Shown here piece by piece: positions 1 to 64,000 of a DNA stretch of 64,000 nt. Below the pieces are notes generated by a model. The model was not told the origin of the DNA. It made no database searches and saw nothing but the letters and a program-made list of their open reading frames with translations. The position numbers and the translations under genes are program-made. Location of the stretch: the NCBI GenBank assembly GCA_003278685.1, contig QCDS01000003.1:22401-86400 (forward strand), written 5' to 3'. This DNA comes from Prochlorococcus sp. AG-355-K03. GTDB taxonomy: Bacteria; Cyanobacteriota; Cyanobacteriia; PCC-6307; Cyanobiaceae. The first letter of the stretch is position 1. Every line of letters begins with the position of its first letter.

Positions 1-367
1 CACATCCACCTATAGCAAGTACTCCATCCATACTCTGAGCATTGCATGCTGTTTCAATTGAATCAGCAATTACTTCTCTTGAAACTAGGGAATATTTCAT
101 GCCCTCTGTTCCCATAGAAATCCCATCACTTACTGTTATAGTCCCAAACATCTGAGGCATCCCACCTGATCTTTTTATAGACTCTTCAGCTTTTAGAGCT
201 AACTTATTTAAACCCATATTGCATGGTGTTATGGTGCTGTATCCATTTGCAACTCCAATAATAGGTTTATTAAAATCTTCATCATTAAATCCAACAGCTC
301 TTAACATCGATCTGTTAGGTGATCTTTGCACACCTTGGGTTATTGCAGATGATCTGAGTTTATTCAT
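1..367 (-). CDS. ilvD: Dihydroxy-acid dehydratase, N-terminal part (runs off window start)
   Basis: Reverse translation from the ATG at 367 reads [57 protein letters not shown]...[36 protein letters not shown], typical IlvD N-terminus. Confidence 0.93.
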
Positions 368-390
368 ATTATTTGAGAACCTTTTTTATT

Positions 391-681
391 CTATTGCCCC
401 AACTCTTCAAGTTGCTTCCTCACATCAGCAATTGCAGAATTAAGTTGCTCAACTTTCTTCTCCAGATTCTCTCCCTCAACTTCATTTATATTTTCATTTG
501 AATCAATCGCTTCTGAGCCGTCTTGAATTCTGGAGGAATACATCATTGCTTTTTGTTTTTTTTCCTCTTTTCTTTTGTCTGCTTCGGATATTAACCACCA
601 TGCTAGACCTGCTGCTCCAATAAAAGCACCACTTATTAATGATAAAAGATTATTTGAAGACGAATCTCTGTATTCAGACAT
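391..681 (-). CDS. Small hypothetical protein with N-terminal TM segment and C-terminal coiled-coil-like tail
   Basis: ORF track; hydrophobic LLSLISGAFIGAAGLAWWLI then charged region. Confidence 0.7.
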   Translation of the reverse strand: MSEYRDSSSNNLLSLISGAFIGAAGLAWWLISEADKRKEEKKQKAMMYSSRIQDGSEAIDSNENINEVEGENLEKKVEQLNSAIADVRKQLEELGQ

Positions 682-710
682 TGGTAAAATATTTACTCCT
701 ATATTCTATA

Positions 711-1328
711 TTAGTTCTTATCTTGAAATATAGTACTTAAACGCGATAAAGGATTCCCAATACCGGGTACCAATAATGGTGTTTTTTCGTCTTCCTCATC
801 TATGCAAGAAGTGTAAATTACCTGATTCGGGAATAATTTCGCAATTTCATTTAACCCTTTATTTGAGCAAATAGCAGTTATTAAAAGAATCCTATTTGAA
901 TCAACTCCTAATTCCTTTAATTTAATTAAGGTTTCTAATGTGGTTGATTTTGTCGTTATTTGTTCTGAATAAAATATAACTCCTTCATTTGATTCAATAG
1001 TTTTAGGAAGTTCTCCTAATGAGAGGGTTGAATTAGGAATTACTTCTTTAGATCCAAACCAAAGAGATAACCCTTCGGGCAACATTGCGAGCACTTTTAT
1101 TGGATAATCAGTATTAATAAAGAATCCATCTGTGCCCCCATTATCAGTATTTACTATTTCTTTTTTATATGGCAGCCAATTACGTAATGCTTCATATGTA
1201 AGCCATTTCCCTAATTGCTCATATCCTGTTGAGTACAAAATATCTGGAGTATTTTTTTCTCGCAATATTGAAAGCCAATGTTTTATTAATGGATGAGGAG
1301 GAACAATAACCTTTAGTGACATTGCCAT
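711..1328 (-). CDS. upp: Uracil phosphoribosyltransferase family protein
   Basis: VPPHPLIKHWLSILREKNTPDILYSTGYEQLGKWLTYEALRNWLP; resembles cyanobacterial Upp. Confidence 0.8.
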   Translation of the reverse strand: MAMSLKVIVPPHPLIKHWLSILREKNTPDILYSTGYEQLGKWLTYEALRNWLPYKKEIVNTDNGGTDGFFINTDYPIKVLAMLPEGLSLWFGSKEVIPNSTLSLGELPKTIESNEGVIFYSEQITTKSTTLETLIKLKELGVDSNRILLITAICSNKGLNEIAKLFPNQVIYTSCIDEEDEKTPLLVPGIGNPLSRLSTIFQDKN

Positions 1329-1391
1329 ATATTTTCCTTTAAGATACTCTTACAAACTTTAAATACTTAAGTTCTAAAATACAGTCTTATT

Positions 1392-1904
1392 ATGATTAAA
1401 TCAATTGTTTTACCCTCACTAAAGAATGCATTAATTACTTTGTTGTTTGTTGGGATTTTATTTTTTAATTCTGTAAATTCTGCATGGGCTAAACGACCTC
1501 CTGAGATTAGAAACCAGCAAGACCTTAATTTAGAGCCAGATATGCATGGTCAAGATTTAAGCGGTAACGAATACGTTAAGTTTGATTTGAATGGGTTTAA
1601 TTTTAGTGAAAGTAATTTAGAAGGCGCGGTGTTCAATAATAGTAAATTGCAAAATTCAAAGTTTAATGGAGCCAATTTAAGAGATGCACTAGCTTATGCA
1701 ACAGATTTTACAGATGCAGATCTTTCGGATGTTAATTTTACAAATGCTTTATTAATGGAGAGTAATTTTGAAGGAGCAAAAATAGATGGTGCAGATTTTA
1801 CTGATGCAGTTCTTAGTCGTACACAACAAAAACAATTATGTGCGATTGCTAATGGCACAAATAGTTCTACAGGAGAGAGTACAGAATATAGCTTAGGTTG
1901 TTAA
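1392..1904 (+). CDS. Exported pentapeptide-repeat protein
   Basis: Signal-like N-terminus; A(D/N)LxxAxFxxAxL repeats (FNFSESNLEGAVFNNSKLQNSKFNGANLRDA...). Confidence 0.88.
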   Translation: MIKSIVLPSLKNALITLLFVGILFFNSVNSAWAKRPPEIRNQQDLNLEPDMHGQDLSGNEYVKFDLNGFNFSESNLEGAVFNNSKLQNSKFNGANLRDALAYATDFTDADLSDVNFTNALLMESNFEGAKIDGADFTDAVLSRTQQKQLCAIANGTNSSTGESTEYSLGC

Positions 1905-1913
1905 TCATAAAAA

Positions 1914-2978
1914 ATGAAAAAAAAAATACCAGTTATAGTTGTTTCAGGATTTCTTGGTTCAGGCAAAACAACTTTTCTAAGATATTTATTAAAAGAGAGT
2001 AATAAAAAATTTGGTTTAATAATTAATGAATTTGGTGATGTTGGAATTGACGGTGATTTGATTAAAAGTTGTGATAAATGTGATGAATCTGAAGACGACT
2101 GCGTAATCGAATTAAACAATGGATGTTTATGTTGTACTGTTCAAGATGATTTTGTTCCATCAATAAAAGCTCTCCTAGAATTTAATCCTCCTATCGAATC
2201 AATAATTATCGAAACAAGTGGCTTGGCACTGCCAATTCCCTTAATTCAAGCACTTAACTGGCCTGAAATTAGGTCTTCCATTTACCTTGATGTTGTTGTC
2301 GGTATCGTTAATGGAGAATCAATGCTTAATGGTTCACCAATTAATGATTTAAATAAAATAACAAAACAATATAATGAAACAGATATGATTGATCACAACG
2401 CCACTATAGATGAACTTTTTGAGGAGCAACTAGAAGTTTCTGATATCGTTTTAGTCTCTAGATCAGATATCTTAAATGATGATCAGTTTGACGTTGTAAA
2501 ACATAAAATTCAAGGAAGTCTAAACTCATCTACACCAGTCCTTAAATCCAATAATGGCAAAATTGATTTGAACTATCTATTTGATTTTAATTTTAAAAAA
2601 GAGACTTATAAAGAGTTTTTAACTGAAGAACATGACCATAATCATGTTGAACTTGTATCAGATTCAATTAAATTAAATTATTTCCTTGAAAAAAATGACT
2701 TTGAAAAGAAGATGTCAAAAATCTTGGATGAATTAAACATTCTTCGAATAAAAGGACGTATTTGGATACCAAACAAATCATTACCTTTACAAATACAAAT
2801 TGTTGGAAAGAAAATTAATACTTGGTTTGAAGAAGCTCCAGACAATTGTTGGAGACCAAATGATAATGCTGGGCTTGAATTAGTAATAATTTCCTTTGAT
2901 GAAAAATCTATAAAAACTTTCAATAAAAAAATTAAAGAGAATTTTAAGATTTTAAGTGAACCAAAAATAGCAATTTGA
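1914..2978 (+). CDS. CobW/COG0523-family metal GTPase
   Basis: P-loop GFLGSGKTT, ELNNGCLCCTVQDD (CxCC motif), His-rich EEHDHNHVE linker. Confidence 0.9.
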   Translation: MKKKIPVIVVSGFLGSGKTTFLRYLLKESNKKFGLIINEFGDVGIDGDLIKSCDKCDESEDDCVIELNNGCLCCTVQDDFVPSIKALLEFNPPIESIIIETSGLALPIPLIQALNWPEIRSSIYLDVVVGIVNGESMLNGSPINDLNKITKQYNETDMIDHNATIDELFEEQLEVSDIVLVSRSDILNDDQFDVVKHKIQGSLNSSTPVLKSNNGKIDLNYLFDFNFKKETYKEFLTEEHDHNHVELVSDSIKLNYFLEKNDFEKKMSKILDELNILRIKGRIWIPNKSLPLQIQIVGKKINTWFEEAPDNCWRPNDNAGLELVIISFDEKSIKTFNKKIKENFKILSEPKIAI

Positions 2979-3023
2979 CATTATAGTTAGCCGTCGGGAT
3001 ACTTAAACAGTAGACAGCTCAAG

Positions 3024-3188
3024 ATGGAAAATCCAAAAATTGCTTTAAAACAAATAATATCTGACGAAGTTACATCAATTGATAAAATAAAATGTTCAAA
3101 ATGTGGAGGGGCTGGAAATTTTAAAACACATGAAAATTCAAGAAGAACTTGTTTAGTATGTTTTGGTAGAGGCTACATAAACATCTAA
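3024..3188 (+). CDS. 54-aa protein with two CxxC(x)G zinc-finger-like motifs
   Basis: Hand translation: MENPKIALKQIISDEVTSIDKIKCSKCGGAGNFKTHENSRRTCLVCFGRGYINI; not in ORF track. Confidence 0.65.
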   Translation: MENPKIALKQIISDEVTSIDKIKCSKCGGAGNFKTHENSRRTCLVCFGRGYINI

Positions 3189-3285
3189 TAACTCAAAAAA
3201 CCTTAAGGTAAAAATATTTGTTTATTAATCATTAGTACTTTTTATTAAAATTTAAACTAATCTTCTATTAGAAATTAATTTTTAA

Positions 3286-3540
3286 TTGGACCAATTTGCT
3301 GTAAAAGTTTTTGTAAGACTAAGACCCTCAGTTTTAGATCCAGCAGGGGAAGCTACCAAATCTGCCTCTATAAAACTTGGAGCCGAGGGAATAAAATCAT
3401 TACGTATAGGAAAAATGATTGAGGTAAAAATAGAAGGTAATGGTGAAAACGAAGTAAGAGGAAAAATTGATTTATTGTGTGATAGGTTATTCGCAAATAC
3501 TGTTATTGAAGATTATGAGTATTCACTAGAAAAATTATAA
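3286..3540 (+). CDS. purS: Phosphoribosylformylglycinamidine synthase subunit PurS (TTG start)
   Basis: [48 protein letters not shown]; adjacent to purQ. Confidence 0.92.
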
Positions 3541-3541
3541 G

Positions 3542-4207
3542 ATGGATAATTTTACTGTAGGAGTTGTTGTCTTCCCTGGTTCTAATTGTGATCGTGATGT
3601 TTCATGGGCATTGGAAGGTTGTTTAGACATAAGAACAAAATACTTGTGGCATGAGTCTTCAGATTTAAGTGATGTAGATGCAATAGTTTTACCCGGAGGA
3701 TTTAGCTATGGTGATTATTTAAGATGCGGAGCAATTGCGAGATTCTCTCCATTAATAAATGCCTTGGATGAGTTTGTTAAAAGTGGGAAAAGAGTTTTAG
3801 GAATTTGTAATGGGTTTCAAATTTTGACAGAATCAGGATTTTTGCCTGGTGCTCTTGTTGCAAATAAAAATCTTAATTTTATCTGTGATGACGTTGAACT
3901 GGAAATCGTTTCTTCAAAAGGAGGTTGGTTTAATAATGTAGATGAAAAACAAACAATTAAATTGCCAATAGCGCATGGGGAAGGAAGATATCATTGTGAT
4001 TCTGATACTTTAAAGAAACTTGTAGATAATGAATTGATCGCTTTGAGATATAAAAATAATCCCAATGGATCTTCATTCGATATCGCAGGGATAACTAATG
4101 AGAAGGGAAATGTTCTAGGTTTAATGCCTCATCCAGAGCGAGCATGCGACGAGACAATTGGTGGGACTGATGGTATCTTTACATTAAAATCATTAATATT
4201 GAAATAA
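3542..4207 (+). CDS. purQ: Phosphoribosylformylglycinamidine synthase subunit PurQ
   Basis: [53 protein letters not shown]. Confidence 0.96.
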
Positions 4208-4240
4208 AAAAAGACCCCCAATTTTGGAGGCCTTTTTTTA
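4207..4240. terminator. Bidirectional rho-independent-like terminator between convergent purQ and fba
   Basis: aaaaagaccccca-attt-tggaggcctttttt: imperfect hairpin flanked by A and T tracts. Confidence 0.65.
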
Positions 4241-4257
4241 TTTAATTTGGGAGGAAA

Positions 4258-5331
4258 TTAAACAGTAGCTTTTACTTTTGGATCCAAATCACCTTTTGCG
4301 TAAAGATCAGCAAAATAATTAGTGCTGTTTTGTTTGATCTTACTTGCTTGACCTTCGCACCAGAACTGCTTGTATCTATCAAGACAAACTTGCTTCATGT
4401 ATTTTCTAGCAGGCTTGTTGAAATGTCTTGGATCGAAGTTTGCCTTATCAGCAAATGCTGCCTCTCTAACCGCGGCAGTAAAAGCAAGTCTGTTATCAGT
4501 ATCAATGTTGACTTTCCTAACTCCATTTCTTATTCCTTCTTGAATTTCTTCAACAGGAACACCATAAGTTTGAGGAATTTCACCGCCATATTTGTTAATG
4601 ATATCCAACCATTCTTGAGGAACTGAACTAGATCCATGCATTACAAGATGGGTATTTGGAAGTGCTTTATGAATTTCAGCAATTCTGCTTATTGCAAGAA
4701 CTTCTCCAGTAGGTTTCCTTGTAAATTTATAAGCACCATGACTTGTTCCTATAGCAATAGCTAAAGCATCGACTTTTGTTTTAGCTACAAAATCTGCAGC
4801 TTCTTCAGGATCAGTCAGAAGCATATCTGTAGAAAGTTCACCTTCAAATCCATGACCATCTTCCGCTTCACCTTTTCCTGTCTCTAATGAACCTAAGCAA
4901 CCCAACTCTCCTTCAACACTAACTCCAACTGAATGAGCAAAATCTACTACTTTTTTAGTAACTGCAACATTATATTCGTAACTAGCGGGTGTTTTTGCAT
5001 CTGCCTCTAGAGAACCGTCCATCATTACTGATGTGAAACCATTTATTGCTGCTGAGTAACATGTTGATGGCTCATTACCGTGGTCTTGGTGCATTACCAC
5101 TGGAATATTAGGATATGTTTCTGTAGCAGCAAGGATAAGATGACGTAGAAAAATTTCTCCTGCATAATTTCTTGCCCCTCTTGAAGCTTGGAGGATTACA
5201 GGACTATCAGTTTCATATGCTGCTTCCATGATTGCTTGAACTTGTTCAAGGTTATTAACATTGAAAGCTGGAATACCGTAACCATTCTCAGCAGCGTGAT
5301 CTAAAAGTAGTCTTAGTGGAACGAGGGCCAT
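4258..5331 (-). CDS. fbaA: Fructose-bisphosphate aldolase class II
   Basis: [30 protein letters not shown]..., [21 protein letters not shown]. Confidence 0.95.
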
Positions 5332-5479
5332 AATTAAAATAAGTTAAATGCTATATAAAGCACATGTTTCCGAGAGTTTAGTATAAAGAGGTATCAAATG
5401 TCACGTCATTAGATATACAAAATACTAAATTAAAGAAACTTATTTTATGACCCAGAGTACATTTTTAGGGTTTTTTTAG

Positions 5480-6547
5480 TTAATAAGTGTAGCCTGCCAC
5501 AAACAATTGTTCATCAGATGAAGGTTGAGATCCTGCTACATAGGCACCTTTTGAAGCTTCAGAGTTTGCTTGAGCTCTTGCTATTAATGCTTTTTGACCT
5601 CCTTCAACGTCGCTTCCTTTCCAGGCCTTTAAGCATGAGTGCTGTAATGCTCTTCCATAGGAGAATGAAACATTCCATAAAGCTTTCCTGTAAAGAGTGT
5701 TCATATTATTTAGATAAACAGAAGCAGCTTCTTCGCTTAACCCTCCTGATAAGAAAACTATTCCAGGAACAGATGCAGGAACGCATCTTTCCATAGTTCT
5801 AATTGTCATTTCAGCAACCTTCATAGGATCAGCCTTTGTTGGACAATCTGCTCCATTAACAGTCATAGAAGGTTTTAATAGAGTGCCTTCTAGAAAAACT
5901 CCATTTGCTTGACAGGCACTATAAACCTGCTTTATTACCTCTTCTTGAACTTCAGCAGTTTTTTCAATAGTCTGGTCGCCGTCCATTAAGATTTCAGGTT
6001 CAATAATTGGTACTAACCCAGATTCTTGAACTGATCTTGCATACCTTGCTAATCCCCAAGCATTCTCTTGAATTGATAGTTTTGAAGGACAACCATCATT
6101 TGTAATTTGCAGAACTGCTCTCCACTTTGCAAATCTGGCACCTTGTTCATAATATTTTGCGGCTCTTTCAACTAACCCATCTAGGCCAGAGCAAAAAGTT
6201 TCTACATCTCCTCCTCCTGGAAGTGGATTTAGGCCCTTATCGACCTTTATACCTGGAATAATACCTAAATCATTTAGTTTCTTTACCATTGACTCGCCAT
6301 CTTGGTGATTCTGATAAAGAGTTTCTTCGAAGAGGATTGCTCCACTTATATATTTGCCAAGACCTTCTGTAGTAAAAAGCATTCCTCTATATGCCTTCCT
6401 ATTGTCTTCAGTATTCTCAACACCAATTCCAGCGAGTCTTTTACCTACTGTTTTAGTGGATTCATCTACCGCTAATATTCCTTTTCCTTTAGAAGCTAGT
6501 AATTGAGCGTTTTCTTTAAGCTCATTTTTGTAATAATTTAAAGCCAT
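5480..6547 (-). CDS. fda: Fructose-bisphosphate aldolase class I
   Basis: LASKGKGILAVDESTKTVGKRLAGIGVENTEDNRKAYR, VPIIEPEILMDGDQ, VFLSGGLSEEAA. Confidence 0.95.
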   Translation of the reverse strand: MALNYYKNELKENAQLLASKGKGILAVDESTKTVGKRLAGIGVENTEDNRKAYRGMLFTTEGLGKYISGAILFEETLYQNHQDGESMVKKLNDLGIIPGIKVDKGLNPLPGGGDVETFCSGLDGLVERAAKYYEQGARFAKWRAVLQITNDGCPSKLSIQENAWGLARYARSVQESGLVPIIEPEILMDGDQTIEKTAEVQEEVIKQVYSACQANGVFLEGTLLKPSMTVNGADCPTKADPMKVAEMTIRTMERCVPASVPGIVFLSGGLSEEAASVYLNNMNTLYRKALWNVSFSYGRALQHSCLKAWKGSDVEGGQKALIARAQANSEASKGAYVAGSQPSSDEQLFVAGYTY

Positions 6548-6650
6548 TCTTTAATAATTCAGTTCAATTGATTTTTCCAGAATATGAAAAAAAAATAAAA
6601 TCAATCCAATACTTTATCGGGTGATAATTGCTACTTATAAGTGTATAGCC

Positions 6651-7748
6651 TTAAATTTTGATACTTAATCCACTTTTGGAAGATTCTCTTATGGCTTCGC
6701 AAACTTTATGACTAGCAAGTCCCTCACATAAGCCTGGGATTACAGGTGTTCCATTCATTATACTCTTGGCCCATAAATTTTGAATTCTCAAAACTGGAGC
6801 TATTCTCCCATCAGTCCATGTTTTTTCAAAATTAAAACTTGAATCTGCAGTTAGATTTTGTATTTTATTTTCGTTGTTTGAATATTTTAAATTAAAACCA
6901 TGTACATAATCTTTTTGGTTTTCGCTTTTAAGAATTAGTGAACCTTCGCTTCCATATATTTCTAAACTAAATCCTCTACCATTTTTAGAAATTGATGATA
7001 AAGATACCTGACATGGAATAAGATTCGAGCTGTAGTTTGATATTTCTATATTAGCTAAACATACATCTTCACTCGTAACATCATTTAAATCAGATGAATT
7101 AGGTAAAGGTCTTTTTTTTATTGATGTTGCTAACTTGCCAGACACGTTTATTGCTTCTCCAAAAAACCAATTCAACATATCGAATGCATGAGTACCTAAA
7201 GCGCCAATAACTCCTCCACCTTTTTCTTCCAATGAATACCAATTCCAGGATCTTTTGGGGTCGGATCTACTGCCCATTAACCAATCTAATTTGACTAAAT
7301 ATATATCTCCTAAGATATTTTCATCAATAAGTTTTTTTGTCTGAAGGAAAAGGGGTACTGCTCTATATTCAAAATCAACACATACGCTTAAATTATTAAT
7401 TAAAGATATTCTTTGAAGCTCTTCAATTTCTGAGGAGGACATTGAAACGGGTTTTTCTAGGAGCAAATTTTTATTATTCTCTAGAGCTTGTTTTGCTAAC
7501 TTAAATCTTGATTCAGGAGGAGTGGCAATAATAATTCCATCAATTTTTGGAGATTTAACTAAGTCTTCCCAATTATGAAAAAAATCTAAGCCCGTTTCTT
7601 TTTCTATTATCGATTTTTGCTTTTTCTCGTAATGATAAATTGCTACAGGAGTTAAGTGATCAGACTCTTTTAATGCCTCTAAATGAACTTTTTTACCAAA
7701 TCCTAGTCCAGCGATTGCTATTTTTAATTTTTTATTTTTAGTATTCAT
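6651..7748 (-). CDS. Gfo/Idh/MocA family oxidoreductase
   Basis: IAIAGLGFGKKVHLEAL, IDGIIIATPPESRFKLAKQALENNKNLLLEKPVS. Confidence 0.9.
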   Translation of the reverse strand: MNTKNKKLKIAIAGLGFGKKVHLEALKESDHLTPVAIYHYEKKQKSIIEKETGLDFFHNWEDLVKSPKIDGIIIATPPESRFKLAKQALENNKNLLLEKPVSMSSSEIEELQRISLINNLSVCVDFEYRAVPLFLQTKKLIDENILGDIYLVKLDWLMGSRSDPKRSWNWYSLEEKGGGVIGALGTHAFDMLNWFFGEAINVSGKLATSIKKRPLPNSSDLNDVTSEDVCLANIEISNYSSNLIPCQVSLSSISKNGRGFSLEIYGSEGSLILKSENQKDYVHGFNLKYSNNENKIQNLTADSSFNFEKTWTDGRIAPVLRIQNLWAKSIMNGTPVIPGLCEGLASHKVCEAIRESSKSGLSIKI

Positions 7749-7750
7749 TC

Positions 7751-8164
7751 TTATTCATTAATAAACTCTGAACAGCTATTTTCAATAACAACATCTATAA
7801 GTTCATCATTATTAGAAGTTTGCCATTTTGAATTGAATTGTGGAATTCCATTTATTGATGTATCTTTGAACTTTTTTTCATTGCAATTAATTCTCATTAC
7901 ATAAAGTGATAACTCTCTATCATCATCAGAATTAGTTGGATTCTTAAAGAACTTTGTTAATACACTTATTTCACCATTTGGGAGCGACTTGATACTCCCT
8001 TTATCAAGCCATTCTTTCCCATCATTATTCTCTTTTAGTAGGACCCAGTCAACATTTCCTATCGCATATGAATAGGAGGCAAAGTTAAAAATAAAGAGTA
8101 GAAGGCTTAAAGAAAAATAAAATAAATTAGAAATTATTCTCATTTTATATATTTGCTTCTGCAA
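7751..8164 (-). CDS. Hypothetical exported protein
   Basis: ORF track; hydrophobic signal-like N-terminus; overlaps accD end by 20 bp. Confidence 0.65.
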
Positions 8165-9026
8165 GTTCTTTTACACCATGAATTTTTAAAATTTTAGTCA
8201 GAGTATCCTTGAGATCTTTTCTTTTTACTATTACATCAACAAAACCATGCTCAAGCAGATATTCAGCTGTTTGAAAATTATCAGGTAATTTTTCTCTTAA
8301 TGTTTGTTCTATAACCCTTCTTCCAGCAAATCCAATAAGTGCTTTAGGTTCCGCCAAAATTAAATCACCTAACATCGCAAAACTGGCTGTTACCCCTCCA
8401 GTAGTTGGATGAGTTAACAAGGGCATATATAGGAGATTTTTCTCTTTATGTTTTTTTAGTGCTCCAGATATTTTTGCCATTTGCATGAGACTTAACATAC
8501 CTTCTTGCATCCTTGCTCCTCCTGATGCGCAAACAATAAGAATTGGAAAATTTTCCAAAGTTGCTCTTTCAATTATTCTTGTAATTTTTTCACCAACTAC
8601 TGAACCCATGGAACCTCCCATAAATCTAAAATCCATAACAGCTAATGCTAAAGGCATTGAATTCACAGAACAGATACCTGTTACGACTCCATCTCTTAAA
8701 CCTGTACCTGCTTGACTTTCCTTAATTCGATCAGCATACGCTCTTCTATCTTTAAAACCCAAAGGATCTGTAGGACTTAGTGAACTATCAAATTCATTGA
8801 ATGAATTTTTATCAGCAATTATATTTATCCTTTCATCGCTATTAATCCTATTGTGGTGTCCACAATTACTACAAACATTGAAATTTGAAATTAGGTCTTT
8901 TCTATAGGCTACTTGCGAACACTCTGAACATTTAACCCATAAACCATCTCCTTCGTCAGTATCTTGGGAAACTTTCCCAACAAATTGATCTTTACGCCTT
9001 GCGGCAAACCAGTCGATTAATGACAC
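8145..9026 (-). CDS. accD: Acetyl-CoA carboxylase carboxyltransferase subunit beta
   Basis: Zinc-ribbon [66 protein letters not shown]. Confidence 0.96.
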
Positions 9027-9165
9027 AACTTTTACTGTTTTTTCTATTTAAATCTAAGTAAGGTACTTTTATCAAGAAAGATATATAAAAATTTGAGATC
9101 CTCTAGATTAAAAACTTCTCAAAGTTAAAAAATAATGATCTGAGTTGATAATCGAAAATTAATTA

Positions 9166-10062
9166 TTATTTATTTTTCTCCTCAATCATTTTATGAATTA
9201 TTGGAGTGAGAATTAGTTCCATTGCGAATCCCATTTTTCCTCCATTTACAACGATACTTGTTGGACTTGACATGAATGAATCGTTAATCATTCCAAGCAA
9301 GTATTGAAAATCAATACCCCATTTTTCTCTTGCCCCTTTTCTGAAATGTATTATCACAAAGCTCTCATCAGGAGTTGGGATATTTCTGCATATGAAAGGA
9401 TTTGAAGTGTCAATTGTGGGAATTCTTTGGAAATTAATATCAGTTTTGCTGAATTGTGGGCAGATGTGATTTATATAATCAGGCATTCTTCTCAATATCG
9501 TATCCACAATGGTTTCCGCTGAGTAACCTCTTTCTGCGTTATCTCTATGGATTTTTTGAATCCACTCTAAATTTGTTATCGGAACAACGCCAACAAGTAA
9601 ATCAGCATAGGATGCCACATTGTATCCATCACCTTCTACCCCGCCATGCAAACCTTCATAAAAAAGTACGTCTGTTCCCTCAGGAATATCTTCCCATGGA
9701 GTAAATTGCCCAGGTTCTAGGGATGTCCCAAGTCTTGTATTATGTTCTTCTGCTTCTTCAAGACTATGTAGATAATATCTTTTTTTTCCTCCTCCAGTTT
9801 CACCATAGATTTTAAAAAGCTCTTCTAATTTGTCAAAAAGATTAGCCTCGGGACCAAAATGAGAGAAATTTTCACCTTTTGAAAGAGCGTCTGCCATCGC
9901 TTTTTTCATAGGCATTCTTTCAAATCTGTGGTAACTATCACCTTCTACAACTGCGGGAACAATATCTTCTCTGGCAAAAATATGCTCAAAGGCTCTTTTA
10001 ACTGTACTTGTTCCTGCTCCTGAAGATCCTGTTACAGCGACTACTGGATGACGTTTAGACAT
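9166..10062 (-). CDS. prk: Phosphoribulokinase
   Basis: VAVTGSSGAGTSTVKRAFEHIF, EGDSYHRFERMPMK, FYEGLHGGV. Confidence 0.95.
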   Translation of the reverse strand: MSKRHPVVAVTGSSGAGTSTVKRAFEHIFAREDIVPAVVEGDSYHRFERMPMKKAMADALSKGENFSHFGPEANLFDKLEELFKIYGETGGGKKRYYLHSLEEAEEHNTRLGTSLEPGQFTPWEDIPEGTDVLFYEGLHGGVEGDGYNVASYADLLVGVVPITNLEWIQKIHRDNAERGYSAETIVDTILRRMPDYINHICPQFSKTDINFQRIPTIDTSNPFICRNIPTPDESFVIIHFRKGAREKWGIDFQYLLGMINDSFMSSPTSIVVNGGKMGFAMELILTPIIHKMIEEKNK

Positions 10063-10151
10063 TTTTTAAAAACAATATCTAATGATTCTGACAGGTCATA
10101 TGCCAACTTTATGTTTTACTTAAAAATATTTTTTTATTTATTAATTTTTTT

Positions 10152-11225
10152 TTAAATTTCATCCATTATTTTATCTCCGATTTCACTGCAAGATAATACT
10201 TCAGAAAACCCATCAGCTAAATCGGCTGTTCTAAATCCTTTTGATAAAACTTTATCAATGGCAGTTTCTAAATTTTCTGCAGCTTCTTCTTCATTTAATC
10301 CAATTTTTAACATCATGGAAGCAGATAAAAGCATTGCAATAGGATTCGCTATATTTTTACCTGCTATATCAGGAGCCGAACCATGAACCGGTTCAAAAAC
10401 CCCTGGTCCATCATTGTTTAGAGAAGCAGAAGGAAGCATACCAATAGAACCAGTTAACATTGCAGCTAAGTCGCTTAAAATATCTCCAAATAAATTACTT
10501 GTTAAAATTACATCAAATTGACCAGGATCTCTAACTAATTGCATTGCTGCATTATCAACGTACATATTGCTTAGAGATATATTTTTATCTTTTGAGGTGA
10601 TATTTAAAACTGTATCTCTCCACAATTGACTAACCTCAAGAACGTTTGATTTATCAACAGAACATATTTTTTTATTTCTTTGGTTAGCAATTTTTATTGC
10701 TATTTCTGTTATTCTCTCTATCTCGGCTGAATCATAAACCATCGTATTGAAAGCTTTTGGGATTTTTGTATCTGTTATATGTCCTCTTGGTTTTCCAAAA
10801 TAAATTCCCCCTATTAATTCTCTTACAACAATAAGATCTACATGCTCAACGATTTCTTTTTTTAATGTACTTGAATCTAGTAGAGATTTTCTTATTTTGA
10901 CAGGCCTGATATTTGCAAAGAGGTTTAGGGCGGATCTTAACTTTAGTAATCCACTTTCTGGCCTTAATTCTCTTGCAAGAGAGTCATATTTAATATCTCC
11001 TACACATGCTAAAAGTACAGCATCACTTTTTTTGCATTGATCAAGTGTCTTATCTGGAGCAGGACTCCCATATTTTTCATAAGCTATCCCTCCAAATAAT
11101 TCTTCAATAATCTCAATATCGAAATTATGATATTTTGAAAGCTTTTTTAAAACTTTTTTTGAAACTTCTGAAATCTCTGGTCCAATTCCGTCCCCTGACA
11201 ATAAAACTATCTTATATTTCTTCAT
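10152..11225 (-). CDS. leuB: 3-isopropylmalate dehydrogenase
   Basis: KIVLLSGDGIGPEISEVSKKVL, VRELIGGIYFGKPRG, LTSNLFGDILSDLAAMLTGSIGMLPSASL. Confidence 0.96.
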   Translation of the reverse strand: MKKYKIVLLSGDGIGPEISEVSKKVLKKLSKYHNFDIEIIEELFGGIAYEKYGSPAPDKTLDQCKKSDAVLLACVGDIKYDSLARELRPESGLLKLRSALNLFANIRPVKIRKSLLDSSTLKKEIVEHVDLIVVRELIGGIYFGKPRGHITDTKIPKAFNTMVYDSAEIERITEIAIKIANQRNKKICSVDKSNVLEVSQLWRDTVLNITSKDKNISLSNMYVDNAAMQLVRDPGQFDVILTSNLFGDILSDLAAMLTGSIGMLPSASLNNDGPGVFEPVHGSAPDIAGKNIANPIAMLLSASMMLKIGLNEEEAAENLETAIDKVLSKGFRTADLADGFSEVLSCSEIGDKIMDEI

Positions 11226-11254
11226 TTGAATTTTTGTTTATTAAGAACAATAAA

Positions 11255-12289
11255 TTATTGCTTGTCTAATTGTCTAAGTTTTTTTGCTAATTCTGGTAAT
11301 TTTTTAAAAATACTTGAACTCCTTAGCCATGATTTATTTTCCATCGCGGGGAAACCACTAATTACCTTGCCATCTTCTATGTCACAATGGATTCCGCATT
11401 TTGAACTCGCAATGACATTATTACCAACTTTTACTCTATTATTGACTCCTACTTGCCCTGCCAAAATAACACCATCTCCAATATTTGCTCCTCCAGCTAT
11501 ACCAACTTGAGCTGCAATTGCACAATTCTTTCCAATTTTAACTCCATGACCTATTTGTATTAAATTATCTAATTTTGTTCCCTCATCAATAAAAGTAAAT
11601 CCAACTGCGGGCCTATCAATACAACAATTCGTTCCAATTTCAACAAAACTCATTATTTTTACACCACCCTTTTGAGGCATCTTTACCCATTTGCCATTTT
11701 TAGGAATAAAACCAAATCCCTCTGATCCAATAACAGAATTTGAATTAATTACACAATTATTTTTTAGAGTGGTATTTTCGTAAATAACACAATTTGGATG
11801 AATTATATTATTTTTTCCTATTAGAACATTGCCTAAAATTGATGCTCCAGAAAGAATATGATTATTGTCACCAATTACAGTATTTTCTCCAATGTATACA
11901 TTAGGTCCAATATGGCAATCTGCTCCAATTATTGCTGTTTTATCTATAATCGCTGAAGCGTGAATTCCTGGTTTGAAATTAATAGTTTTATATAAACAAT
12001 CCAATACTTCTGCAAATGCAATTCTTGGGTTTTTAACGATTATGTTTGATATATTGAGTTTCCTTAGGGCACTAACGATTGCATCGTTATTAGTAGTTAT
12101 TATTGCTGATGCTTTAGTTTGATCTAATTTTTCTTTAAGGATATTATTTTCTTCTAAAAAAGATATTTGATGTTTAACTGCAGCATCTAATGAGGCAGCA
12201 TCATCTATATATAAATCTTCAAAAATATTGGCACTAATAAAATTTGAATTTCCTTTTTTTATTAGATCAACTAAATCACTTAAAAGCAT
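11255..12289 (-). CDS. lpxD: UDP-3-O-acylglucosamine N-acyltransferase
   Basis: Left-handed beta-helix hexapeptide repeats; GFIPKNGKWVKMPQKGGVKIMSFVEIGTNCCIDR; LIQIGHGVKIGKNCAIAAQVGIAG. Confidence 0.95.
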   Translation of the reverse strand: MLLSDLVDLIKKGNSNFISANIFEDLYIDDAASLDAAVKHQISFLEENNILKEKLDQTKASAIITTNNDAIVSALRKLNISNIIVKNPRIAFAEVLDCLYKTINFKPGIHASAIIDKTAIIGADCHIGPNVYIGENTVIGDNNHILSGASILGNVLIGKNNIIHPNCVIYENTTLKNNCVINSNSVIGSEGFGFIPKNGKWVKMPQKGGVKIMSFVEIGTNCCIDRPAVGFTFIDEGTKLDNLIQIGHGVKIGKNCAIAAQVGIAGGANIGDGVILAGQVGVNNRVKVGNNVIASSKCGIHCDIEDGKVISGFPAMENKSWLRSSSIFKKLPELAKKLRQLDKQ

Positions 12290-12309
12290 TTTTCAGTTTT
12301 AATTTTTTT

Positions 12310-13392
12310 CTAAGAGAGAGCAAGAACATCTCTGTGTACGACAATTATCGAGGAGTTGTTATTTTCTTTATTATTTAAGATACTTCTTAATTTGTCGCTA
12401 CTTATTGATACTAAACCTTTTGCAACCTCTTTATCATTTGTATTTACGATTTTAACTGCCTGATTAATCGTAAAGTTTCCTTCTACATTCTTAACACCAA
12501 CCGCTAAAAGTGAGGCACCATTTTTTTTGATTGCAAATGAAGCGCCATCATCTAAAGTAATTTTCCCTACTGTTTGAATTGCATGTGAAAGCCAACTTTT
12601 TTTGTTTCCTATAGGTTTTTCTAATGGATAAAATAAAGTTCCAATTTTATTATCATTAAAAATTTCAATTAAGTTTTTTTTATTAGTTCCATCAACTAGT
12701 TGGACTTCGACTCCTCCTTTTGTTGCTATTTCTGCAGAAATTAATTTTGTAGAAATTCCTCCTGTTCCCCATTCATTATTTGAGTTTTGATTATTTTTAT
12801 CTTTAATATCCTTTAATTCACTATTATGGACTTCTTTAATAGGTTGCGCATCTTGATTATTACGTGGATCTTTTGAGTATAGATTTTCAATATCGGTTAA
12901 TAAAATAAGCTTGTTAGCATTTATAGCCAAGGCAACTAAAGCAGAGAGGGTATCATTATCTCCATATTTAAGCTCTTCATTTGCTACGGTATCATTTTCG
13001 TTTACTATTGGAATAACATTTAAATCGATTAATTTTTTTAAAGTTTTTGAAGCGTTATTGAAGGATTCTCGTGAATTGAAATCAGCTTTAGTTATTAAAA
13101 TTTGAGCAATATTATGACCTAATTTATTAAATACTTTATCGTATAAGGACATTAAATTAACTTGACCTACTGCAGCAGTAGCTTGAAGGGTACTTAAATC
13201 ATTTGGTCTCGTTTTAATATTTAATTTTTGGCAACCCAATCCGACGGCTCCACTAGTTACTAAAATTAATTTGTTTCCTTTTGAAAGAAAACTTGTAAAG
13301 GATCTAGCAAGGTTTTCAATAACTTCTTCTGTAGATGTTTCCTCTGTTCCTCTTAAAATACTAGTACCAATTTTTATAACCCAAGTTTTCAT
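12310..13392 (-). CDS. proB: Glutamate 5-kinase
   Basis: [54 protein letters not shown]-like C-terminus. Confidence 0.95.
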
Positions 13393-13883
13393 TTTATAAA
13401 ATGAGAAATTAATTTTTCTATTATCAAAGTTAAATTAAATTTTATAGGCAAGCCATCTCTATTTAATCGCTTAACTAATATTGTTTTTATATCACATCTA
13501 TTCCCAACAATAATATCTGTAAAAATTCTGTCGCCAATAATGGCAATATTTTTTGGCTCTCTGCCAATTTCTTTGATAGCAGACAAAGTTACTTTTGTTC
13601 TTGGTTTTGATGCATTGTACTTGTACCTTAAATTTAATTCTTTCGCTATTTTTGCGATTCTTTTTTTTGATGGATTATTACTTATTAGATACAAGGAGAA
13701 AAGTTTTTTAGATTCTATGATCCAATTTTTTACAGCTTTTGGGATCATATTAGATTTTCTATTTACTAGAGTTCCATCCACATCTAGCAATAAAGAATTA
13801 ATTCCTTTTTTTTGCAATTCAGATTGAGAAATATTATATATTGGTAAGTCTGAATCCCAATTGACTTTTAGGATAGATCTCAT
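13389..13883 (-). CDS. YqeG-type HAD-IIIA phosphatase
   Basis: [43 protein letters not shown]. Confidence 0.87.
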
Positions 13884-13888
13884 TGATT

Positions 13889-14425
13889 TTAAGAACTACT
13901 TTTTTCAAGCTCAGTTTCAATCAAAGGTTGAATTCTATCGAACTCATCATCTTCAACTAATAAGGCACCTTTGTCTTTTAATTTACCCACAATAAAAAAA
14001 GGATCTAGTGGTATATATAAACCATATTCTTGATCAAAAAGATTAAAGTTAACGAGCAATTCATAACTCTCACTATAATCATCGACGTAATCTTCTTCTA
14101 ATTCATCGTAAATTGGTTCTTCAAGTTCTCCTGATACTGTTAATGTAACTGCTGATCTGATAAGTCTTAAATCATGTTCTTGAAGAACTGCTTCAGCATT
14201 TTTTAGTATTTGTTCATTTTTATCTATTTTCTCAATTAATTCAGGTTCATCTTTTTCATTTATCTTAAAAAGACTTACTGGAGTATCAACTGGCGTTAAT
14301 AAAGCATATTCTTGGCCCTCAACACTTACTAATTGTTCAAGATAACAAAATAGCTCGTTTCCATTTGAGTCATTTAATAAAAGAGTCTGTGCATCATAAT
14401 TATCATTTGAATTGGCTTCTTTCAT
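13889..14425 (-). CDS. DUF3727-type (DUF1292-like) acidic protein
   Basis: LLNDSNGNELFCYLEQLVSVEGQEYALLTPVDTPVSLF. Confidence 0.7.
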   Translation of the reverse strand: MKEANSNDNYDAQTLLLNDSNGNELFCYLEQLVSVEGQEYALLTPVDTPVSLFKINEKDEPELIEKIDKNEQILKNAEAVLQEHDLRLIRSAVTLTVSGELEEPIYDELEEDYVDDYSESYELLVNFNLFDQEYGLYIPLDPFFIVGKLKDKGALLVEDDEFDRIQPLIETELEKSSS

Positions 14426-14451
14426 TTAAAAATTATCTATCCTTTTTAATA

Positions 14452-14913
14452 CTAATATTTTATCTGACGTTTACCAGCTATTTCTTCTAATTCAGGACCC
14501 TCTTCGATCCATTGTTCAAGTATTATTTTTGCTGAAAAACTATCAATCAATCCGGATTTATCTTTTTTTATTCCAAATCTATATGAAGATTCCCAAGTTG
14601 AACTATGTTCGTTGACATACGAAAATGGAAGATTTAATTCATTTGAAAGTAATTGACCGTAATTTTTACAGTCAATAGCTTGAGTGGTCATTTTACCTTC
14701 CTCATCAAGGGGAATACCCACAATAAAACCAGTCAAATTAAATTCATATATATAATTTCTAATGATTTTAATCTCTTGATTATTTTTAAATCTTTTTACT
14801 GCTGGAAGTATATTTGATGTTATGCAGAGAGGATCACAATAAGCTAATCCTATTCTTTTGGTACCTATATCCAAACTCAAAATTGACTTGGGTTTGGGTT
14901 TGCAAAATTTCAC
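14452..14913 (-). CDS. ruvX: Putative Holliday junction resolvase / pre-16S rRNA nuclease YqgF
   Basis: [33 protein letters not shown]. Confidence 0.88.
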
Positions 14914-15965
14914 TTTGTTTTTAATGGAAAAGGAGATGGATATGGATTACCTTGGGGACTTAATTTTTCAAAGATTGAGTCCAAAGATTGATTTATTATA
15001 TTGACTTGTTTGGTTTCATTCTTGACTATTGTGTTCCTGATAAGAATTATTTCTTGATTTTCTTCTTTGAGATTACATTCTTCGAGAAAAAGATTTAATT
15101 GAGAATTTTCTTTATAGGTTTTTAAATATGAAACAGGTGATTTTTCAAAAAATCTTTTTATAAATTCTTTTAAAATAGAATTGAATCTCTTATCCCAATA
15201 TCTACTTATAGTTAAAGTATAAATTTCTTCATTTTGATAATTAATATCTTTTAAAATTGTACATAAAACTGAATTTTCATGTATTAAGGCACCACTTTTA
15301 GAGTTATTCCTTTTAAGAATGTCGTCTTGATCAAAATCTAAAATATTTCTTATTAAAGGAGATTGATTTGATCTTATGAAATTAACTATTTTTAATATAT
15401 TTTGTTTATTAATGTTTTGGAATTCATTAATTAATGAATAGGCATTGGTATTTTGATTTATGGATTTATCTAGATCAGAACTATTCCAAAGGATTATCTC
15501 TCCTAAAGGTTGAAAGCCTAATTCTCTTGAAGTTGATATGAGGTCAACATTATTTATATCAGCGTTAATTATCCAACTTGAAGTTTTGATGTCTTTTATT
15601 GAGATAGATTTTTTTATCAATCCTAAAGTTAATTGTTTACCTGTTAAAGAACACTTGTTGTTTATCAATTTGGGCTTTGATATTTTTAAGCAAGTCTCTT
15701 TTTTGTTTAAAGGAAAAATATTCAAATAACCAATAATTTCGTTTCCATGTATAGCAATTATGCATTTATTTTTATTTTTCTTAAGATTATTTAAAAAAAT
15801 TTTTAAGTCATCAAAGGTATTTATAATTGCCATCTTTAAAAACCAATTATTCAATTCCTTATTTTTAATATCTATTAAAAGATTTATGTGCCTTATATGG
15901 AGTTCTTCAAAAGTTACTTCCATTCCTTTTTTAGATTGAAAAGAATAAGAGGTATCTTTTTTCAT
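14910..15965 (-). CDS. GNAT-like hypothetical protein
   Basis: [19 protein letters not shown] region resembles GNAT core; overlaps ruvX by 4 bp. Confidence 0.5.
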
Positions 15966-17132
15966 TTACTTTTTTTCTCTTATTAATACTATAGGGGTTT
16001 TTTCATCTCCATTGCCAGCTGGATTAGATATTAAGTTTCTTTTGAGTATTTTATTTACTGTTTTATTTGAACTAGCTAAGACTTTCACACCTCCAAGATC
16101 ATTAACATCGACTACAGCGACATCTATATTAAGATGATTAGAGACCTCCCTACAAAATAAATCCGCATTTAGAGGACCCATAACTATACTCTTGTCATAT
16201 GGTGTAACTGTACCGCTTATATCATCAATGAGAGATGATTCTGAACCAGTTAACCTATAGAACATACCTTTAATACCAATTAATTTGAAGAGAAATCCAA
16301 CAAATAGCGCAAAGGTTATTCTTGTGACTCCGATTCTATTTATTAATAATTGCATGCCGCAAGCTGTTGCGAGACTGCTTGTAGGATGAAAAAAATAACA
16401 TAAAGCTTTGGAAAATAAACTATATTCTAAATTTTGGGGGGAAATATATCTATTTTGCATAATCGCTAACGGACTCTCACCGATTGTTAAAATATCATTT
16501 TTTTCAACAATTCCTTTGCAGTATTCAATCACAGTATTTACTGGGTTATCAAAGCAACCAAGTAAATCAGTTTTAATAGCAAAAGCTTTATATTTATTAT
16601 TTAAAGGAATTTCAAAAACTTCTTTCGGCCTTTGTTTTTGACCATCTAAGTTAATTAAAAAACAATCCTTATTATTTGAAATACCAAAATGTCCATAGTT
16701 CTCCCAAAATACTTTTAACCATAGATATTTTATTTTTTTTCTAAAATTGCTATTGCTAAATTTATATATGATTCTTACAAATAATTCAGAATTCGACTTG
16801 ATAATTATTGTTGGCCAGTAATTATTTAAATTCTTAATTTTATTATTTTCATATATATAAATATCTTCTTCATAATTAAAATTTTGACAATATTCGTTAC
16901 CTTTATTTTTAAAAAAATCTAATTCAAAATTTATATTAGTTACCATTGTCTCTTTGTTTTTACTTTTATTTTTTATTTTTAAATTAATAATTAATTCGTT
17001 TAAACCATCCTTTTTTTTGATTTTGTAATTTATAGGTATTAGATTTAACTTTGATTTGGGTGAGTTTTTAATATATAAATCTGAAAGAATTAAAAAAATT
17101 AAAAGAAATAACAGGATATTTATTAATATCAT
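15966..17132 (-). CDS. Membrane-anchored protein with F420-0:gamma-glutamyl ligase (CofE)-like domain
   Basis: KNDILTIGESPLAIMQNRYISP, CGMQLLINRIG, ISGTVTPYDKSIVMGPLNAD, VAVVDVNDLGGVKVLASS. Confidence 0.7.
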   Translation of the reverse strand: MILINILLFLLIFLILSDLYIKNSPKSKLNLIPINYKIKKKDGLNELIINLKIKNKSKNKETMVTNINFELDFFKNKGNEYCQNFNYEEDIYIYENNKIKNLNNYWPTIIIKSNSELFVRIIYKFSNSNFRKKIKYLWLKVFWENYGHFGISNNKDCFLINLDGQKQRPKEVFEIPLNNKYKAFAIKTDLLGCFDNPVNTVIEYCKGIVEKNDILTIGESPLAIMQNRYISPQNLEYSLFSKALCYFFHPTSSLATACGMQLLINRIGVTRITFALFVGFLFKLIGIKGMFYRLTGSESSLIDDISGTVTPYDKSIVMGPLNADLFCREVSNHLNIDVAVVDVNDLGGVKVLASSNKTVNKILKRNLISNPAGNGDEKTPIVLIREKK

Positions 17133-17139
17133 TTTTTAA

Positions 17140-17688
17140 TTAATTATTGTTTTTATCTTTTTTTTCAGAAATGATACTGTTGTATTCATTAAAAGTTTCT
17201 ACAGAAAATGTTGTATCTTCTATATTAATTCCTTTTAGTTCTCCTATAACTTTGTTTAATTCATCGATATTAATCAATCCATTTTTATCATATTTAACTT
17301 CACCATCACTATTTAAAATTATCGTCTGTGGAATTAATCCGTTCCAATAATAATTAGGTTCATTTCTAAGATCAGACTTTTCTTTATCCTGTAATTCATC
17401 AGTAGTTAGTGCAATGATATCTATATTATTTCTCCATATCAAATCCAAACCAGATATTATCGGAGCCATAGCTTTACTATCTGAACTATCGTCAAGATAA
17501 AAAAATAAAACTGCGACTCTTTTATTTTTTAATGATTCTTGAAGAGTTGTCTGGGGAGGAACTATAGCCCCATTACCTGCATATATAGGAAAAATGTTGC
17601 CATCGTAACTATTAGTATCTCTTGAGGCATTTGCTTTATATGGACTTAAGAAAATTAATGCTATTAGGATCCATTGAATTATTTTCAT
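17140..17688 (-). CDS. Exported thioredoxin-fold protein lacking the CxxC motif
   Basis: Signal peptide; VAVLFFYLDDSSDSKAMAPIISGLDLIW...GLIPQTIILNSDGEV; no Cys in the ORF. Confidence 0.6.
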   Translation of the reverse strand: MKIIQWILIALIFLSPYKANASRDTNSYDGNIFPIYAGNGAIVPPQTTLQESLKNKRVAVLFFYLDDSSDSKAMAPIISGLDLIWRNNIDIIALTTDELQDKEKSDLRNEPNYYWNGLIPQTIILNSDGEVKYDKNGLINIDELNKVIGELKGINIEDTTFSVETFNEYNSIISEKKDKNNN

Positions 17689-17702
17689 TAAAGTTTAAAA
17701 AC

Positions 17703-19319
17703 TTACTTTGAACTTGATCTTCCTAATCCTTGAAGGATCCCTTTCCCCACTAAACCGATAGCTTTGCCAACAACCTTTGTAAGGAAAGTTACAAAAAGAT
17801 TACCGATATATTTTACCGCAACTTCTAACTGCGGTGCTAGGGCATCTCTTATCTCAACTAACAATGTAACTTGTTTTTGTAGCCATTCTAGATTCTCTAA
17901 TTCTTTCTCTCTATTTTCATTTTTAAAGTATCGAGTAAATTTTTTATCGATAATATCAATATATTCTCTTTTACTCTCATACAAGTAGATAGGCATATAA
18001 ATATAATCATGCCAGCGATTATAGTTATTAATATTATTTCTAAATCTTTCAAAATTTCTTGTAGATTGTAATTCGGGATTTATAAGTACAGTTCTTAATT
18101 CAGGCCAAGAAGAACAAATATTAAAGATTTCAGAAGCTAATAAATTACAGTTCCTTATTGTCCAATTTGAAATTATATTTTCAAGGATCAAAAATGATTC
18201 TGTTTCATATAGAGGAAGTAATTTTCCATCATAGTCAAGAGCTTCATTTTTAATAATTGGCTCAATAAACATTATTGATTCGTGTGATTCTCTATCTATC
18301 TCTTCGCAACTTACCTCACTATAAATAAAATCATTTATTGAAATGGATTCGCCTCCTTTTTTTAATCGAAAATAACTGTCTGTGATATTTGAAATTGTAT
18401 TAACTTTAAGTTCTTTTATGAGAGAATTTAAATCATCTTTAAAATCTTTCTCCTTGTAGTTTTCCTTAATATTTTTAACTAAATTATCTAACTCATCTAA
18501 CATTTTGCAAATTAGTCGTGAAATGAATTCTTTCTTTATTCCTGAGAGAATTATTGATGAATTATTAAATTCAACCTGTAAGTTAGTTGAGCTATACCTT
18601 TCTTTTAGTCTATTTAAAATCAAATTCCATATTTCTGCAGTGTTTTTATCTTTAATGAAAACAGTGTTCTTATTTTCAAGATTAATTTTATTTTCAGTGT
18701 AAACTGCCTCTGTATAAAGTTCTAGTGAATTACCCCATAAGAAAATCAGAAAAGATTTTGCAGTAATAAGTTCTCTTAATCTTCCCTTTAAAATGAATTT
18801 ATAAAATTCTGGTGTTGAATCAGAGTTGACATATTTGAATATATAGTTAATTTCAGAATCTATTTGTTTAAGACCTGAAGTTAGAATTTTTTGACTAAAA
18901 GATAGAGGCTTATTTTTGTTTAATTGAACTCGGGAATTATTTTCAATATCAAATACCCTTCCTCCATTTAAAATGGTATCAATAGATTCAAGAACTTTTT
19001 CTGGACTAGGATTTAGAAGAAAACCTTCAGCATTTAATGATGGAGGAGTATTTGCTTCGTAAACAAGTTCGCCAGAGAGAATTATAAGAAACTTTGACTC
19101 ATCATATCTTTCTCTTAATTTTAATAATTCTAACCTTATAAGATCTTCTGATTGGAAATTAAGAACATTCCATATAACTAAATCTGGAGTTTTATCACCT
19201 GTTCCATTATTAAAATTAATTTCTAAATTTTGGTCTAGTGATGTTAACTTAAGCGATAATGATTCTGCTATTAAGCTTGGAGCAATAATCAATATCGATT
19301 TTTTTGAAATTAATTCCAA
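17703..19319 (-). CDS. DUF3685/Ycf55-like protein with degenerate receiver-like N-terminus
   Basis: SILIIAPSLIAESLSLKL...NAEGFLLNPSPEKVLESIDTILNGGRVF; C-terminal YIYMPIYLYESKREYIDII...VTLLVEIRDALAPQLEVAVKYIGNLFVTFLTKVVGKAIGLVGKGILQGLGR. Confidence 0.65.
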   Translation of the reverse strand: MELISKKSILIIAPSLIAESLSLKLTSLDQNLEINFNNGTGDKTPDLVIWNVLNFQSEDLIRLELLKLRERYDESKFLIILSGELVYEANTPPSLNAEGFLLNPSPEKVLESIDTILNGGRVFDIENNSRVQLNKNKPLSFSQKILTSGLKQIDSEINYIFKYVNSDSTPEFYKFILKGRLRELITAKSFLIFLWGNSLELYTEAVYTENKINLENKNTVFIKDKNTAEIWNLILNRLKERYSSTNLQVEFNNSSIILSGIKKEFISRLICKMLDELDNLVKNIKENYKEKDFKDDLNSLIKELKVNTISNITDSYFRLKKGGESISINDFIYSEVSCEEIDRESHESIMFIEPIIKNEALDYDGKLLPLYETESFLILENIISNWTIRNCNLLASEIFNICSSWPELRTVLINPELQSTRNFERFRNNINNYNRWHDYIYMPIYLYESKREYIDIIDKKFTRYFKNENREKELENLEWLQKQVTLLVEIRDALAPQLEVAVKYIGNLFVTFLTKVVGKAIGLVGKGILQGLGRSSSK

Positions 19320-19398
19320 GACTAGATTTCTTATCTCTTATACAAAATTAACTAACAATTACTGCAAACACCAGCCTTAAATCAATTTTTATACTCTT

Positions 19399-20166
19399 TT
19401 AAGCGTAGTAATTTGTGTTTAAATCAAAGTCATTTAATCTCTCTGCTGACAAAACATTATTCGCTTCGTTTATCGTAAATTTATTTTCATATAGAGCTTT
19501 ACCTACTATTACTCCAAAGAGTCCAGAGTTTTCAAATTTTACTAACGATAATAAATCAGAAATTGAACCAACACCTCCTGAGGCTATTACTGGAATATCT
19601 GTTATTTCAAGTATGCTTTTTATGAATTCTTCATTTGTCCCTTCTAAAGTCCCATCTGTATTTATATCTGTAACAATAAAACTAGCAATTTTAAATGAAG
19701 AAAACTCCTTCACTAGATCTGTGGCAAAAATATTAGATTGCTCAAGCCAGCCCCTTGTACTAACCTTTCCATCTTTTGCATCTAACCCAACAATTATCCT
19801 TCCTGGAAATTTATTTGATAAGTCTTTAACTAGTTCTTTATTTTCTATTGCAGAGGTTCCCATGATAACTTTCTCAATACCATAAGAAAATAATTGTTCT
19901 ATCCTTTCTTGAGATCTTATCCCCCCACCTATTTGAATAGGTATGTTAACTGTTTCTGCAATCTTTTTTATTGATTTATCGTTTGTTGGGGATCCAGTTT
20001 TTGCAGCATCCAAATCAACTATATGTATATATTTTGCTCCTTCGCTTTCCCAAAATTTAGCTTGCTCATGAGGCTCTTTTGTGAAGTCTTTTCTTTTATT
20101 AAAGTCGCCTTTAAAAAGCCTTACACACTTACCATTCATTAAATCAATTGCTGGAATTAGGTCCAT
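19399..20166 (-). CDS. hisA: HisA isomerase
   Basis: MDLIPAIDLMNGKCVRLFKGDFNKRK, IPIQIGGGIRS, IPVIASGGVGSISDL. Confidence 0.95.
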   Translation of the reverse strand: MDLIPAIDLMNGKCVRLFKGDFNKRKDFTKEPHEQAKFWESEGAKYIHIVDLDAAKTGSPTNDKSIKKIAETVNIPIQIGGGIRSQERIEQLFSYGIEKVIMGTSAIENKELVKDLSNKFPGRIIVGLDAKDGKVSTRGWLEQSNIFATDLVKEFSSFKIASFIVTDINTDGTLEGTNEEFIKSILEITDIPVIASGGVGSISDLLSLVKFENSGLFGVIVGKALYENKFTINEANNVLSAERLNDFDLNTNYYA

Positions 20167-20258
20167 AGGAGCATCCTTTTCATTAATTACTTATTAGTAG
20201 TACTATTCAATATGTAATTCTATTTAAGATTACTACTTCAGTTGAATATTTTTTGAAT

Positions 20259-21179
20259 ATGAAAATTCTTGTAATGGGTGGCACTAGATTTGTTGGCAAG
20301 TCTTTGGTTGGAAAGTTATTAAGTAAAAATTATGATATTGACATTTTCACGAGAGGTAATAAAAGTAATCCTGAAAAAACAAATTTAATTAAGGGTGATA
20401 GAAATAATTCAGAAGATATCGTCAAGCTAAGAAATGAAAAGTATGATGTTGTTTTTGATATTTCTGGACGAGAGTTAGAACAAACCAAACTTCTTATAGA
20501 AAATTTAGATAACTCTTTCCAGAGATATATATATGTAAGCTCTGCAGGTGTTTATAAAGATAATTGTGAACTACCCTTATCCGAAGTTGATCCAATTGAT
20601 CCAAAAAGTAGGCATAAAGGAAAGTTTGAGACAGAAAATTGGTTAAAAAACCAAAAAATTCCTTTTACAAGTTTTAGACCTACTTATATTTATGGACCAG
20701 GAAATTATAATAAAATTGAAAATTGGTTTTTTGAAAGGTTATTTACTAAAAAATCTATACCAATCCCTGGTGACGGTTCTTTAATTACTCAGCTAGGCCA
20801 TGTATCCGATCTAACTGATGTAATGATTAGGTGCATAAATTTTGAAAATTCCAAAAATAATATTTACAATTGTTCAGGTGAAAAAGGAGTAACAATCAAG
20901 GGTTTAATTTATTACTGTGCGAATGTTCTTGGATTAAACCAAAATGAGATTTCTTTAAGAACATTTGATTATCAAAAATTAGATCCTAAGTCTCGAAAGG
21001 GATTTCCAATTAGATTAAATCATTATCAGACTGATATCTCTAAAATAAAACGTGATTTAGAGTGGGCGCCAACTTTTGATTTGCTTAATGGTCTAAGGGA
21101 TAGTTTTGTGAATGATTTTAAAAATAAAAGTAGTGAGGAGTTTGATGAAAATTCAGATAATATTCTTTTTAATTCTTAA
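20259..21179 (+). CDS. NAD-dependent epimerase/dehydratase family protein (CSP41-like)
   Basis: MKILVMGGTRFVGKSLVGKLL, YIYVSSAGVYKDNCELPLSE, TSFRPTYIYGPGNYNKIE; start moved from 20253 to the second Met. Confidence 0.87.
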   Translation: MKILVMGGTRFVGKSLVGKLLSKNYDIDIFTRGNKSNPEKTNLIKGDRNNSEDIVKLRNEKYDVVFDISGRELEQTKLLIENLDNSFQRYIYVSSAGVYKDNCELPLSEVDPIDPKSRHKGKFETENWLKNQKIPFTSFRPTYIYGPGNYNKIENWFFERLFTKKSIPIPGDGSLITQLGHVSDLTDVMIRCINFENSKNNIYNCSGEKGVTIKGLIYYCANVLGLNQNEISLRTFDYQKLDPKSRKGFPIRLNHYQTDISKIKRDLEWAPTFDLLNGLRDSFVNDFKNKSSEEFDENSDNILFNS

Positions 21180-21692
21180 ATAGCCTAATAAAGTCACAAA
21201 AGTCAGGATGAATCCTAACCAATAAAAAATTAAAGCCAAATTATTCAATAAGCTAATTTTTAATGGTGTAAAGAAGGTAATTACTGAAATAAAAAAGAAA
21301 AATGTTTTATATTTTCCTAACATTGAAGCTGGTAAACCGTCTTTTGTAGAGTTCCTTAGGCTAGAGATGATTAATTCTCTAAACAAAATTAATGACAAAG
21401 ACCAGAAGGGTATAAAATTATTTTTACAAAGGAAGGTCAGAGGAATTAAATAGAATACTTTATCGCTTAAGGGATCAAGGATAGCTCCTAATCTTGTTTT
21501 AAGATTAAATTTCCTCGCAATTAACCCGTCAAAATAATCAGTTAAACCTCCAATAATAATTAATATAAAGACATAAAAAGGTCTGTTAATTTCTAAAAAA
21601 AGTATTAATGGAAATACAAGGAAAAGGCGAGATATCGATAATAAATTGGGAATATTCAATGCCAAATTTTTAAGATTTTTTCTTAATAACAA
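21153..21692 (-). CDS. pgsA: CDP-diacylglycerol--glycerol-3-phosphate 3-phosphatidyltransferase
   Basis: NIPNLLSISRLFLVFPLI; GGLTDYFDGLIARKFNLKTRLGAILDPLSDK = CDP-alcohol phosphotransferase motif. Confidence 0.93.
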   Translation of the reverse strand: MLLRKNLKNLALNIPNLLSISRLFLVFPLILFLEINRPFYVFILIIIGGLTDYFDGLIARKFNLKTRLGAILDPLSDKVFYLIPLTFLCKNNFIPFWSLSLILFRELIISSLRNSTKDGLPASMLGKYKTFFFFISVITFFTPLKISLLNNLALIFYWLGFILTFVTLLGYLRIKKNII

Positions 21693-21876
21693 ATTAGTTT
21701 TTGTATATAAAAAATATATTACACTCTCAACAAGCCTAAATTTTTAGTAAAAATTTTAAATGGTTTTTGATGCTAGATTCTAAAATTTAATTTAAATCTG
21801 AATCCTAAAGATTATAAACTCAACTTCTCTTTATGATTGATGATGTTTTATATTACAAAATTATTCCTTATATCTA

Positions 21877-22488
21877 ATGCAGCCTCATAGCCTAAAGCTA
21901 TCTCCAGGATCCGATTTGATAAATTCAATTAAAGAATATTCTTTATCGAATAATTTATACGGGTATGTTTCTGGAGTGGTTGGTAATCTTAGAACAGTTT
22001 GTATTCAATGCCCAGGTAATCAAGAGATAAATAAATTTGAAGGAAATCTAGAGATAGTTTCTTTAAACGGACATTTTAATAATGGAGATGTTCATTTACA
22101 TTTGAGTTTTGCTGATGAGGGATGTAATGTGTTTGGCGGGCATCTTGAGGAGGGATGTATTGTAAAAAAAGGTACTGATATATTATTACTTTCTTTTGAA
22201 CAGAAAATTATTAATATCTCAAATCATGATTTAATTACTAATGAATCACGTGTAAAAGCTTATATTTTAAAGGATTGTCCTTGGTCTAAAAGAGCAATTA
22301 GGTTGCTTAATTCTTTATCTATCCCTCATGAAGTTACTCTAATAGACAATGATGAGAGCTTTCAAAAAATTATGGCTCAAAGTAGCCATAATACTTTCCC
22401 TCAAATATTTTTGGATAATAAATTTTTTGGAGGATATGATGAACTTTCAGAACAAGCAAAATTGGATAACTTAATTTCATTTAAGTAA
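21877..22488 (+). CDS. PPC/DUF296 domain fused to a CPWS-type glutaredoxin domain
   Basis: PPC: GYVSGVVGNLRT...DVHLHLSFADEGCNVFGGHL; Grx: YILKDCPWSKRAIRLLNSLSIPHEV...NTFPQIFLDNKFFGGYDEL. Confidence 0.83.
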   Translation: MQPHSLKLSPGSDLINSIKEYSLSNNLYGYVSGVVGNLRTVCIQCPGNQEINKFEGNLEIVSLNGHFNNGDVHLHLSFADEGCNVFGGHLEEGCIVKKGTDILLLSFEQKIINISNHDLITNESRVKAYILKDCPWSKRAIRLLNSLSIPHEVTLIDNDESFQKIMAQSSHNTFPQIFLDNKFFGGYDELSEQAKLDNLISFK

Positions 22489-22498
22489 TCTAAATTTT

Positions 22499-22687
22499 TT
22501 AAATATCACGATTAGTAAGCTTTTCAGCAACTAATTCGTCCTCTAACTGCTTTATTAATCTTGATACAAGACTTTGAAATTCTGGTTGACAGCCTTTAAA
22601 TGCAGCTTTATGTCTTATTGGCTCATTTCTAGTTCTTAAATCAGTAAGCATTAATTGTAATGCGTCAATTTTAGGATTTATTTTCAT
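22499..22687 (-). CDS. Small hypothetical protein
   Basis: ORF track, 62 aa. Confidence 0.55.
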   Translation of the reverse strand: MKINPKIDALQLMLTDLRTRNEPIRHKAAFKGCQPEFQSLVSRLIKQLEDELVAEKLTNRDI

Positions 22688-22713
22688 AGTTTTAATTTAT
22701 ATATTTACATCTT

Positions 22714-23373
22714 TTAAATCATTTGCATAGCTTTTTTAAAAGATATCTTTTTATTATCATTCGAACTTGTAACTTCTATTAATTTATTTATGGATTCTTT
22801 ATTTTTTAAAGAATCTATACAACATTGAGCAACTAATCTTCTTGGGATTGATCCATTAATTTGAGTATCCTCTTTTGAATAATTTATATTTTCTGATTTA
22901 ATATCTTCATTTTCCTTTAATCCTCCAGGTCTAATAATAGTCCATTCAAAATTTGAATTGCGTAGAAAGTTTTCACCTAATTTCTTCCAAATAAGAATTA
23001 AACCAAATAAGTTTAATGGGTGAAATAATTTACCAGTACAAAGGGAACTAACTAAAATAACTCTTTTAATACCAACTCTTTTGCAACTCTCTAATTGCCT
23101 GTATACACCTAATGCATCAACCTTTGCAGGACCAGTTAAATCTAATGATGCTCTCGCACCAGTCGCAATTATCAAAGCATCAATATCTTTTAAAGCTTCA
23201 TCAAGTTCCCCTTTTTTGTCTAATGAAACCCTAATTGTTTCTAAACGCTCTAGACCTGCTGAAACTTTTGAATTCTTTCTGATGATTTGCCTTACTTTAT
23301 ATCCTTTCTTAACTGCTTCTTCGGAAATTCTATAACCTGTTTTCCCCGATGCACCTGTAATTGCTATTTTCAT
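22714..23373 (-). CDS. NAD(P)-binding atypical SDR (NmrA/YwnB-like)
   Basis: MKIAITGASGKTGYRISEEAVKKGYKVRQIIR, VILVSSLCTG, FEWTIIRPGGL. Confidence 0.88.
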   Translation of the reverse strand: MKIAITGASGKTGYRISEEAVKKGYKVRQIIRKNSKVSAGLERLETIRVSLDKKGELDEALKDIDALIIATGARASLDLTGPAKVDALGVYRQLESCKRVGIKRVILVSSLCTGKLFHPLNLFGLILIWKKLGENFLRNSNFEWTIIRPGGLKENEDIKSENINYSKEDTQINGSIPRRLVAQCCIDSLKNKESINKLIEVTSSNDNKKISFKKAMQMI

Positions 23374-23408
23374 GATTAAATAACTAATTTAAATATTATA
23401 TAAATTTC

Positions 23409-24062
23409 TTAAGGCTTTTTACATATAAATTTCTTTTTTCTTTTGGGATAAAGAGTGCGACATAAATAACATTTTGTTCCATCACAACCTCTTGCTGTAC
23501 AGTATTCCCTGCCATAAAAGATTATTTGCAAATGTAAGGTATTCCAATCATTAACAGGAAATATTTTTTTTAGGTCTTTTTCTGTTTGAACCACGCTTTC
23601 TCCATTTGATAGACCCCATCTTTGTGACAACCTGTGTATGTGAGTATCGACTGGAAATGAGGGAATTTTAAACACTTGAGACATTACAACTGATGCCGTT
23701 TTATGACCTACCCCTGGAAGAGATTCAAGCTTCTCAAAAGAATCTGGGACCGAACCATTATGCTTCTCAATCAATAGTTTAGATAAGTTATAGATGTTCT
23801 TTGATTTTTGATTAGATAGACCTAAAAATTTTATGTATTCGTAAATGCCATTAATACCTAGCTGCATCATCTTTTCTGGATTATCTGCAACTTTAAATAA
23901 ACTTTTTGTTAATTCATTAACTTTCTTATCTGTTGATTGAGCACTTAGAACTACGGCGACTAGAAGTGTATATGCATTTGTATGATCAAGGGGTATTGGA
24001 GGCGATGGATAAAGCTTTTTGAGTTCCTTGCGTATTATTTCTGCTCTTTCAGACTTTCTCAT
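23409..24062 (-). CDS. nth: Endonuclease III
   Basis: HhH LESLPGVGHKTASVVMS, FPVDTHIHRLSQRWGL, 4Fe-4S loop CTARGCDGTKCYLC. Confidence 0.95.
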   Translation of the reverse strand: MRKSERAEIIRKELKKLYPSPPIPLDHTNAYTLLVAVVLSAQSTDKKVNELTKSLFKVADNPEKMMQLGINGIYEYIKFLGLSNQKSKNIYNLSKLLIEKHNGSVPDSFEKLESLPGVGHKTASVVMSQVFKIPSFPVDTHIHRLSQRWGLSNGESVVQTEKDLKKIFPVNDWNTLHLQIIFYGREYCTARGCDGTKCYLCRTLYPKRKKKFICKKP

Positions 24063-24139
24063 TAAATTTGAAAATTAAATGGTGTATAAAATTATACAAG
24101 GGATATTTTAGGTGAATATTTTCTGCTACCTTAATATAT

Positions 24140-25216
24140 TTGAATAAGAGGAACTTAGTGAATAATGATGCGTTAATAATTGATGATTTGCATCATAAAT
24201 ATGATAAGCGAGAATGTTCAAATTGGATATTAAACGAAATTAACCTGAAAATTGAAAATGGCGAATTATTAGGGTTGCTTGGTCCTTCTGGTTGCGGAAA
24301 AACTACTCTTTTAAGGTTAATCGCGGGCTTCGAATATCCCTCTAAAGGAAGGATTTCTCTAAACGATAAGGAAATTTCAAGTAGGGAAAAAATTCTTAGT
24401 CCTGAGAAAAGAAATATTGGTATGGTTTTTCAAGATTATGCACTTTTCCCTCACTTAACTGTTTTGGAAAATGTAATTTTTGGTTTGAAAAACAAAAAAG
24501 ATAGATCCAGAGTTGACTACTTATTAAATGTTGTTGGTCTTGATAGTTTTGTTGGAAGGTACCCACATGAACTGTCTGGAGGCCAAAAACAAAGACTCGC
24601 AATTGCGAGAGCTCTTGCTCCAGGTACAAATTTTATTTTATTGGATGAACCTTTTTGTAGTCTTGATATGCATGTCAAACTAAAATTGAGAAGTGAACTC
24701 CCTAATATTCTAAAAGCTTGTAATGCAAGCGGATTGATGGTTACTCATGACCCGGAAGAAGCCATGTCAATTTGCGATAAAGTCGCCGTTATGAATGATG
24801 GAAAAATTCATCAAATTGATACACCAATTAATCTTCTAAATAATCCCAAAACCATATTTGTGAGTAGCTTTATTTTGGGTAATAATATTATAAATCTCAA
24901 AAAAATTGGTAATTCATATACTTCTTGTCTCGGTGAAATAAATTGCTCAGAGTATTTGAAAAATAAAAGTATGAAAAGTATGTCAATTTCGCCTAAATTT
25001 ATTTCAATTAAAAGATCAGAATCTGGTGATGCGATTGTTATATCAAAAGAGTTTCTTGGAGAATTTCTTATATATAAAGTATCTATTAATGGAAACATAT
25101 TAAGGGTTAGAACTGATATTAATAATCTTCTTAATAATGGCGATAAATGTTCTCTTTCTGTTAATAAAAATAGTTCTTATTTTTTATATCCTGGAGCATA
25201 TAAGGAATATATATAG
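24140..25216 (+). CDS. ABC transporter ATPase (Fe3+/spermidine class, TOBE-like C-terminus)
   Basis: LLGPSGCGKTTLLRLIAGFEYP, LSGGQKQRLAIARALAPGTNFILLDEPFCSLD; no permease or binding protein adjacent. Confidence 0.87.
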   Translation: MNKRNLVNNDALIIDDLHHKYDKRECSNWILNEINLKIENGELLGLLGPSGCGKTTLLRLIAGFEYPSKGRISLNDKEISSREKILSPEKRNIGMVFQDYALFPHLTVLENVIFGLKNKKDRSRVDYLLNVVGLDSFVGRYPHELSGGQKQRLAIARALAPGTNFILLDEPFCSLDMHVKLKLRSELPNILKACNASGLMVTHDPEEAMSICDKVAVMNDGKIHQIDTPINLLNNPKTIFVSSFILGNNIINLKKIGNSYTSCLGEINCSEYLKNKSMKSMSISPKFISIKRSESGDAIVISKEFLGEFLIYKVSINGNILRVRTDINNLLNNGDKCSLSVNKNSSYFLYPGAYKEYI

Positions 25217-25223
25217 ACTTTTT

Positions 25224-25346
25224 TTATAGGCAATTACACTTGCCCCCCTTCCAATTAGAGCATTTTTTCTTTTTACATTTCTTTTTTTTACTTTTATATA
25301 TTTTATTAGTTAATAGCAGTTCAGAAAAACTGTACTGTAGATTCAT
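25224..25346 (-). CDS. Candidate 40-aa Cys/Lys-rich peptide
   Basis: Hand translation: MNLQYSFSELLLTNKIYKSKKKKCKKKKCSNWKGGKCNCL*; not in ORF track; divergent from ferritin, Fur-like box between. Confidence 0.5.
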   Translation of the reverse strand: MNLQYSFSELLLTNKIYKSKKKKCKKKKCSNWKGGKCNCL

Positions 25347-25356
25347 TTATAGTATT

Positions 25357-25375
25357 GAGATTGATTTTCATTATC
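25357..25375. promoter_or_regulatory. Fur-box-like site upstream of ferritin and the 40-aa peptide ORF
   Basis: GAGATTGATTTTCATTATC: 15/19 to GATAATGATAATCATTATC. Confidence 0.55.
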
Positions 25376-25459
25376 ATATTATTTAATTTAATTTAAAGGA
25401 TTAATTAATTACTAATTTATACAAAATGTTGTATTATTTAAATAGTTCCTTACTGTGCA

Positions 25460-26014
25460 ATGAAAGAAAATAATCTAAGGTTAAAGAAATTAATTAATTT
25501 TGGTCCATCTGGAAGAGCTGTCGCACAACCAATCGACAAAAGTTTATTGGATAATATTTTTGAACATTTAACAATGGAAAGATATGCCAATGTTCAATAT
25601 TTTTCTATATACCTTTGGTTTCAAGAACGTGATTTAAATGGATTTGCTTCTTATTTTCTAAGTGAATCACAAGGTGAAATGGAACATGCTCAGAAATTTG
25701 CAGATTACTTAATAGCAAGAGGGCAAACCGTAAAATTAGATGAAATTCCTGCACCAGTTCAATCATGGGATTCAATAGAAGATCTGATTTCTTATTCTTT
25801 CAACATGGAGGCTGATTTAACTTCATCTCTGCAACAACTTTATTCTATTTCAGAAAGAATTTCAGATACAAGAACCAACGTATTTTTAGATCCAATTATT
25901 GAGGCTCAAACAAAGTCAGAAGATGAATTCGCAAACATACTTGGTAAAGTAAAGTTTGCTTCTAATCAACCTTCTGCAATCCTATTGATAGATAGTGATT
26001 TAAAGAAAAAATAG
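25460..26014 (+). CDS. ftn: Ferritin
   Basis: IFEHLTMERYANVQYFSIYLWFQERDLNGFASYFLSESQGEMEHAQKFADYLIARGQ; ferritin diiron residues. Confidence 0.95.
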   Translation: MKENNLRLKKLINFGPSGRAVAQPIDKSLLDNIFEHLTMERYANVQYFSIYLWFQERDLNGFASYFLSESQGEMEHAQKFADYLIARGQTVKLDEIPAPVQSWDSIEDLISYSFNMEADLTSSLQQLYSISERISDTRTNVFLDPIIEAQTKSEDEFANILGKVKFASNQPSAILLIDSDLKKK

Positions 26015-26332
26015 GTTACTTTCAAATTTATTTTCATTCAATGTTCTTTTCGTTATTTCAAAAAGTAACTTAGAAAAGTTAATTTTCTCATAATTATTTT
26101 TATTTAAAAGCTCAGCTATTTTATAAATTTCATTAACTCTTCTAAAAATAGTTTTGTTTTCAGAAAATAACCTTCCCTTCAATGCTTTATTTTCTGTAGT
26201 TTTGTAGGATTGCTTGATATTTCTGAGTCTATTCGATAAAACTTCAACTTCCATTAACAAGTTGTTAGTAAGTGATTGTGATTCCTTCATATTTTTATAG
26301 GGGTGATGTTTCAATAAAAGAAGGAGCAACAC
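26000..26332 (-). CDS. Hypothetical helical protein (start may be the internal Met of MKESQSLTNN)
   Basis: ORF track; overlaps the end of the Crp-family gene. Confidence 0.55.
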   Translation of the reverse strand: MLLLLLLKHHPYKNMKESQSLTNNLLMEVEVLSNRLRNIKQSYKTTENKALKGRLFSENKTIFRRVNEIYKIAELLNKNNYEKINFSKLLFEITKRTLNENKFESNLFFL

Positions 26333-26882
26333 TTACTGTTTGGGTTCCAATAGGAGCTATTAATAACTCAGATGATCTTAATTTAGAAATTAATCTTGTT
26401 GATGTTACTCGTGTAGAACCAATTAGTTCACCTATCCTTTCATGAGTTAACCTAAAAGGTAACTCACACCATTGACCACATCTTCTACCTAGACGATTTA
26501 CTAGTATTGAAAACAACGCCTGTAATCGCTGTTCTGCATTTCCTAAGTGTCTAATCCTAAGGAGTTGCAAAGTCCATTCATTTACTGCATCGAAACCAAT
26601 ATTCTCATCAATATTTACATTGCTGTGAAAAGATAAATCTGTTAGTGCTTCAACGCAGACACCTTCGCTACATAAAAGATCTGTTCTTAATTGATCTCCT
26701 GATTGTAAAAATGCGAGTGTCATTCCTTCAGTTTCTTCACAAGGGCAATAAACTCTTGCAATCCCACTTTCAACTTCTAGGCATGTGCCTTTCGGTCTTG
26801 ATGAAGAGTCTATTAAAACGGATTGTCCAGTTATTATCCTTACTGATTTTGGTGGAGATTCTCCATAACTATGGAAATTCAT
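26295..26882 (-). CDS. Crp/Fnr-family transcriptional regulator
   Basis: C-terminal HTH: LPFRLTHERIGELIGSTRVTSTRLISKLRSSELL; cNMP-like N-terminus. Confidence 0.87.
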   Translation of the reverse strand: MNFHSYGESPPKSVRIITGQSVLIDSSSRPKGTCLEVESGIARVYCPCEETEGMTLAFLQSGDQLRTDLLCSEGVCVEALTDLSFHSNVNIDENIGFDAVNEWTLQLLRIRHLGNAEQRLQALFSILVNRLGRRCGQWCELPFRLTHERIGELIGSTRVTSTRLISKLRSSELLIAPIGTQTVSVAPSFIETSPL

Positions 26883-26895
26883 TAATAAAAAATAT

Positions 26896-26914
26896 GATAA
26901 TGAGAATTATTATC
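26896..26914. promoter_or_regulatory. Strong Fur-box-like site immediately upstream of the Crp-family gene
   Basis: GATAATGAGAATTATTATC: 17/19 to GATAATGATAATCATTATC. Confidence 0.72.
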
Positions 26915-26940
26915 AATTATGCACTAAAGAAATACTAATT

Positions 26941-26959
26941 GCAATAGATTCTCATTATC
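26941..26959. promoter_or_regulatory. Second Fur-box-like site in the Crp / zinc-ribbon divergent region
   Basis: Minus strand GATAATGAGAATCTATTGC: 14/19 to consensus. Confidence 0.5.
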
Positions 26960-27036
26960 ATAACATTTCTGAAGTTTTTCTTTACATAGTATTTAGGAAT
27001 ATAATTTATGTAGAATTGATAAGTATTTTGTTTTAG

Positions 27037-27225
27037 ATGAGCGTAAATAGAGTTTGTTTTAATTGTGGAAGTTCTTCATTCGTCTCAGACCGATCTTTAG
27101 GAGGTAAGATTGTCTGTTCTAAATGTGGGTCTTCTTCATTTAAAAATAAATCATCTTCATTTTTAAAAAGTAAAAAATTAGTATTTCTTGCTATTGCAAT
27201 AGCTATTTTTATAATTGTTATTTAG
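27037..27225 (+). CDS. 62-aa zinc-ribbon-like protein with C-terminal TM helix
   Basis: CFNCGSSSFV...CSKCGSSSF then LVFLAIAIAIFIIVI. Confidence 0.7.
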   Translation: MSVNRVCFNCGSSSFVSDRSLGGKIVCSKCGSSSFKNKSSSFLKSKKLVFLAIAIAIFIIVI

Positions 27226-28006
27226 ATAATCTGTTTATATTCCAAATTCCATTATTATTAGTTACCTCTACTTGAATATCAAATAACTTATTAAGATTCT
27301 TACTATTAATAACCTTATTTTGATCTCCATCAGCGATTATTTTTCCACCTTTTAACATTATGACCCGGTCATAAATTTTTGTAATCGTTGAAATATCATG
27401 AGTGACGCATAAAATTTTAGTATTTAATTTTGATAAATCATTAACCTTATCAATTACAAAAAACTTTGATTTATAATCTAAATTTGCTGTTGGTTCATCT
27501 AGGATTAAGATTTCAGGTTTTTTGATTAATGCCCGTGCAATGAGAGAAATTTGTTTTTCTCCATCTGATAAATAGGAAAAATTCTTTTTAGATAAATTTG
27601 AAATATTCATTTTCTTCATAATTTTTACCACCTCATAAGAATCTCTTTCAGATTTATTTTGTACGTAACAATATCTTCCATATAGTCCACTTAAAATTAA
27701 ATCAAAAACTTGTAAATTTGGATTTATTCTATTTTTTATATCATTATTTACGGTACTTATTTTATTTCTTAGTTCCCATAAATTTATAAGTTCTTTGTCA
27801 AATATCTTCAGTTTAGATTCATTATCTACTACTGGATATATGTTTCTATTAATTATTTCAATTAAGGATGATTTACCTGAACCATTTGGTCCAATTAATA
27901 TTAAATTTTCTGAATAACCTATCTTTAAATTTAAATTTTTAATTACTCTAAAGCCATTTTTAAAACAATTTATATTTTTTGCGTCAAACCAAAATTTATT
28001 TAACAC
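27218..28006 (-). CDS. ABC transporter ATPase (FecE/ModF-like)
   Basis: LIGPNGSGKSSLIEII, YLSDGEKQISLIARALIKKPEILILDEPTANLD; GTG start. Confidence 0.88.
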   Translation of the reverse strand: MLNKFWFDAKNINCFKNGFRVIKNLNLKIGYSENLILIGPNGSGKSSLIEIINRNIYPVVDNESKLKIFDKELINLWELRNKISTVNNDIKNRINPNLQVFDLILSGLYGRYCYVQNKSERDSYEVVKIMKKMNISNLSKKNFSYLSDGEKQISLIARALIKKPEILILDEPTANLDYKSKFFVIDKVNDLSKLNTKILCVTHDISTITKIYDRVIMLKGGKIIADGDQNKVINSKNLNKLFDIQVEVTNNNGIWNINRLSK

Positions 28007-28107
28007 TAAAACTTATTGCTCCAAAATATAATCAATTGAATCGAGCTTAAAATAAATATAAAAAGATAAAGCCAATTCAACCATGAAGGTCTATTTACTT
28101 TTTTCAT
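28006..28107 (-). CDS. Candidate 33-aa single-TM peptide
   Basis: Hand translation: MKKVNRPSWLNWLYLFIFILSSIQLIIFWSNKF*; TAG overlaps the GTG of the downstream ATPase by 1 nt. Confidence 0.5.
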   Translation of the reverse strand: MKKVNRPSWLNWLYLFIFILSSIQLIIFWSNKF

Positions 28108-28110
28108 GAA

Positions 28111-29433
28111 TTATATTAATAACATAAAAAATATTAGCGGAGCAACAAATCTTACAAATGTTTTTCTAATAATATCTATATTATTTGCAATTTCTAACTT
28201 CTTTATCTCAGGAGGATATTTCAATATCACTTTGTCATATACATCAAGATTTTGGTTTTTGTTAATATTTTTCCATGGCTGATCTTTATCTTCAGACTTC
28301 TTGTACCACTTCCAAAAATAATTTATTATCCTATCTTCTCCCAATAATTTTATTTCATCCTTATTTATAAATCCCATATCGTGATTATAAGTTTGTGTTT
28401 TTAAAATCATATAATCTTCATCAAATATCTTATAAAAAATCTTTCTTTGAGTCTCTTTAAATAATAAGAGGTTATTAAGTAGTTTATTTTGTAGAAATTT
28501 CCTGTAGTGTCTCACTATTACTCTTGCTTTGTTGTTTCCTAGAGGAATATGATCTAAAACTTGTAAATATCTTGATGAGGAAGGATCGCCTTTGTAAATT
28601 AATATTCTTCCTGGAGGAATGTACTTTATCCGAATAAATTCTTTTGTAGGGTCATTCTTGTAATAATAAATACTTTCAATGTATTTGGGATTAATATTAA
28701 TTTTCTGGTTAAAACTAACTAGCACGTTTTTATTCACATCTTTATCTGGGATTGTATCGCCATGTACCCAAAAGATATGAAGGATATCTAGGTGATTTTC
28801 AATAATCCTTGACCAATCACATTTGAAGTCAACTAATACCTCCTCAAAGACATAATCCTTATGTGAAAACCCATTTTCATATAATTCATAGTTATTTATG
28901 GGTGTATCTTCGCTTATATTATTTAAATCAGTCTCAGATTTTTTAGAAAAATGTACAAAAATATATCCATTTTTTTCTGATGTTTTGTATTGAGATAAAT
29001 GAATTCTTTTGGCGTAGTTATCGTAGTTGTTATCAACTATATGGCGACATGTTATTCTGTCGAGATTTTGGCAACTTCCTCCAGATGAAAACTTAGCTCC
29101 ATGATATGGGCATGTTATTACTCCATTTGATAATGTCCCTCCAAAAAAGGAGGCCCCTCTATGTGGACAAATATTTTTAATACACCTAACGTTTTTATTC
29201 TCATCTCTATAAATAACAAGAGGCTCATCATAGAGTGAAAAATAATATAGCTTATTTTTTTTTAGTTCTTTAGAGGGACAAATTGCATACCAACCAAATA
29301 AACCTATATTTAATTCTTTTTGATTTTCTCTAATATCAAACGAGTCAATTTTTACCACCGTTCCTTTTTTTAATGGCTTAAGAACGGTATTAAAGTCTTT
29401 TGATTTAAAAAAATTAATTTGTCTGTTTTCCAT
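28111..29433 (-). CDS. Rieske [2Fe-2S] oxygenase-like protein (PaO/Tic55-type)
   Basis: CPHRGASFFGGTLSNGVITCPYHGAKFSSGG Rieske motif; ENHLDILHIFWVHGD mononuclear-iron-like region; hydrophobic C-terminus. Confidence 0.87.
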   Translation of the reverse strand: MENRQINFFKSKDFNTVLKPLKKGTVVKIDSFDIRENQKELNIGLFGWYAICPSKELKKNKLYYFSLYDEPLVIYRDENKNVRCIKNICPHRGASFFGGTLSNGVITCPYHGAKFSSGGSCQNLDRITCRHIVDNNYDNYAKRIHLSQYKTSEKNGYIFVHFSKKSETDLNNISEDTPINNYELYENGFSHKDYVFEEVLVDFKCDWSRIIENHLDILHIFWVHGDTIPDKDVNKNVLVSFNQKININPKYIESIYYYKNDPTKEFIRIKYIPPGRILIYKGDPSSSRYLQVLDHIPLGNNKARVIVRHYRKFLQNKLLNNLLLFKETQRKIFYKIFDEDYMILKTQTYNHDMGFINKDEIKLLGEDRIINYFWKWYKKSEDKDQPWKNINKNQNLDVYDKVILKYPPEIKKLEIANNIDIIRKTFVRFVAPLIFFMLLI

Positions 29434-29593
29434 AAATTAATTTCTTTTTTTTAAAATGACTGTTTATCTTTCGGAACTATAACCCAAGTAAATAATCAAT
29501 TTCTTATAAAAGGAAAATTCTCTATTATTTGTAGCAATAATTATGTATTTATCTAAAAATATTGAGTTTCTGTCGTATCTATGTATCTTTATT

Positions 29594-29788
29594 TCATGTT
29601 TTCTGTATCTTTTGTGATTCTTTCAAATTTTTTATGTAATCAATAGCATCATCAATATTTTTGTGGAAATTGCATTGACCCAAATAACAACCTATAAACC
29701 TTAGAAATTTTCTCTTGCCACCACTAATTTCATATCTATGAATTGTTCCGCCATCTACAGGAGCATAAATAAGTTCTGGTAGTGCCAT
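29594..29788 (-). CDS. Small hypothetical protein
   Basis: ORF track, 64 aa. Confidence 0.5.
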   Translation of the reverse strand: MALPELIYAPVDGGTIHRYEISGGKRKFLRFIGCYLGQCNFHKNIDDAIDYIKNLKESQKIQKT

Positions 29789-29810
29789 ATTAATTTTGAA
29801 TTTAATACTT

Positions 29811-29836
29811 ATTTGAACAATAATTCATGTTCAAAT
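29811..29836. repeat. Perfect 8-bp inverted repeat (10-bp spacer)
   Basis: ATTTGAAC-aataattcat-GTTCAAAT. Confidence 0.6.
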
Positions 29837-29954
29837 ACATTTCCATAGCTCAAACCATATATTTAATAATTAATTTACTTATGTTTGGATAATTATTTAT
29901 TGAATCCCCAAGTATTATTTGTTATCTATTAATTATTGATATGGATTTTTTATT

Positions 29955-30050
29955 ATGCCAAAAGCATTTAGGCGTTTCTTAAAAAAACTACCAAAAAAAA
30001 TTCAAACTTTAAAATACTCATTTAGAGAGTTTTTATCTTCCAAAATATGA
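29955..30050 (+). CDS. Candidate 31-aa cationic peptide
   Basis: Hand translation: MPKAFRRFLKKLPKKIQTLKYSFREFLSSKI*. Confidence 0.4.
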   Translation: MPKAFRRFLKKLPKKIQTLKYSFREFLSSKI

Positions 30051-30155
30051 AATAGCTGTTGTGGTTAAAAATTTTTAAATTTTTATATTTTTAATAAAAC
30101 ATAGTCGGCAGATCTAAAATCTAAACTATATTAAACTTGCAATTTATAAAATACT

Positions 30156-30497
30156 ATGATCAAAAGAGTTTTTACGATATTCACTTTAACTTTGCTTCTT
30201 CTTTTTGGTAGCCCAGTTTACTCATTGGATACTTCTTCTAAAACTCTTGAAAAGTATACTAAAAAGATTTCTAATAAGTTCACAAGAACTTATTGTAACA
30301 CTTCCAAATTCGGTATATCTTATGAGGGAGCTTTGGCATTCGCTATTGGAGAGACTAATAAGGAATTTAAAAATAATAAACTCAATAAGTTGATAGATTA
30401 TTCTCTTCTAAAAAATTCAATAGTTAATGATTTAGAAAATAATTGCCAGGTTTATGATTTTGCTATAAGTAATTTAGAAAATTTAAAATTTAACTAG
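30156..30497 (+). CDS. Small exported hypothetical protein
   Basis: Signal peptide MIKRVFTIFTLTLLLLFGSPVYS. Confidence 0.7.
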   Translation: MIKRVFTIFTLTLLLLFGSPVYSLDTSSKTLEKYTKKISNKFTRTYCNTSKFGISYEGALAFAIGETNKEFKNNKLNKLIDYSLLKNSIVNDLENNCQVYDFAISNLENLKFN

Positions 30498-30519
30498 AAA
30501 AATGTAAATTGTTAAAGTC

Positions 30520-30702
30520 TTATTTTTTTCCTATCCAATCATTGGGTTTCTCCATCATCCATTCGAATACACCCTTAGCATCAAGGTTTTTAGATGCATA
30601 AACAAATAATATTGGAAATATTAAAATTACTGCGCCAATAACTGCTAACTCTATTTTACCCATCCCCATCTCAGTTAATGTTAAAGCAAAATAATTAATC
30701 AT
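30520..30702 (-). CDS. Small single-TM hypothetical protein
   Basis: ORF track, MINYFALTLTEMGMGKIELAVIGAVILIFPILFVYASK... Confidence 0.6.
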   Translation of the reverse strand: MINYFALTLTEMGMGKIELAVIGAVILIFPILFVYASKNLDAKGVFEWMMEKPNDWIGKK

Positions 30703-30867
30703 TATCTTTATTGAATAAAATTTATATCTTCATAATTTACAAAAAATTTTAATTCTTTCACTTCTTTATAAAAAATCTTAATTTTTTTATAGTGAACTAT
30801 ATATGTATAAAGTACCTATTTTATTGATTCAGACTTTTTAATAATTTAAGTAATATACTTCTGTTTG

Positions 30868-31017
30868 ATGGTTATGAATCATGAAATTATTATTTTCTCA
30901 CCTATTTTGGCAGTATTGATTGGATCTATAGTTTTTACAATTTTCAAAAAAAGAAAGAGATCAGCTAAAAGTATTTATAAATTAATAGATGATTTAGAAA
31001 AAAAATATATATATTAA
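30868..31017 (+). CDS. Candidate 49-aa single-TM peptide
   Basis: Hand translation: MVMNHEIIIFSPILAVLIGSIVFTIFKKRKRSAKSIYKLIDDLEKKYIY*. Confidence 0.45.
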   Translation: MVMNHEIIIFSPILAVLIGSIVFTIFKKRKRSAKSIYKLIDDLEKKYIY

Positions 31018-31039
31018 TATTTTTTATTAGGAAAAAAGA

Positions 31040-31336
31040 TTAATCAAATTCTATACCTACTTCTTCTTTTAAATCTCTTTCCAAATCTGGAAGATGAGGT
31101 TCAACCCAATGATCTTTGTTATCAATACCAGCTGCATTTACATAATTCATGATGTGTTGATCCACTTGCTTGTAAAGATCATGCAAATTTAAATCCATGC
31201 GAATATCATGTGCAATTTCAGAGACTTGTTGTTCTGTTAGGCAATGATCTGGATGAAGCAAATCACAACATGGAATTCTCTTCTCAATCAATTCATTTAG
31301 ATTGATTTTTATTTCGTAATCTTGATGTACAGTCAT
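31040..31336 (-). CDS. Hypothetical protein
   Basis: ORF track, 98 aa, His/Asp/Glu-rich. Confidence 0.7.
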   Translation of the reverse strand: MTVHQDYEIKINLNELIEKRIPCCDLLHPDHCLTEQQVSEIAHDIRMDLNLHDLYKQVDQHIMNYVNAAGIDNKDHWVEPHLPDLERDLKEEVGIEFD

Positions 31337-31429
31337 TGATTTTATATCTTTATTTTTATTCTAATTATGTTTATGGTTTTGTATATCTTTAGTCAAGAAA
31401 CAAAGTTCTTTACTACCGATGCAGTAATT

Positions 31430-31585
31430 TTAAATAAATAAATCTTCCAAATCTTTATACAAATCATCGTTCTCTTTTTTGTTTTCTATAAGGTCATGAT
31501 GTTCTGGTGAAAGTTCTCTTTTTGAGGTGTAGAAAAGATATCCAAGGGCTCCTAAAAGTAGGGTTGTTGGTAGAATCATTTGCAT
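31430..31585 (-). CDS. Candidate 51-aa single-TM peptide
   Basis: Hand translation: MQMILPTTLLLGALGYLFYTSKRELSPEHHDLIENKKENDDLYKDLEDLFI*. Confidence 0.45.
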   Translation of the reverse strand: MQMILPTTLLLGALGYLFYTSKRELSPEHHDLIENKKENDDLYKDLEDLFI

Positions 31586-31607
31586 TTAATTGACTTATAA
31601 TGAATAT

Positions 31608-31618
31608 AGTGCAACACT
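31608..31618. promoter_or_regulatory. AGTGC-type dyad element 1
   Basis: AGTGCAACACT, 38 bp upstream of the ORF at 31656. Confidence 0.35.
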
Positions 31619-31629
31619 TATAACAGTCA

Positions 31630-31640
31630 AGTGCTGAACT
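31630..31640. promoter_or_regulatory. AGTGC-type dyad element 2
   Basis: AGTGCTGAACT, centre 22 bp from element 1. Confidence 0.35.
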
Positions 31641-31655
31641 TTAATTAAATTTTAA

Positions 31656-32054
31656 ATGCCCACCAAGAAAAAAAGAGTTGGTTTTATTCCTAGAGAGGAT
31701 GTTATGAGAATAATTGACAATTTGAGCATAGAGAACAATTTAAGTAATTCAAAAATAATAAGTATTTTAGTGGAAGAAGCACTTTCTACAAGAGGTATAT
31801 TTAATAAAAAAAAAGGGAAATTAACACAAGCATATCAGCAGAATAATAATAATTCACAAACTTTATCTGATAATTCCCCTAGCTTTATAGATAATGTAGA
31901 ATTCTCAGTTGATAATAAATTAGGAAATCATTTTAGTCCAAGTCAATCAAGTCATATAAATAAACCAAATCAGGAAGCTTTTGACTTGCAAACTTATAAA
32001 AAGTTTTTATTATTTCTTAAATTTCAGGAAATGATGGATAAATATGATACTTAA
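31656..32054 (+). CDS. Small DNA-binding-like protein (possible ribbon-helix-helix N-terminus)
   Basis: KKRVGFIPREDVMRIIDNLSIENNLSNSKIISILVEEALSTRG resembles an RHH fold; Asn/Ser-rich linker. Confidence 0.55.
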   Translation: MPTKKKRVGFIPREDVMRIIDNLSIENNLSNSKIISILVEEALSTRGIFNKKKGKLTQAYQQNNNNSQTLSDNSPSFIDNVEFSVDNKLGNHFSPSQSSHINKPNQEAFDLQTYKKFLLFLKFQEMMDKYDT

Positions 32055-32056
32055 AT

Positions 32057-32077
32057 AGTGTTGCTAAGTGCTGCACT
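32057..32077. promoter_or_regulatory. AGTGC-type dyad elements 3 and 4
   Basis: AGTGTTGCTAAGTGCTGCACT, containing perfect AGTGC-T-GCACT. Confidence 0.35.
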
Positions 32078-32175
32078 TTTCGTTAAATTTAATTTGTATT
32101 TATAGGAGATTTGCATATTAAAAATTTTCACTATTTTAAAAACCTAAATTCAATAATCTATAAATATTTATTCCT

Positions 32176-32490
32176 ATGAATTCATCTCTCCCATTTTTAT
32201 CTGTAAATCTACTCCCTCCAGAAAAGTTATATTGTAATTTTAGTTATTGGAGTTCTTTGTTCTCTCAGGATATGCAAATTTTATGGGATAGGGCGCATGG
32301 GGTACCTTTAGAAAAACTGCCAAAAGAGGTTTCTGATATGATTTTTCCTTATTTATTGCTTGCACTCTCAGACTATAAGACTTCTCAAATAAATAAAATG
32401 AATGGAATAGGGTTAGATAATCTATTAAGCCTTTGGTTTGATAAGTACTTATTAAATAAAAATGGTTACTTCGAATTAATAAAAAAATAA
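32176..32490 (+). CDS. Hypothetical protein
   Basis: ORF track, 104 aa. Confidence 0.6.
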   Translation: MNSSLPFLSVNLLPPEKLYCNFSYWSSLFSQDMQILWDRAHGVPLEKLPKEVSDMIFPYLLLALSDYKTSQINKMNGIGLDNLLSLWFDKYLLNKNGYFELIKK

Positions 32491-32559
32491 TATTTAAAAT
32501 AAGCTATTAATATCAAATTTGATTCCTATAAGAATTTATTGCGTTTAAAAATTTTCTAA

Positions 32560-32682
32560 ATGATTCTTTCCGAATTGGCACATCAATACTTTTGCTATAA
32601 ATATATTAAATGGTTTGATGATGAATTCTTTAAATTTCTTTTTAGCAAATATGTGTATTGTCTTTTTGATAATGCTAATTAG
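32560..32682 (+). CDS. Candidate 40-aa aromatic-rich peptide (overlaps next ORF in another frame)
   Basis: Hand translation: MILSELAHQYFCYKYIKWFDDEFFKFLFSKYVYCLFDNAN*. Confidence 0.3.
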   Translation: MILSELAHQYFCYKYIKWFDDEFFKFLFSKYVYCLFDNAN

Positions 32683-32713
32683 GAGAGATGTAAAATTAAG
32701 AAAAGCAAGATAA
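32618..32713 (+). CDS. Candidate 31-aa membrane peptide
   Basis: Hand translation: MMNSLNFFLANMCIVFLIMLIRRDVKLRKAR*. Confidence 0.3.
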   Translation: MMNSLNFFLANMCIVFLIMLIRRDVKLRKAR

Positions 32714-32785
32714 ATGAAATTTAATTCAAAAACGCTAAGCTTGATATTAAATCTGTTATTTTGCTTATTTATATTTATTATTTAA
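32714..32785 (+). CDS. Candidate 23-aa hydrophobic peptide
   Basis: Hand translation: MKFNSKTLSLILNLLFCLFIFII*; ATG directly follows the preceding TAA. Confidence 0.25.
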   Translation: MKFNSKTLSLILNLLFCLFIFII

Positions 32786-32890
32786 TTTTTTAGTCTTTAT
32801 TCATTAATTTCCAAAAAACCAAAATTAATATTCAAATTTGGTTGACTTTTGTAGTTATTGCGATGATAATGGCAAAAATAAATTTTAATT

Positions 32891-33064
32891 GTGAATCCTC
32901 TTTCAGTTACTTTTGATTATTTTGTTGATGATCTACTTTCATCTGATGCTAATTTGTTGAAAGGGGAACTTGATTTTCTTCTTATGCAAGATTTATTTAA
33001 TTCTACAGATTTGAAGTTTATTAATAAAACTGAAATTGAAGATAACGAATCATTAGCTGCTTAA
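32891..33064 (+). CDS. Candidate 57-aa acidic protein (GTG start)
   Basis: Hand translation: VNPLSVTFDYFVDDLLSSDANLLKGELDFLLMQDLFNSTDLKFINKTEIEDNESLAA*. Confidence 0.45.
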   Translation: MNPLSVTFDYFVDDLLSSDANLLKGELDFLLMQDLFNSTDLKFINKTEIEDNESLAA

Positions 33065-33070
33065 TTTTTT

Positions 33071-33181
33071 ATGAAATTTTTTTATGAAAGGTTTTGGGCC
33101 CCAGTTTTCGGTTATATTTTATCAAAATTTGTTTTTTTAATAGAAGGTAAAAAGCAAGATATTAAAAATAAAAAAAAATAG
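33071..33181 (+). CDS. Candidate 36-aa peptide
   Basis: Hand translation: MKFFYERFWAPVFGYILSKFVFLIEGKKQDIKNKKK*; 6 nt after the preceding ORF. Confidence 0.4.
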   Translation: MKFFYERFWAPVFGYILSKFVFLIEGKKQDIKNKKK

Positions 33182-33321
33182 ATTAATTACTTTTTGTCTT
33201 TATAAAGTATTAATAATTACATTATTTAAGTCAATATATTTTGATAACAACAAAACTTGTGCTTTAAATTTACGAATATATGCATGGTTGAAATATACAT
33301 AATTGCTTTTTGGCAAATTAA

Positions 33322-33501
33322 ATGAACAAAAATAATATGTTGAAGCCATATACAGTGCATTACCGTGATATTCAAAATATAAGATTAGAAAATTGTTTTT
33401 ATGCTTTTGACGCTTACGAGGCTAGAACACTAGCAATGGAATTTAATAAGTATATTAATGATCATCCAAACAGTATAGACCTTATTAGATGCGAAAAATG
33501 A
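33322..33501 (+). CDS. Candidate 59-aa hypothetical protein
   Basis: Hand translation: MNKNNMLKPYTVHYRDIQNIRLENCFYAFDAYEARTLAMEFNKYINDHPNSIDLIRCEK*. Confidence 0.5.
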   Translation: MNKNNMLKPYTVHYRDIQNIRLENCFYAFDAYEARTLAMEFNKYINDHPNSIDLIRCEK

Positions 33502-33532
33502 ATAAAGTTTTTTGTTAATTTAAAATAATCTA

Positions 33533-34243
33533 TTAAACACTCAAGAATTTATCAATAACCGCTTGACTCAACTCACTAGTATTTCCACTTGCAACAATAC
33601 CTCCGCGTTGCATCGCATAATATCTATTGGCTTGTCTTACAAAATGCAAATGTTGTTCAACTAATAAAACACCAATTCCTGTATCTCTAATTATCTGGTT
33701 AATTGCATTTTCAATGTCTAAAACTATATTCGGCTGAATGCCTTCCGTAGGTTCGTCAAGTAATAGAAGTTGAGGTTTGCCTAGCAATGCTCTTGCGATA
33801 GCTAATTGCTGTTGTTGTCCTCCACTAAGATCTCCCCCTTTCCTTTGAAGAAAATCTTTTAGGATTGGGAAGAGATCATAAATAAATGGATCTATTTTCT
33901 TGTTCTTAGATAATCCACCTGGTAGAGATTCCATCCCTAACATAAGATTCTCTTCAACTGATAGGTATGGAATAATTTCTCTCCCTTGAGGAACGTAAGC
34001 CATTCCTTTCCTAGCCCTCTGATGAGGCGCTTTTCTGTTGATATTTTCACCAATTAAATAAATATCGCCTTTTTTTTGTTTTAACAAACCAATTAATGAT
34101 TTCAATAAAGTTGTTTTGCCAACTCCATTTCTTCCAATCAAACAAACCATTTCTCCTGATTTAACATTTAAATCTACATCTCTAAGAATATGACTCTCGC
34201 CATAATAAGTATTTAACGATTTTATTTCGAGTAAATTTTCCAT
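33533..34243 (-). CDS. urtE: Urea ABC transporter ATPase UrtE
   Basis: LNTYYGESHILRDVDL, GRNGVGKTTLLKSLIGLL, LSGGQQQQLAIARALLGKPQLLLLDEPTEGIQPNIV; locus context. Confidence 0.93.
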   Translation of the reverse strand: MENLLEIKSLNTYYGESHILRDVDLNVKSGEMVCLIGRNGVGKTTLLKSLIGLLKQKKGDIYLIGENINRKAPHQRARKGMAYVPQGREIIPYLSVEENLMLGMESLPGGLSKNKKIDPFIYDLFPILKDFLQRKGGDLSGGQQQQLAIARALLGKPQLLLLDEPTEGIQPNIVLDIENAINQIIRDTGIGVLLVEQHLHFVRQANRYYAMQRGGIVASGNTSELSQAVIDKFLSV

Positions 34244-34245
34244 AA

Positions 34246-34995
34246 CTAGTCCTCAGGTCTTCCCAAATAAACATCAATAACTTTTTTATCTTTTTGTATG
34301 GTTTCCATCGTTCCCTCACATAATACAGTGCCCTGATTTAATACTGAAACATTACTATCAAGTCTTCTTATAAATTCCATATCGTGATCTATCACCACTA
34401 CTGTATTTTCGCCTGATAATGATTTTAATAAATCAGCTGTAAGATCAGTTTCTTCATCAGTTAAACCGGCAACAGGTTCATCCACTAACATTAAATCTGG
34501 CTTCTGACCTACTAACATGGCTATCTCGAGCCATTGTTTTTGGCCATGTGATAAAGATCCAGCTTTAGAATCAACTTTCTGAGCTAAATTAACAATCTTC
34601 ATAAGACGATCAATCTCAATAAGCTGCTCATCCTTAATACTTTTATTTATAAGGTTTAAGGGATTTTTAGGAGTTGTCACCGATATTTCAAGATTTTCTT
34701 TAACTGTTAGATTTTCAAAGATTCTTGGACTTTGGAACTTTCTTCCAACTCCAAGTCTGGCTATTTTATGCTCCTTTCTACCTACTAAAGATTTTCCTTT
34801 AAAAATCACCTCACCATTTGTTGGCTTAACCTTTCCAGTAATTACATCAAGAAATGTTGTTTTACCTGCGCCATTAGGTCCTATTACAGCTCTTAATTCT
34901 CCTTTCTTTAAATTTAAATTAAGTTTGTTGAGAGCTAAAAAACCCTCGAAACTTACAGTAATATCTATTAAATTTAGAAGATCTGTATTATTCAT
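34246..34995 (-). CDS. urtD: Urea ABC transporter ATPase UrtD
   Basis: GPNGAGKTTFLDVITGKVKPTNGEV, LSHGQKQWLEIAMLVGQKPDLMLVDEPVAGLTDEE. Confidence 0.94.
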   Translation of the reverse strand: MNNTDLLNLIDITVSFEGFLALNKLNLNLKKGELRAVIGPNGAGKTTFLDVITGKVKPTNGEVIFKGKSLVGRKEHKIARLGVGRKFQSPRIFENLTVKENLEISVTTPKNPLNLINKSIKDEQLIEIDRLMKIVNLAQKVDSKAGSLSHGQKQWLEIAMLVGQKPDLMLVDEPVAGLTDEETDLTADLLKSLSGENTVVVIDHDMEFIRRLDSNVSVLNQGTVLCEGTMETIQKDKKVIDVYLGRPED

Positions 34996-36118
34996 TATTC
35001 CCCTCCTTATTGTTAACTTCTAAGCTTGGATAGGTTTCAATCTTCCTTTTCATACCAAATCTTTGAAGAAGATTCCTAGGACCATTTCCTTGAATCCATC
35101 CTAAAACTCCTTCTGGTAGGGCTGTTACAACTAATATAAATAACCCTCCCTGAATAAACATCCAGCTAGCAGGTAAAGCTTCACTAACTAGACTTTTTGC
35201 ATAGTTTATGAAAACTGCTCCAAGTATCGCTCCCAATAAAGTTCCTCTTCCTCCAACAGCAACCCATATAACCATTTCTATAGAAAAGGGAACCGTCATA
35301 AATTGAGGTGATACTATTCCAGACTGAACGGTATATAAAGCCCCAGAAATTCCTGCGAGTCCTCCAGCAATAGAAAATATTATAGTCTTGAATATGACTG
35401 GGTTGTATCCTGTAAACCTAACTCTTGGTTCATCATCTCGTATGCCTATAAGGATATTTCCAAATCTTCCTTTGACTACCCACTTTGCAAAAAACCATGC
35501 GGCTATTACTAGTATGGCGGTTATCCAAAAGAATATTCTTTGCATAGACTCAGAGCCTACCATCTGACCAAATAGTTGCGTTACATCTGTTTTTAATCCA
35601 TTTGTCCCGTTTATAAGTTTTTGTTGTCCATTAAAAAAGTTAAAGAATACAAGAAGTGAGGCTTGAGTAAGTATAGAAAAATAAACCCCTTTGATTCTAT
35701 TTCTGAAAACAAGATATCCAATTAAACCAGCAACCAATGCTGGAATTATCCAGATAGCGAAGAAGGTAAAAACAGGCGATCTAAACGGTTCCCAGAAAAA
35801 TGGTAATTTTTCAACACCATATAACGCAAAAAATTCAGGAATATTATTTGGAAATTCAGTGGAGCTGGTTATTTGCAAATACATTGCTGCACAATATCCA
35901 CCTAGTGCAAAAAATATACCTTGTCCAAGACTTAGTAAACCTGTATATCCCCAGATAAGATCAACACCAAGTGCAACTATGGATAAGGATAAGTATCTAC
36001 CCAGAAGGTTTAGTCTAAATACAGGGAGTATAGTTGGTGCTGCAATAATTAAAGCTATTAATATTATCCAAAATGATAATACTATTTTTTTATCAAATTG
36101 TATTTTACTTAAGGACAT
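34988..36118 (-). CDS. urtC: Urea ABC transporter permease UrtC
   Basis: LIWGYTGLLSLGQGIFFALGGYCAAMYL; LivM-type permease. Confidence 0.94.
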   Translation of the reverse strand: MSLSKIQFDKKIVLSFWIILIALIIAAPTILPVFRLNLLGRYLSLSIVALGVDLIWGYTGLLSLGQGIFFALGGYCAAMYLQITSSTEFPNNIPEFFALYGVEKLPFFWEPFRSPVFTFFAIWIIPALVAGLIGYLVFRNRIKGVYFSILTQASLLVFFNFFNGQQKLINGTNGLKTDVTQLFGQMVGSESMQRIFFWITAILVIAAWFFAKWVVKGRFGNILIGIRDDEPRVRFTGYNPVIFKTIIFSIAGGLAGISGALYTVQSGIVSPQFMTVPFSIEMVIWVAVGGRGTLLGAILGAVFINYAKSLVSEALPASWMFIQGGLFILVVTALPEGVLGWIQGNGPRNLLQRFGMKRKIETYPSLEVNNKEGNNE

Positions 36119-37272
36119 TAGTTCTCAACCATCCTTCCTTTTTGAGGAAACAAACCTGTAGGTTTAAATTGTAAGAATATAACAATTAGTGCAAATATCA
36201 TTACTCTTGCCATACTTGTGGTTGCAAAAAAGTTAATTGTGTTTGATAAAGGTAAAGGCATATCTGGCCATATTGATAAGAGCCTTCCAGCTCCAATTAA
36301 ATCGGTCATTATTCCTATTCCAAATGAAGCAAGTACTGTTCCTAATAAATTCCCTACTCCTCCTAGTACTACAACCATAAAACAACCAACTATATAGTTT
36401 CCCCCAACATTTGGTCCTACAGAACCTAAAAGGGATACAGCTACCCCAGCAACTCCTGCTAAGCCAGATCCAATTCCAAAAGTGATTATATCCACTTTTT
36501 CAGTAGATATACCAAGACAATCACTCATTTGCCGGTTCTGAGTGACTGCTCTTATACGCATCCCCCAAGCACTTTGATTAAGAAATAATGTTATTGCTAT
36601 TACAGAGATTAGAGTAATGACAATTATCATTAATCTTGTTTTAGGGAATGCAGTGCCAATAATTTCTATTTGACCTCTCATCCATGCGGGTGCTGTTACA
36701 TCAACATTTCGAGCGCTTGCTCTACTAAGTTTGCTGACAGAGGATGAGATTACGCTACCTGTCAAGACCCCAGTTAAAGCAGCAAATATCCAAGAACTAA
36801 ATTTAAAATATTTGAAATTTATTGATTCTTTTATTTTTGAAGGAAATGTTGTTGGTAAGAATAAACCAATTAAAAGAATTATAACCAGACCGGTCCCATA
36901 AGCTAAAGGTACACTTCTGACAAATTGTTGAAGAATTAAGCTTACGCCCCAAGTTGCAAGAAGTGTCTCTAGTGGACTTCCATAAAGCTTTCTTATTATA
37001 GTTTTTTCCAGGAGAATGCCTACTACTCCACTAACAATAAAAGCAAGGAAGATAGAAACTATTATGTATGAATTGTAGAAAGGTTTTAATATAGGTAATT
37101 TGAAAATTAGTTGTGTTACATATGTTGTGTAAGCTCCAAGCATCATGAGTTCTCCATGGGCAAGATTTATTACACCCATAAGACCAAAAACAATTGCTAA
37201 ACCTAATGCAGCAACAAGTAGTACAGATCCGATTGCAACACCATTAAAAAGACTATCGAGAAGTAACTCCAA
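36118..37272 (-). CDS. urtB: Urea ABC transporter permease UrtB
   Basis: LAIVFGLMGVINLAHGELMMLGAYTTYV; LivH-type permease. Confidence 0.94.
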   Translation of the reverse strand: MELLLDSLFNGVAIGSVLLVAALGLAIVFGLMGVINLAHGELMMLGAYTTYVTQLIFKLPILKPFYNSYIIVSIFLAFIVSGVVGILLEKTIIRKLYGSPLETLLATWGVSLILQQFVRSVPLAYGTGLVIILLIGLFLPTTFPSKIKESINFKYFKFSSWIFAALTGVLTGSVISSSVSKLSRASARNVDVTAPAWMRGQIEIIGTAFPKTRLMIIVITLISVIAITLFLNQSAWGMRIRAVTQNRQMSDCLGISTEKVDIITFGIGSGLAGVAGVAVSLLGSVGPNVGGNYIVGCFMVVVLGGVGNLLGTVLASFGIGIMTDLIGAGRLLSIWPDMPLPLSNTINFFATTSMARVMIFALIVIFLQFKPTGLFPQKGRMVEN

Positions 37273-37300
37273 TTTAGAAAAAGAAAATATTTGATTATAT

Positions 37301-37334
37301 AAAATAAAAGGAGGTGTTAACCTCCTTTTATTTT
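37301..37334 (-). terminator. Hairpin terminator/attenuator between urtA and urtB
   Basis: AAAATAAAAGGAGGT-GTTA-ACCTCCTTTTATTTT: perfect 15-bp stem, 4-nt loop. Confidence 0.75.
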
Positions 37335-37355
37335 GAAGTATAGGTTTGAATAAGA

Positions 37356-38633
37356 TTAAAGCTTATACTTTTCTCCTTTTGAAGGATCTGTCCAATCGCA
37401 TGCAAATCCTTTCGAACTTGGATGCTTTTGGTTCCATGCTTGAGGAAGAACAACCCCTGTCTCTTCAAGGATTGTAAATCCACCCTCTGCGTTAATCTCT
37501 CCAATTCTTACTGTTTGAGATAAGTGGTGATTAGGCATAACTTCAACAGGACCTTGTGGGGCATCAAACTTTTGTCCAACAAGAGCTTCCCTTACTGCGT
37601 TGTCGTCGAATGTTCCAGCATCTTCAACTGCCTGTTTCCATAAATAAACCATGTTATAGGCAGATTCTTGAGGATCAGCGACAACACGATCAGCTCCCCA
37701 TCTTTTCTTGAAACTTGCAGCAAATTTCTTAGATGCAGGAGTGTCAATTGACATCATGTAGTTCCAGGCACCATAGTGACCTTCGAGGAACTCTGGACCA
37801 ATTGTACTAATCTCTTCTTCAGCAATTGAGTAGTTCATTACGTAGTAGCCACTTGAAGGAGTGATACCCGCGTCTTGAATCTGTTTGAAGAATGCAACGT
37901 TTTGGTCACCATTAAGTGTATTAATGATTATTCCACCTTCAGGAAGCGCCTTCTTGATTTTTGAGATAATTGGAGCAACTTCAGTATTTCCTAATGGAAG
38001 GTAATCTTCTCCAACAACTTTACCTCCTAACTGTTTTACCTGAGCTTTTGTGATTGTATTCGAAGTTCTTGGGAAAACATAATCAGATCCTACAAGGAAG
38101 AAATCTCCACCAGCAGCGGGAGAACGCTTATACATGAAATCTGTAGCTGGTTCTGACTGTTGGTTTGGTGTAGCTCCTGTATAGAAAATGTTGTTAGAAC
38201 ATTCTTGTGCTTCATATTGAATTGGGTAGTAAAGGAAAGCATCCTTTGATTCGTAGACTGGTAACATTGCCTTTCTACTAGCAGACGTCCAACCACCAAA
38301 TACGACAGGAACTCCGTCTTGATCTATAAGTTTCTTTGATTTTTCAGCAAAAGTTGGCCAGTCAGATGCACCATCTTCTACTATGTATTCTATTTTGTAG
38401 CTTTTACCGCCAACTTTTACACCACCAGCAGCATTTATCTCTTCAATAGCCATTTTTTCAGTATCAACAAGTGTTGATTCAGAAATCGCCATTGTTCCAG
38501 ATAACGAATGCAAAATACCAACGGTTACTGTGTCGTCGAAACTTCCGGAGGTTCCACCTCCACCGCATGAAGTCGCTGTGACAGCTAGTGAGGCAGTAGC
38601 TAATCCTGCCAAAATACGCCTTGAAATTCTCAT
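37356..38633 (-). CDS. urtA: Urea ABC transporter substrate-binding protein UrtA
   Basis: Lipoprotein-like TATSCGGGG; VTVGILHSLSGTMAISESTLVDTEKMAIEEINAAGGV; VFGGWTSASRKAMLPVYE. Confidence 0.95.
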   Translation of the reverse strand: MRISRRILAGLATASLAVTATSCGGGGTSGSFDDTVTVGILHSLSGTMAISESTLVDTEKMAIEEINAAGGVKVGGKSYKIEYIVEDGASDWPTFAEKSKKLIDQDGVPVVFGGWTSASRKAMLPVYESKDAFLYYPIQYEAQECSNNIFYTGATPNQQSEPATDFMYKRSPAAGGDFFLVGSDYVFPRTSNTITKAQVKQLGGKVVGEDYLPLGNTEVAPIISKIKKALPEGGIIINTLNGDQNVAFFKQIQDAGITPSSGYYVMNYSIAEEEISTIGPEFLEGHYGAWNYMMSIDTPASKKFAASFKKRWGADRVVADPQESAYNMVYLWKQAVEDAGTFDDNAVREALVGQKFDAPQGPVEVMPNHHLSQTVRIGEINAEGGFTILEETGVVLPQAWNQKHPSSKGFACDWTDPSKGEKYKL

Positions 38634-38681
38634 GAATTAGGATAATTTAGGTAATTGACCCTCATTAGGGGGATAAAATAA

Positions 38682-38723
38682 AAGTTATTAACGAGTGAGG
38701 ATTCGTTTTGTATCAGTCGTAAC
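38682..38723 (-). promoter_or_regulatory. NtcA-activated-type promoter upstream of urtA
   Basis: Minus strand GTT-ACGACTGA-TAC, 22 nt, TAACTT (consensus GTA-N8-TAC ... TAN3T). Confidence 0.65.
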
Positions 38724-38761
38724 TTTTTGTTGAATCCAATATATTAGTAATGAACAATTTT

Positions 38762-39373
38762 CTATTTTCGATTGTTGGGTATATGTGATTCTAAAAATTG
38801 AGTTATTTCTTCAACTCCTCTGCCGCTACTTAGGTTGGTAAAAAACCAAGGTTTCCCTTTTCTCATAAATTCAGTATCAATTTTCATAATATTTAAATCT
38901 GCACCAACTTTATCTGCTAAGTCAATTTTGTTTATTAATAATAAATCTGACCTTGTTATTCCCGGTCCCCCTTTTCTAGGGATTTTGTCTCCGGCAGATA
39001 CATCAATTACATATATTGATAAATCTACCAGTTCTGGACTGAAACTAGAGGCTAAATTATCACCTCCACTTTCTACAAAAACAAAATCTAAAGGATTATA
39101 CTTTTTTTCTAAATCTAAAACTGCATTCTTATTTAATGAACAATCCTCTCTTATTGCGGTGTGAGGACAACCTCCTGTTTCTACACCAATAATCCTTCCT
39201 TCCTCTAAAACCTTTTTATTTATTAGAAAGTTAGCATCTTCTTTTGTGTAGATATCATTCGTGACAACTGCTATCTCATAATTTTTTTTCATGCTTAAGC
39301 ATAAAGTCTCTACTAATGCAGTTTTCCCTGAACCTACAGGCCCAGCAACCCCTACTCTCAATTTGCTGCTCAT
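38762..39373 (-). CDS. ureG: Urease accessory GTPase UreG
   Basis: [53 protein letters not shown]. Confidence 0.97.
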
Positions 39374-39376
39374 AAA

Positions 39377-40075
39377 TTAATTTCTAAAAAGTTTTGTATA
39401 AAGGTCATTATGATTTTGTTGTGCCATAGCTAAACCTACATTGCCAAAATAGATGTCATCAATTTCTTTGTCCATAATTTCTTTAGAAACTTTTGAAATT
39501 ATTGCTAACAAGTCTCTCTGAATTAATTGTGCTTTTGTTGACCCAATAGGAATAATTCTTAATGCAGCACTAAGTTGGTTTGCACTCCATGAATAGAAAA
39601 AATTCTCAACCATTTCTAACTTGGTAATTTCAAAACAATAACAAGCCCAACTCCACGCTAATGACCAAGAGCTTTTATTAACATTTTCATAGTGATATTC
39701 GAATCCAAATTCTTTGGTTAAATCAAAGAGAGATTTTGCCATTTGAATTTGTTGTTCTCTAATTTCGAGAGAGTCCTTTGATGAGAGGATCCATTTATCC
39801 AAACTCATTAGCTTTTGCAAATTACCTTTTAAATATTTTTGTTCGTTAATCTCATTGAAAATATCAAAAAAATCTAGTAAAAGTCTTGCATCTAGTCTTA
39901 TCTGACCAATTTTTAGTTCACTTATGATTAATTCTTTTACCGAATTTGAATCTGTTAAATTTTTATTATGAAGATAACTCTCCATTCCCTCGGAATAACA
40001 AAATCCTCCAACTGGTAAGTTAGGACTTATTAGTAAATATTTTAATAAGTGACTTTTACTCATGACTATGGGCAC
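39377..40075 (-). CDS. ureF: Urease accessory protein UreF
   Basis: LLISPNLPVGGFCYSEGMES; between ureG and ureE. Confidence 0.94.
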   Translation of the reverse strand: MPIVMSKSHLLKYLLISPNLPVGGFCYSEGMESYLHNKNLTDSNSVKELIISELKIGQIRLDARLLLDFFDIFNEINEQKYLKGNLQKLMSLDKWILSSKDSLEIREQQIQMAKSLFDLTKEFGFEYHYENVNKSSWSLAWSWACYCFEITKLEMVENFFYSWSANQLSAALRIIPIGSTKAQLIQRDLLAIISKVSKEIMDKEIDDIYFGNVGLAMAQQNHNDLYTKLFRN

Positions 40076-40511
40076 CTCTTTCTGGAAAGAACTTTTTTTT
40101 CGTATTTTTTACATCAACTTTAAAATTAAGAAGCATATTTTTAATAACGTAATCACTTTTTGTTAGAAGAATGCCTTCTTCTATTTCTACTTCCACGTGC
40201 CTATTTCCAAGATGATAAGCAGTTTTAATAAGCTCAATTTTAGAATTTGAACTTATTTCAATTAAATCTTCTGTTTTGGCAATTATCTCTACATAAAAAT
40301 TGGACTTATTAGTTGAAAGAATATCTCCATCATTTAAATTACCCTCTCTAGGTAATTGTAAAATTATTTCTTGATCACAGTCAGTTAATCTTTTACCTCT
40401 TAATATTCTTCTTTCATCTGAACTTAAGGTAAGTTTTAAAAATAAACCTAATTTCGGTTTTTCCTTAATCCAATCAGTTACAACAATTTGTTTATTCATT
40501 CTCATAATCAA
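40056..40511 (-). CDS. ureE: Urease accessory protein UreE
   Basis: AYHLGNRHVEVEIEEGILLTKSDYVIKNML. Confidence 0.92.
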   Translation of the reverse strand: MIMRMNKQIVVTDWIKEKPKLGLFLKLTLSSDERRILRGKRLTDCDQEIILQLPREGNLNDGDILSTNKSNFYVEIIAKTEDLIEISSNSKIELIKTAYHLGNRHVEVEIEEGILLTKSDYVIKNMLLNFKVDVKNTKKKFFPERGAHSHE

Positions 40512-40553
40512 AATTTTTAGTTACTTTAATTTAGTAATTAAAGAAAACAATTT

Positions 40554-41456
40554 ATGATTAAAACTTCATGGGAAGGTAATTGTTTCTTAAATTTTTTCAA
40601 TAATAAAGCAAGTTTAGGAAATGTTGATAAAACAATCTTTAAATCTAAATCGACTTCTCCTTATAAGTTATTAAAGTCTACTCATGATCAAGAGGGCAGA
40701 TGCATTTTGCCTGTTCTACATACTGCAGGGGGATTGGTAGGAGGTGATTTACTCGATTTTGAGGTAAATCTTGAGAAAAACTCTAAGGTTTTGTTGACGA
40801 CTTCTTCAGCTCAGAAAGTATATGGATCAGTGGGAAGATCTAAAATAAATCCAAAAGGAAGTTTTTCAAAGCAAAAGAATCTTATAAACATTCTTGACAA
40901 TTCTCATTTAGAGTATCTTCCCCAAGAAACAATCATCTTTGCAAATGGTTTATATGAGCAAATTTTTAAAGTATCTATTTCAGAAACTTCAAGTTTTTTA
41001 TTTACTGATTTAATAAGACTTGGAAGATCTTCTTCCGGAGAATCTATTGAGAGTGGAGTTTTTAGGTCTAAATTAGAAATTATGAGAAATAATGATTTAC
41101 TTGATGATTGGGAATATGTTGATCAGATTGAATTATCTAAGGCAAGTTTTGTGGCCAAGTCAGGCATGGATTACATGCCCGTTTTTGGATCCTTAATTTG
41201 GATTTGCGAAAAAGATTTTTCCAAGTCAAAAATAAATAATCTTGTAGGAAATATAAAAAAGATTTTCAATGAAACTAATAATAATTTATCTATTGGAATC
41301 CTTGAAAATGGAATCTCTGTACGATTCCTAGGGAGTTCTTCTCAAGATGCTAGAAAATGTTTTTTTTGTATTTGGAAACAAATTAGGTCTGTTTGTGGAT
41401 TTTGTGAGCCAAAATATCAAGGTGTATGGCCTTTACAAGATTCTATGAATTATTAA
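40554..41456 (+). CDS. ureD: Urease accessory protein UreD
   Basis: [35 protein letters not shown]. Confidence 0.95.
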
Positions 41457-41506
41457 TTATGTTCAGAAAGAACCTTTTTTAAGAATTTATAGATTAATTT
41501 TTTATT

Positions 41507-41809
41507 ATGCATCTTTCACCTCAAGAAAAGGATAAATTATTGATTTTTTCTGCTGCTCTCTTAGCTGAAAGAAGGCTTAGTCGAGGTCTTAAGCTTAATT
41601 ATCCTGAAACAATTGCTTTTTTAAGTTTTCAAGTACTTGAAGGAGCACGAGATGGTAAAAGTGTAAGTCAATTAATGTCAGAGGGAACTACCTGGCTTTC
41701 AAAATCACAAGTTATGGAGGGCATTTCTGAAATGGTTGATGAAGTTCAAATAGAAGCGGTTTTTCCCGATGGGACTAAATTAGTTACTATTCACAATCCG
41801 ATTAATTAG
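41507..41809 (+). CDS. ureA: Urease subunit gamma
   Basis: [35 protein letters not shown]. Confidence 0.97.
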
Positions 41810-41811
41810 TT

Positions 41812-42132
41812 ATGAGTAATTTAATTCCTGGCGAAATAATTCCTGAACAAGGTGAAATCGAACTAAATTTTAGTAAGCAAGTTAAAACAGTAACGGTTTC
41901 TAATTCTGGAGATAGACCTGTTCAAGTTGGATCTCATTATCATTTTTATGAAGCAAACAAGGCTTTAATTTTTGATCGAGAAAAAACACATGGTATGCGT
42001 CTTGATATTCCTGCAGGAACAGCAATTAGATTTGAACCGGGTGATACAACAGATGTCAAATTAGTGCCATTTTCAGGTTTAAGAAATGTATATGGTTTTA
42101 ATTCATTAGTTAATGGTTCTTTAAATAATTAA
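41812..42132 (+). CDS. ureB: Urease subunit beta
   Basis: [36 protein letters not shown]. Confidence 0.97.
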
Positions 42133-42135
42133 ATT

Positions 42136-43845
42136 ATGTCTTATAAAATTGATAGAAAAACTTACGCTCAAACTTACGGACCCACTGCCGGAGATAGAGT
42201 AAGGCTCGCTGATACTGAACTTTTTATAGAAGTAGAAAAGGATTTAACCACATACGGAGATGAAGTTAAATTTGGTGGAGGTAAAGTTATTCGAGATGGG
42301 ATGGGACAGTCTCAAGTAAGAAGAGCAGATGGAGCTGTAGATACCGTAATAACTAATGCTTTGATCGTAGATTGGTGGGGAATAATTAAGGCTGATGTGG
42401 GTATAAAAGATGGAATGATTTTTGAAATTGGTAAGGCTGGCAATCCTGATATTCAGGATAATGTTGATATTGTTATTGGTGCATCAACAGAAGTGATAGC
42501 TGGAGAGGGGCATATTCTTACTGCAGGTTCAATAGATACCCATATTCACTTTATCTGTCCCCAACAAATTGAGACAGCACTAGCCTCTGGAATTACAACC
42601 ATGTTGGGAGGGGGGACTGGACCTGCAACTGGCACAAATGCTACTACTTGTACCCCCGGTTCTTTTCATATTGCAAGAATGCTTCAATCTGCAGAAGCAT
42701 TCCCCATGAATTTAGGTTTTTTCGGAAAAGGAAACTCAACAAACGAGAGTAATCTTATTGATCAGGTTGAGGCTGGTGCATGTGGATTGAAGCTTCATGA
42801 GGATTGGGGAACCACTCCTTCTGCAATAAATTCTTGTCTAAATGTTGCAGATAAGTTTGACGTACAAGTATGTATTCATACTGATACTTTGAATGAGGCA
42901 GGCTTTGTTGAAGATACCATCAACGCTATTGCAGGAAGAACTATACATACTTTTCATACCGAAGGAGCAGGTGGAGGTCATGCTCCAGACATTATAAAAA
43001 TTTGTGGAGAAAAAAATGTTCTTCCTAGTAGTACAAATCCAACAAGACCTTATACAAGGAACACATTAGAAGAACATCTTGACATGTTAATGGTTTGTCA
43101 TCATTTAGATTCTAAAATCCCAGAAGATATTGCATTCGCTGAATCAAGGATCAGAAGAGAGACTATTGCAGCTGAGGATATCTTGCATGATGTAGGTGCC
43201 TTTTCAATTATTGCTAGTGATTCTCAAGCTATGGGAAGAGTTGGCGAAGTAATTACAAGAACTTTTCAAACCGCGCATAAAATGAAAGTCCAAAGGGGGC
43301 CGCTATCTCAGGATTCTGATAGAAACGATAATTACAGAGTAAAGAGATATATTTCTAAAGTCACAATTAATCCTGCAATAGCTCATGGGATTGATAAACA
43401 TGTTGGGTCTATAGAAAAGGGTAAAATTGCGGATTTGGCATTGTGGAAACCTTCCTTTTTTGCGGTAAAGCCTGAATTAGTTGTTAAAGGTGGATCTATA
43501 GTTTGGTCCCAAATGGGTGATGCAAATGCTTCAATTCCTACTCCAGGTCCTGTACATGGTCGACCTATGTTTGCAAGTTTCGGCCAATCTCTAATTAAAA
43601 GTTCTTTTACCTTTTTAAGTAAAAATTCAATTGAACAAAATATTCCAAATAAATTAGGCTTACAAAAAAAATGTATTGCCGTAGAAAATACCAGAAATAT
43701 CAATAAATCAAACTTAAAACTTAATAGTAAACTACCAAATATTTCAGTTGATCCTCAAACTTATGAAGTTTTTTCTGATGGAGAACTTCTTACTTGTGAG
43801 CCTCTTGATGAAGTCCCAATGGCTCAGAGGTATTTTTTGCTTTAG
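42136..43845 (+). CDS. ureC: Urease subunit alpha
   Basis: [40 protein letters not shown] (carbamylated Lys), MVCHHLD. Confidence 0.98.
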
Positions 43846-45068
43846 AAGTTTTTAATTAATTCTTTTTCACTTATCTTTATGTCTTTTGACCCCGCAATAG
43901 CTAAATCTTCTTGCAGTTTGTTCTCACAAGATAGAACTCTTGACCAACTTGGTAATTGAAGTGTCGTAGGACAAGCCAGATAATCTTCTGTAGCAGGTCT
44001 TAATAGTTTCGCAAACTTTTGTACTGATAATTCTTCTTCGTGCCTATCGTATGGAAGTTGATTAACTGCTGAATCTAATCCAAATTGTTTTACCCGATCT
44101 TCTCCAACTCTTTTGTAGAGAACTTCCAATGTTGCTAGTTGAGTGCTAGTTAAGGTCTCAGCTTGATGCTCCATGAGACCTCTTAAAACACTTGAAAGTA
44201 TTTCTGTACACATTTTTTGCAATCCTTCTTTAGAAGAATCTCCAATATTCTTATGTTTATGATCAAATAAACCTAGGTCAACCTGGGCTATTTTGGAGGT
44301 CCTTACGTTTCTATAAACCTCTGATAATAAACCTATCTCTAAACCCCAGTCACAAGGTATTCTTAAATTCATAGCAAGGTCTTTAGTAAAAGCAAACTCA
44401 CCTGCCAATGGATATCTAAATGATTGTAGATATTGTAAAAACGGACCCTTACCAACTAACTGCTCAAGACTTGCTAATAAAGGACCCACGAATAATCTTG
44501 TTGCTCTACCTTGCAATTGATTTGTTTCTAGAGATAATCTACTGTAAAAAGCTTTTACATATGATATTCCATATGATTCATCCAGAAGTGGAAGTATCAT
44601 TCTTGAGGGATATAAAGGACTAAAAGTTCTTATATCAGCATCAAAAAGAGCAACTACTTCTGATTTTCTAGTCGCAACTCCTATGCCTTGCCATACAGCC
44701 CATCCTTTACCTGGAGTTCCTAAAAGTTCTAATCCATTTTTTTCTTGGCTTTTTAATAGCTCAATAACAGAGGGAGAATTAGTCCATTGAACGTGAACTG
44801 GGAATGGCATTGAGTCAAAAAATGACTTTGCTGCTTTTACTTGCTCAACAGTTTTTGCAGAGAGAGCAATTACTAATTCATTTAAGCCTGTAAGGTTTTT
44901 TAAAACTTCTCTTATATCTTTTAATGCTGGACGTTCAAACTCTTCATATAAGCAAGGTATTAAAATGCTAGTTGATCTTTTTTTAAGACTTTTGTTTAAT
45001 TCTTTAAGTAAATTTCCTGTAACTCCATATTCATGTATTGTTGTGATTAAACCTTGTTGAAAGTCCAT
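43842..45068 (-). CDS. gpgS: Glucosyl-3-phosphoglycerate synthase
   Basis: [62 protein letters not shown]. Confidence 0.88.
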
Positions 45069-45118
45069 TTTCTAATTGATGTGCAGAATAGTATTAATAC
45101 TTCGTTGATTTTTTCAAA

Positions 45119-46879
45119 GTGAAGCAAATTGATTCAGAGAAAAAATTAGATAGATTAAAGATTGATAAATTGTTAAAAACAATTTATTCAAATAATACTA
45201 CAGAAGAAATTAATTTTATTTCAAATCAATTATTACAGATTTTAGATGATTTCTCAGAGAAATCTGCTTATGAAGAAATTAGAGATAAGGAAAGGTGGAA
45301 TGAATCTCATTCGGTTTTGATAACTTATGCAGATAGTATTTATAAAAATGGCGAGGCCACATTAAAAACTCTTAGTGAGTTGTTGAGTAAACATTTCGGC
45401 AGCCTTTCTAAAGTTGTACATATTCTCCCTTTCTTGAAATCTACAAGTGATGGAGGTTTTGCAGTATCAAGTTATGATTCCTTAGAAGAAAAATTTGGTG
45501 GTTGGGATGATCTCAAAAGTATTTCTAAAAATCATGATTTGATGGCTGATTTAGTGCTAAACCATGTCTCATCATCTCACCCATGGGTTCAACAATTTAT
45601 TAAATCCCAAGAACCCGGGATATCAAATGTTTTTTCACCTAAGCAAAATCTTGACTGGTCAAATGTAATAAGACCAAGAAGTTCCTCCTTGTTTTCTCAA
45701 ATAAATACTGAAGATGGCCCTAAACAGGTTTGGACAACTTTTGGTCCAGATCAAATTGATTTAAATTGGCATAATCCAAAAATGAATCTTGAGTTCTTAA
45801 ATCTAATTATTACTTATTTATCTAATGGAATTAAATGGTTAAGACTTGATGCCGTAGGTTTTATATGGAAGGAATCAGGGACAACGTGCTTGCATTTACC
45901 AAAAGCACATTCAATTGTGAAACTCTTGAGAGTTCTTTTAAATAATCTTCTTGATGAGGGAGTTTTAATAACTGAAACTAATGTTCCTCAGAAGGAAAAT
46001 CTATCTTATCTGATTCCTAATGATGAAGCCCATATGGCATACAATTTCCCATTGCCTCCACTTCTTCTAGAAGCAATTATTACTTCAAGAGCTGATATCC
46101 TAAACTCATGGATTTTTGATTGGCCAGAATTACCTTATGAAACTACTCTTTTTAATTTTACTGCATCGCATGATGGTGTTGGGCTAAGAGCTCTTGAAGG
46201 TTTAATGAACGAGCAGAGAATCAAAGATTTATTAATTAATTGTGAGAAAAGAGGCGGATTAGTAAGTCATAGACGTTTATCAAATGGTGATGATAAACCT
46301 TATGAATTGAATATTAGTTGGTGGAGTGCAATGGAAGACTCAAGTAGAGATGCTAAAAGATTTCAATATGAGAGATTTATTTTAAGTCAATTACTAGTAA
46401 TGGCTCTAAAAGGGGTTCCTGCCTTTTATTTACCAGCATTACTAGCTTCAGAGAATGATATCAAAAGTTTTTCTATGACAGGTCAAAGAAGAGACCTAAA
46501 TAGAGAAAAGTTTAAATCAGAAAATCTTTTAGCCGTTTTAAATAATCCTGAATCTAATGCTAATAAAAACTTAAAATATCTTAGTAATGCTATGGATGTC
46601 AGATCAGAATTACCGCAATTTCACCCTCGTTCGGAAATGAAATGTTTGTCTAAAGGTAGAAGTGATATTGTTGTAATCAAAAGAAGTAAAGGTCCTGAAT
46701 CTGTTTTTGCAATTCATAATATGACTGAAAACAAAATTAATTATCAATTGAATGATAATGACTTACCAAAAATAATTGACAATGATTTCAATACCAAAGA
46801 TTTTTTAACATCCACGCAATACAACTGCAAAAATATTAGTCTTGATCCTTTTCAAGTAATTTGGCTTAGTGCTTTATAA
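45119..46879 (+). CDS. GH13 sucrose-phosphorylase-like enzyme (GH13_18; probable glucosylglycerate phosphorylase)
   Basis: DLVLNHVSSSHPW, IKWLRLDAVGFIWKESGTTCLHLPKAHSIVKLLR, LITETNVP, FTASHDGVGLRALEG. Confidence 0.8.
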   Translation: MKQIDSEKKLDRLKIDKLLKTIYSNNTTEEINFISNQLLQILDDFSEKSAYEEIRDKERWNESHSVLITYADSIYKNGEATLKTLSELLSKHFGSLSKVVHILPFLKSTSDGGFAVSSYDSLEEKFGGWDDLKSISKNHDLMADLVLNHVSSSHPWVQQFIKSQEPGISNVFSPKQNLDWSNVIRPRSSSLFSQINTEDGPKQVWTTFGPDQIDLNWHNPKMNLEFLNLIITYLSNGIKWLRLDAVGFIWKESGTTCLHLPKAHSIVKLLRVLLNNLLDEGVLITETNVPQKENLSYLIPNDEAHMAYNFPLPPLLLEAIITSRADILNSWIFDWPELPYETTLFNFTASHDGVGLRALEGLMNEQRIKDLLINCEKRGGLVSHRRLSNGDDKPYELNISWWSAMEDSSRDAKRFQYERFILSQLLVMALKGVPAFYLPALLASENDIKSFSMTGQRRDLNREKFKSENLLAVLNNPESNANKNLKYLSNAMDVRSELPQFHPRSEMKCLSKGRSDIVVIKRSKGPESVFAIHNMTENKINYQLNDNDLPKIIDNDFNTKDFLTSTQYNCKNISLDPFQVIWLSAL

Positions 46880-46881
46880 AA

Positions 46882-47679
46882 ATGATAGAAAATTCTTCTA
46901 TTTGGGTAGTAAGTGATGTAGATGGTACTTTGATGGATCACTCCTATGATTTATCACCTGCTAGAGAAACTATAAAAAAACTACAAAAATTATCTATACC
47001 CGTTATTCTTTGTACAAGCAAAACAGCTTCTGAAGTAAAAGTTATTAGAAAGGAACTTAACTTAACGGATCCTTATATTGTTGAGAATGGTGCAGCTATA
47101 TATGGTGAATCTCTTAAAAGAGTAAATGGAGAAATTATTCTTGGAATAAAATACGAATATCTTGAAGAAATCTTGAATTATATTTCTAATGAAATTGATC
47201 ATAAACTTATTCCTCTTAATAATCTCACTGATCAAGAAGCTACTCAGCTCACAGGTTTAGATGGCAATTCATTGAACTTAATGCGTGATAGGCATTGGAG
47301 TATGCCTTTTTTGAATCCGCCAAGTTATCTAGAAGAGAAAATTAATATTTGTTGTAAAAAGTTTAATGTTGATATTTTTAAGGGTAATAGAATGAGTCAC
47401 TTATTATCTACAAAATCTAATAAAGGTAAAGCAATAAATGCTCTTAAAAAATATTCAAATGTTCAAAATATTAAAATTATAGGTTTAGGCGATTCTCCAA
47501 ATGATTTGCCTCTGCTTTTAAACTCAGATATTAAAATTGTAATTCCTGGAATAGATGGACCTAATTTAAATTTACTAAATCAATTAAATGATTTGGAATT
47601 TACTTTAGCTTCTGAACCAAATGGATATGGTTGGAAAAATGAAATCAATAAATTGATAAATAAGCGAGAACTAAGTTAG
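46882..47679 (+). CDS. gpgP: HAD phosphatase, glucosyl/mannosyl-3-phosphoglycerate phosphatase type
   Basis: WVVSDVDGTLMDHSYDL, IVENGAAIYG, IIGLGDSPNDLPLLLNSD; next to gpgS. Confidence 0.82.
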   Translation: MIENSSIWVVSDVDGTLMDHSYDLSPARETIKKLQKLSIPVILCTSKTASEVKVIRKELNLTDPYIVENGAAIYGESLKRVNGEIILGIKYEYLEEILNYISNEIDHKLIPLNNLTDQEATQLTGLDGNSLNLMRDRHWSMPFLNPPSYLEEKINICCKKFNVDIFKGNRMSHLLSTKSNKGKAINALKKYSNVQNIKIIGLGDSPNDLPLLLNSDIKIVIPGIDGPNLNLLNQLNDLEFTLASEPNGYGWKNEINKLINKRELS

Positions 47680-47683
47680 AAAG

Positions 47684-48628
47684 ATGAAAAATTTTGATAT
47701 TAATTTTCCTCTTGATAAATTTGAAAAATTAATTATTGATATTGGTTGGGAATCCTTGGATGATTGGTTCAACTTTTGGAATAGTAAAAAAAACATTCTT
47801 TCAATTAATCAATATTGGAACAATAAAGTAAATGATGATTGGATTTGGGGCTTAGCTTTACCTATTTTATCTCAGGCCTATAAATTTCATAATAATTTTT
47901 CAAATAGAAAAATTATTGGGATCTCAGCTCTTCCAGGAACAGGCAAAACAACTTTAGGTAATTGGCTTGAAGCAATATCCTTAAAATTAAATTTCAAAAT
48001 TGCTGTTATTTCAATTGACGATTTTTATCTTCCTTCAGAAGAAATGAAATTAGCAATTAAGAATAACCCTTGGCATGTTTCAAGAGGTTTTCCTGGTAGT
48101 CACTCAGTAAAATTAATGTATGAAAAATTATTATATTGGAAAAATAATGGAGAGTTAAATGTTCCTGTTTTTGATAAATCATTGAGGAATGGCTTAGGAG
48201 ATAGATCTCATTGGAGATTTGACAATCCTGATTTAGTGATTCTTGAGGGATGGTTTTTAGGAATAGAACCCTCCTCAATTGATGTTAAGGATAAGCACAT
48301 AAAATTAGCAGCATTGAGTCCAAATGAATCTTCATACACATTAAAGATACAAAGTAAGTTAAATGAGTATCTAGATGTTTGGAGTTTAATAGACAATATA
48401 TGGCACTTAAAGCCATTGAAGTTTGAGTATATGAATATGTGGAAGTCATTTCAAGAAAAAGAAATGCTTTTACAGAAAGGAAATGCTCTTCAAGATGAAA
48501 AATTATCTAATTTCTTGAGGATGCTTAATGTTTCCATTCCCCGTAAAAGTTTTGATTCCATAAATTCTTATGCGCTTTTATTAATTGATCAAGAAAGAAA
48601 CTTAGTTGAGGCTAGATTAAATTTTTAG
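47684..48628 (+). CDS. D-glycerate 3-kinase-like P-loop kinase
   Basis: IIGISALPGTGKTTLGNWLEA, ISIDDFYLPSEEMK, NPWHVSRGFPGSHSV, VILEGWFLGIEP. Confidence 0.82.
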   Translation: MKNFDINFPLDKFEKLIIDIGWESLDDWFNFWNSKKNILSINQYWNNKVNDDWIWGLALPILSQAYKFHNNFSNRKIIGISALPGTGKTTLGNWLEAISLKLNFKIAVISIDDFYLPSEEMKLAIKNNPWHVSRGFPGSHSVKLMYEKLLYWKNNGELNVPVFDKSLRNGLGDRSHWRFDNPDLVILEGWFLGIEPSSIDVKDKHIKLAALSPNESSYTLKIQSKLNEYLDVWSLIDNIWHLKPLKFEYMNMWKSFQEKEMLLQKGNALQDEKLSNFLRMLNVSIPRKSFDSINSYALLLIDQERNLVEARLNF

Positions 48629-48701
48629 CATTTTATAAATTTCTTTTTTTTCAGTAATTTTTTATACATTTTTTGTAGTTCTTGATGGTGTTAAATAAAT
48701 T

Positions 48702-48947
48702 ATGTTTTGCTATTTTGGGATGATAGAGTTTTCCTACAAAAACGAGGGTAATAGAATGGTTGTCTTAAGATGTATCGGACCATCAAATTTTTTTTTAGAA
48801 AGAGTTTTATTTCCAACTGACATTCTTACTTTTATGGCCCCAAATGACTCAAGAGTTGAAATTTGGGGAAATGAATTATATGGCCCTAAACTGGAAGAAA
48901 GAATAAGAATCTCTGCTGATAACGAGGATTCCACTTTAGTAGCTTAG
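48702..48947 (+). CDS. DUF1830 family protein
   Basis: YKNEGNRMVVLRCIGPSNFFLERVLFPTDILTFMAPNDSRVEIW. Confidence 0.7.
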   Translation: MFCYFGMIEFSYKNEGNRMVVLRCIGPSNFFLERVLFPTDILTFMAPNDSRVEIWGNELYGPKLEERIRISADNEDSTLVA

Positions 48948-49036
48948 AACCAAAATTTTCTAATTGTCTGCGAGTCAAAATTTTTTACAAATACCTATTA
49001 TTTATTGATATTATCTAACTAGTTTTAGTTTTTTAG

Positions 49037-49159
49037 ATGTATTTTTCTTCCTTTGCAATAGGCGGTTTTGTTCCTTCTGCAGCTGTTGCTGGCATTTTAC
49101 TTTTAGTTGGTTTAGGGGCCTTCTTTTATCTTGGTATTAAAGGACCTACAGATTATTAA
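49037..49159 (+). CDS. 40-aa single-TM peptide
   Basis: Hand translation: MYFSSFAIGGFVPSAAVAGILLLVGLGAFFYLGIKGPTDY*; not in ORF track. Confidence 0.6.
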   Translation: MYFSSFAIGGFVPSAAVAGILLLVGLGAFFYLGIKGPTDY

Positions 49160-49222
49160 AGCCTAACTTAATGAACAAATGGTTATTTTAATTTTGATAA
49201 CCTCATCAAATAATCTACCACT

Positions 49223-49357
49223 ATGGATCTAACAACTATTTTATTTATATTAAGCTTACCGTTCGTTTTATTGACAGTTTACTTTGGTACAAAAAATGAT
49301 TTTTACGAGAGTGAAAATTATAAAGGTGATGGGTGTGCTCACGATGTTAAAAGGTAA
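49223..49357 (+). CDS. 44-aa single-TM peptide
   Basis: Hand translation: MDLTTILFILSLPFVLLTVYFGTKNDFYESENYKGDGCAHDVKR*; not in ORF track. Confidence 0.5.
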   Translation: MDLTTILFILSLPFVLLTVYFGTKNDFYESENYKGDGCAHDVKR

Positions 49358-49574
49358 TTTTATTTTTAATAACTTCTAAATGCGCTTATGTACTTAATCT
49401 TTCAAATTGCCAGACAGGTTTATCTATCTCATTTGTAATTTTTCAGCATTTGCAGAATCATAAAATATTAAAGAATTAAGAAAAAAATATTAAAATAAAT
49501 TTTTTTATTTTTACACAAGCTTTTAACTATAAAATGTAAATTGCTATTAATTAATAAGGTTATTTAATAATTTA

Positions 49575-50375
49575 TTGGAATATTTAAAATTTATTTTATA
49601 TGGGTTAATCCAGGGTTTGACTGAGTTTATTCCTGTAAGTAGTACAGCTCATTTAAAAGTTGTATCTCTTTTTTTAGGTATTGATGATCCTGGTGCCTCT
49701 TTGTCCGCTACTATTCAACTAGGAAGTGTTGTAGCTATAGTTTGGTACTTTAGGAGCGATATTTTTAATTTAAGAAGTCAATCTTCAAAAAAAATTCTGG
49801 AATATTTCATAGATAAAAAATTACTAAGTTCTATTTTGATTGGTACTATCCCAATTATTTTGTTTGGTGGAAGTATAAAATTATTTGCTCCCTATTTTTT
49901 TGATAATGTTCTTCGTTCAAATATATCAATAGCATTGGTTTCTATCCTAATGGCTTTTTTTATGTACTTGGCAGATAGTGCGAAAAGTTGCTCTATAAAT
50001 ATTAAAAACCATAATTATTCAGATAGTTTTTTGATAGGTTTATTTCAGGCATTTGCTATTATCCCTGGAGTTTCAAGATCTGGTGTTACTATTTCTAGTG
50101 CTCTAATATCAGGATGGGAAAGAGGCGATGCTGCGAAATTTTCTTTTCTTTTAGGTATACCAGCTATCTCTCTTGCTGCGATTGTTGAGTTTATTTCTTC
50201 TTTTAATGATTTTTTTTCATTTGGTTTTCTCCCTCTTTTAGTTGGTCTTATTACGACATTTCTGTCCTCTTTATTAGCTATAGATTTCTTATTAAAGTAT
50301 TTTTCTTCAAATGGTTTGAAAATATTTATTATCTATCGAGTCATTTTTGGCTTTGTAATTCTTCTGAATTTATAA
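49575..50375 (+). CDS. uppP: Undecaprenyl-diphosphatase (TTG start)
   Basis: GLIQGLTEFIPVSSTAHLKV, AIIPGVSRSGVTIS. Confidence 0.95.
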   Translation: MEYLKFILYGLIQGLTEFIPVSSTAHLKVVSLFLGIDDPGASLSATIQLGSVVAIVWYFRSDIFNLRSQSSKKILEYFIDKKLLSSILIGTIPIILFGGSIKLFAPYFFDNVLRSNISIALVSILMAFFMYLADSAKSCSINIKNHNYSDSFLIGLFQAFAIIPGVSRSGVTISSALISGWERGDAAKFSFLLGIPAISLAAIVEFISSFNDFFSFGFLPLLVGLITTFLSSLLAIDFLLKYFSSNGLKIFIIYRVIFGFVILLNL

Positions 50376-50427
50376 TTGGCTGAAAAAAATTTTGTAATTG
50401 TGTTAAGGTTTAAAAAATTTCTTTATA

Positions 50428-50580
50428 ATGAATATTTTTATATCTTTCCAACTAGGTGAAGTTGAAGTCTCAAATCTTACGATATTGGTTTTAGCGTTTT
50501 TTTCATCTTTTACATTCATAGCTGTAGGCATAAGTTCATATAAACTATACAAGTCACTAATAAATGAAGACGATAAGTAA
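50428..50580 (+). CDS. 50-aa single-TM peptide
   Basis: Hand translation: MNIFISFQLGEVEVSNLTILVLAFFSSFTFIAVGISSYKLYKSLINEDDK*. Confidence 0.5.
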   Translation: MNIFISFQLGEVEVSNLTILVLAFFSSFTFIAVGISSYKLYKSLINEDDK

Positions 50581-50654
50581 TCGGAACGGCGGGATTTGAA
50601 CCCACGACCCCCACTACCCCAAAGTGGTGCGCTACCAAACTGCGCTACGCCCCG
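50581..50654 (-). tRNA. tRNA-Pro (GGG)
   Basis: Cloverleaf CGGGGCG-TA-GCGCAGTTTGGTAGCGC-ACCACTTTGGGGTAGTGG-GGGTC-GTGGGTTCAAATCCCGC-CGTTCCG-A; anticodon loop TTGGGGT. Confidence 0.93.
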
Positions 50655-50681
50655 TCTCTTTACTATAAAGATAAGATTGAT

Positions 50682-51410
50682 TTAAATGTTGTTCTTTATT
50701 GGATTGTTATCAGATCTCAATACACACTTATCAACTTCCCAATTAAAGTTTTCCCATACATAGTCTTTTAATTTGTAATCGCTTCCAGTAAAAACTCCTA
50801 ACTTAACATTTGTAGGGGAGGCCGAACAATACTGCCTACTTCCAGCTGATGCAAGATATTGTTGATGATATTGTTCAGCATAGAAATATGTATCAATAAT
50901 TTTTATTTCCGTTTCAATTAAACCAAGATTTTTTTTGTTTAATTCCGTTTGATATTGTTCTTTACTGGCTAATATGGTTTTTAAATTATTTTCATTTTTG
51001 TAAAATATTGCAGATCTATATTGAGTTCCTATATCATTGCCTTGCCTGTTTTTTTGCGTTGGGTCATGACATTCCCAAAACATTTTTAATAAATCACTTA
51101 TATTAATTTCCCTTTTATCCCATATAACTCTTACAACTTCTGAATGACCAGTTATGCCTGAACATACTTCATAGTAAGTTGGATTGCTTTTTTCACCACC
51201 AGCATAACCTACAGAAGTTGTGATAACTCCAGGAAGTTTCCAAAAACATTTTTCAGCTCCCCAGAAACATCCACAACCAAAAATTATTTCATCTTCATGG
51301 ATATTAGGATCTTTTTTAATATCTGTTTTTAATATTCTATGCAATGAATAAGAATCATTAGTTAAATTTGCCCCCTCATTATTCATGATGTTTTTTAGGA
51401 ATTTAAACAT
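50682..51410 (-). CDS. msrA: Peptide methionine sulfoxide reductase A
   Basis: IIFGCGCFWGAEKCFWKLPGV, YAGGEKSNPTYYEVCSGITGHSEVV. Confidence 0.95.
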   Translation of the reverse strand: MFKFLKNIMNNEGANLTNDSYSLHRILKTDIKKDPNIHEDEIIFGCGCFWGAEKCFWKLPGVITTSVGYAGGEKSNPTYYEVCSGITGHSEVVRVIWDKREINISDLLKMFWECHDPTQKNRQGNDIGTQYRSAIFYKNENNLKTILASKEQYQTELNKKNLGLIETEIKIIDTYFYAEQYHQQYLASAGSRQYCSASPTNVKLGVFTGSDYKLKDYVWENFNWEVDKCVLRSDNNPIKNNI

Positions 51411-51447
51411 ATTTAAATCTCTTTATTATAAGTAGAAAAATTTACTT

Positions 51448-53193
51448 TTAGCTCTTAACAACTCTGGTAGCTAGTTCTCTTTCCCAAAGTTGTTTATATA
51501 GCCCATTCTTTTTTACTAAATCCTTATGATTCCCTTCTTGAACTATTTTCCCTTTGTCCATTACTAAAACCCTATCACAAGTAGCTGCAACAGATAGTTG
51601 GTGACTAATCATTATGATTGTTTTATTACTTCTATCACTCATTTCCTTTATTATTCTTGATGCTGTTTTATTATCAACACTCGCTAAAGCGTCATCAAGA
51701 ACAACAATTGGAGATTTAACAAGCAGTGCTCTTCCTAGTGCAGTTCTTTGCCTTTGCCCACCACTTAATGTAATACCCCTTTCTCCAACAATAGTTTTAA
51801 ACTTTTCAGGAAAACTATTGATATCATCAATTAATCCAGCTTTTATTGCACTTTCTTTAACTAGAAATTTAGAAGCTTTAGGTTCTCCAAAACTTAGGTT
51901 TTCTGAGATTGTAGAAGTAAATAAGAATGCCTCTTGAGGCACAATTGAAATATTCTTTCTAAGATCACTTAATTTTATGGTTTTCACATCAACTTCATCT
52001 AAAAATAATTGTTTGTCTGGAATTTCAATAGTTCTTCCTAGAGACTTCGCTAGTGTGGTCTTCCCACAACCTACTGGGCCAACTATTGCAATAAGTTCAC
52101 CAGGATAAATTTTTAAATTGAGACCATTTAATGAATTAAATTTTGATCCTGGATACTTTATCGTTAAACTTTTTGCTTCTAACAATCCTTTAACCTTTCT
52201 TTTTAAAAATTTAGTATCTGCTCTATCTACAATAGTTGGATTGTTCTGAAATATTTCTTCCACACGATCTAAACTAACTTGACCGAGTTGAAAAGTATTT
52301 AAAGTAAAACCTAATAGCGCTGTAGGGAAGACAAGTCTTTCTACGTAAAGAATTAAAGCTACTAAACCACCTATTGAAATAAATCCACTCTCTAGTTGAA
52401 AAGTTCCTAAAGATAATAAAATCAATAATGAAATTGAAGAAATACCTTGTAACAATGGGAATAGGGTACTTGCTGTTCTTGCAAGTTTTATCGCTGAATT
52501 CCGATAGGCATCATTGTATATTTTAAATTCTTTTTTTTCAGCATTCTCTTGGGCATAAATTTTGATGGCGCTTATGCCAGAAAGATCTTCTTGTATAAGA
52601 TCACTAAGTTTTGATAATGATTCTTGTTGAGATTTTCTTTGATTAACCATTCTTCCACCGAATAGACTTACAATTCCAAGGATTAATGGAAATATCATTA
52701 AAGCTGATATTGTTAGTGGCTTATTTATCGAAAACATTGAAGGAATAGTAAATGAATAAGCTAAGATAATGTTGCACAAGCTTAAAACAGTAAATCCTAA
52801 GAGTCTTCTTATGTTTTCAACATCGCTTGTAGCTCTACTAATAATGTCTCCACTACCTTTTTTTTGAATCCATTCTGGATCTTGAATAAGTAAATGGTCG
52901 AAAAGTTTCTGACGAAGATTTACTTCTACTTTTCTACCTATGCCAAAAACTATCTGTCTTGAAAATAATCTTATTAAACCCATACAAGTTGCTAAAAATA
53001 TTAACCACAAAGATTTAGAAATAACAAAATCAGAAGAAAACCCATTTTGTAATTGGTCAATTATATTTTTTACCTCTAAGGGTATTACAACACTTAATAT
53101 GTTTACTACTAAGAGAGCAAAAGCTCCACATAAGAATTCTTTTTTGTAAGGTCTTAAGTATTTATATATAACTTCTATCTTTAAATTTTTCAT
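51448..53193 (-). CDS. ABC exporter, fused TM and ATPase (MsbA-like)
   Basis: Six-TM N-terminus; GPVGCGKTTLAKSLG; TLSGGQRQRTALGRALLVKSPIVVLDDALASVD. Confidence 0.92.
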   Translation of the reverse strand: MKNLKIEVIYKYLRPYKKEFLCGAFALLVVNILSVVIPLEVKNIIDQLQNGFSSDFVISKSLWLIFLATCMGLIRLFSRQIVFGIGRKVEVNLRQKLFDHLLIQDPEWIQKKGSGDIISRATSDVENIRRLLGFTVLSLCNIILAYSFTIPSMFSINKPLTISALMIFPLILGIVSLFGGRMVNQRKSQQESLSKLSDLIQEDLSGISAIKIYAQENAEKKEFKIYNDAYRNSAIKLARTASTLFPLLQGISSISLLILLSLGTFQLESGFISIGGLVALILYVERLVFPTALLGFTLNTFQLGQVSLDRVEEIFQNNPTIVDRADTKFLKRKVKGLLEAKSLTIKYPGSKFNSLNGLNLKIYPGELIAIVGPVGCGKTTLAKSLGRTIEIPDKQLFLDEVDVKTIKLSDLRKNISIVPQEAFLFTSTISENLSFGEPKASKFLVKESAIKAGLIDDINSFPEKFKTIVGERGITLSGGQRQRTALGRALLVKSPIVVLDDALASVDNKTASRIIKEMSDRSNKTIIMISHQLSVAATCDRVLVMDKGKIVQEGNHKDLVKKNGLYKQLWERELATRVVKS

Positions 53194-53270
53194 TTTATTT
53201 TGCCGATATGATTAAGATAATGTTTCATTTTTGAATATGTGAGCTAATTTTATAAATGATTCAGTATTTA

Positions 53271-53570
53271 TTTATGGGTAACGAGCAAACTCATCCATTA
53301 CGTGAAACAGACAAAAACATTATAGATTCCCTCATCACTAAAAAAACACCAGAAGATCTTGACTATATAAATTTAGCTAGATTAATAAATCGTTATAACA
53401 ATTTCCCAGGAGAAATTGAAATTAAAAACGATATTGAAAAAATTTTAAATTTTTGGATGATCACTCAAAAAGAACTTTTTTCAAAAACAAAAAATATTTG
53501 GTCAAAAAGCTTCAGACCTTCTAATACAAATAAAGATTTAGTTGGCTCAGGTTTTGATACCTCAAATTGA
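53271..53570 (+). CDS. DUF3288 family protein
   Basis: NEQTHPLRETDKNIIDSLI...LARLINRYNNFPGEIEIKNDIEKIL; start chosen at the second Met (MGNEQTHP). Confidence 0.7.
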   Translation, partial: FMGNEQTHPLRETDKNIIDSLITKKTPEDLDYINLARLINRYNNFPGEIEIKNDIEKILNFWMITQKELFSKTKNIWSKSFRPSNTNKDLVGSGFDTSN

Positions 53571-53603
53571 ATTTTATCTGCATAATTTTTCCTTCATAAA
53601 TAA

Positions 53604-54638
53604 ATGTCTTCTAATCTATCAAACGCTGAAATCCTAAATAATTTGTTGGAGAGAAGAGACCTTGATGAATTAACTTCTAGATCTTTAATGCAAAGATGGC
53701 TTAATGATGAAATTACAGATGTTGAAACTGGAGCTTTTTTGAGTGCTTTTAGAGCAAAAAGTTCTACAGGTGTCGAACTAAGTGCTATGGCTGAGGAACT
53801 TTTAAATGTTTGCGAATTGCCAGTAGCAAGACCAAATTTGTATTTAGTAGATACTTGTGGAACAGGGGGTGATGGAGCTAATACATTTAATATTTCGACT
53901 GCAGTTGCATTTGTAGCTGCATCTTGTGGGGCAAAAATTGCAAAACACGGAAATAAAAGTGCTAGTGGGAAAGTTGGCTCTGCTGATGTTTTGTTGAATC
54001 TTGGTTTGAATTTAAATTGTTCATTAGAAAAAGTAATCAAAGCAGTGAGTGAAATTGGGATAACTTTTTTGTTCGCACCTGTTTGGCATAAATCTTTAAT
54101 AAAACTTGCTCCATTAAGAAAGACTCTTGGAATAAGGACAGTATTTAATCAACTTGGACCATTGGTAAATCCTTTAAGACCCAATGCACAAGTTTTAGGT
54201 GTTGCTTCTGAGGATCTTTTAAAACCTATGGGAAGCGCGCTTTTAAAAATGGGTATGAATAGAGCAATAGTCGTTCATGGGTCTGGTGGCCTTGATGAGG
54301 CGTCGCTTCAAGGAGAAAATAAACTAGTATTTGTTGACAATGGTAAATTGCGGTTTTCAGAATTAAATATTTCAGATTTTAACCATGAAAATATATCTAA
54401 CGAAAAGCTTGTGGTTTCTGATCCTGAGTCTAACGAGGAAATATTAAAGTCTGTCTTAAATGGTTCTGGACAAAAATCTCATATTGATGTGGTTGCCTTG
54501 AACTCTGCTTTAGTGCTTTGGGCTGCAGGCATTGAGGATAATTTAAATGAAGGATTTAATAAAGCTTTATTTTCGATAAATCAAGGAGATCCTTGGAAAA
54601 AGTTTTTACTTTTAAAAAATTTTTTACATACAAATTAA
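53604..54638 (+). CDS. trpD: Anthranilate phosphoribosyltransferase
   Basis: [49 protein letters not shown]. Confidence 0.97.
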
Positions 54639-54645
54639 TTACAAA

Positions 54646-55788
54646 TTGATGATTAATCCATATAAGAAAAACGCGAAATTAGTATTAAGTAATGGAATTG
54701 TATTCCCAGGATTCTTTTTTGGTGCTTCTGGTACAGCCATGGGTGAAATAGTTTTTAATACGGGTATGACTGGATATCAGGAAGTTATTACTGATCCAAG
54801 TTATTTTGGACAAATATTAACATTCACTTATCCAGAAATTGGAAATACTGGTATCAATTTCGAAGATTCAGAATCTAATATTAATGTTAAAGGAATAATT
54901 GTTAGAAATTTTTCATCTAATAGCAGTAATTGGAGATCTAAAAAGAATTTTAATCAGTGGTTAGTTGAGAAAAATATCATAGGTCTATATGGAATTGATA
55001 CAAGGGCTCTTGTTAAAATTTTAAGATCTAGTGGTGCTATGAATGGAGTTATTACCAACCTAGATACAAGTGATGAAAGTTGTTTAAAAATAATTCAGGA
55101 TACGCCAAAGATGGAGGGATTAAACTTATCAAAAGTTGTTTCAACAAAGCAACAATATTTATGGCAAAGTCATACGCACACAATTTTTGATTTAAGAAAA
55201 AGATATGATGAATCTTCTAAAAAGTTAAAAATAGTAGCAATTGATTTTGGAATTAAAAATTCAATTCTAAATAGACTCGTATCCCATGGTTGTGAAGTTT
55301 TGGTTTTACCCTCTCGATCTTCTCTAAAAGATGTTCTTTCTAACAAGCCTGATGGTATATTTTTCTCAAATGGTCCAGGCGATCCTTCTTCTGTTTCTGA
55401 AGGTATAGTTTTAGCAAAATCACTAATTGAATATGGTGAAATACCTATGTTTGGTATTTGCCTTGGTCACCAAATATTTGGATTGGCATTAGGAGGTTCA
55501 ACTTATAAATTACCCTTTGGACATCGTGGTTTAAATCATCCTTGTGGTGAAAATAATAAAATTGAGATAACTAGCCAAAATCATGGTTTTGCTATTGATC
55601 CCAATTCTCTCTCAAAGGACATAGTTAGAATAACCCACTATAACCTTAATGATAATACTGTGGCTGGCCTAGAGGTTAATAATAAGCCTATATTTAGTGT
55701 GCAATATCATCCAGAAGCAGGGCCTGGCCCACATGATTCAGATTATTTATTTAAAAAATTTGTTTCTCTAATGTTAGAAAGATGTTGA
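54646..55788 (+). CDS. carA: Carbamoyl-phosphate synthase small subunit
   Basis: GEIVFNTGMTGYQEVITDPSYFGQI, MFGICLGHQIFGLALGG. Confidence 0.97.
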   Translation: MMINPYKKNAKLVLSNGIVFPGFFFGASGTAMGEIVFNTGMTGYQEVITDPSYFGQILTFTYPEIGNTGINFEDSESNINVKGIIVRNFSSNSSNWRSKKNFNQWLVEKNIIGLYGIDTRALVKILRSSGAMNGVITNLDTSDESCLKIIQDTPKMEGLNLSKVVSTKQQYLWQSHTHTIFDLRKRYDESSKKLKIVAIDFGIKNSILNRLVSHGCEVLVLPSRSSLKDVLSNKPDGIFFSNGPGDPSSVSEGIVLAKSLIEYGEIPMFGICLGHQIFGLALGGSTYKLPFGHRGLNHPCGENNKIEITSQNHGFAIDPNSLSKDIVRITHYNLNDNTVAGLEVNNKPIFSVQYHPEAGPGPHDSDYLFKKFVSLMLERC

Positions 55789-55849
55789 CATATTGTTTTC
55801 TTTTGATTTGATAATTACATTTGATATATTAATTTTTTGGAGGTATTAG

Positions 55850-56215
55850 ATCATAGAAGATTTCCAGAAGTTAACCGTTTCTTTAAGAGGAAACCTTGAG
55901 GTTACAGCGAACATTATGGTTTTTACTTTTAAAGGCCAACTTGATGCTTTCTCAGAAAAACAATTTAAGACTTTTGTTACTAATAATCTAAAAAATGGCC
56001 TTCCATTTATTATTGATCTTACAAAAATTGATTTTTTAGATTCCTCGGGTCTTGGAGCACTTGTTCAAACTGCAAAAGAATGCAAAAAATCGAAACTTGG
56101 GTTCTCTATCGTTGGCAATTCGAGAGTTGCCCAAACAATTAAACTTGTACGTCTAGGGGATTTTCTTAACCTGAAGTCAAACCTTGAGGATGCATTAAAT
56201 TATTTAAAGAATTGA
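55850..56215 (+). CDS. STAS-domain anti-sigma factor antagonist; track start 55916 extended to a non-canonical ATC (55850) or ATA (55853) codon
   Basis: STAS core MVFTFKGQLDAFSEKQFKTFV...IDLTKIDFLDSSGLGALVQTAKE; upstream in-frame codons encode IIEDFQKLTVSLRGNLEVTANI, homologous-looking; GGAGG at 55839-55843. Confidence 0.7.
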   Translation: MIEDFQKLTVSLRGNLEVTANIMVFTFKGQLDAFSEKQFKTFVTNNLKNGLPFIIDLTKIDFLDSSGLGALVQTAKECKKSKLGFSIVGNSRVAQTIKLVRLGDFLNLKSNLEDALNYLKN

Positions 56216-56610
56216 ATTATTGGATTCAAAACTTGGTTCCATATGGATCTCCCGAAGATATAGGTGTTATCCAACTTGCTTGGCTTGGAGATTCAGTATG
56301 GGAGCTCCACCAAAGACTAAGGCACGTTCATTTCCCTTTAAAATCTAAAGACCTCCATTTATCTGTAGTAAATGAAGTAAAAGCAAAATCTCAGTCAAAA
56401 TCATTAAGTCAAATTGAACATTTATTAAATTCAAATGAAATGGATCTAATTAGGCGTGCTAGAAATAAAACAAAGAGATATCCAAAATCTTCAGACCCCA
56501 CCATATACTCTAGAGCAACTGGTTTTGAAACTCTTATTGGCTGGCTATTTTTAAAAGATCCTCAAAGATTATCAACACTTTTTGAATATTTAGAATTAAA
56601 GATGAATTGA
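56212..56610 (+). CDS. mrnC: Mini-ribonuclease III-like protein (TTG start overlapping STAS stop)
   Basis: DIGVIQLAWLGDSVWELHQRLRHV, ARNKTKRYPKSSDPTIYSRATGFETLIGWLFL. Confidence 0.85.
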   Translation: MNYWIQNLVPYGSPEDIGVIQLAWLGDSVWELHQRLRHVHFPLKSKDLHLSVVNEVKAKSQSKSLSQIEHLLNSNEMDLIRRARNKTKRYPKSSDPTIYSRATGFETLIGWLFLKDPQRLSTLFEYLELKMN

Positions 56611-56614
56611 ATCT

Positions 56615-57619
56615 ATGAAAAACTCCTCAAATAAATTCCGCGGAAAAAATAAGAATGAGTACAAAAGAAATCCAGATTTTGGTTATTATTCAAAAAATAC
56701 AAATCGTTCAGAAAAAAATGATAAATTTTTGAACAATTCCTCTAAAAATAAGAAAGTTGAAAATTTAAAAAAAAATAATGAAAATAATACTTTTTCATCT
56801 TTAAAAAGAAGAAATCCAAGATATAAATTTAATTCAGAAATTCCTACTAAAAATTCTGATATGCATCAAGAGTTTCCTAAAAAGAGAAATTTTGATGATT
56901 GGATATGGGGTAAACATTCGGTTTACGAGGCTCTTAGTATTGATAGAGCGATTAATAGGATTTGGTGTACTTCGGAAATTTTTTCTTCTGACAAATTCTA
57001 TATTTTTCTTAAGGATCTTAAATCAAAAGGAGTTCTTATTGAAGAAGTCTCTTGGAACAGGCTTTCGCAATTGACATATGGTGCTTCACATCAAGGTATT
57101 GCATTGCAGTTAGCCTGCTCTAAAACAATATCCCTAGAAAAATTAATCGATTTTTCTAAAAATAATTGTCCAAATCCTATATTAGTCGCATTAGACGGTA
57201 TAACTGATCCTCATAATGTTGGCGCGATAATAAGATCAGCGGAAGCATTTGATTGCAAAGGTGTAATTATTCCTCAGAGAAGGTCTGCAGGATTGACTGG
57301 GACAGTCGCTAAGGTAGCTGCAGGAGCCTTAGAACACCTTCATGTTAGTAGAGTCGTTAACTTAAATAGAGCACTTGAGGAACTTAAGAGAAGTGGTTTT
57401 CTTGTTGTTGGCTTATCTGGAGATGGTCAAATGTCTATCTCAAATTTTCAAGAAAAAGCACCATTGGTTGTTGTAGTTGGCTCTGAAGATAAAGGTATTT
57501 CTTTGCTTACTCAAAAAAAATGCGATTTTATATTAAGTATTTCTCTTAAAGGTAAGACTTCAAGTTTAAATGCTTCTGTGGCGGCCGCTATATCTCTATT
57601 TCAATTGACAGGGAAATAA
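56615..57619 (+). CDS. rlmB: 23S rRNA 2'-O-methyltransferase, SpoU/TrmH family
   Basis: WIWGKHSVYEAL, VALDGITDPHNVGAIIRSAEAFDCKGVIIPQRRSAG, LNASVAAAISLFQL; Lys/Asn-rich N-terminal tail. Confidence 0.9.
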   Translation: MKNSSNKFRGKNKNEYKRNPDFGYYSKNTNRSEKNDKFLNNSSKNKKVENLKKNNENNTFSSLKRRNPRYKFNSEIPTKNSDMHQEFPKKRNFDDWIWGKHSVYEALSIDRAINRIWCTSEIFSSDKFYIFLKDLKSKGVLIEEVSWNRLSQLTYGASHQGIALQLACSKTISLEKLIDFSKNNCPNPILVALDGITDPHNVGAIIRSAEAFDCKGVIIPQRRSAGLTGTVAKVAAGALEHLHVSRVVNLNRALEELKRSGFLVVGLSGDGQMSISNFQEKAPLVVVVGSEDKGISLLTQKKCDFILSISLKGKTSSLNASVAAAISLFQLTGK

Positions 57620-57764
57620 TTTTATTGTTTAAAATCAATGTTTTTAAAGACCATTAAAATGTTGTTGTTTCAATACATTTATATGATTAATAAAAATTTA
57701 TTGAATTTTCACTACATAAATGTATAGAATTTAACAAGAATTATGGTCTAACAGGCCAATAAAA

Positions 57765-57980
57765 TTGATTAGAAACTTTGGAAACAAACTTGGTTTAGCC
57801 TGGTGGGCTAAGATTGAGACAGATCAACCTAGTAGTACCTACTGGTTCGGCCCATTTATTACGAAACGTAGTCTAAAAGAAAATATGTCTTCTTTTATTA
57901 AAGATCTTTCTGATGAAGGGTCTAAAAACATTAAACACAGTTTAGTACGTTGCAAAAAAGAAGAACCTTTAACTGTTTGA
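57765..57980 (+). CDS. DUF1816-like small protein
   Basis: GLAWWAKIETDQPSSTYWFGPFITKRSLKENMSSFIKDLSDEG. Confidence 0.65.
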   Translation: MIRNFGNKLGLAWWAKIETDQPSSTYWFGPFITKRSLKENMSSFIKDLSDEGSKNIKHSLVRCKKEEPLTV

Positions 57981-58010
57981 TAGCTTTGATTTTAAGGAAT
58001 AAATTAGAAA

Positions 58011-59459
58011 ATGGATTTTAATTCTTTAAGAAAAGAAATTAGTAGCAATAATTCTTCTGTTAAGGAATTAATTAATGATATTTTTGCCAAAATCGATCAT
58101 AAAGATCCTGAAATTAACTCATATATTTGTACTACAAAAGATAATGCTATCGCGCAAGCAGAGAACATTGATAAATTAATTCAAAATAAAGAAGACCTTC
58201 CTCCTCTCGCGGGGATGCCAATAGCAATTAAGGATAATATTTGTACTAAAGGAGTTGCAACAACTTGTGCAAGTAAAATGCTCAAAACCTTTGTTGCGCC
58301 TTATGAATCCACCGCTTCTAGTAAATTGTGGTCTTCAGGGGGAATTTGTTTAGGAAAAACTAATTTAGACGAATTTGCAATGGGTAGTTCCACGGAAACT
58401 TCTTTATTTGGTGTCACTTCAAATCCTTGGGATATTAATAGAGTGCCAGGAGGCAGTTCAGGCGGTAGTGCGGCTTCAGTTGCCGCTGGATTTTGTGCAG
58501 CGGCTATTGGTTCTGATACAGGAGGATCAATAAGGCAACCAGCTTCTTTTTGTGGCGTGGTAGGTCTTAAACCTACTTATGGCAGAGTTAGCAGATGGGG
58601 GCTTGTAGCATTTGCTAGCTCTCTTGATCAAATTGGCCCAATTACAAATACTGTCTCTGATGCGGCTGAAATTCTTTATTCAATTTCTGGTAAAGACCCC
58701 TTTGACTCAACATGTCTCGATAAGCCAGTACCAAATTATTTGACTGACTTAAATAAATCTATAAAGGGTTTAAAAATTGGAATTATTAAAGAATGTTTTG
58801 AACATCCTGGGCTTAATCCAGAAGTTAAGGAATCTGTTCTTTTTGGAGTTGATAGATTCCAAACTTTAGGGGCTGAAATTATCGAAGTTGAATGTCCTAG
58901 ATTTAATGATGGAATAGCGACATATTATGTCATTGCACCATCTGAAGCCTCAGCAAATTTAGCTAGATATGATGGAGTTAAATTTGGCTACAGATCGAAT
59001 GAAGGTTCAAACCTTATTGATATGACCTCAAAAAGTAGAGCTCAAGGATTTGGAGATGAAGTGCAAAGAAGAATTTTGATAGGAACTTATGCTTTGTCAG
59101 CTGGATATAGTGACGCCTATTATAAAAAGGCACAAAAGGTTAGGACCCTTATAAGAAATGACTTTAATAATGCTTTTAAGAAAGTAGATCTTTTATTAAC
59201 ACCAACTTGTCCAACAACCGCTTTTTTGAAGGGTGATTTCGTCAATGATCCACTTTCGATGTATTTGTCTGATCTATTAACTGTGCCTGTTAATTTAGCC
59301 GGACTCCCAGCAATCAGTATTCCTTGTGGTTTTGATACTAAAGGATTACCTATAGGAATGCAGTTAATAGGAAATGTATTAGAAGAAGATAGATTATTGA
59401 ATGCCGCAAATATTTTTGAAATAGATGCTCAGGTAATTAAGAACAGACCTTTATTTTAA
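58011..59459 (+). CDS. gatA: Asp-tRNA(Asn)/Glu-tRNA(Gln) amidotransferase subunit A
   Basis: [64 protein letters not shown]. Confidence 0.98.
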
Positions 59460-59537
59460 ATTAGTATTAATAATTAATTTGTAATCACAAAGTATAGATC
59501 TTTTAGAAATTTTCTCTATCTTGTATATATAAATTAT

Positions 59538-62500
59538 TTGAATATGGGTTTCGTTCCTCTTCATAATCATAGTGACTACAGCTTACTTGATGGAGCCAGT
59601 CAAATTTCAAAAATTGTAGATAGAGCTTCTGATCTTGGAATGGAATCTATAGCTCTTACAGATCATGGAGTTATGTATGGTGTTCTTGATTTGGTCAAGA
59701 AGTGTAAAGAGAAAAGCATAAAGCCAATTATTGGTAATGAAATGTACGTGATTAATGGTTCTATTGATGATCCTCAACCAAAAAAGGAAAAAAGATATCA
59801 TTTGGTGGTATTAGCAAAAAATTATACTGGTTATAAGAATTTAGTTAAGTTAACAACAATTAGTCACCTAAATGGGATGAGAGGTCGAGGCATTTTTTCA
59901 AGACCATGTATTGATAAATCTCTTTTAAGCAAATACAGTGATGGCCTAATAGTTTCTACAGCTTGTCTTGGAGGAGAGATACCTCAAGCTATACTAAAAG
60001 GTAGATTAGACGTGGCAGAGGAAATAGCGCTTTGGTATAAAAAATTATTTGATGATGATTTTTATCTCGAAATACAAGATCACGGCTCTATCGAAGATAG
60101 AATTGTAAATGTTGAATTAATAAAAATTGGGAAGAAGCACCAAATAAAAGTCATCGCTACAAATGACGCACACTACCTATCAAACATGGATGTTGAAGCA
60201 CATGATGCATTACTTTGTGTATTAACAGGAAAACTAATAAGTGATGAAAAAAGATTGAGATATACCGGTACAGAATATATCAAAAGTGAAAATGAAATGC
60301 TTGAACTTTTTAAAGATCATATTGATGATGAATCAATTAATGAAGCAGTAAACAATACAGTAGAAATTTCTCAAAAAGTTGAAGTATTTGACTTATTTGG
60401 TAATTATAGAATGCCAAAATTCCCTCTGAAAGAAAATACAGATTCATTTTCTTTTCTATCACAATTATCTAATAAAGGTCTTTTAAAAAGACTTAAAAAA
60501 AATGATCTATCAGAAGTTAATGAGCACTATAAAAAAAGACTATCTTCCGAATTAAAAATTATTAAAGATATGGGTTTCCCTGATTATTTTTTGGTTGTTT
60601 GGGACTACATCAAGTTTGCTAGAGATAATTCTATCCCTGTAGGACCAGGTAGAGGTTCTGCAGCAGGCTCACTAGTAGCTTATGCTCTTCAAATCACAAA
60701 TATAGATCCTGTTGAGCATGGTTTGTTGTTTGAGAGATTTTTAAATCCAGCAAGAATGTCTATGCCAGATATTGACACTGACTTTTGTATTGATAGAAGA
60801 AATGAAGTTATTGATTATGTTACTGATCGTTATGGAGAGGATAAAGTTGCGCAAATAATTACTTTCAACAAAATGACCTCTAAGGCGGTTTTAAAAGATG
60901 TCGCGAGGGTTCTAGATATACCATATGGAGAGGCAGATAAATTGGCTAAGTTAATACCTGTTGTAAGAGGTAAACCTTATAAACTAAATCAAATGATTGA
61001 TAAGGATTCTCCTAGCCAAGAGTTTAGAGACAAATATATTAATGATAGTAAGGTGAAAAAATGGGTAGATTTGGCTTTGAGAATTGAAGGAACTAATAAA
61101 ACATATGGAGTTCATGCTGCTGGAGTTGTTATCGCATCAGATCCTCTAGACGAACTTGTACCTCTTCAAAGGAATAATGAAGGACAAATAATAACTCAAT
61201 ATTCAATGGATGATATCGAATCACTTGGATTATTGAAAATGGATTTCTTGGGTCTTAAAAATCTTACGATGATTGAAAAGACAGTTTCTCTTATTAATGA
61301 ATCTACTGGAAAGAAAATAAATATCGATGAGTTACCTCAAAATGATGGCAAAACCTTTGATCTTATTGGGAGAGGAGATCTTGAAGGTATTTTTCAACTT
61401 GAATCTTCTGGTATGAAACAGGTAGTTAAAGATTTTAAACCTAACTCTTTAGAAGATATTTCGTCCATACTTGCTCTTTATAGACCAGGGCCTCTTGATG
61501 CAGGCCTTATACCTAAATTCATTAATAGAAAAAATGGGAACGAAAAGGTTGATTTCCCTCATCCTTTTATTAAGTCAATTCTCACTGAAACCTATGGAAT
61601 TATGGTTTACCAAGAACAAATCATGAAAATCGCCCAAGACTTAGCCGGTTATTCTCTGGGTGATGCAGATTTACTTCGAAGAGCAATGGGGAAAAAGAAA
61701 GTTTCTGAAATGGTAAAGCATAGGAATATTTTTGTAGACGGTTCTATGAAGAAAGGTGTAAACGAAAAATTAGCAAATGATCTTTTTGATCAAATGGTTT
61801 TATTCGCAGAATATTGTTTTAACAAAAGTCATTCAACTGCTTATGGTGCTGTAACTTATCAAACTGCATTTTTAAAAGCTCATTTTCCTGTTGCATATAT
61901 GGCAGCCCTTTTAAGCGTTAATTCAGGCTCTAGCGACAAGATGCAAAGATATATTTCTAATTGTTATTCCATGGGAATAGAAGTTATTTCACCGAGTATT
62001 AATTTTTCTGGGGTTGATTTCACTATTAAGAATAATCAAATTTTGTTTGGGTTATCTGCAATTAAGAATTTAGGAGATTCTGCAATAAGAAATATAATTG
62101 AAAACCGAAATAGTTTTGGAACCTTTAAGTCATTATCAGATTTATGCGACCGTTTGCCCTCTAATGTTCTTAACAAAAGAAGTCTTGAATCTTTAATTCA
62201 TTGTGGAGCATTAGATGAGTTTTCAAATGATAATAATAGAGCTCAGTTATTGTCAGATCTCGAACATGTTATTGATTGGGCCTCCTCAAAAAATCGTGAT
62301 AGATTATCAGGTCAAGGAAATCTATTTGACTCTAAAGAAGAATTTTTTAATGTTGCTTTTTCCGATTCACAATTAGCTAAGGTTGATGATTATTCGCTTA
62401 TTGAAAAGTTAAAGTTAGAAAAGCAGCTATTAGGCTTTTATTTATCTGATCATCCTCTAAAGCATTTAACTAAGCCAGCAAAACTTATATCACCTATAAG

Positions 62501-63041
62501 CATTTCTCAGTTAGAGGAAGCAAAAGATAGAACCAAAGTCTCTTTAGTTGGAATGATACCTGATTTGAAGCAAATAACAACGAGAAAAGGAGATAGGATG
62601 GCTATAGTTCAGCTGGAAGATCTTTCTGGAAGTTGCGAAGCAATAGTTTTTCCAAAAACTTATCTTAGATTATCTGAATTTCTTTTGACTGATACTAGAT
62701 TATTGGTATGGGGAACAATAGATAAAAAAAGTGATAAGACTCAATTAATAATTGATGATTGTAGAGAAATAGATAACCTTAAATTGCTTATTATTAATCT
62801 TGAAAGTTCTCAAGCATCAGATGTAAGAGTTCAAAATACTTTAAGAGACTGTCTAACTAAATTTAAACCGGATAAAGGGAGATGTGGAATCAAGACTCCA
62901 GTTTTAGCTGCAGTAAGAAATAAAAATAGTGTTACCTACGTTAAATTTGGTGAACAATTCTGTATTGGAGATATTCAAGGTGCATTTAAATTATTAGAAG
63001 ATAAATCGTTCGATGTTAATTTGATATCTTTAGTTTCCTAG
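59538..63041 (+). CDS. dnaE: DNA polymerase III subunit alpha (single uninterrupted ORF)
   Basis: PHP domain [69 protein letters not shown]. Confidence 0.98.
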   Translation: [1167 protein letters not shown]

Positions 63042-63042
63042 A

Positions 63043-63492
63043 TTAACTTTTATCCTCGAAATTTTGAGTTGCAGGTTTAAAGGCAGCTTTTGCACGTTGT
63101 ATGTTCATTGGAATATTTTCAATACCAAAAAAAGATCCAGGCTCTTTATCCCAACTGGCCGATAATATTCCAAAACTCAATCCTGCAAGACCTAACAAGA
63201 AAAATAATGCTGAAATTGCAATAGTTGATGAAGGAGGTATTTCCGCAATATTTCTTGTGACGATAATATAACTAACAACAAAAACCGACATCCCTAATAT
63301 TGTCGGTATTCCTGCTGTAAAAAATATTCTTCTTGCCATTCTATCAGCAACATATTTAGGTATACCATTTGATGATCTCTTTGAGGTATTTATAGTATTT
63401 GCTGTTTTTTCTAGATTAGCAAAGGCAGTTTTCTCAGAATAATTTTTTTTCTTTTTAATTTGCGTCCTTTTTTTTGATTGCTTTTTTTTCAT
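63043..63492 (-). CDS. PAM68-like membrane protein
   Basis: IPKYVADRMARRIFFTAGIPTILGMSVF...LSFGILSASWDKEPGSFFGIENIPMNI. Confidence 0.83.
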   Translation of the reverse strand: MKKKQSKKRTQIKKKKNYSEKTAFANLEKTANTINTSKRSSNGIPKYVADRMARRIFFTAGIPTILGMSVFVVSYIIVTRNIAEIPPSSTIAISALFFLLGLAGLSFGILSASWDKEPGSFFGIENIPMNIQRAKAAFKPATQNFEDKS

Positions 63493-63501
63493 TAATTGAA
63501 A

Positions 63502-63771
63502 TCATCCTCTGATTCCAATTTTCTTTACTAGTTCTTGATATCTCTGAACGTTTTTGTCTTTTATGTAAGATAATAATCTTTTTCTTTTACCAATCATTCT
63601 TAATAATCCTTGCCTTGAAGCGAAATCATGAATATTTCCTTGGAGGTGGTCACTTAATTTCGATATTCTTTTTGAGAGCATTGCTACTTGAACTTCAGCT
63701 GAACCTGTATCAGTTGGATGTACTTGATGAGTTTCAATTAGCTTCTGTTTTTCAGCTGTATCTAATGACAT
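63502..63771 (-). CDS. rpsO: 30S ribosomal protein S15
   Basis: [53 protein letters not shown]. Confidence 0.97.
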
Positions 63772-63803
63772 AGAATTTATTTCTTTTATTCTATGATACT
63801 ACG

Positions 63804-64000
63804 TCATCTATCTAAATAACTACTATCCTTATCTAGATAATTCATAGCTGATTTTAATAGTTTTTCAAATGATAAATTATTTTCTTGTTTAGCAAGGAGA
63901 TCAACTTCTTTAATAATGATTGGCAAGATAGTCTTTATTTCTTTGTTTTTGTAACTTAATGTTTGAAGGGTCAACTGAAGGTCTTCTATCATTTTATTTA
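63804..64000 (-). CDS. ruvA: Probable RuvA C-terminal domain (runs off window end)
   Basis: IEDLQLTLQTLSYKNKEIKTILPII resembles RuvA domain III; the Met at 63992 is internal. Confidence 0.6.
   Translation of the reverse strand, partial: NKMIEDLQLTLQTLSYKNKEIKTILPIIIKEVDLLAKQENNLSFEKLLKSAMNYLDKDSSYLDR

Follow-up and report, generated by a model that had tools for sequence, protein, structure and literature searches.

In the window (the whole 64-kb stretch of DNA that was analysed), the gene for a STAS-domain anti-sigma factor antagonist very probably initiates translation at a near-cognate AUH codon (AUA, AUC or AUU), namely the ATA at position 55853. As judged by the aligned orthologs, the AUH start spans the whole class Cyanobacteriia and is not a peculiarity of the genome from which the window originates. 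AUH initiation is well supported by three observations taken together: the start has to be located upstream of a conserved LTVSLRG motif, a canonical start codon is lacking there in most genomes, and one single column of the alignment is consistently near-cognate. Conserved AUH starts are already known from infC, pcnB, ccpN and cvfC1. A search of the literature, covering openly licensed papers, did not disclose any report of an AUH start on this gene, nor any N-terminal peptide or ribosome-profiling data for the codon. If our reading is true, few non-canonical starts other than that of infC would be as widely conserved as the start of this gene, whose dosage is known to influence cyanobacterial growth at high CO2. 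Annotation pipelines that accept no start codon other than ATG, GTG or TTG would presumably misplace the STAS start. It would also link translation-initiation fidelity to sigma-factor control in major primary producers of the ocean, a connection that is testable.

Layout of the STAS locus

The features of the locus are given with their positions in the window.

54646..55788, + strand: carA, upstream of the STAS gene and encoding the small subunit of carbamoyl phosphate synthase (ORF and sequence; adjoins the STAS gene in many relatives of the family and class)
55803..55830, + strand: candidate promoter TTGATT-16-TATATT between carA and the STAS gene (consensus scan only; weak evidence)
55839..55843, + strand: Shine-Dalgarno (SD) sequence GGAGG (sequence; kept in Prochlorococcus)
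55847..55849, + strand: in-frame stop codon TAG (sequence; TAG or TAA in most Prochlorococcus loci)
55853..55855, + strand: proposed near-cognate start codon ATA (aligned codon ATA, ATC or ATT in 243 of 244 sequences)
55853..56215, + strand: STAS gene, anti-sigma factor antagonist, ortholog of ssr1600, 120 codons and stop (Pfam, TIGR00377, synteny, AlphaFold)
55916..55918, + strand: internal ATG (Met22), the earliest in-frame canonical codon; lacks conservation and is an unlikely start
56212..56610, + strand: mrnC-like gene (mini-RNase III), whose TTG start overlaps the STAS stop codon (ORF list; adjoins the STAS gene in most relatives checked)
56615..57619, + strand: rlmB/trmH-like 23S rRNA methyltransferase gene (ORF list; synteny)

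The stop codon of carA and the start codon of the STAS gene are separated by 64 bases, and the bases of this intergenic region are conserved within Prochlorococcus. The promoter scan gave a result near chance (two matches found versus 1.3 expected by consensus), and folding of the leader RNA revealed no signal (z -0.68). The GGAGG resides 6 bases before the ATC at 55850-55852 and 9 bases before the adjoining ATA. Since the TAG at 55847 is in frame, there is no start further upstream in the STAS frame. Behind this stop codon the frame reads ATC ATA GAA GAT TTC CAG AAG TTA ACC GTT TCT TTA AGA GGA, and after the ATA 20 more codons precede the ATG at 55916. An earlier note on this DNA, which had suggested a rare start codon, gave the positions of GGAGG, TAG, ATC, ATA and ATG correctly. 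Its statement that the upstream extension is devoid of ATG, GTG, TTG and CTG was also borne out, as none of the 22 codons upstream of ATG 55916 is one of these four.

As a control, 76 conserved, non-overlapping ORFs of the window were compared with stretches of G015 (1.6 Mb), a genome which we take to be that of Prochlorococcus MED4. The STAS gene was the only protein gene in this control whose strong conservation clearly precedes the first canonical start. One item ranked higher; it overlaps a tRNA-Pro. The next item (156-440) was judged to be a shadow ORF at the edge of the window, and lesser leads, e.g., at 20187 and 59478, contain interrupting stops in the relative.

Identity and structure of the gene product

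On the evidence of its sequence, the gene product is a single-STAS-domain anti-sigma factor antagonist and the ortholog of Synechocystis Ssr1600. The window protein passes the curated cut-offs of the STAS family PF01740 (67.8 bits versus 22.6; E 7.9e-19) and of TIGR00377, ant_ant_sig (63.1 versus 53.45), and its nearest structures by sequence are solved anti-sigma antagonists. The DSSG loop with the predicted phosphorylatable serine comprises residues 63-66 and is invariant in the alignment, as is LTVSLRG near the N-terminus in an alignment of 19 diverse proteins. Orthology is supported by the gene order carA-STAS-mrnC-rlmB, which is kept in part or as a whole in most loci across the class. 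Outside the class Cyanobacteriia, only weak STAS matches were obtained. The genome of the window contains one match to HATPase_c_2 (PF13581), and this Prochlorococcus protein might be the partner kinase of the STAS protein.

In the AlphaFold model (mean pLDDT 94.5), beta-1 is formed by residues 11-18 and beta-2 by residues 21-30. As beta-1 precedes Met22, a protein starting at ATG 55916 is predicted to lose this strand, which agrees with what the earlier note had claimed. SpoIIAA and other solved antagonists begin approximately 7-8 residues further in, so that the fold does not require the first residues, a point that speaks against the AUH start.

The start codon in related genomes

STAS orthologs were present in 73 of 101 genomes of the genus Prochlorococcus and were also located in 80 named contigs. 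In the class sample, which presumably includes two Gloeobacter genomes (L274 and L258), the gene was matched in all 145 genomes, the aligned codon being ATT, ATC or ATA. Among 244 distinct start regions, this codon was ATA in 131, ATT in 86, ATC in 26 and TTG in one, i.e., an AUH codon in 243 of 244 orthologous sequences of the class, counts which do not represent independent events since the sampling was uneven (101 Prochlorococcus-type sequences among the 244). This recurrence exceeds chance, and use of a rare start codon, as the earlier note had proposed, is thus very likely. The single TTG belongs to L424; no other ortholog was seen to have a canonical codon in this column, and L424 represents a natural variant for comparison. 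The STAS copy of L423 contains three in-frame TAG codons and may be a broken gene, an assembly error or a case of recoding.

The earlier note had left the choice between ATC and ATA. Only the ATA stood the comparison. The codon corresponding to ATC 55850 is GTC, ACC or CCC in relatives (e.g., ACC ATA in G015 and GTC ATA in G216), whereas the column of ATA 55853 stays AUH, which identifies the ATA as the start position and rules out the ATC. In the family outside Prochlorococcus, CCC or a similar codon precedes the aligned ATA, ATC or ATT. In Prochlorococcus loci the codon in front of the ATC is TAG, TAA, AAG, AAC, CAA, TTC or TTG. In these loci, most of the variation behind the ATA falls on third codon positions; no codon structure is visible in front of it. 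This variation and the invariant LTVSLRG mark the extension upstream of ATG 55916 as genuine coding sequence.

By parsimony on a tree of 240 proteins (FastTree), the start codon changed about 23 times, 22 times among AUA, AUC and AUU and once to a canonical codon, numbers that are rough since the tree rests on approximately 115 residues. On the same tree, neighbouring synonymous sites were much freer; 29 of 61, 17 of 59 and 7 of 33 changes led to or from G.

No ATG, GTG or TTG occurs between the upstream in-frame stop and the aligned codon in 180 of the 244 sequences. Within this group, 116 sequences are also without a canonical codon over the following 20 codons; for 55 of them this holds over the following 30. 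The other 64 sequences do have an in-frame canonical codon upstream, which is evidence to the contrary. In L206 and L208 (S. elongatus-like), an in-frame ATG is located 8 codons before the ATT, making a longer product possible. It is also possible that another near-cognate codon is infrequently used in single genomes.

The initiation signal

The alignment of orthologs revealed that not only the AUH position is kept but also the sequence element in front of it, the GGAGG being conserved in Prochlorococcus and a purine-rich SD peak being present elsewhere. Outside Prochlorococcus, upstream information is near zero save this peak, which covers -11 to -9 and has G in 95% at -10, and lesser peaks at -7/-6 and, with pyrimidines, at -2/-1. 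Information jumps at A+1 and T+2, and codon periodicity sets in only afterwards. Pyrimidines predominate at the two positions directly in front of the AUH codon: Prochlorococcus has TC there (55851-55852 in the window), and elsewhere position -2 is a pyrimidine in about 96%. These pyrimidines may belong to the initiation signal.

Proposed function of the AUH start

According to the mechanism that we propose, ribosomes would be positioned by the GGAGG and initiate with fMet-tRNA at AUA 55853 to give fMet-EDFQKLTVSLRG..., and selection would maintain the AUH identity (almost never AUG, GUG or UUG) throughout Cyanobacteriia. The weak pairing of the third base at AUH would probably render initiation inefficient and sensitive to IF3. 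The output of the antagonist, and hence the balance of sigma-factor partner switching, would then be low and may follow the stringency of initiation or the state of the ribosome. The conserved weak codon points to an ancient start signal that may be deliberately weak or adjustable. We tentatively suggest, as an extension which is possible if rather doubtful, that IF3 or the ribosome state is wired via the AUH start into sigma partner switching throughout the class, that translational status thereby tunes the growth/inorganic-carbon cascade, and that this device dates back to the ancestor shared by all living cyanobacteria.

A serious rival to IF3 control is a constant low level of the antagonist relative to the anti-sigma kinase, with the same start codon and without any response to IF3 or growth state. 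This explanation has a good, albeit less than even, chance of being correct. It agrees with the effect of Ssr1600 dosage in Synechocystis, where an excess slows growth in high CO2; loss of Ssr1600 rescues delta-rpoZ (PMC12329169). It also agrees with reporter assays in S. aureus, in which AUH starts yielded about 10% of what AUG did and the AUU start of cvfC1 did not respond to the medium (PMC13009471). However, the AUA start of ccpN was medium-responsive in the latter study. Moreover, the SD sequence of the STAS gene is strong and conserved. A UUG, a GUG or a weaker SD sequence would suffice for low output, yet nearly all orthologs retain AUH. A strong SD sequence combined with a class-wide near-cognate codon is no less consistent with regulation than with a start that is simply weak.

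Alternative origins of the N-terminus

We consider it very unlikely that the AUH codon encodes an internal isoleucine of a protein beginning at a canonical codon further upstream. ATA, ATC and ATT are exactly the isoleucine codons, and in the 64 sequences with an upstream canonical codon no stop intervenes. However, the 180 sequences without such a codon, many with an in-frame stop four codons upstream that overlaps the SD sequence, contradict this possibility for most genomes, and it is also opposed by the upstream bases, which display an SD sequence, no coding signal and a variable preceding codon.

The chance that a shorter STAS protein starts at ATG 55916, or at another downstream canonical codon, is slighter still. 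ATG 55916 is the first canonical codon, and the truncated protein is still recognized as STAS by Pfam (61.7 bits). Orthologs starting at an equivalent ATG, which the earlier note would have taken as evidence against its own proposal, did not emerge, though; in many close relatives this position is occupied by ATT, ATC, GTG or TTG, so that ATG 55916 cannot mark where translation generally begins in Prochlorococcus. Furthermore, the short product would be devoid of the invariant LTVSLRG together with beta-1, and 55 sequences offer no canonical codon either upstream or in the next 30 codons.

An N-terminus generated by sequencing error, stop readthrough or frameshift is practically negligible: a short open frame from TTG 55837 could in principle shift (+1) into the STAS frame, but the TGA of this alternative frame lacks conservation, the stop is TAG, TAA or absent, and a spacer of varying length prevents the upstream frame from being maintained. 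Moreover, hundreds of assemblies obtained independently show the same feature.

Comparison with known systems

The gene infC encodes IF3 and starts with AUU, AUC or AUA in E. coli, Streptomyces and S. aureus, and IF3 discriminates against such a start. The STAS gene shares with infC the conserved AUH codon and a good SD sequence. In contrast to the self-regulating infC, its product is a protein of the sigma network, and in Prochlorococcus infC itself (L175-L186) begins with an ATG that immediately follows an in-frame TGA. The classical AUU autoregulation thus seems to be absent there, which counts against the IF3 link. Some cyanobacteria other than Prochlorococcus (L189-L191) possess a second, IF3-like paralog with an ATC in a start-like context. 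In L190 and L191 no canonical start was found before the upstream stop, and this paralog may use an AUC start of the infC type. The pcnB gene of E. coli, for which a fixed low output has been proposed, resembles the STAS gene in that a gene outside translation is limited by an AUU start, but it encodes an unrelated protein and its conservation in a whole class is not shown.

Synechocystis Ssr1600 is an orthologous antagonist that shares the LDAFS and DSSG motifs. It binds to the anti-sigma kinase Slr1861, which phosphorylates it, and favours the formation of RNAP-SigC (PMC12329169). Residues L24 and D58 in the numbering of that study correspond to L30 and D64 when the close relative L295 is counted from the AUH codon. 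As the published numbers are lower by 6, the annotated and studied Ssr1600 probably starts 6 codons late and is 6 residues too short. The main text of the paper does not mention the start codon (PMC12329169).

In Streptomyces, and there only, sigR has a GTC start that is repressed by IF3 (PMC5472188). Both sigR and the STAS gene are sigma-regulatory genes whose output relative to that of a partner would be set by a non-canonical start with a strong ribosome binding site, but GTC is not an AUH codon and sigR encodes the sigma factor itself, not its antagonist. Closest in their signals are ccpN (AUA) and cvfC1 (AUU) of Staphylococcus, regulatory genes with a conserved AUH codon and a strong SD sequence (PMC13009471). 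Their starts were demonstrated experimentally, whereas the STAS start is deduced by comparing sequences. On the other hand, conservation extends from S. aureus to B. subtilis for ccpN and is found within staphylococci for cvfC1 (PMC13009471), while the AUH codon of the STAS gene appears to be class-wide.
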